Assembly (NCBI GenBank): GCA_004519485.1
Contig: CP038117.1
Span: 310,001 to 374,000 of the forward strand
Length of the DNA stretch: 64,000 bases
Direction of reading: 5' to 3'
Source of the DNA: Nannochloropsis oceanica
Lineage: Eukaryota > Sar > Eustigmatophyceae > Eustigmatales > Monodopsidaceae
The position numbers and the translations under genes were made by a program. Below the pieces are notes generated by a model. That model did not search any database and was not told where the DNA came from. It was given only the letters and a program-made list of their open reading frames with translations. Positions 1 to 64,000 of the stretch are shown here, one piece after another; position 1 is the stretch's first letter, and every line of letters starts with the position of its first letter.

Positions 1-18
1 TTTTCTACCTAAAGCACC

Positions 19-1113
19 ATGATAAGACACACACCGCGTCAACTCCTGCCTCTCCTCCTCATATTTCTGCAGCTAGCCATCTCCGTCACATTTGTTATCC
101 CATCCTCCTCCTCCGGTCGCCCCATCCCCTCCCGCCTCACCCTACTCAAGCGCAACCTGCTGCAAGACCCCATCACCGCTGCCGCCGACTTCCTGCAAAA
201 CGAAGCAGGCATAACCCCCCCTGCAGACCTTCCAGCTCTTATCCAACTCCTCCTTTACCGTGGGGAGGAATCCGTCTCTCCCCACGAGCGAAAAGCCCTT
301 CACCCTCTCGTCATCCCCCTCACCAAGGTTGGCGATGAATACACCTGCCTCCTGCGTTGGCCCACCCCACAAGAGGGCGCCCCAATCCCCGTCGTCAAGA
401 CCCGGATGGGCTTGTACGGTTTGAGGCTAATTGCACAGAGCACGTTGGAGTTGGCGCATCGGTTTGCAGCGGAAGAAGACTGTATCGAAGGCCGAGAGGC
501 GGAGTGGGCTGCTAGTCTTGTTAATGCTCACTTACCCGCCGAGAAGCAGTATGTCAAGGGGGCAGTAGAAAAAGTAGGATATGGGTTAGAGAGGTTTTTG
601 TTTTTAAAAGTGGGAAGCTTTCCAGACGTGTATAAGTTTTTGACGGACTTCCACTTGGGGAAGGGGGATCAGGCTAGTGCCTTGGTGACGGCGGAGAAGG
701 CATACAACACCTTCAATGGGTGGGGGCAACCGTATATGGAGTATTGCAAGCTGCTTAGCGGGATGAAGGGAAGAGAGCTGGAGGTGAGAGATGCAGCCTT
801 TGCGGCGTTGAGGACGCCGTTGTGGACTGTCGCGCGAGAGATGGAGGATTTGGAGTTGGTCCTGATGGCAGCGCGCTCGAGCAAAGAAAAGGCGGCGGAA
901 AAGTTTTGGAAGCTTTATGAGGACGAACGGTTGCAGGAGATCAAGCAGGGTAAGCAGCCAGAGCAGGTATCGTTGGATCGGGCTGCATTTTTGATGGATG
1001 CTGCTTTGGTAGGCGCGAATGGGATCAAGGGGTGGGAGGAGGTGAGGGGGCCTCTGGCGGATCTTTACAGAGACGCGGGAATGACTGATCTGGCCAAGTT
1101 TGTGGAAATGTAG
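19..1113 (+). CDS. Plastid-targeted protein of unknown function
   Basis: Single-exon 364-residue protein. Residues 1-25 form a hydrophobic signal peptide ending SVT-F, and the stretch after it is rich in Ser, Pro and Arg. This is the bipartite presequence of complex red plastids, so import into the plastid is inferred. The mature part (from about residue 45) is predicted mostly helical, with no membrane span and no motif I can name. It has long regular stretches with ordinary codon use, which supports a real gene. It lies convergent to the TCP11 gene downstream. The start is the first ATG, only 19 bp from the window edge, so its promoter is outside. Function unknown. Confidence 0.8.
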   Translation: MIRHTPRQLLPLLLIFLQLAISVTFVIPSSSSGRPIPSRLTLLKRNLLQDPITAAADFLQNEAGITPPADLPALIQLLLYRGEESVSPHERKALHPLVIPLTKVGDEYTCLLRWPTPQEGAPIPVVKTRMGLYGLRLIAQSTLELAHRFAAEEDCIEGREAEWAASLVNAHLPAEKQYVKGAVEKVGYGLERFLFLKVGSFPDVYKFLTDFHLGKGDQASALVTAEKAYNTFNGWGQPYMEYCKLLSGMKGRELEVRDAAFAALRTPLWTVAREMEDLELVLMAARSSKEKAAEKFWKLYEDERLQEIKQGKQPEQVSLDRAAFLMDAALVGANGIKGWEEVRGPLADLYRDAGMTDLAKFVEM

Positions 1114-1852
1114 AAGGAAGGAAGAAGAGGAGGGGAAGGAAGGTCGGTGAGTGATATATAGCTGATAATAGGACCTGTAGCGGACAATAACAGAAATAAT
1201 GATTGGGGGAGAGCGATGGCATTTCGGGATTAACCGGTGGTGGATTTAACATATGCAAATGTTGCTTAGTTTTACCTGTACTTATGCATGCGTTGCTCGT
1301 ATACCTGCATATTTTCTTCTTCTCTCCTTCCTTTCACTCTTCACAAATGTTGATTTAATTTAAATTTCCCTTGTCCTTGCCTGTGACCTATCTCTATCTC
1401 TCTGCCTTGTCATTCATACTCTTCTTTTTCAATTATCATTCTTGTAAGAGTCACTTATCCTTACACTTGCATCTTCTTCAACTGATTTTATCATCTCAAT
1501 CTTTTTGTTTGCATGCCTTTACAGGATCACATTCGGATTTATTTCTCATCAGGTCGTCGTCGAGACAGATTCACGATATTTGACCCTCTCTATCCTACGC
1601 TGTTCATGCACACATATATATCATATCATCTACCTTGACACCTGTCTGTCGGTTCTCCCTTCTCACCCACAATTCAGGTCTGTTCTCTTTCGCAACATAT
1701 TTTCTCCCTTAAAATGCTGCACATTGCCTATCGGCCTCTGGTATCACACTTATGTTGCACTAAGCATCACATACAAAAATCATAGTTGAATGCAAGCTTT
1801 CTCCTATTTCCCCTGGTCTGGTATCGCTATGCTTCATTCCTTCTTTACAGAT
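1114..1852. other. Convergent intergenic region
   Basis: 739 bp between the stop codons of two convergent genes. It is pyrimidine- and AT-rich on the plus strand and holds only short open frames without protein-like composition. Presumably both 3' UTRs. Confidence 0.6.
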
Positions 1853-4517
1853 TTACTCACCCACCATCATGGCGTCACATCCAAGGTGCTGCACTTGCTG
1901 TTGCACCTGTTGATGCTCGGCCATTGCTTCTAATGCCAACACCCGATACAGGGGCAGAAACGCCGCCTCATTATGCCGACTTACCAACAACAGCAGATCA
2001 TATACCTTCACAATCCATCCCTCCAATCCCATCAAACCCTGTCGCAAACACTGCGTTTTGATCTCACGTGTCTCTTCCCCCCTCATCGCCGTCATGCTCC
2101 GTCCCTCTCGTCTCAACTCAGCATGCACCACATCCACAGCCCGAGTATATAGAAGCTTCAAAACAGGACATTTACCCTCGACCAGCATCCGTCCAACCCT
2201 CTCCTCAAGCAGCTTCCTGGCCGGCCGGTCAATCAAGCCTAACTTGCTCTCTGCCCAATGACCAACATGCAACCGAATGTCAACCTCCGTTACCGCCTCT
2301 TCTGGCAACAGCACCATCAGCCCCTGAGTAACCTCCACCCGTTCTTCCCCTCCTAGATTCCTTCTGATAGCCTGCCCAAGATAGGCCACTATTGTCGCTG
2401 TCCTTGCCACGCACAACAACGCATGCCGTGCCACATCCAGTCTATGCGCGTCCATCGCAAGCGTCTCCGGAATTACCCCCTCGTGCAACACCAGCCCTCC
2501 TCCCCCAACTCCTACATCAAACCCACCCATCGCCCTGCTCGCCTCCCCTTCTGCCAGCAAGGAACAGAATCCCCTCCTCACCACCTCCTTCAACGCATCC
2601 TCCCGATTTTGCATCAGACCCTCCGCCAAGCTAATGCGATGATCCCCATACCTGCGATCATGCACGCGCAAGGTCTGCTCTGCGGTCCATCCAGAGTTCA
2701 CCACACCACCCAACCACTGTCTCGCCCTAGCCAAGGAAGTCGCCCCCTGAGCAAGCCTCTTCTCAAACGACTGTCTCTCGAACAACGGACCATGTGCCCT
2801 ACAATGAGGAGTCGCGCGTCGTACATGCGTATTAAAGATATCCACATGGATCTGATCCACCTTCTCCAACAGAAACTCAAATAGGGGACGAACCAGTGGC
2901 GCCCATGCCGTGTTCGCCCCCTCGCCTTGCAGTGACAGCCTTACTGCCCCCCTTCCCCCCTGCCATTTCACCTGCTCCTCTAGCTCATTCAATTGAGCAA
3001 GCCAGTTTTTCGTCGACTCATTCCTTGCCGGGGCCTCCAACCACAGAATCCGCTCTCCTGCAAACCGGAGCATCGAGAAAAGCAACTGTGAATCAAGAAC
3101 ATCTTTACTCAACACCTGGCCAAGCAACGCCACATCCAAAGCTCCGTGCACTTCCTCCACCAAATCCGCCCGGGAGGGAGTAGTTGAAATCAAGCGTTCC
3201 GCCAGCTCCTGTACCAGGACCAGCAAAGGTGTATAGTCGCCCCCGAGCAGGGTGCGAGTGACGCTTGCCCAGTACGCTTCGGCACCGGCTTGGCTTTCGG
3301 TTTGGCAAGTGGAAGTAGTGGGAGGCATGGAAAGTGCGGCAGTGGCCTTGGCAGCTGCAGTAGATGCATTGGCTTCCAAGGATACTTGAAGAAAACGACC
3401 ATGGGGTAGGACGCACATTTCGTGCACCAGCCATTCATTCGAATAGAGAGACTCTGTGGGACTCACCACCTGCTGCTGCTGGTGTTGGTGCAGCTCCTCC
3501 TCATGTTGCTGCTGTTCGGCATTTTTCTCCGCACATTTTCCCCCTTCGGTCAAAAAGACATGCTGTTGTTGCTGCTGCTGAATAATGCAGTCCGAATCCT
3601 CCGTGCTGCTGTCGACCTCTCTATTCTCCTCTTCCTTTTCATCTTCAGCCGCCAAGCCCAGCCGTTGTTCGACAATCTGCTTTGCAACTTCAATGCGCCG
3701 TTCGGCTTCTGGTCTACCCACCAGCCGTTGCAGTGCCTCATCTAGCTGCCCCAGCTTTGCCACGCCCTCCCGAATCGCTCGCTCACAGATCGCTACAATT
3801 TTAGTGGGTTGCTGTTGCTGTTGCTGATGCAGCTGCAGCTTCAGGTGCATCTCTCGTTTACTCCGAGACACGGTCTCGAGCACATCCACCACTGCTTTCG
3901 TCAATTCCTCAGCCAAGCTACCCGTCTCCGAGGCTGCCACACCCTGGCATTGCTCCCGCTGCCAGGTGAATACACGCAGCGCATGCTTCACTTGCCTTAT
4001 CCCCCAAGAGACGATCCAACGAGAGATCCCGGGCTGTTCCAAATAGTGGTGCAGCGCCAAGAGAGTTTCATGCACCCGTGTCGCACCTTGAGCCAGAGCC
4101 CAGCCTTTCCGTTCGTACACCAGTCTGCGGCGCTTGCTTTTCGAGGAGCAGGAGGAGGTGACGACCTCTGGGTGCGCCGCGATCAGCAAGGCTGACAGCA
4201 ACGTCTCGGGGTGCGTGGCCCGGTCCTCGGTGGCAGATGCATCCATGTCATTCATCTCTAGCCCGTTCAGAACATCCGATGCATGGCCTACGAGCCCTCG
4301 TCCTTCGTCACACAAGCTTTCCCATTCCCACGCCCAGGGGCCTGCTCCCAAGGCGTCGCTTGCCTCCAGCAGAGGCAAGAGATGCGCGCCCACAACCACT
4401 TGCACTTGGCGCACCAGGCGCCAGTGTTGTAAAATTCGTCGGATCCAGCGTTGCAAGGTCAAGGCTGCGCGCCTTGCCAAGGCAAGGGCTACTTGTTCTT
4501 GTTCTTGTTCTTGTTTA

Positions 4518-4571
<54 letters not shown>

Positions 4572-5056
4572 AGGGGGGAATGCTGAGGGGTACTTTCACA
4601 GGGATGGTGACGATCACCCAGAAGAAGCTCCAAAGAGGGAGCCGGCAGTGCAGTGGATTGTCTTATCCAATGCGTAGAGCTGAAGGGCCGGGACGACGAC
4701 GAGCGGACTTGGTGGTGGCGATGCTGGGAACGAACAAGGTCTTCAGCCGTGGCCATGTCGATCCCCCTTCCCAAATTGAGACCTCGGGGAGAAATGGGCG
4801 TGTGAGGACCCATATCGTCATATATCATATCAGCAACCGTCCCAGACGTAATCTTTGTTGAGGATGTGGCTCCCTTGTTGCTTGCCACGGAGCCAACGGC
4901 GGCAGTTGCTGCGCGATTGGATGAGGCCGATGTTGACGACGATGACGACGCACTCGATCCGGCCCCACTTGCAGAGGCTGCAACAGCCGAAGCTACAGCC
5001 ACAGAGTTGTTGGACGTATTATTAGTATTTTCTGATGCAGTGCCGGCGCTGATCAT
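1853..5056 (-). CDS. TCP11-domain protein with IQ motif and poly-Gln tract
   Basis: About 1,067 residues if translation starts at the ATG at 5056 (MISAGTAS); the frame stays open to 5596 but that extension looks non-coding. The N-terminal 160 residues are low-complexity Ser/Ala/Asn. A 17-18-residue Gln run follows, encoded by a CTG/CAG repeat, then a basic IQ-type calmodulin-binding helix (LTLQRWIRRIL, near residue 195). Further Gln runs interrupt the middle. From about residue 545 to the end I recognise the TCP11 pattern: a GALD..LL.QVL block, LEAPAR, LFEFLLEKVD..H.DIFNTHVR, and a long helical C-terminus. TCP11 proteins act in mammalian sperm cAMP signalling and, in yeast (Sok1), in PKA-related growth control; the algal role is unknown. 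Single exon apart from a possible unseen 5' intron. Confidence 0.7.
4520..4570. repeat. (CTG)17 microsatellite coding for poly-Gln
   Basis: Seventeen uninterrupted CTG units on the plus strand, read as CAG glutamine codons by the TCP11 gene on the minus strand. Likely length-polymorphic. Confidence 0.95.
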
Positions 5057-6100
5057 GGTAACACTTGTGGCTCCCAGGAAAAAGTGGGCCGGAAACGAGG
5101 GGCGGTGTTGGAGAGCCGCAAGAGCGCTGACTGCACAAAAGACAACCCTTTTGAGATGAACCTGAGACAGGGAGCATGAAAGCGGCATGTCAGTTAGATG
5201 ATGCACAAGCGAAAAACAATCCCACTCACAGATGCACCACAGACATTTAAAGGGCCGCGAAGGAGTATCAGGAGGCGGAATGTAAAAGATGGAACACTCG
5301 ACGTAAGCGGCTGACGTCGCCCCTCTCCGAACGCCAGGATTGTTGTTGGTCGCGAGTGGGGCAGTAGCCAAGGACACAGCTCGGCAGGGTTGACTCAATA
5401 GTAGAATCGGCATACACATATTGCTTCGCAGTGTCTCACACAAACTATCCGAATGACCGATGGGGAATATCCACGGTAAACAGAGACTTTTCATATAAAT
5501 TGCGAGCCGCGTCAGCACAGAGGTGCCGGCATTAAATTTGAAAGGTCTCTTATCGCCGGCGTCCCATCTGCCCGACCGACGTGTTCCAACACACACGCCG
5601 TCGCCGTTTTTATAGACAATCGGGATGGGAGTCCCATCATTGGAAAGCGGTGAGTCGCGCTTTGGAGGAATAATATTTTGGGGGTCAGCGCAGAGAGACT
5701 ACCAAGCAGATAAGGACCTGGCTTCGCCCGGACAGCACAACTTGAATCCAATATTTTGGATCCATTTAATGAACCAGAAGCACCAACGCCGCGTTGAGGC
5801 AGGTTATGGATATCTTAGCAACGCACAAGCCTTAGGATGGTTCAAATGCATGAGACATAGGCGCCTGCTCAAATGCATGTGATTCCCTGCACAATACTGT
5901 GTCGGCCTTGTACGGCCCGTGTCATTAAAACGACCACGGCACGATAAGAAAACTCCAGTCGGGCGAAAAATGGCAAAAACTTGGTTCATTTTCCTTGTCT
6001 TTCTTTTGTTGTTCTAATGCTATTTCTGGTGCATACTGCGGGTCCCTGTCACGCACATGTACACGGACACATCTCTTTTCTTACTTTCATGACTAGCTGG
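5057..6100. other. Intergenic region upstream of the TCP11 gene
   Basis: About 1 kb between the putative TCP11 start and the stop of the SDR gene, both on the minus strand. The TCP11 frame is open to 5596, so a 5' UTR or an extended N-terminus may occupy part of it. I see no other gene. Confidence 0.5.
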
Positions 6101-7578
6101 CTAGTAGAAGCCATTAACTGTGAATCCGCCGTCGACACAGATTGTTTGACCCGTCATGAACGAGGCGCCGGGCATCGCCAAAAAGGCACACAGGCTGCTT
6201 ACTTCCTCGGGGGTGCCCACACTGCATGAGTAATGGATTGTGGTGGGCGGCAAGTGCGTGAGTCCAACATGCCCGTGCCACGCCTTTTCTGGAAAAGTGG
6301 AGTCGTTTAGTGTTCTCCTGCCCTCTACCCCAACCTCCTACCCCACCAAATATCAGACACGTACGCACCGTTTCATGGGGGTTCGATCCGTCACTTCCTT
6401 TCGAAAAACTGGGTTGCTTAGGACCGGGGCGGCCAGTGGTGTATCAATGTACCTGATCCGAGAGTGGGCAAGAGGAGTAAAAGAGTGAGAAATGCTTACG
6501 CTTCTGATAAGACGAAGAAAGAGACGACGAGTGTATTTTGTTGAGATTGACGGGAACACCAAAAAGCACATATACGAAAATGTTCCTCCACAACGATCAT
6601 CCCAGCTCCTTTCCCTCTTTCCCCTCACTCCCTTTTTCCATGAACCGACACCAATGGCTTTCATTTCTTCCTCCTTCCTTCCCTCTCTCCCTCCTCCCGC
6701 TCCCTGTGTATTACCAGGGCGCCACCGTGTTGACTCGAATGCCGTCCGGTGCCCACTCACACGCCAAATTCTTCGACAGCTGGGCCATGGCCGCCTTGCT
6801 CATGGCATAAATAGAGCCTGATTTTGTGGGGGGAAATGATGTAAAAATAGGTGTGAGACAGACGAGGCGAGACGAGGGAATGAACGGGAAATCTATTCCG
6901 TTTTCAGGGCCTCAAGTGCGCAAAAATGAGAGATGTCTCGCACACAACATTCCTCTACAATGCCACGAAGCAATAGCAGCGAGAGACCGCCCTTTCCATT
7001 ATCTACTCCCATTCTTTTCCCCGTTGAACCCCTCCCCCCCGTTCCTTCCCCCTCCACTCCTCCCTCGACATGCTCGTACCTGACTTGATGGCCGTCACCC
7101 CGGCCACACTTCCGACGTTCACCACGCAACTACTCCCACCCTTCTTCAATAGTGGATGCGCTAACTGACACAAGTGGTAAGTGCTCCGTAAATTAACATC
7201 CATTATATTGTGGTACTCTTCCTGCGTGTATTGCACCGTAGGCTTTCGGACATTGGTCCCGACATTATTCACCAACACATCCAACCTCCCCACAAACGAC
7301 CCCGCAACCTGCTCCATCACTGCCCGGCGGGCAATACTGTCACTTAAGTCCACCGCCATTCCCTCCACCTCATAACCTTTGCTCGTCCATTCTTTTAAAC
7401 ATGCGACCAAGTCAGGCCCACTCCGAGCGCAGGTAAAGACGCGCGCGCCCAGCGCCCCAAATTCCTCCACAATCGCCTTGCCAATGCCTTTGGTACCACC
7501 TGTGATAAACACGGTTTTACCCTCGAGCCGCCAGCGGGTAGGAGAGCCTATGCTGCTGGTACTGGGCGGCGTGGCCAT
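6101..7578 (-). CDS. Short-chain dehydrogenase, tropinone-reductase-like
   Basis: Four exons (7080-7578, 6715-6817, 6369-6452, 6101-6221) with GT-AG introns join in frame to a 268-residue classical SDR. Visible motifs: Rossmann TGGTKGIG (26-33), NNVG (104-107), catalytic Ser157 and the YxxxK pair Tyr170/Lys174, the last encoded by exon 2. The C-terminus (YIDTPLA, then [14 protein letters not shown], then ITGQ-like [12 protein letters not shown]) closely follows the plant tropinone-reductase-like subfamily, NADP-linked reductases of varied carbonyl substrates. No targeting peptide, so probably cytosolic. The substrate cannot be told. It is divergent from the MAPR gene, with 403 bp between start codons. 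Confidence 0.9.
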
Positions 7579-7981
7579 AGTTTGAGACAGGAGGTTCTCG
7601 CTGACGACGATGAGCTGACTTCTCCTCCACGTTGTCCCTGGACGGGCAGGTCAGATAGAGCGTCCTTGTGTCTCTGTATGGAGATGTGTGAGAGAGATGT
7701 CCTCAACTTGCATGCTACACTATGGCGTGTGTGTACTATGTATCGCGAGCGGACGCGTTGTCGCGACCTCGTGATGTCTTATCGCCAAATCAGGCCGATG
7801 CGGTTGTGCCACAGCGCGTCTCATACACAGCAGACTGAAGCTCGCCACCACGATCAGCCGGCTGCGTTCCCGATTCGTTATTCGCTGCTCATGCCGCCTT
7901 TCACTGCTTCAGAGAACACAGGAGGCACAAGTCACCCCAATCACTCGGCTCACCCCGCCCTCCCTATTCCAGCACGATTCG
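7579..7981. promoter_or_regulatory. Shared divergent promoter region, SDR / MAPR gene
   Basis: 403 bp between two diverging start codons, so it must hold both promoters and 5' UTRs. No clear TATA box or other named element seen. Confidence 0.5.
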
Positions 7982-9089
7982 ATGCTGGAAAGTTTATTGG
8001 AAACGCTGGAGGCTCTGCGTCACGACAAGACAGCAGCCACCATCTTCGTGGCAACGGTTGTAGTGACCATTACCTTTTTCTACTGGATTACTAAAGATCC
8101 TCCTTTGCCCAAGGGCCCGGGGGGCAAGGATGCCGGAGAGGAGCCTGACCCTCCGCGCAACTTCACTGCTGCTCAGCTCCGTGAGTTCACGGGGGCTACA
8201 AAGGATGAGCCAATTTATGTGGCATTGCAAGGAGAGGTGTACGATGTGTCGTCAGGGCGGGATTTCTACGGTCCCGAGGGAGTTTACGGAGGGTTTGCTG
8301 GGCATGACGTGACGAGGGCGTTCGCGCTCAATTCGTTGGAGGAAAAAGATTTAGACAACCCCAAGTAAGTGAAAGAGGGAACGAGAGGAGGCTTTGGGTG
8401 GTAATCGTGCGTTGTAATGACATAAATCCCCTTGAGAGGTGTCTCTCGTTTCTCCTGACTCACGCCCTCCCTCCCTCTCTCCCCTCCGCCTTCATCCTTC
8501 CCCTTTCACCATCAACAGCCTGGATGACCTCCCTTATTCCGCTAAAGAATCTCTGCACGGCTGGGTGGAGAAATACAAGTATTATAAGTGCTACCCCGTC
8601 GTCGGTCGCCTCGTCACCCCTCCTTTAGGACTCAAACTCACCACCGCGGAGCTCGCCAAACACAAGGGGGACGAAGAGAAGGAGGGCATGCCGGAAGGTT
8701 GGGCAGCAGCGCCGATTTATGTGGCCGTGAAGGGGAATGTGTTTGATATGTCCTTTGGTGGGAGATTGTTTTATGGTCCTGGAGGACCCTACCATTTCCT
8801 GGCAGGGAAGGACGGGTCGCGGCCGTTGGCAAAGGTTAGGAAGGGCAATCTCTCGTACTTACCGCTCTCTTCGTTTCATACACACACTACCCCCCCCCCT
8901 CTGCCCCCAAAACACACACACGTACATACATACACACACACGCACCGATAGATGTCCTTTGAGAAAGCCGATGCCGAGAGCCGGGACCTCTCCGACCTCA
9001 CAGACCGGCAACGGCAGACGTTGGACGAGTGGGTGGAGAAATTCAGGAATGATCGTAAATACCCGGTGGTGGGGACGCTTGTCGATTAG
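7982..9089 (+). CDS. Tandem-domain membrane-associated progesterone-receptor (MAPR) protein
   Basis: Three exons (7982-8364, 8519-8834, 8952-9089) give 278 residues. Residues 18-37 form a single N-terminal membrane anchor. Two cytochrome b5-like MAPR haem-binding domains follow, about 60-158 and 165-278. Each has the family signature FYGPxGxY..FAGxD/FLAGKD with both conserved tyrosines (Tyr96/Tyr102 and Tyr213/Tyr219); in PGRMC1/Dap1 the first of these is the axial haem ligand. Each ends with the WVEKY..YPVVG block. Usual MAPR proteins (about 190 residues) have one domain, so this is an internal duplication. Family role: haem binding and support of cytochrome P450 in sterol metabolism at the ER. 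Splice sites keep frame exactly. Confidence 0.9.
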
Positions 9090-10102
9090 ATACAAAACAT
9101 GAACCAAGAGGGGAGGGAGGGAAGAGATGACGGGGTGTAAAATTTGGTAGGCACGTGCAAGACACAGAGAAAGCGTAAGAACGTCAACAAGAATGAATAT
9201 GTTGCTGGCGCAATTCCCCTCGAGTCGTGATTTTAACGTAGAGACGTACGGCACGAAAGAAAGCGATTTTAAAAAACAGAACAAAAAACCTGCAATTAGT
9301 GGCTTGATACCTTCAAGCCTTCTGAGCACGGATATTGAGTGAAAAATTGTTATTACTGATTGTCTCTGTATTCAGAGAAAGGCATTATTTACAGTTAGTC
9401 CTATGCATAGGAAGCATTCCAGTCAAGACCCACCAGTTCCTTCAGAGACGGCCAGCAGAGCCCGCCATAGCCGAGTCCGCGTCGCCATAGTCTCTGTGAA
9501 GGCTTAGCTTTGTGACTTATGTCCCGTAAAAGGTGACGGATTTCTTGCACTGAAAACTTTGTGCGTGACTCTGTGAGAATGTATCACGGCCATAGATGGT
9601 CACAAGGCACTGGTTTACTGCGGTTACCGCGTCCCCTCAGTGATGTGCAATGAGGCCCGCTCCGAGGAGGGAACTCTACCATGTTTACCCATCATGGGTT
9701 TCGACCGTACGGACACCATGGCACGAACCATTTTGAGACCACATTTCTTCCGAATTTCATCATCGAATTCAGTCCCAGCTCGCACCTTGCCATATCTCGC
9801 GCACCATGGCAGGGGGCCTGACCTCGTCTTGTCGGGCAACGGCCCATTGGTAACTGATCCGGCGCTAAAAAGTCGTCCCCGTCGGCGACGACGCTGACTC
9901 CAGCAAAACGAAGATCAGAGCTAGCCCCAAGTTCCCCTCACCTAAGCTTATGCCCAGACTATCCACTTTCAACTGACTGACTAACACTCTCAAACCTGTT
10001 CTCTATCAGAGGGCCGCCGCAGGGACGCGTTTCCAGCTACCCAAAAGCGGTCTACGTGGTCGGTCTTCAGCCGAGCCTGCGCTCCCCTCTCTCTCCTGAC
10101 CT
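9090..10102. other. Intergenic region
   Basis: About 1 kb between two plus-strand genes. It has only short open frames with no protein-like composition. A weak inverted repeat (CAGAGAC about 9450, GTCTCTG about 9491) lies inside. Nothing else recognised. Confidence 0.5.
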
Positions 10103-11953
10103 ATGTCGAGACGAGCAAGCCTCTCACGACTATTCCTCTTCGCCTGCTACAGCCTCCTCCCTTTCTTCTCCAGTCTGCATGCATTTCTTCTGCCTCACGC
10201 ACCAGCATCCGCCACGGGCCGGCTAACAAGAAGGCACATGGCACCTTCCCAGCAGCGGGCAGAGGAGGTCTTGCGTTCCAAGCTCCAAGAGGAAAACACA
10301 GGCCCGCAGTCCGCCCCAGAAGTCCCTGTCCCTCCGCATCTTCCCAAGGACGATGACATGAGCGACTATGATCTCAAAATTGTCCGGGAGCTGACTCAGG
10401 AGCGGCCCTACTTTCAGTTTCTCTCCGAAAAAGCCGTGACGGTGCTTGACGACACTTATCTAAGCTTGAAAGAGTCCTGGACCGCCCCATCGCCTTCCGA
10501 CTTTCGCAAAAGTGCCAAAAACTTAAATTTTGTCAAGGGTACTCGGCAAAGAATTGTTGTTCTGGGGACAGGATGGGGCGCTCATGCGTTCTTGCAGTCA
10601 GTCGATGCCCTGAAATACGAGGTGGTTGTGGTAAGCCCCCGGAATTTCATGCTATTTACTCCCATGCTTGCGGGCTCAGCGGTGGGTACAGTAGAGTTTT
10701 TGAGCATTACGGAGCCGATTCGAAATGTGAATCCGTATGCGGATTATTTGGAAGCGACTTGCACGGGTGTGAACGCGGCCAAGAAGAGCATTACGTGTCA
10801 GTCGGTTATCTGTGAAGGAAACAGCTGCGACATCGAGGAGTTCGAATTGTCTTATGACATGCTGTTGGTGGCGGTCGGGGCGACTACCAACACGTATGGT
10901 ATTCCGGGGGTGAAGGAGCACTGCCACTTTCTCAAGCAGATCAATGACGCCGTCAAGCTGCGGACGTCGATCGGCAATGCCTTTGAACGCGCCAACCTGC
11001 CTGGGCTAACTGATGCACAGCGCAAGCAAGCCCTGACATTCGTCGTAGTCGGCGCGGGGCCGACCGGTGTGGAGTTTACGGCGGAGCTGAGGGACTTTGT
11101 GGAGGATGATGTGCCGAAGTTTTATCCACATTTGCTGCCCTTCGTGAGGATAAAGTTGGTGGAAGCGAGCGATCGCGTTCTCATGATGTTCGACGGGGCG
11201 CTCCAAGCAGAGGCCATCAAGAGACTTACCGAGGCCCCTCAAAAACTGGTCGAGCGAGGACTAATCTCCAAGGACATGACCCAGGTGTTATTGAAAGTAG
11301 GGGTGAAAGAGGTGAGGAACCGCGAGATCGTCTTGTCGGACAACAGTACCATTCCCTACGGCCTGGCTGTGTGGGCGGCAGGCAACGGTCCCTTGCCTCT
11401 GGTGCTGAATCTCATTAAGCAATCTCCAGAGCAAGAGGAGAAGCAGGGTTTTGGGCGGGGAAGGCTTGTGACGGACGAGTGGATGCGGGTTAAGGGCGTG
11501 GATGGTGTTTTTTCGATCGGCGACTGCTGTGTGATCGATGATAAGCCTCTGCCGGCGAACGCCCAGGCGGCCTCGCAACAAGGTTATTTCCTCGGGCGGC
11601 AACTTAGCAAGAATATTGATTTTTCACGACCCATCCCGGAAAGGGTTGGCCCCGTGACGACTCCTGGGGAGTTTCTCTCCGTGGGAGAGAAGAGGGAGAA
11701 TGGTAAGATTTACGCAAAAGGATTTCAATTTTTGAATTTGGGGACGTTGGCGTACACGGGAGGGGATAGTGCCTTGGCTCAGATTGCGGTAGATAAGGCG
11801 GCGATCAAGTCGAGTGGAGAAGCAGGCTTTTTGTTGTGGCGGTCAGTGTACTTGTCGAAGCAGGTGAGTTTGCGGAATCGCGCGTTGGTGTTTTTTGATT
11901 GGGTCAAGAGCAGGTTGTGGGGGCGGGACCTTACTAGATTTAACGAGACGTAG
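10103..11953 (+). CDS. NDH2: Type II NAD(P)H dehydrogenase, plastid-directed
   Basis: Single-exon 616-residue protein. The first 28 residues are a signal peptide ending LHA-F-LLP, followed by an Arg/Ser/Ala transit region: a bipartite plastid presequence. The core is a two-dinucleotide-fold flavoprotein. A GTGWGAH motif (about 155-161) binds FAD, and VVVGAGPTGVEF (about 313-324) binds NAD(P)H. The AAG...GPLP and the GDC block with N-A-Q-A-A-S-Q-Q-G follow, and the amphipathic C-terminus ends WGRDLTRF as in plant NDA/NDB/NDC enzymes. No EF-hand insert is seen, so calcium control is unlikely. Expected to pass electrons from stromal NAD(P)H to plastoquinone without pumping protons. Plastid rather than mitochondrial location rests on the presequence. 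Confidence 0.93.
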   Translation: MSRRASLSRLFLFACYSLLPFFSSLHAFLLPHAPASATGRLTRRHMAPSQQRAEEVLRSKLQEENTGPQSAPEVPVPPHLPKDDDMSDYDLKIVRELTQERPYFQFLSEKAVTVLDDTYLSLKESWTAPSPSDFRKSAKNLNFVKGTRQRIVVLGTGWGAHAFLQSVDALKYEVVVVSPRNFMLFTPMLAGSAVGTVEFLSITEPIRNVNPYADYLEATCTGVNAAKKSITCQSVICEGNSCDIEEFELSYDMLLVAVGATTNTYGIPGVKEHCHFLKQINDAVKLRTSIGNAFERANLPGLTDAQRKQALTFVVVGAGPTGVEFTAELRDFVEDDVPKFYPHLLPFVRIKLVEASDRVLMMFDGALQAEAIKRLTEAPQKLVERGLISKDMTQVLLKVGVKEVRNREIVLSDNSTIPYGLAVWAAGNGPLPLVLNLIKQSPEQEEKQGFGRGRLVTDEWMRVKGVDGVFSIGDCCVIDDKPLPANAQAASQQGYFLGRQLSKNIDFSRPIPERVGPVTTPGEFLSVGEKRENGKIYAKGFQFLNLGTLAYTGGDSALAQIAVDKAAIKSSGEAGFLLWRSVYLSKQVSLRNRALVFFDWVKSRLWGRDLTRFNET

Positions 11954-12499
11954 AAAGCTAGAAGAGGTGTTCATCTCACTTGATTTCCCTCCTTTCCTGT
12001 GTGTGCTTGCGTGCGTGCGTGTGCGTGTCCACGAATGTATGTGTGCGTGTCAGTGTGTTTTGTGTCTGTGTGTTTTTGGTATTGATATTGAGCGTATGTG
12101 TGGCGTTGGTGTAATTAATTAGTGGCAAGTGGAGGGAGAACAGAAAGAAAAAATAGCGGCGACGACAAGTAAGCGGTTAGAGAAGCAGAGAAGTGAAAAA
12201 AAAGAAACAGAAAATAACATCATTTATTTATACGTAGTCGCTTGTTTGTCCATGCAGTGTTCTCCTCATGCCAGGCGATACGCACTTTCGCGCGCCCCCT
12301 GATCTATTCTCTATTTGGTGGGTTCCTGGTTTCCCAACCGCTTTCCCTTTACTCCGCGCTTTACTTACATATGGGTGTTTCCTTTGCTTCACCGATAGGT
12401 GTCTGTGTTTGTACATGAATTTTGATATTCGTTTATTCCCATAATTTTGGAACTACAACTACTCCCACTCCTACCGCGATAGCTGCCATTAAATTGTTA

Positions 12500-12532
<33 letters not shown>

Positions 12533-12552
12533 CTTCTTCTACCCTCCGTCTT
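11954..12552. other. Convergent intergenic region with TG-rich and CTG repeats
   Basis: 599 bp between convergent stops. It has a GT-rich stretch (about 11998-12075) and, within 30 bp of the glycosyltransferase stop, ten TGC units (12501-12530). Presumed 3' UTRs. Confidence 0.6.
12501..12530. repeat. (TGC)10 microsatellite
   Basis: Ten perfect TGC units just beyond the stop codon of the glycosyltransferase gene, probably in its 3' UTR. Confidence 0.9.
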
Positions 12553-14526
12553 TTAATTCTCCACCAACCTGTACTCACACATGCCCTCGACTCCCTCCCT
12601 CCCCTCCTCCACACACTGACGCCGCCCCGCATCCAACTGCCAGTACGACAGCGGCCTCGCCGCATTCCCAAACGGGTGCTGCAACCTACACGTCGCCAAA
12701 TCAATCTCCTTCTCTGGCCTACAGCCCCACTTTTGATGCAAATAAAGAGGACTGGCCTTCTTTCCCCTCTTTATCTTCTCCGACCAGCGTCGAGCTACTG
12801 CCCGCATCTCCTCATCTCCCTCCCTTCTCATTCTCGCTTCCATCAATTTCGTCCCGCTTACGTACCTACTCTGCCCCTTACTCCCCACGCCCGGCTTGCC
12901 ATGCACAAACTCACTCGAATTAAACCACCGCGCCGGCGCACACACCCCGGCCGCAACTGCCCTCCCCATCCGCACGTCCATCTCCACATCTTCATAATAA
13001 GCCGGGTAGATATTCTCATCAAAGAGGCCCAACACCTCCAGCGCCCTACGCGTGTACACGTAACTACAGTACCGTCCCTCCACCCCTGCTCCTCGGGCAT
13101 TGAAGAAACCGACACACAAGGAGGGATCTGCGTCGATTGCTGCCCACACCTCCTGTCCAAATCTGTCAAGACTACCCGGAGGTGTGTACATGTCGGCGTT
13201 GAATATGATGGCCCTGTTCAAATAATAGGGGAAGAAGAAGGGAAGGTGAGGACGAGGGAAACAAGGAAAGAGGGGTATGAGAAGATGATTGTCCTGGGCG
13301 ATAAGGAGGGAGGAAGGGATTGAGAAAGGGACGACAGATGGTCAATGTTGATTCAAGGAGGGAGGGACGACAGAAAGGTCGATGTTGATTCAACGAGGGA
13401 GGGACGACACAAAGGTCAATGTTGATTCAAGGGGGGAGGGACGACAGAAAGGTCAAGTAGAGGACGCACCAGGGTATTTCTTCTCGATCATGCATCGCCA
13501 TATATTTCAAGATAATATTCCAGCCGGCTGCACAGCCCTGATTGTTCCGAGAACGATAGACACGGAAATCAGGCCTGCAATCCAGTAAATTTCTTATTTG
13601 GCTCGCCACCATAGGATCACACCCACCCCAGGCGATAAGTTTATGTGTGGAAATCTGGGGGGATTCAGGAATGGAGGAGGCAAAGCGGGAAAGGTAACCT
13701 TCGGTGTCGTAGTCGAGGTTGGTACCGATAAGGGGGATGGGCCTTTTGTTTTCTACTGCTGCTGCTGCTTCTGCTGCTGAGGATAGTGCGGCAGCAGTGT
13801 GGGAAGACATAAACGAGGAAGTTGTGGGAAGAGTAGACGATTTGGACGGGGCATCAGCATCAGCTTCGGGACCTTGCGTGTCAAGGTCCGTTTTGTCCTT
13901 GTCTGCTGCTGCTGCTGTTGTTGTTGCTGCTGCCACCGCCGCGGCTGCTGCTGCTGCGGCACCCCCATGCTTCTCTACATTAAGCCCCGTTCCCTCATCT
14001 TTGTCCCCACTACTGCTAATTTCAACCCTTCCGCCGAGCAATCGATCAGCAGGTATACAATCATACGCGCCCATCACTGTTTGCAAACCCGGCCGTGGTG
14101 GCGAGGCCAAGACGCCGCCAGTATTCCCAACTTGGCTCTCTCCTTTGTACCTAAGCACTACTCGTCGGTTTTGCCCCGCACAACCGCTGTACACGACGGC
14201 GCCGACCAAGGCAGAAGCGAGTAGCAGCCCGCCTGCAAGTCCTATGCGGCGACGTAGGAAATTTCTACTTTTACTGCCACCTGAGGGTTGCACGACCGGT
14301 AGACATGTCGAGGGCAACGGAGAATGCGTTCTTATACAACCGCTATTACTGCTGCTGCTTCTGCTGCTGCTGCTGCTGCTGCTACTGCTACTGCTGGTGC
14401 TTCTGTTGCGTGGGCTCGTGGGGCAGTGGGTATTGGTCCAGGGAAGTCCTAATAGTCCCGCATCCTCTTCTTCGGCAGTGCCATCTCCTGCATTCATGTC
14501 GTTCCCTCCTCCTCCTCCTCCTCCTC

Positions 14527-14573
<47 letters not shown>

Positions 14574-14650
14574 ACTACTACTGCATTATCTCCATAATAA
14601 GTGCCCAGGCCGACTTCGCGGCTGTGCGATGGCCTTGCGGTCATGCCCAT
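12553..14650 (-). CDS. Type II membrane glycosyltransferase, GT2-like
   Basis: Two exons (13470-14650 and 12553-13213) joined in frame give 613 residues. The N-terminal 130 residues are low-complexity Ala, Gly and Ser runs from trinucleotide repeats and would lie in the cytosol. A single membrane anchor (IGLAGGLLLASALVGAVVY) follows. After another Ala-rich linker comes a GT-A-like catalytic region: a short strand-turn block (IGTNLDYD), RSRNNQGCAAGWN, then NADM as the likely DXD metal site. FDENIYPAYYEDVEMDVRM matches the GT2 rhamnosyltransferase-like ED motif. I infer a Golgi sugar transferase; donor and acceptor are unknown. The intron holds a 36-37-bp minisatellite. It is divergent from the eL33 gene. 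Confidence 0.75.
13328..13457. repeat. 36-37-bp minisatellite in the glycosyltransferase intron
   Basis: About 3.5 copies of a unit starting GGGACGACAGA at 13328, 13364, 13401 and 13438, separated by GTTGATTCAA and a GGGA linker. It ends 12 bp from the 5' splice site of the intron (read on the minus strand). Confidence 0.9.
14523..14577. repeat. (CTC)n(CTG)n compound trinucleotide repeat
   Basis: CTC units pass into CTG units. The glycosyltransferase gene on the minus strand reads the GAG/GCA side as consecutive poly-Ala and poly-Gly runs in its N-terminus. Confidence 0.8.
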
Positions 14651-15353
<703 letters not shown>

Positions 15354-16351
15354 ATGGTCAAGAACATGAAGTCAGAGGTGAGTTTCTGCGATGTGAGTGA
15401 TGTGATGAGCGGAGGCGAGAGGGAGGGGGAGGAGGCAGGGCTTGTACGCCAGATGTCGGTCGATATCCGGCACCTTTATGTGGAGTGCTATAGCGGCTGC
15501 TGCCGGCGCATTGTGTGGCAGCTAGAGTGATGCTGCTGGTAATGGGAGCGCTGCAGGGAGTTGCTCTCTTGAGGATGACGTGCTGCGTGCTGCGCCTCCA
15601 GGGGCGACTACGGCAGGAGATCACGTCTATTTCGTGGGTGATTGTTTAGAGAAGCCAGGGCGTTTGGGTTTCCTGGCTGCTTATTTGCGCTGAACGTGTG
15701 CCTGCTGGGGAACATGTTGGCTGCGCACTGCGTGGTAGCGAGAGGGAGGGTAGACGGGCGCCATCCCGGGAGTCCCCCAGGTGTAACGATGGAGGTAACG
15801 GAGGCGTCTCTACCCTTGTTCCAGAATACATCGGGAAAGTGCTGGGTTCATCGGCTCGCTGGCACGGACACGGATGTGCTTGGAACGGGTTTGGTCTTCG
15901 CACACCTCGAGCTTTGGATAATAAATCTTAGTAGGAAGATGTCTGCCTGCTTTCACAACTCACATTTACTGTAGAGTCCACTCATTCCCTTCGTCACTCC
16001 TATCACTACTATATTATATTATCCTTTATAACACAGCCCGTACGCCTGTATGTGAAGGGTGTTGTGCTGGGATACAAACGCGGCCTCCGCGAGCAGACGA
16101 ACCACACCAACCTGGTGAAGATCGACGGGTTGGACGAGAAGAAGGACGTGGGCTTCTACCTGGGCAAGCGCGTGGCTTACATCTATAAGGCCAAGACGCT
16201 GAAGAATAACACGAAATACCGCGCGATTTGGGGCAAAGTGACCCGGGCGCACGGCAGCAACGGCGTGGTACGTGCCAAGTTTCGACGAAACCTCCCGCCC
16301 AAGGCGATCGGTGGGCCCGTGCGCGTGATGCTGTACCCTTCATCAATTTAA
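15354..16351 (+). CDS. RPL35A: 60S ribosomal protein eL33 (L35Ae)
   Basis: Two exons: 15354-15377 (MVKNMKSE) and 16037-16351, joined in phase 0 across a 659-bp intron with GTGAGT and CAG ends. The 112-residue product matches the eL33 family throughout: [67 protein letters not shown]. It lacks the animal insertion after KAK and resembles the plant form. A tiny first exon followed by a long intron is common for algal ribosomal-protein genes. Structural protein of the large cytosolic subunit. Confidence 0.96.
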
Positions 16352-17000
16352 GGAGGAGGAGGGAGAGGTGGGAGAAACAAGGAGGGGGGGGGGGGGGGGG
16401 AGAGAGACAAGGGGAGGGGGATTCCATAATGCACACTTTCTTTGGTTTCGAATCCGTGAGTTTCCCTCGGTAGGTGAGTGGCGTGTGTAATGGATGGCGC
16501 ATGTACGTGCCTGTGGCAGTCACAGCTCACCAGGTGCGAAGGAAAGGCAGGGGCGGAGAAAAGGGAAATCTCAATTTGAACGGAGGAGATATACGTGACC
16601 CTCGTGCCACGAAAAAGCACTGTGCTTTTACTCTCTACCTTCTGGTGCCGTCTTTTTCTTTCCTTTCTTTTAGACCTACGAAACGCACTCTCCTTTCTGC
16701 TTGTTTCCTACCTTTCCGTTCAAGCTTCTTTCCTCTTCACATACATTCGTAAAATAAATAAATACATTGGAGACATATTTTCCTCTACATGACACAAAAC
16801 CAACCAAGCACATGCCTCCTCCCTTCCCTCGTCCATCACCGTCCGCGGTCCAAGATACCGATTCGCAGATGTCAAAGCATCTCACTGAGACTGCTGCTAC
16901 TACTGCTGCTGTCGCGATGACATGCTTTGATGTCTGCGACTGCAGCTACTGTTGTTGCTGTTCCTCAGCCTCCGCCTGCGCCTCTTATTACTCTTCCTCC
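16352..17000. other. Convergent intergenic region
   Basis: 649 bp between the eL33 and SPEF1-like stops, including an uninterrupted G run at about 16383-16400. Only short frames, presumed 3' UTRs. Confidence 0.6.
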
Positions 17001-18193
17001 TCACAACAAACTCCCTCCACCTGTCACTCCCCCTGCCATCGCAATTTCCGTGCTGCTGCTACTACTTCTTTTGCTGCTTCTGCTGCTGCTAATGTCACTG
17101 CTACTGTTTACGACAAGGGTCAGCCGTTTGACTTCGTTGGAGAGGGTTTGTATTCTGAAGTCCTTGACGCGGAGGAGCTGCTCGAGCTCGGCCACCTTAA
17201 GTTCGAGGATATTCAAGGTCTGAGGGGACGGAGGAGGACGAGAGGGGAAAGCGGGTAAAACATCTTTTTTAACTTTTAGAAATGAGCATCCTATGCCGAA
17301 CGCCAGCATATCAATAATGGAATGAACAAGTCTAAACCTAGCCCCCCTAAACAAAACACTCGAGTACATACCTCCCTCATTTCTTGCAGCGTCTCTTCCT
17401 TCTCCAACAAAATCTCCTCGTCCACCGACGGCTGCTCTTTCTGCTGGGGTCGCCCAGCGTTTTCCACGCTGCCAAGATGCCCGCGAGCCGGCTGCTGCTG
17501 CCGAAGGTCATCCTTCCCTAGAGCAGGGGCAGCAGCAGCAGCAGCAGCAGAGAGGGGAAGAGCATCGGAGAAGAGCGAGGAGGGAATGGGAGAGGACTTT
17601 TGAGCAGAAGGTAAATGATCCAGAAGCCCAGGCGGGCGAAGAACAAGAGAGGGGTGGGATGCAGGGGAGGAAGGCGACGTAACAGGAGCGAACCTGCTGC
17701 CCGGGCTTCCTCTTCCATGGGGAGAGGCCGTTATCGGCGAGAGCCGTCCAATCTTGGGTAGATAGTGTACATCATCGTCGGCGTAAATGATGCTACCACT
17801 GCTACTGTTGTTGGTGCTGCTGCTGCTGTTGTTGCTGTTACTCTTCTCCGCCTTGTACCTCGCAAGCTTGTACTGCAAGGAATGAAGAAAGACCTCCGCT
17901 GCCCCTACTTTGGCTTGGGCCAGATCATCCAACATAATCGGAGTTTGAACATATTTTAATTTCTTTAATACCTTCGTGTTCAAAGTCCGCCAATTTGCCA
18001 GTTTTCGGGCCGTGTTAGAGGAAGCCGTGTAATTATGTACGTCGACCAGCCGAGGGAAGTAGTAGGCAACCACCTCCGCCGCCAGCACGCCATCGCTGAA
18101 ATCACGGTTGATGTTCCGCTTGGCACGGCTGAGGGGAATGGTATCTACCCACGTGAAGAGCTTTTGGAGCTCATCGTCGGTGAGACTTCCCAT
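17001..18193 (-). CDS. SPEF1: SPEF1/CLAMP-like calponin-homology microtubule protein
   Basis: Two exons (17372-18193 and 17001-17219) give 346 residues from MGSLTDDEL. Residues 1-110 are the CH-like domain of sperm flagellar protein 1: LFTWVDTIPLSRAKRN, RDFSDGVLAAEVVAYYFPRLVDVHNY, NWRTLNTKVLKKL. A Ser/Asn/Ala-rich linker follows. The second exon encodes the short coiled coil typical of the family C-terminus (ILELKVAELEQLLRVKDFRI). In animals and ciliates SPEF1 binds and bundles microtubules in axonemes and cortical arrays. It suggests flagellate stages or a reused microtubule function here. The frame extends 27 codons upstream, but MGSL is the family-like start. Confidence 0.88.
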
Positions 18194-18875
18194 GGCTGAC
18201 CTGTCGTGAATCCTGGGTAGGGGGAAGCGGGTGGGGTAGCGGAAGGTTGATGAGTACACGAGGGAAGATGACAAACAATGTTCTGGCGCCGCTCAGCTAT
18301 GGCAGAAGCGCGTATCCTGGTACAAGTAGAGCCTGTATTAATGCCGGGTCGCGGAGCGTTGTGTGGACTTGTGAGCTGGTGGAAATGGCAACGAGCGCGC
18401 GACCGTCCGGGGAGGCAATTTTGAGGAGAGGGTCAGTTGTCGCTGAATCGTTAGCGTCTTGCCAGGTGATACTCAATACTAGGTTTCAATGTGCGACAAT
18501 CATCTAGGCCACATTATCACCATGGTGCCCGAATCCCTGCAGCGGTGGCCAGGGGATTCGATGGAATGGTCACCGGCAAAAGTAAGTCGAACGCGAGAGG
18601 AGAACTCCGAATCAAGAAAGCGAGAGCGGCTTTTCCTGCGGCTCCGCGAGTTTTTTCCGCTCCAGCCGACGTGACCGCCTACATAGAAACCAGCCTATCT
18701 TCTGTAGCCTTTATTGTGCCTATCTTTAATGTGTGGTGTTTCTGGTTTGTGTCTGTGCGTCCCGGCGTGCCTCGCAAGGCCCATGAAACGAACGGAAATG
18801 GAGAACGTCGTTGAGATGGCCGCCTATCACTTTTCGACACACTCAAACTGCATGTCAAATCCCCACACAGAAAAC
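18194..18875. promoter_or_regulatory. Divergent region, SPEF1-like / carotenoid oxygenase
   Basis: 682 bp between diverging starts. The oxygenase frame is open back to 18714, but the signal-peptide-like start at 18876 is preferred. No named element seen. Confidence 0.45.
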
Positions 18876-21005
18876 ATGACCGTACAAAACAACGCAAAGG
18901 TCCTTTTTGTATCCTTTATATCACTTTTACCGTCCCCAGTGGCGTCATTTTCCGCTGCACCGCCACCTCACCACCGCTCCACAAGCATCGGCACGACCTC
19001 CCCTCCACCTCCTCCTCCTCTTCCTCCCTCGCAAGGCGCCAGCAGCCCCACAAGCAGCGACCCCACTACTTCAAAGCTCCCTGGCGTATTTGATTTGGAT
19101 ACATGGGCTTCGCTTTTTGCTTCGCTTGATGAAGAGAAGCCTATGGATTATTGGATCGAGGACTGGGAGGGCACTATCCCCCCATCCCTGCACGGCACTT
19201 TCCTCACCGTAGGCCCCGGCAAATACGAGCGAGGCGGCGTCCCTATCAAGTGCTGGCTAGAGGGTGATGGTGCTATGACGGCAGTGACTTTCCACGAGGG
19301 GCGCGTGCATGTCAAGGCGAGGTTTGTTGAGACCAAGGCCTACCTGGAGGAGAAGATCGAAAACTGCTTTTTGTACCGCGGGCAATTTGGGACAATGAAA
19401 ACCGGTCACCGCAATGTTAGACGGTTTGCTTCTAATATAACGATGGCGAGTGAACGTTTTCGTTTCCCGCCCATCAATGCTTTTGACATGAATTTTAAAA
19501 ATCCAAGCAATACCAAGCCCCTCTACTGGGGCAATCGCCTCCTTTCCACTTTCGAGACCGCCCTCCCCTACGAACTGGACCCGCACACTTTGCAAACAAA
19601 GGGCGAGTTCACTTTTGGGGGTCTATTGCGATCAGGTGAAGCCATCACCTCGGCTGACCCAGTGGTAGATGCGGTGCTGCAGAGAAAAAGCGGACATGCC
19701 TTCACGGCCCATGCGCGGGTGGATCGAGCGACGAACCGCTTGGTGGGATGGAGCTGGAAGACTCTTTTGCCGCAAAATTGGGGGTTGGGATTCCTGTCCC
19801 AACTCTTATCAAAGAAGAGGGGGGGCGCTGGCTTGGAGGTGACCTTTTACGAGTGGAACGAGGAATTTGACACTGCTTTTCCCCCAGTAACCATTCATGT
19901 ACCTGACTGTCCTTCTCCTCCGCATGATTGGATGATAACTCGTAATTATTACGTGTGGATGCAGAGTGCTTTCACATTGAATCTCTTGCCGTGTATTTTG
20001 GGGATGAAGGGTCCCGGGGAATGCATGGTGCCGGTAAAGGGGGAGGAGGCGCGGTCGGTTGTCCATTTGATTCCTCGTCCGGGAGGGAAGGCGGTGGGAC
20101 AGCCACCAATGACCATAGAGGTTGATCCTTACTTTATGACGCATTGGTCCCATGGACACGATGTGATGGGTAAGCAGGAAGGAGGAGAGGAGGGAAAGGA
20201 AGGAGAGGCGGAGAGGGTGATCGGGTACGCAGCGGGATGGGATAAGAGTTTGTTTGAGCCGGCAAATAGTGATGGGCACATGTTTGGACATACTTACAAG
20301 GGGGCGCCTGATTTTTCGCGGTTGCCTTTAATTAGATACTACCGTCTAGATGTGGATTTAAAAGAGAAGAGGGCGAGTTTTGAGGCAGTGGGACCGTTGA
20401 ATCAGACGTTTCTGGACTTCCCAAAGGTCCATCCAAGATATGAGACGAGAGGAGAACCCGGGCATGTGTGGGCAATGGCGTGTAATGATCGAGGAATGAG
20501 TTCTCCGCCACAGGGGTACGTCCATCTTGATTTGAAGACGGGACAAGTCGATTCTTGGCATGCCCCATCTTGTGCCGCGGCTGCTACTGTTGCTGCAGCT
20601 GCTGCTGCCGCTGCTTATGGGGGCGAGAGGCAGGGGAATACAGAAATGATTCGGATGGAGGCTGAGGATAAGTCAAAGCATATTGTGGTTGGTGAGGGGG
20701 TTCTTGCGCCTCGCATACTGGAGGGGGGGAGGGAGGGAGGGCAGAAGCAAGAGGAGGAGGAACTGAATTGTTATTGGATGGGGATTGAGTTTGATGCGTT
20801 GACGGGCCGTCGGTCGTTGTGTGTATTTGACGCGGCGAGGATTAAAAAGGGTCCTCTGTGTAAACTCCATTTGAAGCATCGGTTGCCGTGGGGCATTCAT
20901 AGTGAATGGGTGGAGGGGTTAGAGATTGCAGAGCCGGACGTCGTGGCGGTGAAGGAGGTGGAGGAGGAGGAGGAGGAGGAGGGTGGGTTGTTGGAAAAGG
21001 CCTAA
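18876..21005 (+). CDS. Carotenoid cleavage oxygenase, plastid-directed
   Basis: Single exon, 709 residues from the ATG at 18876. That start gives a signal peptide ending VAS-F-SAAP and a Ser/Pro/Thr transit region, so plastid import is inferred; the frame is open 54 codons further upstream. The catalytic region (about residue 70 on) is the RPE65/CCD beta-propeller. Candidate iron ligands are His279 (FTAHARVD), His350 (PPHDWMIT), one of His423/426/428 (THWSHGHD) and His675 (PWGIHSEW). EGDGAMTAVTF and ASNITMASE are further family-like blocks. An Ala run and a Glu-rich patch interrupt the C-terminal third. It should oxidatively cleave a carotenoid double bond; the substrate and cleavage position cannot be read from sequence. 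Confidence 0.9.
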   Translation: MTVQNNAKVLFVSFISLLPSPVASFSAAPPPHHRSTSIGTTSPPPPPPLPPSQGASSPTSSDPTTSKLPGVFDLDTWASLFASLDEEKPMDYWIEDWEGTIPPSLHGTFLTVGPGKYERGGVPIKCWLEGDGAMTAVTFHEGRVHVKARFVETKAYLEEKIENCFLYRGQFGTMKTGHRNVRRFASNITMASERFRFPPINAFDMNFKNPSNTKPLYWGNRLLSTFETALPYELDPHTLQTKGEFTFGGLLRSGEAITSADPVVDAVLQRKSGHAFTAHARVDRATNRLVGWSWKTLLPQNWGLGFLSQLLSKKRGGAGLEVTFYEWNEEFDTAFPPVTIHVPDCPSPPHDWMITRNYYVWMQSAFTLNLLPCILGMKGPGECMVPVKGEEARSVVHLIPRPGGKAVGQPPMTIEVDPYFMTHWSHGHDVMGKQEGGEEGKEGEAERVIGYAAGWDKSLFEPANSDGHMFGHTYKGAPDFSRLPLIRYYRLDVDLKEKRASFEAVGPLNQTFLDFPKVHPRYETRGEPGHVWAMACNDRGMSSPPQGYVHLDLKTGQVDSWHAPSCAAAATVAAAAAAAAYGGERQGNTEMIRMEAEDKSKHIVVGEGVLAPRILEGGREGGQKQEEEELNCYWMGIEFDALTGRRSLCVFDAARIKKGPLCKLHLKHRLPWGIHSEWVEGLEIAEPDVVAVKEVEEEEEEEGGLLEKA

Positions 21006-21818
21006 GGGCAGTAGCCAACGGTTGGCTTTCAATGCCCGTCGCTCTGAAGCGAGGCAATAGTTTTGGTCTATTCTTTTGTAGCGCGTGCGATGGAAAGTAC
21101 AGTGTAATTTGGTACTTGTGTAGATCAATTAGATTCAGAGCGATGTTCAGTACAAGAAAGTGTGCATTCTGATGTTTGCCTGTATGTTTAGGTTTGGCAA
21201 TTACAGTGGAATTCTGACATTCAACATGCATGAAGGCAGTAGCCATGCCTCCCAGTTGAATTGCAAGGAGGGGATGAAATGTGTGTATGGATCAAAGTAG
21301 CTCGAGATAGGTAGGAAGCCGTGTATCCGACCTTCCTTCTTTCCCCTTCAACCAGGCGCATCGTTCCATATGTGGAAACGTAGTGGAAGACCAAGCCCTG
21401 TTGAATTCTTTTTTATATATCATGTACAGCAAAACAAAATTAAGCGAAGAGACGAAATGTCGAAAGGAGGCGGGAAAGACCGCAAAAATAAAACACTCCA
21501 TTTCTTTTGTGCAAAGAAGCACGTTGCAAAAGGGAAAAGAGCAAAATACGAGCGAGTGGTAATGGTTCACGAGGGAGACGTACATGCGACGACGGCGATA
21601 GGTATGACAGAAAGCGGAAGAATCAAGCCCATGCAAAGCAATAGCAAGAACACGTCACACAATAACATATACTATTACACATGTTCATATTTGTTCATTC
21701 TCATTATATTTTCTCTCCCCCTAATACTCATATTACTTTCGTTGTCATGTCTTAACACTCCATCACCGATCCAACTCCCCTCTCTTCCTTCCCACACACA
21801 ACCCAAAAAGACAATACA
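21006..21818. other. Convergent intergenic region
   Basis: 813 bp, AT-rich, between the stops of the carotenoid oxygenase and PGAM genes. No protein-like frame; presumed 3' UTRs. Confidence 0.6.
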
Positions 21819-24354
21819 TTACACCCCCATCGTTGCCGGCTTCGGCAATGGCACCGCCGCCGCCACCGCCGCTGCCTCCCGTGCAGCCAAAGCCTCCTCC
21901 TCCACCGCCTTCCTCGCCTCATCCCCCAATCTGATCAATGGATCATACCTGTAGCTCTTCCCAGCGACTCCCAAAAAACATTCGGCGTCGTTATCTGAAT
22001 CACAAGGTTGGAAGAGCAATTCTGGGGCTGACCCAAAATCCAAGTGCCCAAGCGGATCATTGGGGTCCTCGAATCCCGTTTCGAGTACTTGAATGCAGCG
22101 TTTGCGGATGTTGTAGACTAGGGGCAGGCCGGTAGGGATTTCCACCTCGCTGATTCGATGGGGGGGAATGTCACACAGGTGCATGAAGAGTCCTCGGATG
22201 GCGTTTTCACTCGAAGCGATCATGACGGTTTTGCCCTTGGCCACGGACTGGGGCACGATTTGGTCGGTGTAGAAGGGAATGGTGCGGGACATGCAGTCTT
22301 TGAGACTTTCAGCCTTGGGAAATTTTCGGTGGATTTTAAGACGCATATCGGAGATGGAACGAATCACGGTTTCCCTGACGGAAACGCGCATGTCTTCAGC
22401 GTACTTGACGTAGCGGTCGTCGTTGCCGGGGTAGTGGGAGGAGAAGGAGGAGACTTCCGGAGGACGGGTCCCGTATGAGCGGCGCCAGCGTTTAAATTTG
22501 GCCTCTCCGTGGCGTTGAGCGATCATCTTTTTGGACAAACCCGTGAGAGCACCATAGTGGCGCTTGCGGAGAAGGGAGAGGGGGAAAGGAGGGACAGAGG
22601 GGAAGGATGAGAGAAACAGGTGATGGTAATGACATTAGAAAAGAGGAGCTTTCTAATCGTCAATTTGATGTATGGAGACGATACATGTCACTCTCCTTCC
22701 CACCCACCCATCCTCCCTCCCTCCCTCCTTTCATTACCTCGTTCAGCCGCCACGACTTGACGATCGGCACCCACAGACAATCGAGCTCATCCACCACCAA
22801 CCAGGCCGTCTCGATTGCCCGAGATAACCATGAAGTATACACCACATCCAGTTCAATTCCATGCCGTTTTAACAATTTCCCGGCATTTCTCGCTTCGATC
22901 CTGCCTTCGTTTGCCAGTGGCGCGTCCTCCCACCCTGTGAAAACACCCAGTTTATTGTACTCCGTTTTACCATGACGAATTATCACAATGATGGGATCGC
23001 GTTCCTGCTTCGCGTTTGCTGCATTTGACGCTGCTTTTGATGCCAAGACAGATGCCGTGGTAGGTACCACCATGCTCGGGTACGCGACACGCGTGGCAGG
23101 GACGGCTTGAGGGAGGGGAGCAAAAGAAGTAGGAAGGGTGACAGCCCCGCCACCCCCGATAATTGTAGCAGCGATGAGTTGCCGCTCTTCGCTTAGCTTG
23201 GCAAGGCCGCGGAGACGAGCGTCCATGACGGGGGGGTTATCGTTGTTGCCGAATCCGCCGTTTTCGGTCGAGTAGCCCGGGACAGAGGCGGCTAGCTCAG
23301 CTTCCCTTGCAAGAGCTGCGCGGAGAAGACCCTTTTTTTCGAGAAATTCGCCGGAGAGAGGGGGAACGGCACCTTCTTGCTTGATGGGGCGCATGTTTTT
23401 GTCGAATTTGTAGACGAGGGGTATGCCATTGGGAATGGCCACACTCTGGATGGCGGTTTGGTTGAGGTTGTCTATGTGCTTGACGATGCCTCGCAAGGAA
23501 TTAGCATGGGCCACGATCATCACCGTTCGCCCTGACCGTATATCTGGCAAAATACGGCTCTCCCACAAAGGCAATGTCCTCTCCATTGTATCCTGCAAGG
23601 ATTCTGTGACTGGGATTTCCTCTGGCTTGACATCTGCGTACTTTTTCTCGTACAAATGCCAGTGAGGATGGTCAGGGGTCATGGGAGGAGGGGTAGTTGT
23701 GAGGCCCGTACGAAACGCCTGCACCACTTCCTCCCCCAGTTCCTCTGCTAGTCCCGGCTTGCTCATCCCTTCCAACGCCCCGTACATCCTTTCGTTCAAT
23801 CGCCAGGACTTGTAAACAGGTCGGTAAATCTGCCCGAGCTCCGTAATTAAAATCCAGCTAGAGCGAATAGCGCGCTTCAAGCGAGAGGTATAGGTCACGT
23901 CTATTTCGTACCCTCGTTCCATCAACAAGCGGGCCGAGTGTTCCGTCTCCCGAATGCCACGTTCGTTCAAGTCCGCGTCAATCCACCCCGTAAAGGTCTT
24001 GTTGTAATTTAGCTGGCTCTCGCCGTGCCGAATCATAATGAGCGTGCCAGGTGCCTTGCGTTTTGTGGCGGCGTTGAGTGCTCGGTAGGCCTTCTTGGCC
24101 CAGCTATTGGAACCCGCAAACACGCGATCTTCTATCTCCGAGACAAAGGTGGTATTGCTCGCGCTGTGTAGGGAACTCCACATGCTGTCCACGCCGTTCA
24201 TCCGGTGAGGGGCCATGCGGCAAATGACGGCAGCGGAGTCAGTGGAGATGGCCCGGCAGGCGGGATCTAGGGGCAGGAGAAAGGCATAGCTCGAGCGAAG
24301 CAGGAGGGTGGCCACAAGCGCTGCCAGGATGCGCTGGGCACGCAAGTTGCCCAT
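21819..24354 (-). CDS. PGAM: Fused tandem 2,3-BPG-type phosphoglycerate mutase, plastid-directed
   Basis: Two exons (22738-24354 and 21819-22562) joined in phase 0 give 786 residues. The start at 24354 yields a signal peptide ending SYA-F-LLP, a plastid presequence. Two histidine-phosphatase/PGAM domains follow. Domain 1 (about 100-330) has the phosphoacceptor IRHGESQLN, the E of SWRLNERMYGAL and the second catalytic His in VAHANSLRG. Domain 2 (about 450-730) has IRHGKTEYN, SWRLNERHYGAL and the WRRS substrate loop. However, its second catalytic position reads ASSENAIRG, with Ser replacing His. The intron cuts inside domain 2 at SWRLNE/RHYG. Expected reaction: 3-phosphoglycerate to 2-phosphoglycerate in plastid lower glycolysis. 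Domain 2 may be catalytically altered. Confidence 0.92.
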
Positions 24355-24764
24355 CGGTTGTAGGTGAAAGCACGATGACGAACGTGTGGGTGATGGTGGT
24401 GGTGCACTCGACAGGTTCCAAGTACTGTTGCCGTGGGCAGAGAGCGGAAGCAACGATGCAAGTTGAGAGCACTCTTTTCGTTTGTCGTGTGTGAGGAGTA
24501 GAGTAAATGTGAGGCATTTAGCTGGTAATCGACATTTGAACATACTTCATGGCGAGCTCTGGCCCGCAGGCCCGTTGGGAGCCAGATGGGGAGGTCAAAA
24601 GCCTGTCCTTCTTTCGAAAAGAAATGCTCAATTACGTGAAGCAAACAGCATTCAAGTCAGTCCACAACACTATTCGTTTTACTTTCAACCCATGGTTCGC
24701 GCTGACACCTTGGTTAAAATGTGCCTTGTCCCTCTAATACATGCATGCACATACACTCCCTATT
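24355..24764. other. Intergenic region
   Basis: 410 bp between two minus-strand genes: promoter and 5' UTR of the PGAM gene and 3' UTR of the phytochelatin synthase gene. Nothing recognised. Confidence 0.5.
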
Positions 24765-26528
24765 TTACTTCCCTGGCCCGACCTCATCAGCCATGGCGGC
24801 AATCTTCCTCTTGAGCTGCGCCACTTCCAGCTGCAACGGTGGGCTATACACAGTTTGCGCCGAAAACAAACGGTAAATCGACCACCCCTGTCGCTGACAC
24901 ACCCACTCCAACATACTGATATATAAAATCGTGAGCACATGCCGCTCACTCACCACCTTCCCTGCACAACACGCCTCCTCCGCCGCCACATCCCTTCGTC
25001 CCGCCACCGAACGAAATCGGGCTAAATGCTCTTCATGCTGCTCCCCCATGGTTACAAAAATGGGGTGTGCCTCAATCCCTCCCAACAACGTATCTATCGA
25101 CCGCAGGTGCTTCTCACTATATCTCAGACAAAACGACTCATGAATAGTCACAAACATGCTCGCGATGCTCTCAGGCAAACTTTCCAAAAACAATGGCAAC
25201 AATCTATCATGATCCACTCTCGCAGATGCCTCTCCTTCCACACCTCCACCATATATCCCCCTCGTCATCTCCTCCTCCATCAACGGCGGCAGCTTCATCG
25301 CCGCCATGCGCATCCACGAGGCCAAGGCCTCGAATTCCTCATACCTCGTCTTATCAATCGTGAACAACAGACTCTCTGACACCATCCCCTTGGCCACGAC
25401 CATATATCCCCGTGAACGCTGTGTTTCAGGATCGGCTGTTTGCATGGCCTCCCACAGCAGGGGGACTGACACCCAATGAGGAGGGTATTTGAAGCGAGCG
25501 ACGTCCATGATCAAGGCCATATCCCTCCCTGCATGATACCCTCCTACCGGGGAGAAATGTCCTGTGCCGGTCTGACCCATAATTTGACGGTTGTAGCCGA
25601 CGATCAGGAGCTCGTTTTGTCCCTGCTGTACATGGTGTTGCTCCTGTTCGTGATGATGGTGGCTTCCATTACATGCCTCCTCCGAACACAACCTCGCCTC
25701 GCCCTCATGTAAGTGCGCATTCCTCCCACCAGTCGTCCGAATCACATCCCGCCGAAACTCCTCCACGCTCGTCGAGTCCCCATATTTCAACACAGTCGTT
25801 GCACCGTTACATCTTGCCAGACAGTCCAATTTCCCGATACATATCCCTCTCTCCCTTACCACCTCCAACGGTTCACAACACTCCAACATGCTCTCATCGA
25901 ACCACCTCCAGGGACCCTTCCATGTCCTTCCCGGGTCAATCGCCAAAGCATTTAATACCATCGTCAACGCCCCTAATCCACAAAAAGCGGGGTCGTCCTG
26001 TGTCTTAAATTGCTCCGACAAAGGAAAATAACTCTCCAACCCTCCCTGGGCCAAGGCCTCTTGAAACATGCGTCGCCCTTCCGTTGAGCTGAAAGGCACG
26101 CAGTGGGAGGTGGGCAGCTGTCGACGGTAGAAACTTTGAATGGCAGACTTGGCGCTGTTATGGACGATAACTTCTGGGGTAGGAGTGAGGGGGGGAGAAG
26201 AAGGCTCTGCTGCTGATGCTGCTGCTTCTAGGGGTGAAGATGATGCTAAAGGTTGTGGTTGGACCGGCATGACCTTGCCGCCAGTTCTTCGCTTCATGCT
26301 TGGACTGGTGACGCGTCCATCGTAGAAGGGGGTGGTGGCTCTCGCTGAAGCGCTGCTGCTAGCTGTGCTCGCGGGGGTGGTAAAAATGGTGTCCTTGCGT
26401 GGTGGAGCCATGCTGGCAAAGCAGCGCACGCATCCTTGTTGGCTGGCTCCCATGGCCGAGGCCGAGGACACTGCCTGCCGGGCAAGAAGAAGTTGTCGCA
26501 TGACATGGCGTGGGGGGGTCATGTTCAT
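24765..26528 (-). CDS. PCS: Phytochelatin synthase
   Basis: Single exon, 587 residues from the ATG at 26528. That start gives a basic, acid-free leader (MRQLLLARQAVSSASAMG) that may be mitochondrial or plastid; the frame is open upstream to 26882. The papain-like phytochelatin domain is clear: catalytic Cys about 185 in DPAFCGLGALTMVLNALAID, catalytic His about 325 in GQTGTGHFSPVGGYH, and Asp about 342 in DVARFKYPPHW. Unusually, about 40 extra residues including GSHHHHEQEQHH sit between the RDVIRT helix and the IVGYNR strand. The C-terminal half is the variable regulatory domain, with few Cys. It makes phytochelatins from glutathione and detoxifies Cd and other thiophilic metals. Confidence 0.95.
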   Translation of the reverse strand: MNMTPPRHVMRQLLLARQAVSSASAMGASQQGCVRCFASMAPPRKDTIFTTPASTASSSASARATTPFYDGRVTSPSMKRRTGGKVMPVQPQPLASSSPLEAAASAAEPSSPPLTPTPEVIVHNSAKSAIQSFYRRQLPTSHCVPFSSTEGRRMFQEALAQGGLESYFPLSEQFKTQDDPAFCGLGALTMVLNALAIDPGRTWKGPWRWFDESMLECCEPLEVVRERGICIGKLDCLARCNGATTVLKYGDSTSVEEFRRDVIRTTGGRNAHLHEGEARLCSEEACNGSHHHHEQEQHHVQQGQNELLIVGYNRQIMGQTGTGHFSPVGGYHAGRDMALIMDVARFKYPPHWVSVPLLWEAMQTADPETQRSRGYMVVAKGMVSESLLFTIDKTRYEEFEALASWMRMAAMKLPPLMEEEMTRGIYGGGVEGEASARVDHDRLLPLFLESLPESIASMFVTIHESFCLRYSEKHLRSIDTLLGGIEAHPIFVTMGEQHEEHLARFRSVAGRRDVAAEEACCAGKVVSERHVLTILYISMLEWVCQRQGWSIYRLFSAQTVYSPPLQLEVAQLKRKIAAMADEVGPGK

Positions 26529-27238
26529 AGTGCCCCGGGGTGTAGGATGTCCTTGTTCGTGTGCCTGTGACGAAGAAAGGCAGCGGCGCGTGGAGAAGGC
26601 GTGTGTGCGCCTTCGGCAGAGGCAGGAAGATAGCCTCCTGGTCAGAAAGAGGGTCGGGGGTGGGTCGGACGGGAGAATGAGCCACCTGCTGCGAAAGGAA
26701 CAAGATAAACGAACAAAACTTGCTTGAGGCGCACGGCCCCGCGCGTGGCCATGCGTGTGCCAGGGCAGGACAGAAGGCAGGATGATGCTCGTTCGAGGCC
26801 CCACCAGCATATCCCCCAGCCTGTTCGATGACTGTCGGTCTTCTTGATCTGCATCCCACACAATCATCTCATCCGTACACATGCATACTACGACGATAGG
26901 TAGCCAGCTGTATTGCGATCAAGTGGCTTCGGAGGGGCTGAATTCTAACGACAGCAAGACATAAAGTGTAGGGGACGGGCAGGTGGGAGAGGCTGTGTTG
27001 AGAGGAGAGTGAAGAGTTTGGAGTGGAGGGGCGGGTTGGATAGGTATGTCTTGAGAAGCCAGAAGGACCACCACCGAGAACCTTTTGCAGCTTGACAAGT
27101 GAGCCGCTTGATATCCATTCATCGGTGTACAGAGATTCCGGCGGCCGGGCCTACTTTGTCCATTCGACAGACCTCTTATTCACCTCCCCAACCTTACCCA
27201 TCCCACCTAAACAGTAGGCCAGTAGGCAGCAAGCAAGC
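26529..27238. promoter_or_regulatory. Divergent region, phytochelatin synthase / NOM1
   Basis: 710 bp between diverging starts. The synthase frame is open for 118 codons into it, so part may be coding if an upstream ATG is used. No named element seen. Confidence 0.4.
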
Positions 27239-30200
27239 ATGAAGAAGAAGGACCCCCTGCGCTTACCATCGGTGCTTCAGCATGAGCTTGGTATGGCTGG
27301 CAACGGCGGTGCTAGCAGTGGCAAGAAACAACCGAAGAAAAAAGCGTCCTTGTCTCGCAAGGAGCTGCGCAAGCAGGAGCGGCAACAGAAGAAGCAACGC
27401 AAGGTCACGCTTGTTGCGGGAGGGAAGCGTGGACGCCCTGACGAGTCCTCGCCAAGAGCAGGCAACGCAGGAACAAAACGGCCACGCCAAAGTACGAATG
27501 GAGGATCGGCGCCCTCGTCAATCGCTGGCATCAGTGTTCCTGTCCGCAAGTCATTGGGCTTGGTAGAACGGGCACGTGGCGACAAGGCTTCGACCACCAT
27601 CAGCAGTAGGAAGAGCATCAGTGGCAGCAGCAGCACCAACAGCTGCAGCAAGACGAACAAAGCAAGTGAAACTGCAACCGATGCTACTTTGGCGGCTGTG
27701 AGGAAAGACCCCTACATCCTGGCGGAAGAGGAGGAGATTCGTTATTTGGAGAGAAAGTTGGGGTTGGCCGGGAAGGATGCGAAGAAGAAGGAGGATAAGC
27801 TGTTGAGGGACTTGATGAAATACGAAGGTTTTGATGACAGTATCGGGGATTTATTGCAGGCCACGAACAGGATATCGGAATTGGTGGGCGGTAGGAAGAG
27901 TGTGGGGGGCAGCGGCAGTCTTACGAAGAACAAGGCGACGAAGAAAAAAGTAGTCTATGGAAGCCGGTTACAGGCCCTGTTGTTGGCGCAGCGCGAAAAA
28001 GGAGGGCTGATGTCGGACGAAGATGAGGGAAAGAATGGGGAAAGGGAGGCAGGAGCGTGGGATTATGAGGCGGATCTCGGGTCGGAGGAGGACGAGGACG
28101 AGGACGAGGAAGAGGAAGAGGACGAGGTTGATTTTGAGAATTTGAACACATTGAGGGCGGATGGGGGGGAAGGAGGAGTGCCTGACTTTTTTAGTAGTGA
28201 TGAGGAAGGAGAGGTTGAGATTGAGGATGAGAATGAGGGGAAGCTGATGGAGATAAATATGGGGGAGGAGGACGACGACGACGATGACGACAGCGACCTG
28301 CAAGAACAAGTACATGAAGAAGAATCAGGAGACTCCGATGCAGGATCCGATGCAGGATCCGATGCAGGATCCTCCTCCTCCTCCACTTCCTCTTCCCCCT
28401 TTCAACACTCCGAGGAAAGCAAGGAAATCATCGCGAATGCCTACCGCCCCGTGCAAGGCGAGGATATATATGGTAGGTCCACCGATCCCTCCCTCAGTAC
28501 CAATGGCCCTGCTGGGAGATACGTCCCTCCCCACCTCCGTCGTGCAGCAGCAACACCAGCAACAGCAACAGGAGCAGCAATGATAGAAGGGGACGACACA
28601 AGCAGTCCAGAATATGTTCTGTTGAAAAAAATGATGAATGGTTTAGCGAACCGCCTCTCCGAAACAAACCTCGAAGCCAGCACCCGCGAGTTGTGTTCCT
28701 ATTATTCCTCCCACCCTCGGAGTCGGGTCAATAAATTGCTCACCGACACGCTGCTGGCCTTGTGCATGAACAAGACACAAGTGATGAAGGCTATAGTACC
28801 TGTATATGCTGCTCTAGTGGCAGGGTCGCATTTCGGGGGGGGAGGCAGCGGAGGAGGAGGGGTGGGAGCGTTTGTCCTGGAGAGGATTTGTAGGGAATAT
28901 GACGCAACAAGGGAGAAGCTTGAAAAGGTGGGAGGAAGTGAGGAAGAGCAGGAGGAAGGGGAGGAGGAGAGGCTGGCCAGGGAATTGGATAACCTTGTGT
29001 TAATTCTCGGGTACTTGTATGCGTTTGGCCTCGTGGCGTGTGGGTTGATATATGAGTTGATTCGAGAGCTAGTCGCGAAGTTAGGGGAGAGAGATGTTGA
29101 ACTACTGTTGCTGCTGCTACGGACAACCGGACATCAGTTGAGGGGGGATGACCCGGCTGCACTGAAGGATATAGTGTTGGCGGTTCAGGAAAGAGCGACT
29201 GAGGTGATGGAGTGTGGGAGGGAGGGGGAGGGGATGAACGCGCGTGTTCGACACATGTTGGAGACGATCAATGATCTGAAGAATAATAAGAGGAGGCAAG
29301 CGCAGCTGCAGGAGCTTGAGAGGACACAACGATTGAAAAAGGTAGTGCAACGGACGAGAAGCAGCAGCGGCGGCAGCAGCAGCAGCAGTAGAAAGGGGGG
29401 AGGGGATACGCTGCATCTGACGTGGGCGGACATACGGGCTTCTGATGCAAGGGGGAGGTGGTGGAGGGTAGGGGCGTCATGGACAGGAAAGCAAAGCGAA
29501 GGCGAAGAGGACAACGGGGGGGAAGGGACTGGCAAGAGCAAGAGCAGCGGAGGGAGAAGGAGCAGCAGTAGCAGTGTGACCGACACGACGTTGCAAGCCA
29601 AAATGACCAAGTTGGCGGCGAAGCAGCGGATGAACACCGATGTCCGTCGGGCCATATTTGCGAGTATCATGACTGCGGCCGACTACCAAGATGCCTTCGA
29701 GAGGCTCATGCGTCTGAACCTGACAGACCAGCAAGAACGAGAAGTCGTCCGTGTGCTGGTCGATTGCGCGGGTCAAGAAAAAAACTACAACCCATTCTAT
29801 GCCTATCTCGCGGGGAGGTTGTGCGAGTACCACGATAAATACAAATTCACCTTACAATTGACCTATTGGGACATCTTCAAGCTCCTCGACGAGGAAGGGG
29901 CAGGCTTTGCCACTTCGGCGGTTCCCAAAAAAGGAGGGTCAAGAACAGCACCAGGAGCAGTGAATCCACAGCATCGTCGGACCGTGAATTTGGCGAAGAC
30001 GTTGTGTCATTTGATTGCGAAGGGATGGTTGTCTTTGTCGGTCCTCAAGGTGGTTGATGTAGCAGCGTTGGGGGAGGGGGGAGGTGTGTTTTTCCGGGCG
30101 TTTTTCGCGGAGTTTTTGGATGAGGAACGCTGTCCGGATAATGAGGTTTTGGGAGCGGTGCAACGAGTGGGGCTGTCTAAGAACCACTTGACCCTGACGG

Positions 30201-30409
30201 AGACCTTGACGGCATTCTTGCACCAGTATGCTTTGAGTGGGGGGGAGAAGGAAGGAGGGGTAGGAGGGAAGAAGAGGAAGAAGCGGGCGAGGTCGGTGGT
30301 GAAATTGTTGGATAAGCTGAGCGTGAGTCAATTTATGGGCGAGGGAGGAGGGGAGAGCGGAAGAAGGGGGAGGAGGGGAGGGAGGGATGATGGATGGGAT
30401 GGCGTGTAA
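27239..30409 (+). CDS. NOM1: Nucleolar MIF4G/MA3-domain protein NOM1/SGD1
   Basis: Single exon, 1,056 residues. The N-terminus is strongly basic (KKKASLSRKELRKQERQQKKQRK, a nucleolar-type signal). The SGD1/NOM1 signature follows, near 155-210: DPYILAEEEEIRYLERKLGL and YEGFDDSIGDLL. An acidic stretch (about 280-370) includes a DAGS repeat. RPVQGEDIYG and RYVPPHLRR precede a MIF4G domain (about 455-700), and an MA3 domain (about 795-930) with VRRAIFASIMTAADYQDAFERLMRLNL comes after it. NOM1/Sgd1 works in the nucleolus on 18S rRNA maturation and recruits RNA helicase eIF4A-III/Fal1. The second ribosome-biogenesis gene, Pescadillo, lies 5 kb away. Confidence 0.94.
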   Translation: MKKKDPLRLPSVLQHELGMAGNGGASSGKKQPKKKASLSRKELRKQERQQKKQRKVTLVAGGKRGRPDESSPRAGNAGTKRPRQSTNGGSAPSSIAGISVPVRKSLGLVERARGDKASTTISSRKSISGSSSTNSCSKTNKASETATDATLAAVRKDPYILAEEEEIRYLERKLGLAGKDAKKKEDKLLRDLMKYEGFDDSIGDLLQATNRISELVGGRKSVGGSGSLTKNKATKKKVVYGSRLQALLLAQREKGGLMSDEDEGKNGEREAGAWDYEADLGSEEDEDEDEEEEEDEVDFENLNTLRADGGEGGVPDFFSSDEEGEVEIEDENEGKLMEINMGEEDDDDDDDSDLQEQVHEEESGDSDAGSDAGSDAGSSSSSTSSSPFQHSEESKEIIANAYRPVQGEDIYGRSTDPSLSTNGPAGRYVPPHLRRAAATPATATGAAMIEGDDTSSPEYVLLKKMMNGLANRLSETNLEASTRELCSYYSSHPRSRVNKLLTDTLLALCMNKTQVMKAIVPVYAALVAGSHFGGGGSGGGGVGAFVLERICREYDATREKLEKVGGSEEEQEEGEEERLARELDNLVLILGYLYAFGLVACGLIYELIRELVAKLGERDVELLLLLLRTTGHQLRGDDPAALKDIVLAVQERATEVMECGREGEGMNARVRHMLETINDLKNNKRRQAQLQELERTQRLKKVVQRTRSSSGGSSSSSRKGGGDTLHLTWADIRASDARGRWWRVGASWTGKQSEGEEDNGGEGTGKSKSSGGRRSSSSSVTDTTLQAKMTKLAAKQRMNTDVRRAIFASIMTAADYQDAFERLMRLNLTDQQEREVVRVLVDCAGQEKNYNPFYAYLAGRLCEYHDKYKFTLQLTYWDIFKLLDEEGAGFATSAVPKKGGSRTAPGAVNPQHRRTVNLAKTLCHLIAKGWLSLSVLKVVDVAALGEGGGVFFRAFFAEFLDEERCPDNEVLGAVQRVGLSKNHLTLTETLTAFLHQYALSGGEKEGGVGGKKRKKRARSVVKLLDKLSVSQFMGEGGGESGRRGRRGGRDDGWDGV
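28337..28372. repeat. 12-bp coding tandem repeat
   Basis: Three near-perfect GATGCAGGATCC units inside the acidic region of the NOM1 gene, giving repeated Ser-Asp-Ala-Gly. Confidence 0.85.
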
Positions 30410-31905
30410 GGCGCGGAAGGGAGGGAGGGGAACAGGGGGAACGAGAAGGCGGGACTTGGAGAAGAAGAGGTATTTTAGTGAAAAGGAAAGCCTGTCGATT
30501 TAAGGGAAATTCTTCTTTAAGATGGAAGAAGTTTAAGGAGGGCGGATGAAGACAGTGCATTCAAACCAGTAATTGAGGGTGAGGTGAGTAAATTCATGTC
30601 AGTTTGGGACAAAAACAAAGTAAATCAAACGATATGCGACGCGAGGGCCATTGGGAAAAGGCAATCATGTGCGAAGGGTACATGTGGAGAGGGAAGTGCA
30701 GCAGGGGCCCGTGTTGCTTTTTTTTCCCCCTCCGACTAGAAGCACTCATACCTTTGGGCAGGACTCCTATTTAGAGTCCAAAAGGGAAGAAGTAAGAGGA
30801 TGACGCCGAGAACAAGTACAGAAGGGGCCGGGGGGGGGGGGACAGACTGAACACGGCAGATGTGCAACCAAGAGAAAAGCAATGCAAGGAAAAGAGTGGG
30901 CAACTGGGAGATAGAAGCATGATCAAGAGAGGCAGGTGCATTGAAGGCGTGCTGGAGGAGGGGGTTCGAATGAGAACCCTGTTGGTGCAGTCGTTTTGCC
31001 AGCGTTTCATTTATGCCACACGCTTGCTGATGGCAACGGGCAAGGCCATATTGGGTCAGTCGTGGTGCGTTAAGGGGCTTGGGTGGTAGGTGGTGGTGGT
31101 GGTGTTGATTGTGAGGCTCGCGGAAAGACTGAGCGTGGATACTGGATGACGGTGATGAGCGAATGATGGAAGGAGGTTGGCGGGTGTCCGTACGCGTACA
31201 ATGGATAATTGCGTGCGCGTGTGCGTGGAGGCGGCGTGTAGTGGCTCGGATGGTAACGAATGGCGGTGAAGGTGACGAAGATGGAAACGAGCACCGGCGG
31301 ATGGGTGTGATGATAAGAGAAGATGGCGTGAAGCCGACGTTCGTGTGGGTGTGGGTGTATATGCCGGGTGGAAGGGGTCTTGTGTGTGTGTGTGCGTGTG
31401 AGTGTGTGTGTGGTGACGAGCGGGCTGCGTGCGTGCTGCTGACGTGACGAGTGACATGTGGATGGATGATGACGTTGATGACATACACGTGAAGGCTTGA
31501 TGAATGGCCTGTGTATGTGTGTAGTGGGTGTGGGTGCATGGGTGGAGGAGAGAAGAGAAGAAAGTGTGAGTACACTGTCGTTGTTGATTTGAGTACGAAC
31601 ATGGAAGCTGAGAAAGACTGCAGCGCTTCCAAGAGCCCATAAACCATGTCTTCCCCCCCTTCCCCTTAAGCTGCTAACCGTGTGCAAGTGTGAAGTATGT
31701 GCGTGGTGATGACGAGGAAAGTCAAGTGGACGGAACACAAAGACCCCGCGAGGCGCAGCTTTCGAAATGAAGAGTGGTGATGAGGAGTGACGACGGAATG
31801 GCAGATGATGGCATGTTCGTCAATGACGATGAGGTAAAGGTGACGAGCGTGGTGGTGACAGACAGGGTGTGATGACAGCAATAGAAGCGGTTCTCGATTT
31901 GTTGT
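30410..31905. other. Gene-poor, GT/purine-rich region
   Basis: 1.5 kb between the NOM1 and H1 stops (convergent). It is dominated by G-rich and GT-rich low-complexity sequence (G run about 30830-30840, GT stretches about 31330-31420). The long minus-strand frame over 30736-31647 is a composition artefact (His/Thr/Ser only). 3' UTRs and spacer. Confidence 0.6.
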
Positions 31906-33787
31906 TTACTTTTTCGCTTTCTTGGCCGCGCTCTTCTTGGGAGCTGTGGGAGACGGAGAGAGACGGAGAGAGGGAGGGGGTGACAGATGAGAAGGATGGA
32001 GGGCAGGTCACGCATGCAACAAACTCATCGGGGCTGTAAAACGTCAAGTTGGGCTCCGTTAGGGTAGGTGGATGGGCAGTGGGAGGAAGGGAGGGCGAGG
32101 TGAGGAAAAGAGGGAGAGAGACATAGATGGAGGGCACATTTGGCTGGTTTCGGAACTTGTCGGCTTCGTCGGCGATGGGGATAGAGGCTTGCGTAAAGAG
32201 GGAGGAAGGGAGGGAGGGAGGAAGAGAGGGAGGACAAGACACCTACCAGGTTTCTTGGCCGCAGGTTTCTTGGAGACCTTAGAGGCAGCGGCCTTGGGCT
32301 GGTGGGGGATAGGGAGAGAGCGGAAGGGAGGGAGGGGTGGTTGGATTGGCGACCTCTCGACGAAGGGCGGCAGGGAGGGGACGGAGAAAACGGATGCTTT
32401 CGACGTCATGCATGTCTGGATCATCCGTGAACGGTTTTTGGTACCTTAGGGATGGCACTTCAGTATGGCAAAGGTACCAAACGTTGTTCAACGCTGATCC
32501 AGATGTGCATGACATTAAGGGTATCCGAAATATGGAAGGGGGCGCGGGAAGGACGGAGACTCACCTTGACAGCCACCTTCTTAGAGGCGGTCTTCTTGAC
32601 AGCCACCTTTTTAGGGACAGTCTTCTTGGCAGCCACCTTCTTGGGAGCTGAGAAATGAGGTGAGGGCGAGGTGAGGTGGAGGGTGGGCAAGGTGAGAGGG
32701 GACACCAGAAGTAGGGGAAAAGGAAAGTGAGATGTACCTACCGGTTTTCTTGGCAGCGGGCTTGCTCTTCTTGGCGGCCGTCTTCTTCGGGGCTGGATAG
32801 GGGAGGGCGGAGGATGGCATTGGTGAGGGAGGGAGGGAGGGAGGTAGAGGGGGCAACGAACCTACCAGTCTTTTTGGCAGCGGGCTTGCTCTTCTTGGCG
32901 GCCGTCTTCTTCGGGGCTGGATAGGGGAGGAAAATGAGAGCGAGGGAGGGGGGGAGGGAAATGAGAGCGAGGGAGGGATGGGAACGGTAAAGAAAAAGAG
33001 AGGGAGGTAGGAGGCAGGAACCGCAAAGAACCTACCAGTCTTTTTGGCAGCGGGCTTGCTCTTCTTGGCGGCCGTCTTCTTCTTGGGTACTGTATAAGAC
33101 GGAGGAAGAGAGTGGGGGACCGGTCAGAAGGAGGGAGAGAGGGCGGGTCAAGCATGCAACACAATTCTCTTAGTCCTCGGGGCTGTAAAACATCAAGTCG
33201 GGTTCCTGGGGGTCTGGACGCCCTCGCATCGTAGGCGGCCATGGAAGTAGGGGCAAGAGGGCATGAAATACAGTTCGAGACAAGTACAAGCACCTACCCG
33301 TCTTCTTGGCGACCTTCTTAACGGCCTTCTTGACCTTCTTCGCCGCGTCGCTGAGCTTGTACGAGGCCTTGACCTGAGGGAGGGAGAGTGGGCGAGGGTG
33401 AGTGAACGACCATCAATGCCAACTCACCAGCAAATAGAAGTCACCGAGGATTCAAATTATGCCTGAAAGCAACCACATAGATGAATAAGCAACCCCAGAC
33501 ACAAAGGAGCCCTCCCTCGTCCTCGTCCAGGATCTCATAAAGTTCCTCGCTCGTTCTCTTCCTGCCCACTCCAATGAGAACCTTATGCGTTCCACCCTTC
33601 TCCTCACCTTGATCAGCTTGCCGGCCGCGACGCCGGACTTAAGAGCAGCTAGGAAGCGGTGGTCAATTGTGATGGTCGGGTGCTGCTTGGCCAGGTAGGC
33701 CTTAATGGCTGCGGGAGAAGAGCCGCTGCGTTCCTTGAGGGCAAGGATGGCCTCCTTGATGAGGTCGTAATTGGAGGGCTTGGACAT
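31906..33787 (-). CDS. H1: Linker histone H1 with exon-repeat tail
   Basis: Eight exons: 33608-33787, 33298-33373, 33036-33089, 32866-32916, 32742-32792, 32565-32647, 32247-32298 and 31906-31943. All have GT-AG introns and join to 194 residues with frame preserved. Exons 1-2 encode the winged-helix globular domain (YDLIKEAILALKERSGSSPAAIKAYL, FLAALKSGVAAGKLIK, VKASYKLS). Exons 3-8 encode the lysine/alanine/proline tail. Exons 3, 4 and 5 are almost identical units (PKKTAAKKSKPAAKKT), all phase 1 at both ends, so they can be gained or lost without frame change. It binds linker DNA and compacts chromatin. It is divergent from histone H4. Confidence 0.92.
32392..32526. repeat. Imperfect inverted repeat (foldback) in H1 intron 6
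   Basis: Arms 32392-32447 and 32469-32526 are imperfect reverse complements, sharing blocks such as GTCATGCA, CTGGATCA, TGAAC and TTTGGTACCTT. They enclose a loop of about 20 bp, so transcript from either strand would fold into a long hairpin. Confidence 0.85.
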
Positions 33788-35082
<1,295 letters not shown>

Positions 35083-35564
35083 GCACCAGCACCGTTATGA
35101 TAAGCAACAACAAAAAGGGTTTTTTCAAACCCCTCTTCTCACTCACATCAGAACCTGACCTTGTTTGTCGATGTCTTGCTTGGGTTAGCTTTTTGCTTTC
35201 TGACCGGCCGTCTTTTCCTTAGCTACTGCATGCATGATGCTGTGAACAACATTCCGGGTGTTGTGTTGACTACATATATAAATAATCAGTGACCACAACC
35301 AAAGAGACATACAGATGTGGAGTGTCGCGAAAGAACAAGTCAGTATCAATCCCCTCCTTTTTCACGCCTCAGTCGAATTTTTGATTTTGTTGGTCTGGTC
35401 CTACTGTCTTACTTGCTCTGTCTTACGTGGTACGTGAAGAAACACGTGCATGCTCTTCATCCCCACACGCGACCTCATGAGCACCTACAACATAGCTGCT
35501 TCTGACGCCGGTGACCGTCTCACCAACTACTCCCCTCCCTCGCCCACAGACTCTCCTTTTGTCG
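35083..35564. other. Convergent intergenic region
   Basis: 482 bp between the H4 and Pescadillo stops. It contains the H4 3' stem-loop and otherwise pyrimidine-rich sequence. Confidence 0.6.
35117..35132 (+). terminator. Putative histone H4 3' stem-loop
   Basis: GGGTTT-TTTC-AAACCC: a perfect 6-bp stem with a 4-nt loop, flanked by A-rich sequence, 35 bp after the H4 stop. Same geometry as the metazoan replication-dependent histone stem-loop, with a different sequence. Confidence 0.55.
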
Positions 35565-38500
35565 TTACTTCATCTCTCCTTTCTTCCCCTTCTTCCCCTC
35601 CTTCCTTGCCTTCTTCCCTTGTCCAGCAACCCCGGCACCACGCTTCGTCGTTGCGGTCCCATGGGCCGCTTCGATCTTCCGGCGTTTGGCCATTAGGGCA
35701 TCCACCTTGTCTTTCTGCTTCGCCTCTCCTCGTCTTGCCACCTGGTAAGCCCGTTGGTGCTTGCGGGGCATCATGATCTCGGCAAAGGCTTTCTCCTCAT
35801 CTTCCTCCGCCTCCCCGCCCTTTTTGCCCTGTTTTGGGGTGGTAGATAACGACAGGAGAAAGTTTTCAGGTGACTTATGGTGAGTGCATCTTGAGTAATT
35901 CACCAATTTCACCAGAATTCAGCCTCTTAACGTACATTTAATATTTGGAACCAACCTAAATTCTCCCCTCCTCATCCTTCCCTCCTTCCTCCCTCCCTCT
36001 CTCCCTCCCGCCCTCTCTCCTATCACCGTATCAAGTCAACCTTCCCACTCAAAATGTAGGCAATGCATCCCAACCACTCGTCGTGCGCACGGAAATCCGT
36101 CAACGAAACGACCAAACCGTAGGTGCACCCGCCCCCCCGAAAGACAGGAAAAGAGGTCCATGTTTCAAATAACAAGATGCATGAAACACGTTCAACCCTT
36201 TTCCCCGGGGCTGACTCTCCCACCCAACGGTCAACAGAACGCACGCATTGACACGCCTGTCCTCCCATAATTTCCCCGCCGGTGCCTCACGGCGCCGGCG
36301 GAGAAGGAGGGTGGCCTTGCCTTTCGTGCCTTCCCCCTTTTGGAGTGGTTTGGCTTCTCGCTGGAAGGTTTTTGTCTCTACCTCTTATGTGCGCAAATGC
36401 TTCATCGTCCCGCATCTTTATTCTTCTCTCTATCTTCCTTTGTCCTTGTCATTCATGCGAAGATGCTCTCTTAAGATCATGAGAAAGAAGGCGTTCTAAA
36501 ATGCACACGTCCCTCCCCTGCCTCTCACCCTCCTCCCTCCACATCACTCACCTTCCTCTTCTTTGAACCCTGCACTGAATCCTCCTCCTCCTCCTCCTCC
36601 TCCTCATCCTCCTCCTCATCCTCCTCTTCTCCCTCGCTGATCTCTTCCTCCGCCTTTTCATTTCCTCCCTCCCCCTCCCCCTCAGCCGCGGCAGCCACAG
36701 TCGCAGCAGCTTTCCCTCTGAGCAGATCGAGCTGCTCCCGGTAGGCGGGGATATAGCCCTCTTTCTCATCGTCCACAAAGGGGGAGAGATGCGGCTGAAG
36801 AAATGGAAGGGTGGGGAGAGCGGAAGGAGAGGGAGAGAGAACGGTCAGTATCTTGAGAAATATCACAAGGCGCAATGTCTAAGTGAGAGAACGAGAGAAC
36901 GAGGAGAAGCAGGCACCAATCCTTTTTCCATCCCTCTATTTCACTCCTCCCCTTCCCTCCCTTCTTCCCCCCCCCCGCCCCTTTCCCCCCCTAAACGTAC
37001 TGGCAACGCCCTACCGGGCCCATACAGGTCCACCGGCAGCCGCATTTTGGCATTCACCGAGTCAAAGATCCACTGTGGCTGCACATACTCCCTCCCCCCC
37101 TTCCTCCCCTCCAGGGGCACCGGCCGATCAACCACCTGATGAGTAATCCCCTTCTCCTTCTCGTTAAACGGAGACCCTTCTCCCTCCCACCCAACCAGCG
37201 CCCCGAAACTCGCCAGCACCAGATGAACCCATGACAAGGGCACCTCCCGGGCCAAGAAAAACTTCAGCCCTTTAAATAATGTTGCCTTGGCTGCCTCCTC
37301 CTTGGCGCGTCGATGCACCTCCGCATCCGGGTTCTCGTCCTCCTCTTCCCCCTCGACCTGCTCCCCTCCCTCCGTCGCCTCCCCCTCCTTGCCCAGCAGC
37401 ATGCTTTCCATCACAGGGCCAAGCGCTCCGGCCAATGCACCTTCCGGCAGCTCGTCCTCCTCCTCGTCCCCTCCCTCCTTCTCGCCCTCCTTCCCCCCCT
37501 CCCCCGCCGCCAACCGCGCCAGCTTCGCCTCCAAGCCCTTCACCTTTCTGCTCGGCGTCGCAACAGCCGCAGCAGCAGCAGCAGCAGCGGCAGCAGCGGC
37601 GGTCTTCTTGCCGTCCGCTGCTCCTGCTGTCGCTGCTGCCCCTCCCTCGTCTCCTGCTCCCCTCCCATCCCCTGACGAGGCAGTAATCAAGCCCGTTGTC
37701 CCATTGAGAGGCAATCCACGCACAGCTGCCATGTACACGCCACACTCCTCCAACCGTCCGTCAAATGCCTAAAAAGAAAGGAGGGAGGAAGAGAGGCAGG
37801 GAACGAGCAAGGGTCTTGAAAGAGAGCGTGCGGTGCGACAAACACACCGGCAATCACACCAGGTTCCTCTGTTAACCAACGTAAGATAAGAAAGGGAGAG
37901 AAGAGGGGAGAGAGAGAAACGAGGGAGGGCCCGAGGAAAGGGCACGTACTGGTGGGTATACAAGGTCCAGGCCGTGGTACAGCTTGAAGAGGGTGAACTT
38001 AAGCAGCGTCTCGTAAAACTCTAAGAACGTCAACATGATTCGGAAGTCCACATCCGTCGGCACCACCTAGAGAGGGAGGGAGGGAGGGAGACATGAGCAA
38101 GGGTGCACGAGAGACAAGTATAAATCGGAAGCAGTTTTCATTTGTTTTTACTTTCTTTTCACCTTTCCTCCCTCCCTCCCTCTCCTCCCCCGCCTACCTG
38201 AGTAAAGCTATGCGGCACAATCCACGTGATGGGCTGCCCCTGCACCTCCGCCTGGAAGTATACCCCCTTCACACTGACAAACACCTTGCTCAAGCAATGG
38301 CTCCGCGCCACGTAATACTGCCATTCCAAGCCCAGCCTCCTACATCTCTCCGTCCTCTCCGCGTCAACTGGCCCCTCCGCCGGCAAGGTCGCAAACAAAT
38401 GAACCAACGACAACGCATCATCTAAATCACCCAATGCATCCCCAAAACGAGGATAACGCTCCCGAACGAGGTGCTCGAGGGTGTATTGAGGGGCCAGGGC

Positions 38501-39193
38501 TTCGCGTTTTTCCGCCAAGGATTTGTCGCCCCGCGAGACGGCCTTGCGAACTTTTTTCATGAATGCCTTGGTAGGGGGGAAAGAAGGGGAAGAAAGGAGG
38601 GAGAAGGGGAAAGACGGGGGATGGATGGATTGTCAGGAGTCATTTGACAAAGCCTAGTCCCTCCCCATCCCCTTCCCCCCAACACAAGCACGCAAAACAC
38701 TAACATACCTTGAACTCCCGGAACTTGTTCAGCAACGGCTCATGCGAGAGGTATCCCACGTCCTTGATGTGGTAGTACGCCTTGTCCTTCCCTGACACCT
38801 TTTTCTTGGGATCCCGGGGGTAAATCCCTTTCAGGATGCACAGCCGTCTGCGTGGGGCGAGAAGGGAGGAGGAAAAGGAGGGAGTAGAGAGGGAATAAGC
38901 AGAGGAGGCATAAAAGTTGGAAGGCAAGTACAGATCACCAGCAATGTAGTCACATCATCTACTGTTAAAAATAAAGATAACCACACGCACCGGAAATCGC
39001 GCAAGGTAACCTGCAAGCGGCGGAGGACCTGGCTTCGGGTCATGTAATTGGCAACAATGCCCTTCTGACCCTTCTTCATTTCCTTGCCCATGCGTGAAAG
39101 ACGGCGCTTGCTGCTCATCTTGGAGGATACCTTGGCCTTGATGGACTTCGGCTTCTTCTTACCCGGCACGCGCTTGCCCCGTGTGCTGCCCAT
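35565..39193 (-). CDS. PES1: Pescadillo homolog (NOP7)
   Basis: Seven exons: 38991-39193, 38709-38847, 38198-38566, 37950-38066, 37001-37768, 36552-36794 and 35565-35828. They splice in frame to 700 residues. The Pescadillo N-terminus is unmistakable: [66 protein letters not shown]-like [23 protein letters not shown] domain in exon 5 ends at [10 protein letters not shown], then [18 protein letters not shown] and the basic [16 protein letters not shown] tail. An Ala/Glu-rich insert within exon 5 and an acidic run in exon 6 make it longer than the usual 550-600. It forms the PeBoW complex with BOP1 and WDR12 for 60S subunit and 5.8S/28S rRNA maturation in the nucleolus. Confidence 0.96.
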
Positions 39194-39986
39194 GGTTGAA
39201 CAGGCTTGGTAGGGCGGCTGGTGGGATTTGGGATGACAGGTGGGAGGGAAGGGGCAGAAAGAAGAGTTATACACAAGACAGAATGGTCCAGCGGGGGAAC
39301 GAGAATCAAGATGGAAAATTGCGCTTGCTTTTTGTGAGCGCGGTATGGTGCTATATGTTGTAGTCGTGACCAATCTGGAGGGCTTCGCGTTGCAGCAAAA
39401 CCGGCTTGGGCACCCCAGGGGCGGATAGAGATGCATCCACGACATTAAATGGACAGGTAGCTTCACCAAGATAGCATAGCGGCGACCAAAATGAACAATC
39501 GGTCATCACGATGGCCCTAATTGAAGATTTTGATTCGCTATGGGCAATACTTTTAATGCATGTGATTTGTGTGCGATTATCGACAAGCAGAAGGACATGG
39601 GCAGGCGAGGGCTAAGTAGGAGATCTCATTGGCTACCTTTTTTTTGTCTGATGATCAAAAGCACGACAACCCACCACATCATCTCCTGCTCAACATGTCA
39701 ATTTTCCTACGCGAAGCCTTATTTAAACGAAAAGCAGATCATGGCCTTCGCATCAAGATGAGTATCTTGAGCGTGAATGGACCACCGCGATGGTGTTGGC
39801 GAGTACGTGTTGTTCTTCGCTGGCGCTGAGCACTTCAGTGGATGCCTTGGTACATTCTGCGCCTCTAACTGTGTCCTAGGCTTGCTGACGGTGCCACGAA
39901 TCGACAGCAATGTCTGGCTACGACCTTGATATTTGTTCGACGAGGTCACGTCATGATTTTATCATGTTAATTCGTCTCTAATAATT

Positions 39987-40217
39987 TCATTCATTTATTT
40001 TTTTTGCGATTTGCGTTTTTGGTACATCACACCACTTGGCTCTTTCACGCCTCAGGTCAACCAGATCCTCCAGAGAAGGGTGCTCTTTGAGAAAGTCGGC
40101 CCTAAGCGGGATGGGCTTCATCGTTTCTTTGCCGAGTTTTTCTTTCCCCCCGTATGACGGATGACTTGTGAGGACATGAGTGAATGACTGAACGGACGTA
40201 GAACACTTGCAAAGCAT
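39987..40217 (-). CDS. Possible small hypothetical protein
   Basis: A 76-codon frame starting at ATG 40217. The second half (KPIPLRADFLKEHPSLEDLVDLRRERAK) has a balanced, helix-like composition unlike the low-complexity spacer frames. Codons continue upstream for 23 positions to an in-frame stop without another ATG, so a spliced upstream exon is possible. I recognise no family. It may equally be a chance frame. Confidence 0.25.
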   Translation of the reverse strand: MLCKCSTSVQSFTHVLTSHPSYGGKEKLGKETMKPIPLRADFLKEHPSLEDLVDLRRERAKWCDVPKTQIAKKINE

Positions 40218-40497
40218 GAACCCGTGGGGTTCCCCACAAAAATGGACGGATTCGGTGGAAGGGGTCGATGGCGGTATGCCCGCCACATGGTCTTACGGTG
40301 CTGCAGGCTGAAGTCAGGCGGGGTAGATTGAACGCGACAAACCCCCCTGAACCTGTGGGTACTACGACACCAACTACATTCTTTCTCTTTTCTTTTCCTT
40401 ATTTTTTATGCACATGAGGGGTTATATTTGTGCAAGGTGAGAGGGAACGCAAGTGAAAAAGACGAGTAGCCAAAGGCTGAAGGATTCGGTGTGATTG

Positions 40498-40513
40498 GGG
40501 ATCAATAGATCCC
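40498..40513 (-). terminator. Putative histone H3 3' stem-loop
   Basis: GGGATC-TATT-GATCCC as read on the minus strand: a perfect 6-bp stem and 4-nt loop, 57 bp beyond the H3 stop codon. Confidence 0.55.
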
Positions 40514-40569
40514 TGGAGGGTCGCATGTTATGCGTTTCTGTTCCAAGAGGAAAAGAGTACAGGACTTGC

Positions 40570-42133
<1,564 letters not shown>

Positions 42134-42517
42134 ATGGCTGGCAAAGGAAAGGCTGGCCGTGGTGCCGGAAAGAAGGGCGTGTCCCGTTCCTCGAAGGCTG
42201 GTCTCCAGTTCCCCGTGGGCCGTATCTCCCGCTTCCTCAAGAAAGGCCGCTACGCTGCTCGCGTGGGGTCCGGTGCTCCCGTGTACCTTGCCGCCGTCCT
42301 CGAATACCTGACGGCCGAGATCCTCGAGCTGGCCGGTAACGCTGCCCGTGACAACAAGAAGACGCGCATTATTCCTCGCCACGTCCAGTTGGCCGTCCGT
42401 AACGACGAGGAGCTCAACAAGCTGCTCGGTGGCGTGACCATTGCTTCCGGTGGTGTCCTCCCCAACATCCACTCCGTCCTCCTCCCTAAGACCAAGGCGA
42501 AGAAGGCAACCAAGTAA
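42134..42517 (+). CDS. H2A: Histone H2A
   Basis: Intronless 127-residue H2A: basic N-tail, [95 protein letters not shown] is continuous with the family, shown here by AGLQFPVGR and [13 protein letters not shown] as key motifs. The C-terminus ends KTKAKKATK without an SQ-E/D motif, so it is not the H2A.X type. A stem-loop lies 62 bp after the stop. No H2B gene accompanies it in this window. Confidence 0.98.
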
Positions 42518-43070
42518 ATATCGACGTACAACCCACTTAAAAAAGAGACGCTTGTCCTAGCTGGCAGCGCCCAATCCACGGTTTTTTTAAAACCGCCCAC
42601 ACTGTCAATTCACTCAATATCCGCTCTTGTACCTGTTTCTTTTGTCGCTTTTCTAGCTCCTCTCCTTACAGCCTTCTTCCCCTAGATTTGCTTTGGTGAC
42701 AGCCTGGAAAGTGTCGAAGGAAAATGGAGGGGTATGAGGTATGGAAAAGAAATGTGTACGAAGCCAAAACTCCGAAGAAAAAACAACAAAAACACACCAC
42801 TGAGAAAGTATATCGCAACAGTTGGGAGAATCATATCCATACACGTCGCCTTGCCAGATGGAGAGGTGTACACGTCGAAACTCACCCAGTGTGTAACAAC
42901 TAACCAACAGCGAAAGGGCAAGTCTTTGTCACTCAAAGTCATATTATTTTCCGACGTTTCGACCCACAACGACCATGTCGTGGGACACAAAGTTGGATGG
43001 TGCAGGAAGCATCAATGTAAGAGACAGGCGGCAACACTACTTCCCTCTTCCCTCCCCTCATTCCTCCCCC
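42518..43070. other. Convergent intergenic region
   Basis: 553 bp between the H2A and RraA-like stops, holding the H2A 3' stem-loop. No other feature. Confidence 0.6.
42579..42595 (+). terminator. Putative histone H2A 3' stem-loop
   Basis: CGGTTTT-TTT-AAAACCG: a 7-bp perfect stem with a 3-nt loop, 62 bp beyond the H2A stop. Same position and T-loop character as the H4 hairpin. Confidence 0.5.
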
Positions 43071-43739
43071 CTAATGAAGCGCCGTCGCCGACACCACGAT
43101 TCCATCCTGATCCGCGTAGACATAATGACCCGGAGTAAACGTCACCCCTGCAAACGCCACCACTACATCCCTATCCCCCGGATGCTGCTTCGAGCTTTTG
43201 ATGGGATTGGTTCCCAACGCCTTGACCCCCAGTGGCAGACGATCCACCACCGCCGAGTCTCGAATCGCCCCGTATATGATCACGCCCGCCCACCCATTCT
43301 TCACCGCCAATGCCGCAATGTTATCACCGAACAAGGCCCGGCGCAAGGAACCTCCCCCGTCGACCACCAACACTTTGCCGTTTCCTGGCTCACTCAGAAT
43401 CGTGCGGACTAAGGGGTTGTTCTCGAAGCACTTGATGGTGACAATTTTTCCGCTGAAGGACGCACATTGTCCATAGGAACGAAAGGCGTTTCCTTCCGCC
43501 ACCTGAAGCTGCGGTTCGTGGCTGTCACATAGATCGGCTGTGGAAAACATTTTTGGGACAGCTTGTACAGAACTCATCATGTGTGCGGCGGTAGAGTGAC
43601 ATAGAGGGTTGGCAGTGGATGCGGCGAGGAGGAGGGCGAGGGTGGTGGTCCGGCTCGAGATGACGACGCGAGGTGAAGAAGTAGGCTGAGGAAGAGCTCG
43701 TGCCACCCGTCGCAAGGAATGAAGGGCGATGCGCTGCAT
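43071..43739 (-). CDS. RraA-like / class II aldolase-like protein
   Basis: Single exon, 222 residues. Residues 1-60 are Arg/Ser/Ala-rich without acids, so an organelle (mitochondrial or plastid) presequence is likely. The rest is the RraA fold: FSTADLCDSH, the conserved VLVVDGGGSLRRALFGDNIAALA and GVIIYGAIRDSAVV with the G-x(20)-R-D signature shared with 4-hydroxy-4-methyl-2-oxoglutarate/oxaloacetate-type divalent-metal aldolases. Bacterial RraA inhibits RNase E; eukaryotic relatives are more often annotated as HMG aldolase. The activity here cannot be decided. Confidence 0.9.
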   Translation of the reverse strand: MQRIALHSLRRVARALPQPTSSPRVVISSRTTTLALLLAASTANPLCHSTAAHMMSSVQAVPKMFSTADLCDSHEPQLQVAEGNAFRSYGQCASFSGKIVTIKCFENNPLVRTILSEPGNGKVLVVDGGGSLRRALFGDNIAALAVKNGWAGVIIYGAIRDSAVVDRLPLGVKALGTNPIKSSKQHPGDRDVVVAFAGVTFTPGHYVYADQDGIVVSATALH

Positions 43740-44523
43740 GCTGAGCTGTGTGTTTGTGGATGTGTTTTTGTGTGGGTGTGGGTGTTATGGCGTGACAGAG
43801 ACAGGACATCGCAGCCGAAAGGCAAGCGAGTTATCCAGACACAAAGAGATACGTCGCGAGCTGTGAGTGCCGCTGCTGATGCTGCTGCTGCTGCTGATGC
43901 TGCTACTGCTGAGTACTACTGCTTGCTGCTGCTGCTGCTGCTGCTGCTGCTACTACGGCTGCTGCTGCTGCGTGCTGCTGCTTATCGGTGATGTGCTACT
44001 CCCGAGCGAGAACTAGCCCCACGGCTAAAGCAGGACGTTTGAAAATATTTCTGTAGATATGACATATGCAGGCGTCAAAAAACGTCGCGAGTATCTGAAT
44101 TGTGTCGATATGCCTGTCAACCCTACGATAAATGCTCCGCCAGTAACACGCGTAGCAATGGCACCTGGGTGACTTACGTTGCAAGTAAGTTGCGTTTGGC
44201 GATACTGGGAGTTGACTTTACAAAGCTTGGGAATTGGCTGAAAAACTACATTTCACTGTTTTTCATCGGTTTGCCATTCTCTGTATCATAGAGCTCATGC
44301 TCTTCAGTCAAGATCACAGTAATGGTCATAAGCAGGCCAGGCGCTTGGTCGCGAAGCAGAGCGGGGGTCAACACGTCGATACACAGTTTTTAAAAAAATT
44401 ACAATGTCTTTAAAATTGACAGTGTCATTCACATTTTATTCTCTTTCATTTCATTTCCTCTTCGTATTTTTCAAACTCACTACCGATTTCGCCCTATCCT
44501 TATTCTTCCTTCCCTTCTCTACC
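43740..44523. other. Intergenic region with dense CTG repeats
   Basis: 784 bp between two minus-strand genes. Positions 43866-43983 are an interrupted CTG/CTA trinucleotide tract upstream of the RraA-like gene. No gene seen. Confidence 0.6.
43866..43983. repeat. Interrupted CTG trinucleotide tract
   Basis: About 118 bp of mostly CTG units with GAT, ACT and CGG interruptions; not inside any recognised coding exon. Confidence 0.85.
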
Positions 44524-45619
44524 TTATTTTTCAAAGCCCTCCCACAAAAAAGAAGCTTTCTTACGGGCAATTGGCAACGTCAGTCGAGGTAGCACCGCAT
44601 CCACCGTGTGGAAGTCCGCCTCGCTCCGGCCCTCCTCCTTCACTGTCGTCTTGCTGTCTGTCAGGTTCAGGGTAGAGGGAGGGGTAAGAGACAAAAATAA
44701 GTAAGAAATCGATAAATACAACAGTTCAACGCACCATTTTGCTTTCCCCTCATGCCATTCTCAGCCTAAACGAGCACTTACAAATCAAAATTGTTTTCAT
44801 CCCTAGCTCCTTTGCCGCCATCAAATTTTTGAAGCTGTCCTCAAAAAGGACCACCTCCCTCCCTTTCTCCCCCTCTCCCTCCAGCGAAGACACAGGCAAC
44901 GCCGCCAAGACCTTTTCAAACGCCTCTTTTTCGGGCTTGCAGTAATCGCCCATGTGGTCACTGCCATACACACCATCAAAATGCCTTTCAACTCCTAGAC
45001 AGACCAACGCCTCCATGGCCTGCTCTTCCCGCGCATTGGTGAAGATGTATTTTGGACATTCCTTGGGTAGGGCACTTAAAAACACATCTAGTTCAGCATC
45101 AGGGGAGAGGAAGCGATTGACGTCCTTACGGATATACCGCCAGTAATGAATGGACTGAGAGTCTTCTATCCAGCCTTGCGCTTTGAAAGCACGGAAAGAC
45201 TGGTGGTATTTGTTGAAAAGCGGGCGCCTATGAGGTGTGAAGGGAGGGAGGGATAGAGAGAGAGAAGTGAGGAAGGGGAAGAATATCAATTAGGAGCACG
45301 CATCGATACTTTACACGAGACAATATTCGCCATCCTGGACATGAGCTGTCCGAAGCTCTCGTCGAGAGCTCACTTAAATGACGTCCCTTCCCTTCCTCAC
45401 CCGCCATCCCTGCCCCCAAAATGACAAGCAACCCCCATACTTTACTTACCAGACGTCCTCCGCCGGGGTGGAACGCGGGATGCCCAAGTGTTCGTGCATG
45501 TACTCCCACAGGTTATTAAGGATGTGGTCACGGTAGCCATTTTCGTTCGGGTAGAGAGTCCCGTCCAAGTCAAACAGAAAGACCTTGCGAGCCTTGGCGC
45601 CGCCTCGTTTTGCTACCAT
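44524..45619 (-). CDS. HAD-family pyrimidine 5'-nucleotidase-like phosphatase
   Basis: Three exons (45450-45619, 44782-45227, 44524-44657) give 249 residues. All four HAD motifs are visible: motif I FLFDLDGTLYP (nucleophile Asp), motif II IFTNAR, motif III Lys in DYCKPEKEAF, and motif IV LFEDSFKN. The order and the YxxxY-like helical cap resemble yeast SDT1/PHM8 and plant pyrimidine 5'-nucleotidases, which dephosphorylate UMP/CMP. No targeting peptide, so cytosolic. The exon 3 acceptor puts a Tyr after TILI, where related proteins have Asp, so the exact junction is slightly uncertain. Divergent from the DUF1415 gene. Confidence 0.88.
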
Positions 45620-46098
45620 TGCTGCCTCCGCCGCCGCCGCCGATGCCTATTTTCAGAGGTATCGGAAGGAGGGAATAATATGAGGACCAGGCATCCTGCA
45701 TCAGGACATTGATGCGCTTGTGTATGCTTGCACGATGGGCCCGCAGCAATTGTGGCTGGCTGGGCTGCAGGCATAGACAACCCTGCAGTCTTGGATCATC
45801 ATCGCAGCTTTCCTCAATCAATGCACTTACCATTTTGACCACACCACACGCGAGGCTTGCCGCGCCCAACCTCTACGCCCTTCCGCTTGTATTTATCATT
45901 ATTGTTGTCTTATCCCAGGTAAGCGTCGGCTGTGTGGTTGTGTGGGTGTGGGCGTGAAGGAAGTTATGTGTGAGACTTCCATGCATCATCGTCACAATGC
46001 TCATCGCAGAAACGCAAGCTGGCTACGTGACACCCCAGTAACACTCAAGCTTAACATGTGCATGCTCCACTCCTTTGACATGTAGAACTTTTTCAGGA
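45620..46098. promoter_or_regulatory. Divergent region, HAD phosphatase / DUF1415
   Basis: 479 bp between diverging starts; nothing specific recognised. Confidence 0.45.
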
Positions 46099-46959
46099 AT
46101 GACTGGGGCCGTCATCCCCGTAGCCCAGCTCCTGAGCCTGCCCTTCCTCTTCCTCCTACTTGCCGAGGGTTCGCCATTACCATCAGCAGCCTTTGTACTC
46201 CCGGCACTGTCGCAGGCCAAAAGGCCACGCCCACCCTCAAGGTCCTTCTCCTCCGATGCACTGATAAAACACGCTCGTTTCATCTTTGTCTCGTCCAGCC
46301 CCGCCTCCTCCCTACTCTCCTTTCCTCACTCGTCATCCTGCCCTTCCTTCCTCTCACCCAAAGACAACACCGATACCGATACTGACGACGACGCGGCCAT
46401 CATTGCGCGTACTTGCGCCTGGATTCATAACATGGTGATCCGCACCCCTCTCTGTCCTTTTGCGGAGAAGGTAATAAAAGACGACACCGTAAAATACGTC
46501 GTCACCCGTGTCCGAAAGAGAAAAGAAGTTGCCGTGCTGGTGCTGGAGGAGGCCCTCGCATTAATTGGGGTCCCTGAGACAGAGACAGCTACCACAGTCT
46601 TGATCGCGCCTTATGCATTTGTTGAGGATTTTCCGGCATTCTACGAGACGGAACGGTTCCTGGAAGACCATCTAGAAGAGAGCCCATTGGGGGAGGAAGT
46701 GCTCGTGGCGTCTTTTCACCCTCAGTACATGTTCGGTGGAGGGGTAAAAGATGATGACCCGATTCATTATGAAAAGCGCTCCCCATATCCTGTGTTTAAT
46801 TTGTTGAGAGCACAAAGGGTGTGGGCGTACGCGGATGAGGGTTTGACAGAGAAGATCGCTGATAAGAACGCGGAGGCTTTGGAAGAGCTAGGGATAAAGG
46901 AGGTGAGAAGACGGTTTGCATTGGACAAAATAGAGGTGGAGGGAGAAGGGATAATCTGA
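46099..46959 (+). CDS. DUF1415-family protein, plastid-directed
   Basis: Single exon, 286 residues from ATG 46099, giving a signal peptide ending PSAA-F-VLP and a Pro/Arg/Ser transit region. The body matches DUF1415: TPLCPFAEKV near residue 120, YVV, LEEALALIG, TTVLIAPYAFVEDFPAF, and the strongly conserved VLVASFHPQYMFGG with YEKRSPYPVFNLLR. The family is widespread in bacteria and algae with unknown function. The conserved Cys in CPFA and the HPQYxF block are candidates for an active or metal site. Plastid location is inferred. Confidence 0.9.
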   Translation: MTGAVIPVAQLLSLPFLFLLLAEGSPLPSAAFVLPALSQAKRPRPPSRSFSSDALIKHARFIFVSSSPASSLLSFPHSSSCPSFLSPKDNTDTDTDDDAAIIARTCAWIHNMVIRTPLCPFAEKVIKDDTVKYVVTRVRKRKEVAVLVLEEALALIGVPETETATTVLIAPYAFVEDFPAFYETERFLEDHLEESPLGEEVLVASFHPQYMFGGGVKDDDPIHYEKRSPYPVFNLLRAQRVWAYADEGLTEKIADKNAEALEELGIKEVRRRFALDKIEVEGEGII

Positions 46960-47466
46960 AAATATAGCGAGTTAATGCATTTTTTTAAAGCCATCAGATT
47001 TCGAGAGGGTGGTTTGATAGTAGGCCGTCAGGGATGCAATATGTAAAGAAAATCAACCAAATCTAGAAGAGATGTAGTCCTTTCCCCCCACTTCAAACCG
47101 ATAGTGCGGAAAACAGCAACCAGTCACACGGCTTGTCACGATCGGTTGGCTGCACTCATATGCCATGTGCTGAAACACGACTGCTTCCTACCGCGAAGAG
47201 CACTCTGCGAGCTCGGTGCACTCTCCCATGCTTTCCTTCCTTCCCTTTCTCTCTATTTTCCCCGAAGGCAGAGAGGAAGGAACGCAAAAAAATATAAAAC
47301 AACATTCAGAACTCAATTTTGGGTGCATTACTTCTCTTTCCATATTGCTATTTGCGGTTTGAATCACTTGCATAATTGTCGAGGGTATCTCACCTTCCTC
47401 GCACAAGCCTGCTCACTGCTACCCCTCCCCTTTCCTCCCCCGCCACCATCCTCCCCCTCCCCCCTT
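46960..47466. other. Convergent intergenic region
   Basis: 507 bp between two convergent stops, without protein-like frames. Confidence 0.6.
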
Positions 47467-48213
47467 CTACTTCTTCGCGCCCAATTCATCAGGCCACACA
47501 CATACATTGCTTTCGGGCAACCTCACTTTTCCCCAGAATTCGCACGCAAACGGTCCATACTCCCTCGTGACGTCAAATTCAGGCGCCGGGCCCAAGTAGC
47601 TCTTCACTTCCTTTCCCCCCTCCTTCGCCAGGGCCAAAAACTCATCCACACTCTCTGCCACCTCCTCCATCTCCTGTAGCTGTTCACTGGCAACACCCGT
47701 GCGTGCCGCGGCTGCTAGCTCGGCCAAGTGCCCTTTTAACAACAGAGGCAAGAGCTCCGCGCGCTTCTGCTTCACTTCATCCGCAAGCTTCAACTTGGGA
47801 GCCAAGACCAGCATCTTTTCTTGCAACGGCTTGTAATGCGCATCCATGTATCGAACAATCGTCGCCGAGTCTTCCTTGCCCCCCTTTAGTTGCTTAGATT
47901 TCAACCCGCTCAATACCTCTTCCACTTTTTGACGGGCACGGGCCACTTCGTCCAAGGCTCCTGTCACATCTTCCCCCCCGCCGAACGGAAAGGCCTGCGC
48001 CCGGCGTGGTGATGGCATGACCACGCCACTGGCCGCAAAACCCAAAGCCAGAGCACCGAAGGAAGTCTGCAACAAAGCGTCTTTGCGGGTGCCATGGGAG
48101 ATGGTTCGACGATGACGATGTGGGGTAGGAGATGAATGGGTACCCGCCTTCATTGTAAAGGCATCCGCCGATGATGACAGAAAACCCACCGTGACAATGA
48201 TAGCAAGCCGCAT
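47467..48213 (-). CDS. Thylakoid-lumen helical protein, PsbQ/Psb31-type candidate
   Basis: Single exon, 248 residues. Three targeting parts in a row are visible: an ER signal ending ADA-F (about 18), a basic transit region (HRHRRTISHGTRKDALL), and a second hydrophobic stretch ending RRAQA-F (about 75), which is a lumen signal with an AxA site. The mature 170 residues are helical, with regular Lys/Glu/Leu spacing, and end GPFACEFWGKV..SNVCVWPDEL. This architecture and size fit an extrinsic photosystem II protein such as PsbQ' or Psb31, but I do not see a diagnostic motif. The lumen location is firm; the identity is not. Confidence 0.55.
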   Translation of the reverse strand: MRLAIIVTVGFLSSSADAFTMKAGTHSSPTPHRHRRTISHGTRKDALLQTSFGALALGFAASGVVMPSPRRAQAFPFGGGEDVTGALDEVARARQKVEEVLSGLKSKQLKGGKEDSATIVRYMDAHYKPLQEKMLVLAPKLKLADEVKQKRAELLPLLLKGHLAELAAAARTGVASEQLQEMEEVAESVDEFLALAKEGGKEVKSYLGPAPEFDVTREYGPFACEFWGKVRLPESNVCVWPDELGAKK

Positions 48214-48898
48214 AATCCACTATCAAGCGTCGCCTGTTTGATAAAAAGGTTGGGGTGATTATAGCAGAGAGCGGTGATGGGGAAGCCTCAGGTCGTCGAG
48301 TAACGCGTGCAGCTACGCTGGAACTGGTGAACTGACATGTGCCTACACCACGCAAGGCACGGGGATTATGGGATACGGCGGCAAGCTAACTGTCGTGGTG
48401 CTTATTGTTGTGCTTGTATGCGAACTAGCGTTAGACGAGGCAGTTGGGCAAGAGCGATGATGTCCGGCGGGAGTTGGATACGAGATCTCTTTCCTTCCTG
48501 CCAAGACCCTCCCACGCACGTGACTCCACCAGTACCATAACCTGCCACAGATATCTTAATCTTGCCGCAGGCATGACAGAAATGATACCGACATTTCTGT
48601 TGCAGGGCTTGAGTGTGGCATGGGCGGCCAAGCGAGCATTCATAGGAAGCAGGGAGGACTCGCGGAGCGGCGTTGACGCTGCTGCCTCTGCCTGTCATTC
48701 CGCCTACACAACCATCTGTAATCACACCTCCATCACTTCCCTTTCACATACCACAGGGCGGGGCGTTGCGTGGCTCGCCTTGAGCGCAGCGTCTTAAAAG
48801 AGGAAGAGCCAGAAGCTTCGATCCTCGACCCAACCCAAACCCAGCCAGACGAAGCCCCTGTCATCCCCTAACAGCGCCCACGGACACCAATAACAACG
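48214..48898. promoter_or_regulatory. Divergent region, lumen protein / NAA10-like
   Basis: 685 bp between diverging starts. Only short frames on both strands; no named element seen. Confidence 0.45.
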
Positions 48899-50419
48899 AT
48901 GCTTGGTCCCTCCTTTTTGCGTCGAGAACTCTCGGCCAACATTCTCTTTCTCTACCTCTTGCGGACGTCTGCCGCCGTGGTAACCCCCCCCGAACGCCCA
49001 GCGTGGACGCGTGGCTACGTTGCCTTCCACAAGGATCGAACAGGAATGAAAGTCTCCACTGCCAGCGCGACCGCTGCTGCTGCCGGTGGTGTGCATGATC
49101 AAGGGCACTACTTCACGCGTCCTTCAATGTTTGGACGGACCGGTGGGGGTGGTGTACCCAACCCGAGCAAAAACAATGGTGGCAGCGGCGGCAGTAGCAG
49201 CGGCAACAGCGCCAGCACCGGCGGGGGTAGCAGTGCTATCATGACTGCCGCGTCCAGTAAAACGGCATCATTCGCAGGTACAACAACATTGCAAGTGGCC
49301 CCTCCACAGGTGTGTATTCGCACGGCGAGACGGGATGACATCCCGGCGATTGAAGCCTGTAACTTGAAGACATTGCCCGAAAACTACCCGAATGCCTTTT
49401 ATCATAACCATTTACTTCAATGGCCTTATCTAGCGTTGGTGGCTGAGAGACAGCCACCTCCTGCTTCTCGGGGTGAGAATAATAATGAGCGTGGGGAAGG
49501 GGAGGGAGGGAGGGAGGGCGCGGGAAAAAAAATCGTGGGGTATGTGCTTGGACGGGTGGAAGTGACAAGCGCCGCTGTGGAGTCAGACGAAGCCTTTAAT
49601 TCTCTCCGTCCTCAAGAAACAGATTATAACCCTAGTCTAGCACCCATTTCAGCTTCCTCTTCTTCTTCTGCCTCCGTTTCCGTTTCAATGCCTCTGGGCG
49701 GCGCTGCTGCTGCTTCTGGTGCCTTCCCCGGCCGTAAGACAGGCCACGTCTCCTCCCTGGCCGTTTTGGATGACTACCGTCGAATGGGGATTGCGAAAGA
49801 ATTGATGGAGATCCTCCATGTGCAAATGAAGTTCAGATATGGAGTAGATTGCTCGACGTTGCATGTGCGTTGCTCCAATCGAGGAGCCCAAAAATTGTAT
49901 TTGGGATCGTTGGGTTATAGTGTGGTGGAGACCGTGCAGAGATATTATCAGGATGGCGCGAACGCCTATTATATGAAGTTGGATTTTACAGGGGGAGATA
50001 CAAGGAGAGACGGGGAGAGGCGAGCTGGGGGAAAGGTTGTCGGGAGGGGGGAGGTAGTGTTGCAGGAGGGGCTGGGGTTGCGGGAGGAGGAGGAGGAGGA
50101 CGACGAGGTGAGGGAGAGAGAAGAGGAGGAGACAGAGGTCCAGGGGGCGGCGGGCGGAGAAGGAAAGGACGGAGGAGGAAAAATGCGGATTGGGGGGTCG
50201 GCTCCAGGAGCAAGCAGTGGCAGTAGCAACAGCTGTAGCAGTAGCAGTAGCAGCAGTGGTTTCAAAGTGCGGGAGAAGGAGTCGGCGTTACTGACGCAGG
50301 ACAGTCAGGGTTACTTTCAGCTTTATCCTTCCTCCCCCACTTCCTCCTCCTCTACTTTGTCTTCGGGAGCACGAAAGAGAGGTGCTCCTGGTGGTGGCGG
50401 TCAGCGGCAGCAGTGGTAG
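48899..50419 (+). CDS. NAA10: N-alpha-acetyltransferase NAA10/ARD1-like
   Basis: Single exon, 506 residues. The GNAT domain (about 140-365) follows ARD1 closely: VCIRTARRDDIPAIEACNLKTLPENYP, WPYLALVAE, KIVGYVLGR, GHVSSLAVLDDYRRMGIAKELM (acetyl-CoA loop RRMGIA), STLHVRCSNRGAQKLY, and YYQDGANAYYMKLD. Two low-complexity inserts split it. NAA10 is the catalytic subunit of NatA and acetylates nascent N-termini with NAA15. The typical protein has about 235 residues; here a 140-residue Ser/Gly-rich N-terminus beginning with a hydrophobic segment and a 140-residue acidic/Ser C-terminus are added. An internal start (for example MKVSTAS) is possible. Confidence 0.9.
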   Translation: MLGPSFLRRELSANILFLYLLRTSAAVVTPPERPAWTRGYVAFHKDRTGMKVSTASATAAAAGGVHDQGHYFTRPSMFGRTGGGGVPNPSKNNGGSGGSSSGNSASTGGGSSAIMTAASSKTASFAGTTTLQVAPPQVCIRTARRDDIPAIEACNLKTLPENYPNAFYHNHLLQWPYLALVAERQPPPASRGENNNERGEGEGGREGAGKKIVGYVLGRVEVTSAAVESDEAFNSLRPQETDYNPSLAPISASSSSSASVSVSMPLGGAAAASGAFPGRKTGHVSSLAVLDDYRRMGIAKELMEILHVQMKFRYGVDCSTLHVRCSNRGAQKLYLGSLGYSVVETVQRYYQDGANAYYMKLDFTGGDTRRDGERRAGGKVVGRGEVVLQEGLGLREEEEEDDEVREREEEETEVQGAAGGEGKDGGGKMRIGGSAPGASSGSSNSCSSSSSSSGFKVREKESALLTQDSQGYFQLYPSSPTSSSSTLSSGARKRGAPGGGGQRQQW

Positions 50420-51096
50420 GTAAATTGAACAGGGCGTGTTCGGGTGAGGACGCAAACAGGCGGGAAGGGAGGGATGGAAGGAAGTTTGGAGAGTTGGTCG
50501 GATGAGGGGTTTGACTCTGATTTTGTCAATAAAGGAGATAGGTATAGGAGGAGAGGGGGCAGAGGGACGGAGGGATGTAGCGTTGTGAAAGCGGCAAATG
50601 AAAAATGGAAAGCGAATGTGTGCGTGCAGACGTAGCCTTTGTAAAGGGAGCGAAAGAGGGTGATCCAATCGGTGTGATTTTTAGATATGTGTAGACAAAC
50701 GATTTTTGGAGGATGGTGGAAAGGGGAGGGGACGGAAGGGGAGTACAACCTAACGGGGAATGTTTTCGTAGGGTTGCAAAAGCAGAGAGATTGAAAGCGA
50801 CGAAGACGAGTTGAATCGGTGAATGGGAGGGGGAAGAGGCGGTGGTGGCGGGAAGTGACCAGGACGAGTGTATTTCTACCAGACATAAGAAAAAGAGACA
50901 TTGAAATCCAAGCAGAGTAGCAAGGAAGCAACATTGGGATTCAAAAACCGAGGAGAGAAAGAAAAAAGACGGCGACGACAAGCAGGATCTAAGCAAGATA
51001 GCCGACTATTTATTCCCACTTTCTACATTACTGTCATTCATTTCACACCACGCTCCGTTCACACAATTTACACTTCTTAACGTGAAACCTAACTAT
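50420..51096. other. Convergent intergenic region
   Basis: 677 bp between convergent stops, purine-rich on the plus strand. No protein-like frame. Confidence 0.6.
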
Positions 51097-52452
51097 TCAC
51101 CTCTCCTCCACCCTCGCCTCAATCGTCCTCCCCAAATGCGTTCCCTTGCTTTGCGCTCGTACTAATACCTTCTTCCCAATAATCACTTCCGTCACACTGA
51201 TTCCCGCCCCCTGCCGCTTTTCCTCCTCTGTTCCGGAAAGTCTGAATTCATCATCCCCATCTCCTCCATCCCCGCCGGGATTCCCCACAAATCGCACCGT
51301 CTCGGCCTGTTGCAAGAACACCTGCGCCGTCTTCTTCTCCTCCCCCCATCCCTCCCTCCCCTCCTCTCCCCATTCGAACGCCACCTTCACCAGAGGCCGA
51401 CTCTCGACTTTACACCTCCCCACGGTGACCCCCCTTGCTTGTCCTCGCCAATTCACCACCTTGACTTGATCCCCCGCCTGGACCTCCGAGAGATACCTAG
51501 CACTGCCATCGGCCATCAACACGTAGGAGTGCACAGGGCCAGCATTAACGCGAAAGGGGCGTGGATTTATATAACCAGTGGGCAGCACTTCAGCTTGCAC
51601 CAACGCTAATGCCTTGGCTGATGAACCCACCAAGCAGCCCTCCCCTTCCTTCAGAAGTTGCACAAGATCCAGACACACACGATCACCCAATCCTCCTGAC
51701 ACTATATTTATGACTCGAGCGGGAACCAGGGATATGTGTCCTGCCGTTTCTTCGTGGTGTTCTCCAAGAGCAACAGCAACAGCAGCAGTACCACCAGCGG
51801 CAGCCGTCTGTCGGTTTGTGTCCTTACGAGCTTGCGCTTCACGCGCCGCCACCCACATAGACTCGTCCTGCAACTCAAGCAACAACGCGTCCACGCCCGT
51901 TTGCAACGCAAATGCTACCCCGGGGACATCATCTATTTTGTTCGGTTTGACACAAATTCTTGTGGGACTGCCCTGCGCCGCGGCAATTACGTTTTCACAG
52001 GGAATTTGAATCCAGTCAATGAAGAATTCAAGCACGAGCCAATCCACACTACCCACTAGTTTAATTGCATTGTTAATATCCTCCGGATTCTTCACAGAAA
52101 TCGCGGCCCCTATCAACCGCTCCTGCTCATCATACAGGTGGCCTTGGTGCTCGTCAACACGAATCTGCGGGGTAGACGAGGCTTTCAATAAGCCATCTTT
52201 GATGTCAAAACACCGTGTGGCGCCCGTTGGAATAGGATGATTTCCCTTTGAGTCGCGTTTTAAACAATTAGCCCATAGCTCTAAGGACGTCATATGAGGG
52301 TGATAATGGCGGTGCCGACGGTAACCCTGCCCGAGAGTGGGGAGTTCGCTTCCTAAAAAGGCGGTCTGGCAACACGGCACCACAAATAGCAGCGGCGAGA
52401 GCAGCCGCAACAAGGGCAGCACGAGAAGAGGGGACGTGGAGAGGGTTTTCAT
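51097..52452 (-). CDS. Archaeal-type 3-dehydroquinate synthase (DHQS II), plastid-directed
   Basis: Single exon, 451 residues. The signal peptide ends QTA-F-LGSE, so plastid import is inferred. The rest matches the DHQ synthase II family (archaeal AroB', MJ1249 type; also bacterial GriH): LVLEFFIDWIQIPCENVIAA, GVDALLLE, VVSGGLGDRVCLDL-like IVSGGLGDRVCLDLVQLL, GEGCLVGSSAKALALVQAE, and the signature PRPFRVNAGPVHSYVLMADGSARYLSEVQAGDQV with VGRCKVESRPLV. An Ala/Thr-rich insert follows the AREAQARK helix. Archaeal members make 3-dehydroquinate from an aspartate-semialdehyde-derived sugar by NAD-dependent deamination; the role in photosynthetic eukaryotes is unknown. Confidence 0.92.
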   Translation of the reverse strand: MKTLSTSPLLVLPLLRLLSPLLFVVPCCQTAFLGSELPTLGQGYRRHRHYHPHMTSLELWANCLKRDSKGNHPIPTGATRCFDIKDGLLKASSTPQIRVDEHQGHLYDEQERLIGAAISVKNPEDINNAIKLVGSVDWLVLEFFIDWIQIPCENVIAAAQGSPTRICVKPNKIDDVPGVAFALQTGVDALLLELQDESMWVAAREAQARKDTNRQTAAAGGTAAVAVALGEHHEETAGHISLVPARVINIVSGGLGDRVCLDLVQLLKEGEGCLVGSSAKALALVQAEVLPTGYINPRPFRVNAGPVHSYVLMADGSARYLSEVQAGDQVKVVNWRGQARGVTVGRCKVESRPLVKVAFEWGEEGREGWGEEKKTAQVFLQQAETVRFVGNPGGDGGDGDDEFRLSGTEEEKRQGAGISVTEVIIGKKVLVRAQSKGTHLGRTIEARVEER

Positions 52453-52744
52453 GCCCTACCTTCGCTGTGTCTTGTCCCTTCACCTCGGCTAATCAAATCC
52501 AAGGCTTAAACCCAAGTCTGGGCCATGACTGTCGTCTAGAGATTCTTCCTGCCCTTGTGATTAGATGGGTTTGCATGGAGGTTGGTGACTGTGACTGGTT
52601 GATATTCCTGTGTGACGTTTTGGCAACGGCCAGAACTTGTTTCTTGCTCCTCTTGTGCTTTTTTCTGATCGCACGCATCTCACCACCCTTACACCCACGA
52701 CACAAGGCACAGTTTGATCATTGTCGGCCATCCTCAGCGGAACC
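52453..52744. other. Divergent region, DHQS II / TSPO
   Basis: 292 bp between diverging starts (if the upstream TSPO exon is right); shared promoter presumed. Confidence 0.4.
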
Positions 52745-54404
52745 ATGGGCAGCGGCAGGGCGGTCGGTCTGCTTATGTCGGCCGGGATAATGCTAGCGGA
52801 AGGGGGCAGCAGAAGTACCAATCTTCCACCTCTACCGGCCGCCTCGTACCCACCTCCTTCTGCTTCCTGGGCCGCCTCCAGCATGGATCCCACATCCCTG
52901 CCACGCCTCTTGACACGGCGGGGTGGCATAAAGATACGGGCAGAGCCTGTGATCGAGGGGGAGTCCTCGAGATCACGGGTATGTTTCGGGAAAGGGAGAA
53001 GGGAAGGGAAGGAGAACCCCCTCTGGGGAATTGCCTTATTCGCAACCCACGGCGCTTTTCGGGAAGCGGGCATAAACGTGGATGGTCAACAATTTGCTCA
53101 TCAAATCGTCTCTAAATTCTACCACAATATAGATACCAAGCGGCAGCAACGAGCGGGACAAGAAAGGAGGGGGCAAGAACAGCAAAAGAGACACACCCGA
53201 CAGACGCGGAGAGGAGGAAGACGATCTCGTCGGAACCGCACGCTTGAGCTATGGGAGCGATGGCCAAAAAGGTTTGCGGATGGACGTTGATCTGGATGTG
53301 AGTGAGTTGACCAGTCACCTAGGACCTGCAGCAAAGCCCTTGGTAGCGGTGGCTAAGGCGATACAGCAAACAATTTTTTACACCGCGCCTATGTTAGCTC
53401 TCGCCGGGTTGATCACTCAAATTGCGGGAATTTCCTGCTCGCGATACACTAAGACGCAGGCGGACAAAAAGGACGGAGAGAAGAAGGGCAGCATCAATTA
53501 CAAAGGGAACCGCAGTACCACTGCTGACTGGAAGCAGCAACAAAAGCAGCAAGACGCCAAGGCCGCGGTTGTCGCGAAGACAAATAAGAAAGGTGCCTCC
53601 CCTCTCTCCTCACTATGGGCATTCCTCAAGTGGCCGTTCCCCTATTCGCTCTTCCTCTCCTCTTCCTCCTCCTCAACCTTGTCCTCCTCCAGAAGCAAAG
53701 ACAAGGACAACAGTAAACAAGCAGCTCACGTCTGCAATGTCAAAGGCGGTGCTGTTTCAATGCGAGAAACCCTCGATTGGAATGCCTTTGGTATTCTCAC
53801 CACCCGGGCCGCCGGTCAATGGTCCAGTCTCGTCATTGCAGGCATCGTTCTCGGCAAGCTCCTCAACCACGCCGCCGCCTCGACGAAATTCGATCCCACC
53901 CTCCTCCTATCCCTCGATATCTTTACAGCATTCGCCGCCATTTTTCTGAGTGAAAATGTGGGGTTCTTGCGGACCAAGATGGATATGAGTTGGTACCAGC
54001 GGGTGTTACGGAAACCGACTTGGACCCCCAAACCTATCGTCTTCCCCCTGGTCTGGATACCGCTGAAACTGCTGCAAACGGCAGCGTTAACGGTAGTCTG
54101 GCGGTTAGTAGAGAGAAACGCCTTGGCGGTGCCAGTACTACTTTTTCTTCTGCACTTGACCCTGGGAGATCTTTGGAACGTGGTTTTCTTTGGAGAGAAG
54201 AGGATAGGATACGGTCTGAGTGTAATGTATGCATTTTACGCCTCCTTGGCCGCGTCGTGTTATTCATTTTATAGCGTCAGGCCACGGGCGGCTTATTTGC
54301 TTGTGCCGACGGCGGTGTGGGTCTTTGTTGCGACAAGTTTGAATTATTCGATCTGGTTGATGAATGGGCAGCCAACGCGGTTTCCGACAAAGATGCAGCA
54401 GTAG
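52745..54404 (+). CDS. TSPO: TspO/MBR-family membrane protein (TSPO)
   Basis: The last about 165 residues are a clear TspO/MBR domain: WYQRVLRKPTWTPKPIVFPLVWIPLKLLQ, a run of five membrane helices, LGDLWNVVFFGEKRIGYG, and the C-terminal LNYSIWLMNG. It binds porphyrins and lipids and is linked to tetrapyrrole and stress control. Most homologs are about 160 residues. My model has two exons (52745-52978 and 53133-54404, GTATGT donor, ATAG acceptor, phase 0), giving 501 residues with a long N-terminal extension and an extra hydrophobic segment (IFYTAPMLALAGLITQIAG). A shorter start at ATG 53280 is the alternative. The domain is firm; the first exon is inferred. Confidence 0.8.
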
Positions 54405-55432
54405 CTGTCGTCTGAGCAGCAACAGCAGCATAAGCAGCTGCCGCTTCAGCAGCGGTAGGACGAGGAAAGGAGATCACGTTTGAAGAGGAGATGAGGAGAG
54501 ACCTCTATATCTAGATAGAGAAGGGGTATTTTGGGGGAAGGCATATGTCGTGGAGAAAACGACACAGAGGAACAGCGAGGAACAGTGAGGATGTGTGAGT
54601 ATGAGTGAGCGGGTGTGGCAGCCGCACCAACAGTGGCACCAATGCCTGCTGCAGTATCATCGCCGCCAGCAGCCGCATCGTCACGACACACACACTCGTC
54701 GGCCATTTTGCAGTCAAACAGAAACGAAAGCAAGCACACCAAATTGTTCATTACATAAAGCTCTGACCGCCCCGATTCCCAAAATAACATGAGACGGAAA
54801 GGGAGATCGGCGAAAGAAAGAGTGAAGTCAAAAGGCAGAAGATCAAGATCAAGAAGCAACGGCAAGCCCAAATCAGCAGCAGCAGCGGGCAGCAGCAGCA
54901 GCAGACGTAATATAATCGCGGCTTGACTTGCAAACAAATATGACGACTACGATACACCACCCCCACCTTCTTTTCTCACTCTCTACAAACATTGGACACA
55001 TTGATTCGCTCTTGAGAGACGTTATGCATAGACTAGCAGCTAGATGACGGTATTATTACGAATTCGTGTGCGTGCATATGTAATGATGTGCTTTTTAATG
55101 GCATTGGGGCATTGGAGAGGGAAGAGAGAATGGTGAGACGAAGGGTCTAGATACAGAGAGGAAACAAGACGTGAATGACAGACGGAGCGAGACACAGAGA
55201 GAACGATTTGCAATGCAACGGTAGGAAAAGATCGAGTGACAGCGACAGGTAGGGGAAATGCACTCACGCAAGGAAGCAATTAAAAAAGAAGGAACGAAAA
55301 AAATGAAATTTCCCCTCTTATCTCACGAGTATACTTCTTGATTCTTCTAGTTTCTCATTTTTCTACAATTAAGATGTGCTTTTCTCATAGACTTACGATT
55401 GTCTTTTACCCTCAATGGCCCCTCTTTCTTCC
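54405..55432. other. Convergent intergenic region
   Basis: 1 kb between the TSPO and Mis18 stops, with CAG-rich patches near 54418-54455 and 54875-54905. The long minus-strand frame inside has no protein-like character. Nothing recognised. Confidence 0.55.
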
Positions 55433-56134
55433 CTACTTCTTCCTTTTGAATTTATTTCCCACTGCCCCCACATTCTCTCGGTCGCCACCTCCTTTCCTTT
55501 CCCAATCTGTAGCCCCTGCTCCGATTGTTGCCTCCTTCAATGCCCGTTCCAAGCTCGAGATACGGTCGTGAAATACCAACATCATGTTCTGTACTTTTGT
55601 CAGCTCCAACTGCATAGCCGCGTGGGGAGGCCCTCCCTCCCCCCCTCCTCCCGCTGCAATCTCTGCTCCCTCCCTCGACGCTGCTGGAGGGGTCGGCATC
55701 AGGTGCGCGGGAAGCTCGCACGTGTGATCATAATTTCCTAGCTCGAAGCTCTCGAGGGCGTCTGTGGATAACGTAAAGAGATTGCGGGCTCCGTCTAAGG
55801 GCGCAGGGGTTGTCAAATACACTTTGCCCAACAATGCATTGCAGCCCTCGCAAAACAGCTCGTGAAACGTCGATCCCAAATCTTTCCCTTCCTCCGAGGT
55901 GCGCGGACAGGGCCCCCGAACGATGCCGCAGGCACCGTGCAGCGTTATGTGCCGCAAGTCCTCGTCCGCGCTGGTCAAGCCCAAAGAGTCCCCCACGATT
56001 CGCCGACACGCAGCACACAGAAAGACAATGCTCCCAGAAGCGGCGGCTGTGGAAGAAGCAGCAGCGGCAGCAGCAGCAGTAGTTGTGGCAGTAACAGCAG
56101 CAGGTAGGACTGCTAGCGGTGGTGGCAGCGCCAT
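55433..56134 (-). CDS. MIS18: Mis18-domain centromere protein
   Basis: Single exon, 233 residues from MALPPP; the frame is open 43 codons upstream. After an Ala/Thr leader comes a Mis18/Yippee-like zinc fold (about 35-150): FLCAACRRIVGDSLGL with the first CxxC, LFCEGCNALLGKVYLTTPAPLD with the second CxxC, then ARNLFTLSTDALESFELG. The GDS, LGxxYxxTP and FxLxxDALESFxLG blocks are specific to Mis18 rather than Yippee. A short coiled coil (QLELTKVQNMMLVFHDRISSLE) closes the protein, as in Mis18 alpha/beta. Mis18 licenses deposition of the centromeric histone CENP-A after mitosis. Head to head with nibrin. Confidence 0.88.
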   Translation of the reverse strand: MALPPPLAVLPAAVTATTTAAAAAAASSTAAASGSIVFLCAACRRIVGDSLGLTSADEDLRHITLHGACGIVRGPCPRTSEEGKDLGSTFHELFCEGCNALLGKVYLTTPAPLDGARNLFTLSTDALESFELGNYDHTCELPAHLMPTPPAASREGAEIAAGGGGEGGPPHAAMQLELTKVQNMMLVFHDRISSLERALKEATIGAGATDWERKGGGDRENVGAVGNKFKRKK

Positions 56135-56492
56135 TTTTCTGTTGTGATGTGCGGGTGTGGATGAGGGAGAGTGCCGGTGCGTGGGACAGGGTCCGACGGG
56201 CGTGAGGCAGGCAACGGACACAGCGATTTTCATTACCTCCTGTACACCCACACCGACAAGCACAGCATGCGTCTAGTACACGATATCCCAACCGAAGAGT
56301 AGGAGGGAGACAGGGCGAAGCAGCTTTCGCCTTCCCAATTGCCATTTGCTTCCCCCAGCGCCTTATCAGCCTCACTGTGGCACCCCTTCTTGCTTCCCTC
56401 AGCGCCTTACACCCCCGATGCCCTTAATAAATACCACGGTACATTTTATAAATTCCACCTCCATAACCATACCCCACATCCACATAGGACAA
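56135..56492. promoter_or_regulatory. Shared divergent promoter, Mis18 / nibrin
   Basis: 358 bp between diverging starts of two chromosome-maintenance genes, likely a bidirectional promoter. No named motif seen. Confidence 0.45.
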
Positions 56493-58961
56493 ATGTGGGT
56501 CTTGGAATTTTTGCCGAGGCCCGGCGATACCGATACGCCGCAGCTCGGTACAGGGGGCACCTTTGAGGACACGCAAAGCAGCACGGCTTCGGGCAAGAAA
56601 AAGAACAAAAAACCCTACTACCACCTAGTCGCGGGCGACTTTGTCGTCGGGCGCAAGAACTGTGACATTATCTACAACAAATATGATACCACCATTTCAC
56701 GACAACACGCCCGAATCACCGTCCTGCCCTTGCAGCCCGAGGAAGTCATCGCAGTCGGGACAGCTCAAACCATCCAAGTCACCGACCTCGGGTCACGGTA
56801 CCATACATTGGTCAACGACGTCCAGCTTCCTCCGCAAGCAACCCACATCCTCCGCTCTGGTGACGTGCTCACCTTCGGGAGATACGACACAAAAGCGCGC
56901 ATCTGGCATAAACCTCTCGTCCTCTGCCTTTCCCGCCTCAGTGCCACAACCAAACAAACCTTGAAAGAAGCTGCCGCCAAGGCCGGCGCGCATATAGTCG
57001 ACAAGTGGCGTTCCACCTGCACGCATCTTATCGTTGGAAAAACCGCAACGGCCACCACAAAGGTCTGCCTTGCCGTCGTTAACTCCCGCCCCGTGGTAGA
57101 CGTTAAATGGCTGATGCAGGGAGTGTTGGGGAGGAGCTCGGTAGGAGTTTCGTTACCGGAGCCCGCGAAGTATCTCCCGGACTGGTCATCAGTGGCGATG
57201 GTGAGGGATTTGAATAAAACGAGGAACTCATTGTTTGGAGAGTTGTTGTTTTTATACGTGGCTGCGGACGAGACGGAGGAATTGGTCAAGGATGCAGGAG
57301 CGGGGGTGGAGAAGGTGTATGAGTGGCAAGCCGGGGAGGGAGAGGAGGAGGGAGAAGGGGTAGAGAGGCGTATAGAGGATGCGAAGAGAATGGGAGGGAA
57401 GCAGTTTGTTGTGGTGATAGACACACAGAAGACACCGTTGAAAAAGGGGGCGGTGGGGATGATGGAGAGGTTAGTGAAAATCCCCGGGGTGTACGTCACG
57501 ATGAGGCAGCAGGTTGCAGAGAGCATATTTCGGAATCGGCCGCTGTGTTGTCGAGATGGGGAAGTGATTGGTGGGAGGAGAAGAGGAGGAGGGAGATGCA
57601 GAGGAGGGGGAGGAAGAGGAAGGGCAGAAGGAGAGGGGAAAGATATCGAAGGAGGAGGAGGAGGAGAAGCAGAAGCAGAAGCTGTAGGAGCAACGACAGC
57701 AGCAGCAACAGCAGCAACAGCAGCAACAGCAGCAACAGCAGCAACTAAACCAACAGCAATTGAAACGCTAGCAAACGTACTACCATCACCACCACCAGGA
57801 CGAGCAGCAGCAACAGCAGCGGCAGCAGTAACATCAGCATCGATGCAAATGGAAAAAGATGAGGAGGTGGACGTCTCTGAAGTCGTTGTTGCCAATCCCT
57901 CCAACCCTTCTCCCCCTCAGCGCACCGAATGCCACAGCCTCCTAACAGCTGCTGTGCCAAACAGTCCCAGCACACACATCCGTCACCAGCCCCTGGCGGC
58001 GGAGGAGGAGGAGAAAGAGGAAAGGAAGGAGGAAGGGGAGGAGAGGGAACAAGAGGGCCTGGAGAGTGCGGGAAAGAACATACGAAAGCTGAAAAGCGTT
58101 GAGGAGGACGTCAATCAAGCCATAGCAGCAGCAGCGACAGGAGCAGCAGCAGCTGGAGCAGTAACAGCAAAAGCGGCTGGGAAAAAGGTTTCTCCTCCGC
58201 CCCGTGGGGTGGGTCGAGGTAACAATAATAAGGACAACGGTAATCTCTCCATGCCTCCCTTCCCCTCCTCCTCCTCCTGCGGACCAACCGCAAAAGCAAT
58301 CGCAACATCGAATCGCCGTCCTGCTGCTTCTGCTCGTGGCTCTGCTTCTCATCATCATCATCCTGCTCCTCCTCTTGCTCCTCCTTCCCTCCTTCCTTTC
58401 AAGCCCCTCGATCCTTTGGATGGGTGGACGGTGGCGCCTCGGAAGAAGCCTCCCCCTCCCCCCAGCTCTCATCTTGCGGGGTCAGATGAGGAGGAGGAGG
58501 ATGGGCTGGGGGAGGGAAGGATGAAGAGAAAAGAGTGGAAGGAGGAGGAGGAGCAGGAGGAGGGAGAGACAGTGGTGGAGGAGCGGGATTTGTTGGTAGG
58601 GGGAGGGAGGGGCTACTACTTCGAGGATAAAAGAGAAGGAGAGGAAGAGGAGGAGATTGAGCCAATGCAGTATGTGAATCCCTCTAAGGCAGTAAGTAGA
58701 AAGAGGAGAGGAAGGGAGGGAGAAAGGACTCCTCCACCGCGGCCTGATTTTAAACGGTTTCGAAAGAATGTGGTGATGGAGGTTAAGGCCGAAGAGAGGA
58801 TAAAGAGGAGGGATTTGATGGCGGTGTTGCCGAAGGAGAGTGAGATGGAGGTGCAATTGACGCATGAGGAGGCCATGGCGCTTGCGTGGAGGGAGGATGG
58901 GGAACGACTGTTTGCTGATGAGGATGAAGGGCCGAGGAGGAGAAAGGTGGGGAGGAAGTGA
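56493..58961 (+). CDS. NBS1: Nibrin/NBS1 (MRN complex subunit)
   Basis: Single exon, 822 residues from the ATG at 56493 (MWVLEFL, as human MWKLL). An FHA domain (about 5-135) carries VVGRKNCDIIYNKYDTTISRQHARITV. Tandem BRCT repeats follow (about 140-350), with VDKWRSTCTHLIVG and PVVDVKWL. The middle is low-complexity, including an ACAGCA-type repeat coding Ala/Thr. Near the C-terminus DFKRFRKNVV matches the Mre11-binding basic/aromatic motif, and an acidic ERLFADEDEG stretch could be the ATM-binding tail. NBS1 recruits Mre11-Rad50 and ATM to double-strand breaks. Confidence 0.93.
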   Translation: MWVLEFLPRPGDTDTPQLGTGGTFEDTQSSTASGKKKNKKPYYHLVAGDFVVGRKNCDIIYNKYDTTISRQHARITVLPLQPEEVIAVGTAQTIQVTDLGSRYHTLVNDVQLPPQATHILRSGDVLTFGRYDTKARIWHKPLVLCLSRLSATTKQTLKEAAAKAGAHIVDKWRSTCTHLIVGKTATATTKVCLAVVNSRPVVDVKWLMQGVLGRSSVGVSLPEPAKYLPDWSSVAMVRDLNKTRNSLFGELLFLYVAADETEELVKDAGAGVEKVYEWQAGEGEEEGEGVERRIEDAKRMGGKQFVVVIDTQKTPLKKGAVGMMERLVKIPGVYVTMRQQVAESIFRNRPLCCRDGEVIGGRRRGGGRCRGGGGRGRAEGEGKDIEGGGGGEAEAEAVGATTAAATAATAATAATAATKPTAIETLANVLPSPPPGRAAATAAAAVTSASMQMEKDEEVDVSEVVVANPSNPSPPQRTECHSLLTAAVPNSPSTHIRHQPLAAEEEEKEERKEEGEEREQEGLESAGKNIRKLKSVEEDVNQAIAAAATGAAAAGAVTAKAAGKKVSPPPRGVGRGNNNKDNGNLSMPPFPSSSSCGPTAKAIATSNRRPAASARGSASHHHHPAPPLAPPSLLPFKPLDPLDGWTVAPRKKPPPPPSSHLAGSDEEEEDGLGEGRMKRKEWKEEEEQEEGETVVEERDLLVGGGRGYYFEDKREGEEEEEIEPMQYVNPSKAVSRKRRGREGERTPPPRPDFKRFRKNVVMEVKAEERIKRRDLMAVLPKESEMEVQLTHEEAMALAWREDGERLFADEDEGPRRRKVGRK
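57694..57744. repeat. ACAGCAGCA tandem repeat in nibrin
   Basis: About 50 bp of CAGCAA/CAGCAG units, in-frame in the nibrin gene as Thr-Ala-Ala repeats. Confidence 0.85.
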
Positions 58962-59328
58962 GGCAAAGATGCTGGATTTTGTGTAGAGAGTAATCGTCGT
59001 CAAGGGAAGTCAATGTAGGGGAAGAAAAATATGAAACTATGTGAGAGCGGAGATGTGTTGAAATGTTAAAATGGCACGAAAGGAGAAATGGGGAGGTAAA
59101 GGCAATGAATGACTTAGAAAGAATAGTGCCCATGTTATCACGCCGGAATTGGACAAAATGTTAGAGGATAAATAAACGACTCAATAAGGCAAAAATATTT
59201 TGTCGTCTGAGGGAATAATCGATGACGCATGCATGATGTTCCTTAAAGCTCTGCTTGCCAACTCACACACACCCATTTGCCCTCACCACGCATACAGGCA
59301 CCGCCCACTCCTACCAACACCTCGTAAT
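58962..59328. other. Intergenic region
   Basis: 367 bp between two plus-strand genes; 3' UTR of nibrin and promoter of the next gene. Nothing specific. Confidence 0.5.
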
Positions 59329-60524
59329 ATGCCTCCCAAAAAGGCCAGCGCAGCTAAGAAGCCGGCGGTCAAGAAGGTAGAGATTTTTTTAGTGTTGGTT
59401 GATCTTCGCGGGGAGGTCGATGTTCGTTGGATGATGTCTAGAGGCATACAGGAGAGGCGGTGCATGTATCGAATAGCCGTAGGGCAATGTGAGGATGGAC
59501 TGTGGGTTATGACTGATGTCCTGGCTGGGATGGTTGTGAAGGATTACGAGGGCCTTAGGCGGAAGTAGGGACCTGACCTAGCTGTCACCGCACAGATAGC
59601 CGCATACACGCAAACGACCATCGTGATCAAACTAACGCAAGAAGTCTACTAAGAAGCGCATGAAAACGGAATGATTACCAGCCCTGAGTGATAGACATGC
59701 GCTGGTCTCTATTTCACAAGTTCCAAAATTTAACCCATGTCTCAGACACATACATCACTTCCACAAACAGACGGCGGCCGCCATGGCCAAAAAGGTGGTC
59801 AAGGCCTCTCCTGCGCCTAAGAAAGCACCACCCGCGCCTAAGAGGGCTTCTGCTCCTAAACCGAAATCACTTCCTGCTCCAAACAAATCCGATGCTGCTC
59901 CTACTCTTGCAAAGGCAACAACCGCTTCTCCGGCCAAGAAAGCCGCGGCCGTGAAGACCATCATGGTTGAGGCCTGCAAACAGTGCCAATGTAAGAGCTC
60001 TTGGTAGACATTCAATTTCAGGATGTCGGGATATTCAAGTGTATGATGCCTTTTCCAGCACACCATTACCCCATTCACTCCTGCACCCTCTCGTCCACTC
60101 CTTTGGCAGGCTTTAAGAAGCGCTTCGAGATCCTCGAGAAAGCCACCAAGGCCCTCAAGCCCGGCTTGACCTTCGTTTTGAATGCGGAGAAGCCCACAAA
60201 GGGCGTATTTATCGTCCGCACGGACAAGGGGGAGGTGCTTTGGTCTATGACTGGACTCACGAGGCCATTCCAACCTTTGAAGGTATGTGAATGGAGATGG
60301 AGAGAAAAAAGAAAGCCAGAGAGGAAAACGGACTAAAAAGGGGATATACTTTTTGCGAAATATTCACCACACATGGGAAATAATCACGGTGCGTTTGTAA
60401 TTGGTACATAAGTGTATCCCATTTCCTCTGATATAAAAAGTATTTCCACCCTCTCACCCATCATGACTGTACCCAGGCGGTAGATTTCGAGCTTGTTGCC
60501 AAAGAGCTAGTGGACAAGCTTTAA
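59329..60524 (+). CDS. SELENOH-like Rdx-family protein (Cys form)
   Basis: Four exons (59329-59376, 59771-59990, 60110-60282, 60477-60524) splice in frame to 162 residues. The first 75 are Lys/Ala/Pro-rich (PPKKASAAKKPAVKK, SPAPKKAPPAPKR), like an AT-hook or nuclear tail. The rest is the selenoprotein-H/W thioredoxin-like fold: VEACKQCQCFKKR with the CxxC redox site split by intron 2, then LKPGLTFVLNAEKPTKGVFIV, VLWSMTGL, and VAKELVDKL. Animal SELENOH has CxxU at the same place, so this is the cysteine homolog. No in-frame TGA is needed. Inferred nuclear or nucleolar redox protein. Confidence 0.82.
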
Positions 60525-61313
60525 TTGCCCAGGCCAGTGCATTGCGCGCAGGCAGAGGTGCGAGCGTGAATCAGTGGAGTAAAGTAATTGAATATTTTAA
60601 TTTTTATGCGTAGGATAAGCAGTTCATGCTCGCTTTGCAGTGTTTCTATAAATTCCAAGCTTTTGATGGTGCTTGGGGAAATGCTTCATGCGGGAGCCTG
60701 TTATTGGGTTTATGTTCAAGATATGAAAGATGAGTGGGAAGGCGAAGCACGAAACAAAGCAAACCACTTTTTGTATGTTCGAAGAGCATGCCAAGATCCC
60801 ATCTTTTGAAGTGTGATTGTATGGGAGGAGTGGTGACAGATCTCATGATATCACATGACCCACATTGCTGCAATTCTAGAGCATTCGTTTGACCCTCTGG
60901 GAGATTCCCCTCAGAGGCACAGTCTCGGCCTTGTCCAAAATATCTATCCGCGAGTTGTATGCCCACCGCTGGGTAGTAAGTAGTAGACAGTCCGAAGAAC
61001 AAGAAAAACAAGGCCCCACTACAAACTTCCCCAGTCCCAAAGCAATGAAACGTTTGAGTCTTGCGTTGCGCGTATCCACGACAAAGATCGAGTACTCCTC
61101 TAGAGTGCTTATCGTTACATGCTCCAGTTGATCGATTATCTGCTTCCCTGAAGCTGACGCCCAACCGCACTTCTTCTCTACAAATCCCCGTACTCAGCCA
61201 CACAGACGCCCCAGCTTCAACTCTCAACACACGATTTGCCAGAGAGGGTCGTGCGCTCTGGACTGTAGAAAGCCTTTTCCATAGTGGTCGCCCTGCCTGT
61301 CACGCTCAAACTT
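60525..61313. other. Intergenic region
   Basis: 789 bp between two plus-strand genes. A 194-codon minus-strand frame covers part of it but its composition looks random. Nothing recognised. Confidence 0.5.
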
Positions 61314-62984
61314 ATGCCTTTTCGACGGGCTGCATCAGCCTGGGCCTCGGCCACAGCATCGTTGCCAGCCTTGGTGGACCCAACTTTCCTTTGCGGCACT
61401 GCCATCGTGGGCCTCGTCGTCATGTACTACATGGTCAGAGGCCGGAGGTGTGCACGAGCTTTGCGTCCTTCCCCAGGGGTGATTCGGAGGAAAATGAGTT
61501 TCTGTTCGGCGGCCTGTGCGGATGGTCCTATGCCTGATCACGCCAAGATGAATCCTGTCGACCCTATTATCAATGCTGTGGTGCTTTTTGAGGGAGAGGC
61601 GCCCACGCGTGCGGCTGTGGAATCGGCTATCTTGCCGCTCTTTGAATTCGAGCGGTTTCGCTCCCGGAAGGTCAAAATTCATGACGATTGGTATTGGGAA
61701 GTGCTGCCTTCCTTTGACGCCAGAACGCATGTGATAGAAGACTCTTTCAAGGGTGCCAGCATCGATGACTTGTTCCTTCGCCTGGAGGTGTGGTCTCAGA
61801 AACCCCTGCATGTGCCGGCGGATGGGCCCGCATTTGAATTTGCTTTGCTCCGAAACCAGGATAAGAAGGGGCCCTCGGCAGTGATTTGTCGAATCAACCA
61901 TGCGATTGGTGATGGTGTCTCTCTGGCCAAGCTGATTCCCCACGTCTTCAAGGACATTAATGGGCAGTCCCTACCGATCGGGGAGAAGTTTCGCCGGCGG
62001 GAAGCGGGGTTTAAGCCAACTTTTCGATTTCCGTTCACCTTGCTATTTTCGCTTTTCAAAGTATTGGGTACGCCCACTACGGCGTTTGATACTGACGTGG
62101 GGTTGACGATTCCGGATAAAAAGAATATTACCTTTACAGGGCGTCGGTGCATTGTGCGTATTCCCACAGTAAAGCTTTCATTCATCAAGAGCATTAAAAA
62201 TGCGGCGAATGTGACTGTGAACGATGTAGTGATGAGCGCGGTAGCCGGGGCCGTGCATCGATTTCGTTGCACGCGAAAAGACCCTATGATGCTCGATCCT
62301 TTGTCTCATTGCAAAGTCCGCGTTCGCGCTTTGATGCCTGTGGCTTTGCCGCGGCAGGAGGGAGATCCGGTCAAGGCTTTGCGAAACAAGTGGAGTTTCG
62401 CTTCCGTGGCGATGCCCGTGGGGGTAAAGGGGAGTTTGGAACGCTTGCATGCAGCGAATGCCACGATGACTGCATTGAAGAACAGTCCGATAGTGATTGT
62501 GCAGAATATGGTCGAGGCTAATCTAGGGGCGCGCTTGCCGTGGACAGTAGCGAAACAAACTGCATTTGACTCGTTTGTGAGGCACACGTTTGTATTTAGC
62601 AATGTTCCGGGTCCGAACATGCCTATTACGTTTGCCGGTCGGGAAGTGACGGGCCTGTACATGGCATTTGCGAATTTGATTCCTCAGGTATTTGATTGTG
62701 TTACTTTTTCCTTCCGTCTCTTTTCCCTCTTCCAAGCCGGACTTCTTCCAAAGATACGTCGATATCTGTATCTCATCTGTTCTCCCTTCTCTCTCCCTCG
62801 CTCCCTCTTTGTCTCACAGGTGGGCGCTCTGTCCTTGAATGGGAAGATCTTTACCTGCCTGGTTCTGGACGACGCGGTCACGCCTGGAGCCCGTGAACTC
62901 GGAGAGCATTTCATTGACGAGTTGATGGACTTGGCTCGCAGGACGGGTTTGGAGAATGTGAAGAAGGAGGATATTTTTGGTTGA
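61314..62984 (+). CDS. Wax ester synthase/diacylglycerol acyltransferase (WS/DGAT)
   Basis: Two exons (61314-62687 and 62820-62984) give 512 residues. The 132-bp intron is a multiple of three without a stop, so the frame also reads through it. A membrane segment (LCGTAIVGLVVMYYMV) sits near residue 35. The acyltransferase domain shows CRINHAIGDGVSLAKLI, the family HHxxxDG site with Asn in place of the first His, then NDVVMSAVAGAVHRF, and the C-terminal FVFSNVPGPNMPITFAGREV followed by the exon 2 block VGALSLNGKIFTCLVLDD. Such enzymes make wax esters and/or triacylglycerol from acyl-CoA at ER or lipid droplets; substrate choice cannot be read here. Confidence 0.92.
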   Translation: MPFRRAASAWASATASLPALVDPTFLCGTAIVGLVVMYYMVRGRRCARALRPSPGVIRRKMSFCSAACADGPMPDHAKMNPVDPIINAVVLFEGEAPTRAAVESAILPLFEFERFRSRKVKIHDDWYWEVLPSFDARTHVIEDSFKGASIDDLFLRLEVWSQKPLHVPADGPAFEFALLRNQDKKGPSAVICRINHAIGDGVSLAKLIPHVFKDINGQSLPIGEKFRRREAGFKPTFRFPFTLLFSLFKVLGTPTTAFDTDVGLTIPDKKNITFTGRRCIVRIPTVKLSFIKSIKNAANVTVNDVVMSAVAGAVHRFRCTRKDPMMLDPLSHCKVRVRALMPVALPRQEGDPVKALRNKWSFASVAMPVGVKGSLERLHAANATMTALKNSPIVIVQNMVEANLGARLPWTVAKQTAFDSFVRHTFVFSNVPGPNMPITFAGREVTGLYMAFANLIPQVFDCVTFSFRLFSLFQAGLLPKIRRYLYLICSPFSLPRSLFVSQVGALSLNGKIFTCLVLDDAVTPGARELGEHFIDELMDLARRTGLENVKKEDIFG

Positions 62985-63473
62985 GAGCCTCAGGGGAGAG
63001 AGGGAGGGAGGGGGTAGGGGAATGATGGAGATGGTTTTTGTACATGCGCGTATGTCGGTGGCTGCCGCGGCTGTCATTGGCGAGGCGATTCGTCGAACAA
63101 ATAGAATAAATTTATAAGAGAATGAAGGTGAAGAAAGAACAACAACCACTGCCGGGAATGGTGTCTCCTACGTTTTGGGTTGCTGCTACGTTATTATTAC
63201 TGTCGTGCCCGTTCTGTCTGACTGCTGCTGCTGCTGCTGCTTATGCTGCTGCTGCTGATGGTGGTGATGCTGGTGTTTCTTTAACTGGCATTACCTGTCC
63301 TTTCTTTCTCACATTTTCCCTTGCGGACTGATTGGGTCTTCACTTGTTTTTTCGACAATCGAAGAAGACGTTTTTGACCACCCTACAGGTCCCATGTGCT
63401 CTATTTTATTCTACCCTGTCACTTTCCGTGTCATTCGTCATGGTGTCGTTTCCGTGCCACCGACGTACATTGA
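62985..63473. other. Convergent intergenic region with CTG repeats
   Basis: 489 bp between convergent stops, with a CTG-rich patch about 63219-63257. No gene seen. Confidence 0.55.
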
Positions 63474-64000
63474 TTATTTCTCCTCGTCTACCTTCTTCTC
63501 CTTCTCTCTGCTGTCCTTGCCATCCGCCGAATCCGCTGTGGCGGTCTCTCCTTCCTTAAGCCTGAGATTCTTCAGCAGTAGCTGGCCCGTGCCCCCCCCT
63601 TGCAGATAGGCCAAGCCAGAGCCGATCGTCGTGCCGCCCGTAAGCCAGCTGTAAGGTATGGTGATAGAGTGGAGGACGAGGAAAATAGATGCATATGCGC
63701 ATGTCTGTGAGACCGAAGGCGAGAAATCATTGCAACAGAGGCCATTCCAATCCCATCCGCTGGCCCCCTCTCCTCCCCTTCTTCCCCCTCCCTCTCTAAA
63801 CCTACCAAAGCGGCTCAAACAAATCATCCAAGCCCACAGGAATGCCTTCTCCCCACAGAGCCCGGGACAGTGCAAATGTCAGCACACCGAACTGCAGGGC
63901 TGTATTGATTTTACTCAACAAATTAGGCGTAATCTGGAAAGTAGCCGACGAAGTCGTGTCAAAAAACGGCGCTCCCGTCGGCCGGTTCCGCACACGCATA
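63474..64000 (-). CDS. Cardiolipin synthase-like CDP-alcohol phosphatidyltransferase (partial)
   Basis: The 3' end of a minus-strand gene that runs off the window. Two exons are visible (63806 to beyond 64000, and 63474-63648), joined across a 157-bp intron. The coded part shows PNLLSKINTALQFGVLTFAL, the block found downstream of the catalytic CDP-alcohol motif in eukaryotic cardiolipin synthases, then a membrane segment with LTGGTTIGSGLAYL and a hydrophilic Lys/Glu tail. The catalytic DG..AR..G..D motif would lie outside the window. Expected role: cardiolipin or phosphatidylglycerol-phosphate synthesis, mitochondrial or plastid. Confidence 0.75.

Follow-up and report, generated by a model that had tools for sequence, protein, structure and literature searches.

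Evidence for tandem exon duplication in the tail of a linker-histone gene of Nannochloropsis oceanica

The lysine-rich tail of a predicted linker histone H1 in Nannochloropsis oceanica appears to have grown in whole-exon steps. The gene lies in the 64-kb stretch of DNA analyzed here (“the window”), and three of its adjacent tail exons are near-identical in sequence. Judging from the sequence, we consider it about 85% probable that the tail was built by tandem duplication of a phase 1-1 exon along with flanking intron, including a probable late crossover (or gene conversion) and an older copying event still visible in introns 2 and 7. Tandem exon duplication is already known as a process, of which this gene would be an unusual example. 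The original prediction of such a duplication for exons 3–5 is well supported by three features that are new here: a mosaic exon 4, a 14-nt acceptor common to two introns and without a third exact copy in the genome, and homology between introns 2 and 7.

The gene and its three near-identical exons

The linker-histone gene is located on the minus strand (33787–31906) and was modeled as eight exons, with an open frame of 194 aa closing in TAA and with GT starts and AG ends in all seven introns. The product predicted from inclusion of every exon matches PF00538 over residues 4–66 (54.4 bits vs. a Pfam cut-off of 22.4), and three PDB sequences, i.e., 1ust and 1uhm (both histone H1) and 1ghc (GH1). 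The remaining 128 residues past residue 66 include 53 lysines, 33 alanines, and 12 prolines. This combination of a globular domain with a K/A/P-rich C-terminal tail is typical of linker histones, but the distribution of 194 residues over eight exons is not, and neither is the absence of any S/T-P-x-K/R motif across the entire predicted protein. Exon 1 (33608–33787, 180 nt, phase 0>0) encodes most of the globular domain, and exon 2 (33298–33373, 76 nt, phase 0>1) encodes its end and the start of the tail, leading into a GTAGGT donor. Overall, the 585 coding bases are spread across eight exons, and the tail is divided among seven of them. Animal H1 genes have few introns or none. In Oikopleura, three of the five H1 genes are intronless and the other two have one intron each, according to excerpts of PMC3156773, and the average gene of N. 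oceanica CCMP1779 is given as having 2.7 exons, with a mean exon length of 417 bp (PMC3499364).

A PF00538 search of the genome (29,264,788 bases, 32 contigs) yielded two places, namely this gene and a domain within a 1985-aa frame on C4, so that the former was the only canonical linker-histone gene found; the search ran exon by exon, and an H1 with a split domain could be missed by it. The C4 frame (L003:3395–9001 on G000:C4) holds a linker-histone-like domain above the Pfam cut-off, within a translation that we take to resemble an SNF2-type helicase or remodeller. The globular domain and tail start of H1 had no relative in viral or prokaryotic contigs, a comparison that is uninformative on real relatives. 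Within the window, where G+C content stays at 51–55% across 4-kb blocks, an H4 frame (34771–35082, named by eye) is arranged head to head with H1, with 983 bp between the start codons. Further on, H3 and H2A frames (40573–40980 and 42128–42517; Pfam core histones) are also head to head. These H4, H3, and H2A frames are each uninterrupted, unlike the eight-exon H1. Elsewhere in the genome, a core-histone domain spans three exons in what looks by eye like an H3 variant (L018, G000:C12:1135200–1136900), in contrast to the uninterrupted H3 of the window.

Exons 3, 4, and 5 are found at 33089–33036, 32916–32866, and 32792–32742 (minus strand), with lengths of 54, 51, and 51 nt, exactly as originally predicted. 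Equally as predicted, all three are in phase 1 at both ends in the eight-exon model, are directly followed by GTAGGT, and encode one PKK(K)TAAKKSKPAAKKT unit each, which reads VPKKKTAAKKSKPAAKKT with an extra lysine in exon 3 and APKKTAAKKSKPAAKKT in exons 4 and 5. They thus display the hallmarks of tandem exon duplication, i.e., adjacency, similar sequence and length, and equal phase at both ends. Reading straight through the three exons unspliced also gives an open frame, yet exon 4 then falls in another frame.

The similarity between these exons extends to codon choice: exons 3 and 4 agree at all 15 shared codons, and exon 5 agrees with either of them at 12 of 15. The three codons by which exon 5 departs from the other two are all synonymous, and the residues are identical at 15 of 15 positions in every pair. 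This exceeds chance: when codons were drawn according to the tail’s own usage, a mean of 8.5 were identical and 15 was reached in none of 20,000 draws; with the usage outside exons 3–5, the mean was 8.2 and the largest value among 20,000 draws was 15. Used as a genome query, exon 4 DNA matched the three H1 exons alone (three matches, E up to 10). The start pattern CAGCYCCNAARAAR occurs four times in the window, always at H1 exon starts (exons 4, 5, 6, and 8), for an expected count of 0.03, and four occurrences were reached in none of 100 shuffles. However, a looser version of it (YAG, and no C after the second lysine codon) had 22 matches in the genome, four of them in H1, vs. 11 for its reversed control, hence the exon-start context alone is nothing special.

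At the other end of the exons, a pattern joining the lysine codon to the GTAGGT donor (AARAARNCNGGTAGGT) had six genome matches (reversed control: three), five of which are the donors of H1 exons 2, 3, 4, 5, and 7, while the sixth lies in a second lysine-rich, AT-hook-like gene. We infer that the five GTAGGT donors of H1 may all descend from a single ancestral phase-1 junction. Introns 1 and 6 start with GTGAG donors and are in phase 0. Across 254 kb of genome, G|GTAGGT was found 23 times, five of them in H1, and was rarer than its reversed control (58), so that its status as a common donor in this genome is not backed.

Frame, charge, and predicted splicing

The tail had also been predicted to be able to change by exon skipping without frame loss. 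This holds for exons 3, 4, and 5, which can be removed in frame in any combination, and for exons 6 and 7 as a pair. It does not hold for exons 2, 6, or 7 singly, the removal of which breaks the frame, exons 6 and 7 being symmetric solely together. The net charge (K+R−D−E) of the predicted H1 falls from 60 in the full protein to 53 when exon 4 or exon 5 is removed, to 52 when exon 3 is removed, and to 38 when all three are. Each of these three exons would thus raise the positive charge of a tail expected to be disordered by seven or eight, and may strengthen DNA binding in a stepwise manner. More positive charge and longer tails have been reported by others to strengthen H1 binding, as excerpted from PMC3156773.

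One may therefore ask whether the exons are cassettes, i.e., whether alternative splicing varies the charge of the H1 tail by about seven per step and the duplication was kept for that reason. This scenario is compatible with an origin by duplication, and the in-frame skipping of exons 3–5 and of the 6+7 pair would suit it. Stepwise variation of a histone tail through splicing is known for Oikopleura H2A.Z (PMC3156773), and, according to a review, alternative splicing occurs in N. oceanica (PMC12702839). Nevertheless, we consider it rather unlikely: since the exons are near-identical, the product would be almost equal whichever one is included, and symmetric phase survives any frame-keeping duplication anyway. 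The resemblance to H2A.Z, namely a gene structure that permits stepwise splicing changes in a lysine-containing histone tail, also comes with differences, as the Oikopleura case relies on alternative acceptors in one exon and was confirmed by cloned PCR products, whereas the H1 case would involve whole duplicated exons.

Mutually exclusive exons, to which tandem exon duplication is linked in the abstract of a review (PMC9013439), are likewise unlikely here because exons 3–5 are near-identical. What the H1 gene has in common with the tandem exon duplications described in excerpts of that review and of Exonize (PMC12343006) is the presence of adjacent exons alike in sequence and length; it differs in that its copies are near-identical and each encode one repeat unit of a tail that is expected to be disordered. 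Taken together, a constitutive H1 with a tail grown in whole-exon steps is most likely, and regulated skipping of its tail exons is possible but unsupported.

Mosaic exon 4 and copied introns

We compared exon 4, extended into its introns by 14 bases on the upstream side and 15 on the downstream side, to exons 3 and 5. A site was taken as informative where exon 3 is distinct from exon 5 and exon 4 matches either one (a 3-nt indel being counted as three sites). In order, the 18 informative sites comprise 11 that read as exon 5, then six that read as exon 3, and a last one, within the intron, that reads as exon 5 again, so that a single switch accounts for 17 of the 18; two extra sites match neither exon. 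Exon 4 is thus a mosaic, with an acceptor and 5′ half like those of exon 5 and a 3′ half and donor like those of exon 3, and the switch continues into both flanking introns. Unequal crossing-over between exons 3 and 5 would leave such a pattern. The newest step was probably a crossover of this type, or a gene conversion of like outcome, within the core common to the older exons 3 and 5. It would have created a new middle exon that combines the acceptor side of one parent with the donor side of its partner, and would have turned the one intron that then separated exons 3 and 5 into two, introns 3 and 4.

These two introns resemble each other mostly at their ends. The final 14 nt of intron 3 (32917–33035), CCTCCCCTATCCAG, are identical to those of intron 4 (32793–32865), and, judged by both ends, the latter is a sister copy of the former. 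This 14-nt acceptor was found at two exact places in the genome, both in H1, with no third copy. Its reversed sequence also had two genome matches, which makes the count itself ordinary; what stands out is the placement of the two copies in neighboring introns. For comparison, identical pairs represented 4.8e-5 of all pairs among 791 pyrimidine-rich CAG 14-mers from 19 sampled loci. Over their whole length, introns 3 and 4 were not significantly similar (score reached in 12 of 200 shuffles), which suggests that their middles either diverged past recognition or are ruled by pyrimidine tracts. The score of intron 4 with intron 7 (43, reached in 2 of 200 shuffles) was above its score with intron 3 (36). 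Intron 3 also holds a 27-nt tandem repeat.

A second, older copy links intron 2 (33090–33297) to intron 7 (31944–32246). Their alignment score of 91 was reached in none of 200 shuffles (mean 26), and the best score obtained against 1254 genomic stretches was 41. Used as a genome query, the intron 2 block matched intron 7 and no third place, these counts being lower bounds. The likeness is confined to the 3′ halves of both introns; the 5′ halves were not significantly similar (59 of 300 shuffles reached their score). Two other pairs, introns 1-2 and introns 3-6, beat 200 of 200 shuffles with scores of 27 and 36, but did so through short pyrimidine tracts, and hence the 2-7 pair alone stands out. 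An older event would have copied the intron now present as introns 2 and 7. Overall, copied flanking intron sequence was detected in three forms: the acceptor of introns 3 and 4, the mosaic flanks of exon 4, and introns 2 and 7.

Could the 51-nt units instead have arisen as a minisatellite within one exon, with introns, e.g., introner-like elements, inserted later at an equivalent site in each? The internal 30-nt repeat of exon 6 indicates that within-exon repeat growth does occur in this gene, and the lack of significant whole-length likeness between introns 3 and 4 would be consistent with separate insertions. On the other hand, the mosaic switch reaches into both introns flanking exon 4, the 14-nt acceptor of introns 3 and 4 has no third exact copy, and the intron 2 block recurs in intron 7 but was detected nowhere else in the genome, unlike a dispersed family, with all 1254 sampled genomic stretches scoring far below introns 2 and 7. 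Introners are recognized by similar introns in many genes, and here the block was found at two places, both in H1 (again lower bounds). We thus regard this origin as very unlikely. It is even harder to believe that misassembly produced the three copies or that the gene is decayed: the copies do lie within about 350 bp, spaced by about 124–170 bp, a range in which collapse or expansion can happen, but each has its own differences and its own flanking introns, the frame is open, and no codon difference at the 15 shared positions alters a residue.

Several other features of these introns were recorded. Within the homologous parts of introns 2 and 7, both copies of a short stretch (33182–33148 and 32033–32008, respectively) read by eye as TTTTACAG followed by CCCCGA and, in the phase that H1 would use, as a short frame ending in TTG CAT GCN TGA, the two frames differing by 9 nt in length. 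These short frames may represent a last exon that is decayed or used alternatively. Copying of a block extending from intron 1 and exon 2 to intron 6 and exon 7 was considered but is not supported, as introns 1 and 6 showed no similarity (106 of 200 shuffles reached their score); the score of exon 7 with exon 2 was reached in 178 of 1000 shuffles. Intron 6 contains an inverted repeat (32391–32527) with 57-nt arms that are 74% complementary, and a predicted RNA fold of −58.8 kcal/mol (z = −7.5). As a repeated element, this hairpin was discarded, since a genome search matched itself alone. No Rfam match at gathering scores was obtained in the 64-kb window.

Distal exons, a second lysine-rich gene, and comparisons

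Exons 7 and 8 had been proposed as diverged relatives of exons 3–5. The part of this proposal that stands is a link between exon 8 (31906–31943, 38 nt including the stop) and exon 3, mainly through the upstream intron; taken alone, the exon sequence is weak for exon 8 and does no better than shuffles for exon 7. The scores of exon 8 with exons 3, 4, and 5 were reached in 118, 83, and 23 of 1000 codon-order shuffles, and those of exon 7 (32247–32298, 52 nt, phase 0>1, GTAGGT donor) in 462, 441, and 348. Exon 6 (32565–32647, 83 nt, phase 1>0), the start of which resembles those of exons 4, 5, and 8, was not significantly similar to exons 3–5 either (51–181 of 1000 shuffles). The phases of exons 6 and 7 also differ from the 1>1 of exons 3–5. 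At the exon boundaries, a 40-nt repeat family spans the acceptor together with the first exon bases in exons 3 and 8 (75%) and in exon 6 (68%), and the 3′ end of exon 7 with its donor and intron start belongs, along with exon 4, to a 62-nt repeat family (76%) that is partly a pyrimidine tract. By exon sequence alone, the kinship of exons 6, 7, and 8 with exons 3–5 is therefore not clear. Among the pairs tested within exons 6–8, the sole significant one was exon 7 (32298–32247) with exon 8 (31943–31906), for which 7 of 1000 shuffles reached the score. Exon 6 further contains 2.6 copies of its internal 30-nt repeat (32565–32642), which indicates that the tail lengthens by within-exon repeats too.

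The second lysine-rich gene, which holds the sixth match of the donor pattern, is located at G000:C3:160235–161632 (L017:634–2031) and was modeled by eye as seven exons encoding a K/A/P-rich protein of 167 aa, with one intron that would be GC-AG. It contains the AT-hook-like motif KRGRP twice (Pfam AT_hook, 13.2 bits, under the cut-off of 17.4). Like H1, it displays KKSKPA units and an 83-nt phase 1-0 exon directly after a phase 1-1 exon; unlike H1, it has a single phase 1-1 exon and no PF00538 match. Its last four exons run 0>1, 1>1, 1>0 (83 nt), and 0>stop, compared to 0>1, three times 1>1, 1>0 (83 nt), 0>1, and a last exon in H1. In the genome, a KK-x-KPA codon pattern was found at eight places, three in H1, four in the second gene, and one elsewhere that reads KKRKPA, vs. 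none for the reversed control.

At the protein level, the residue order of H1 and the second gene product was alike beyond composition: three tests, on the whole second protein (z = 5.7), on its last four exons (z = 8.8), and with two of the three H1 cassettes removed (z = 6.0), each had a score that 0 of 1000 shuffles reached. At the DNA level, the H1 tail was not similar to the second gene beyond codon usage (150 of 1000 codon shuffles reached the score in the gapped test, and 70 of 150 in the ungapped one). As genome queries, a piece of the H1 tail returned one match, H1 itself (E up to 0.001), and the second protein matched nothing beyond its own gene (four matches, E up to 0.1). Together with the exon 4 DNA query, these searches do not join the two genes by homology. 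A common origin of the two tails is thus suggestive only: either the genes are old relatives, in which case H1 may have three copies of an exon that is single in the second gene, or similar demands may have led to similar units.

A broader scenario would make the lysine-rich phase 1-1 exon a reusable chromatin-tail cassette, present once in the AT-hook-like gene and three times in H1, with a number that varies by unequal crossing-over within the genus and a regulated inclusion that changes charge in steps of seven; at present, we see this as a long shot. The cassette-plus-donor pattern had no match in viral contigs, which is uninformative on real relatives, and a match of the acceptor pattern on C1 was set aside, since it turned out when read to be a stretch without such an exon.

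Among the literature matches listed, judged by titles and the starts of abstracts, no report of duplicated tail exons in a linker histone was identified. Stramenopile linker histones are also described for Sargassum horneri, in which, as excerpted from PMC10858212, there are six H1 genes. The main text of that paper does not use the words intron or exon, hence it offers no comparison of gene structure. The AlgP protein of Pseudomonas, an H1-like protein with KPAA repeats (PMC9239181, in part), shares with H1 a set of tail-like repeats whose number is altered by rearrangement. It is however bacterial and has no spliced exons, and a predicted helical N-terminal domain takes the place of the H1 globular domain.

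H1 tails vary in length and charge among species, and tails of such low complexity seldom record their changes. In this H1, whole-exon steps and a readable recombination product would make tail growth datable and comparable among strains, and clean changes of tail charge, one unit at a time, could be used to examine how it affects chromatin.
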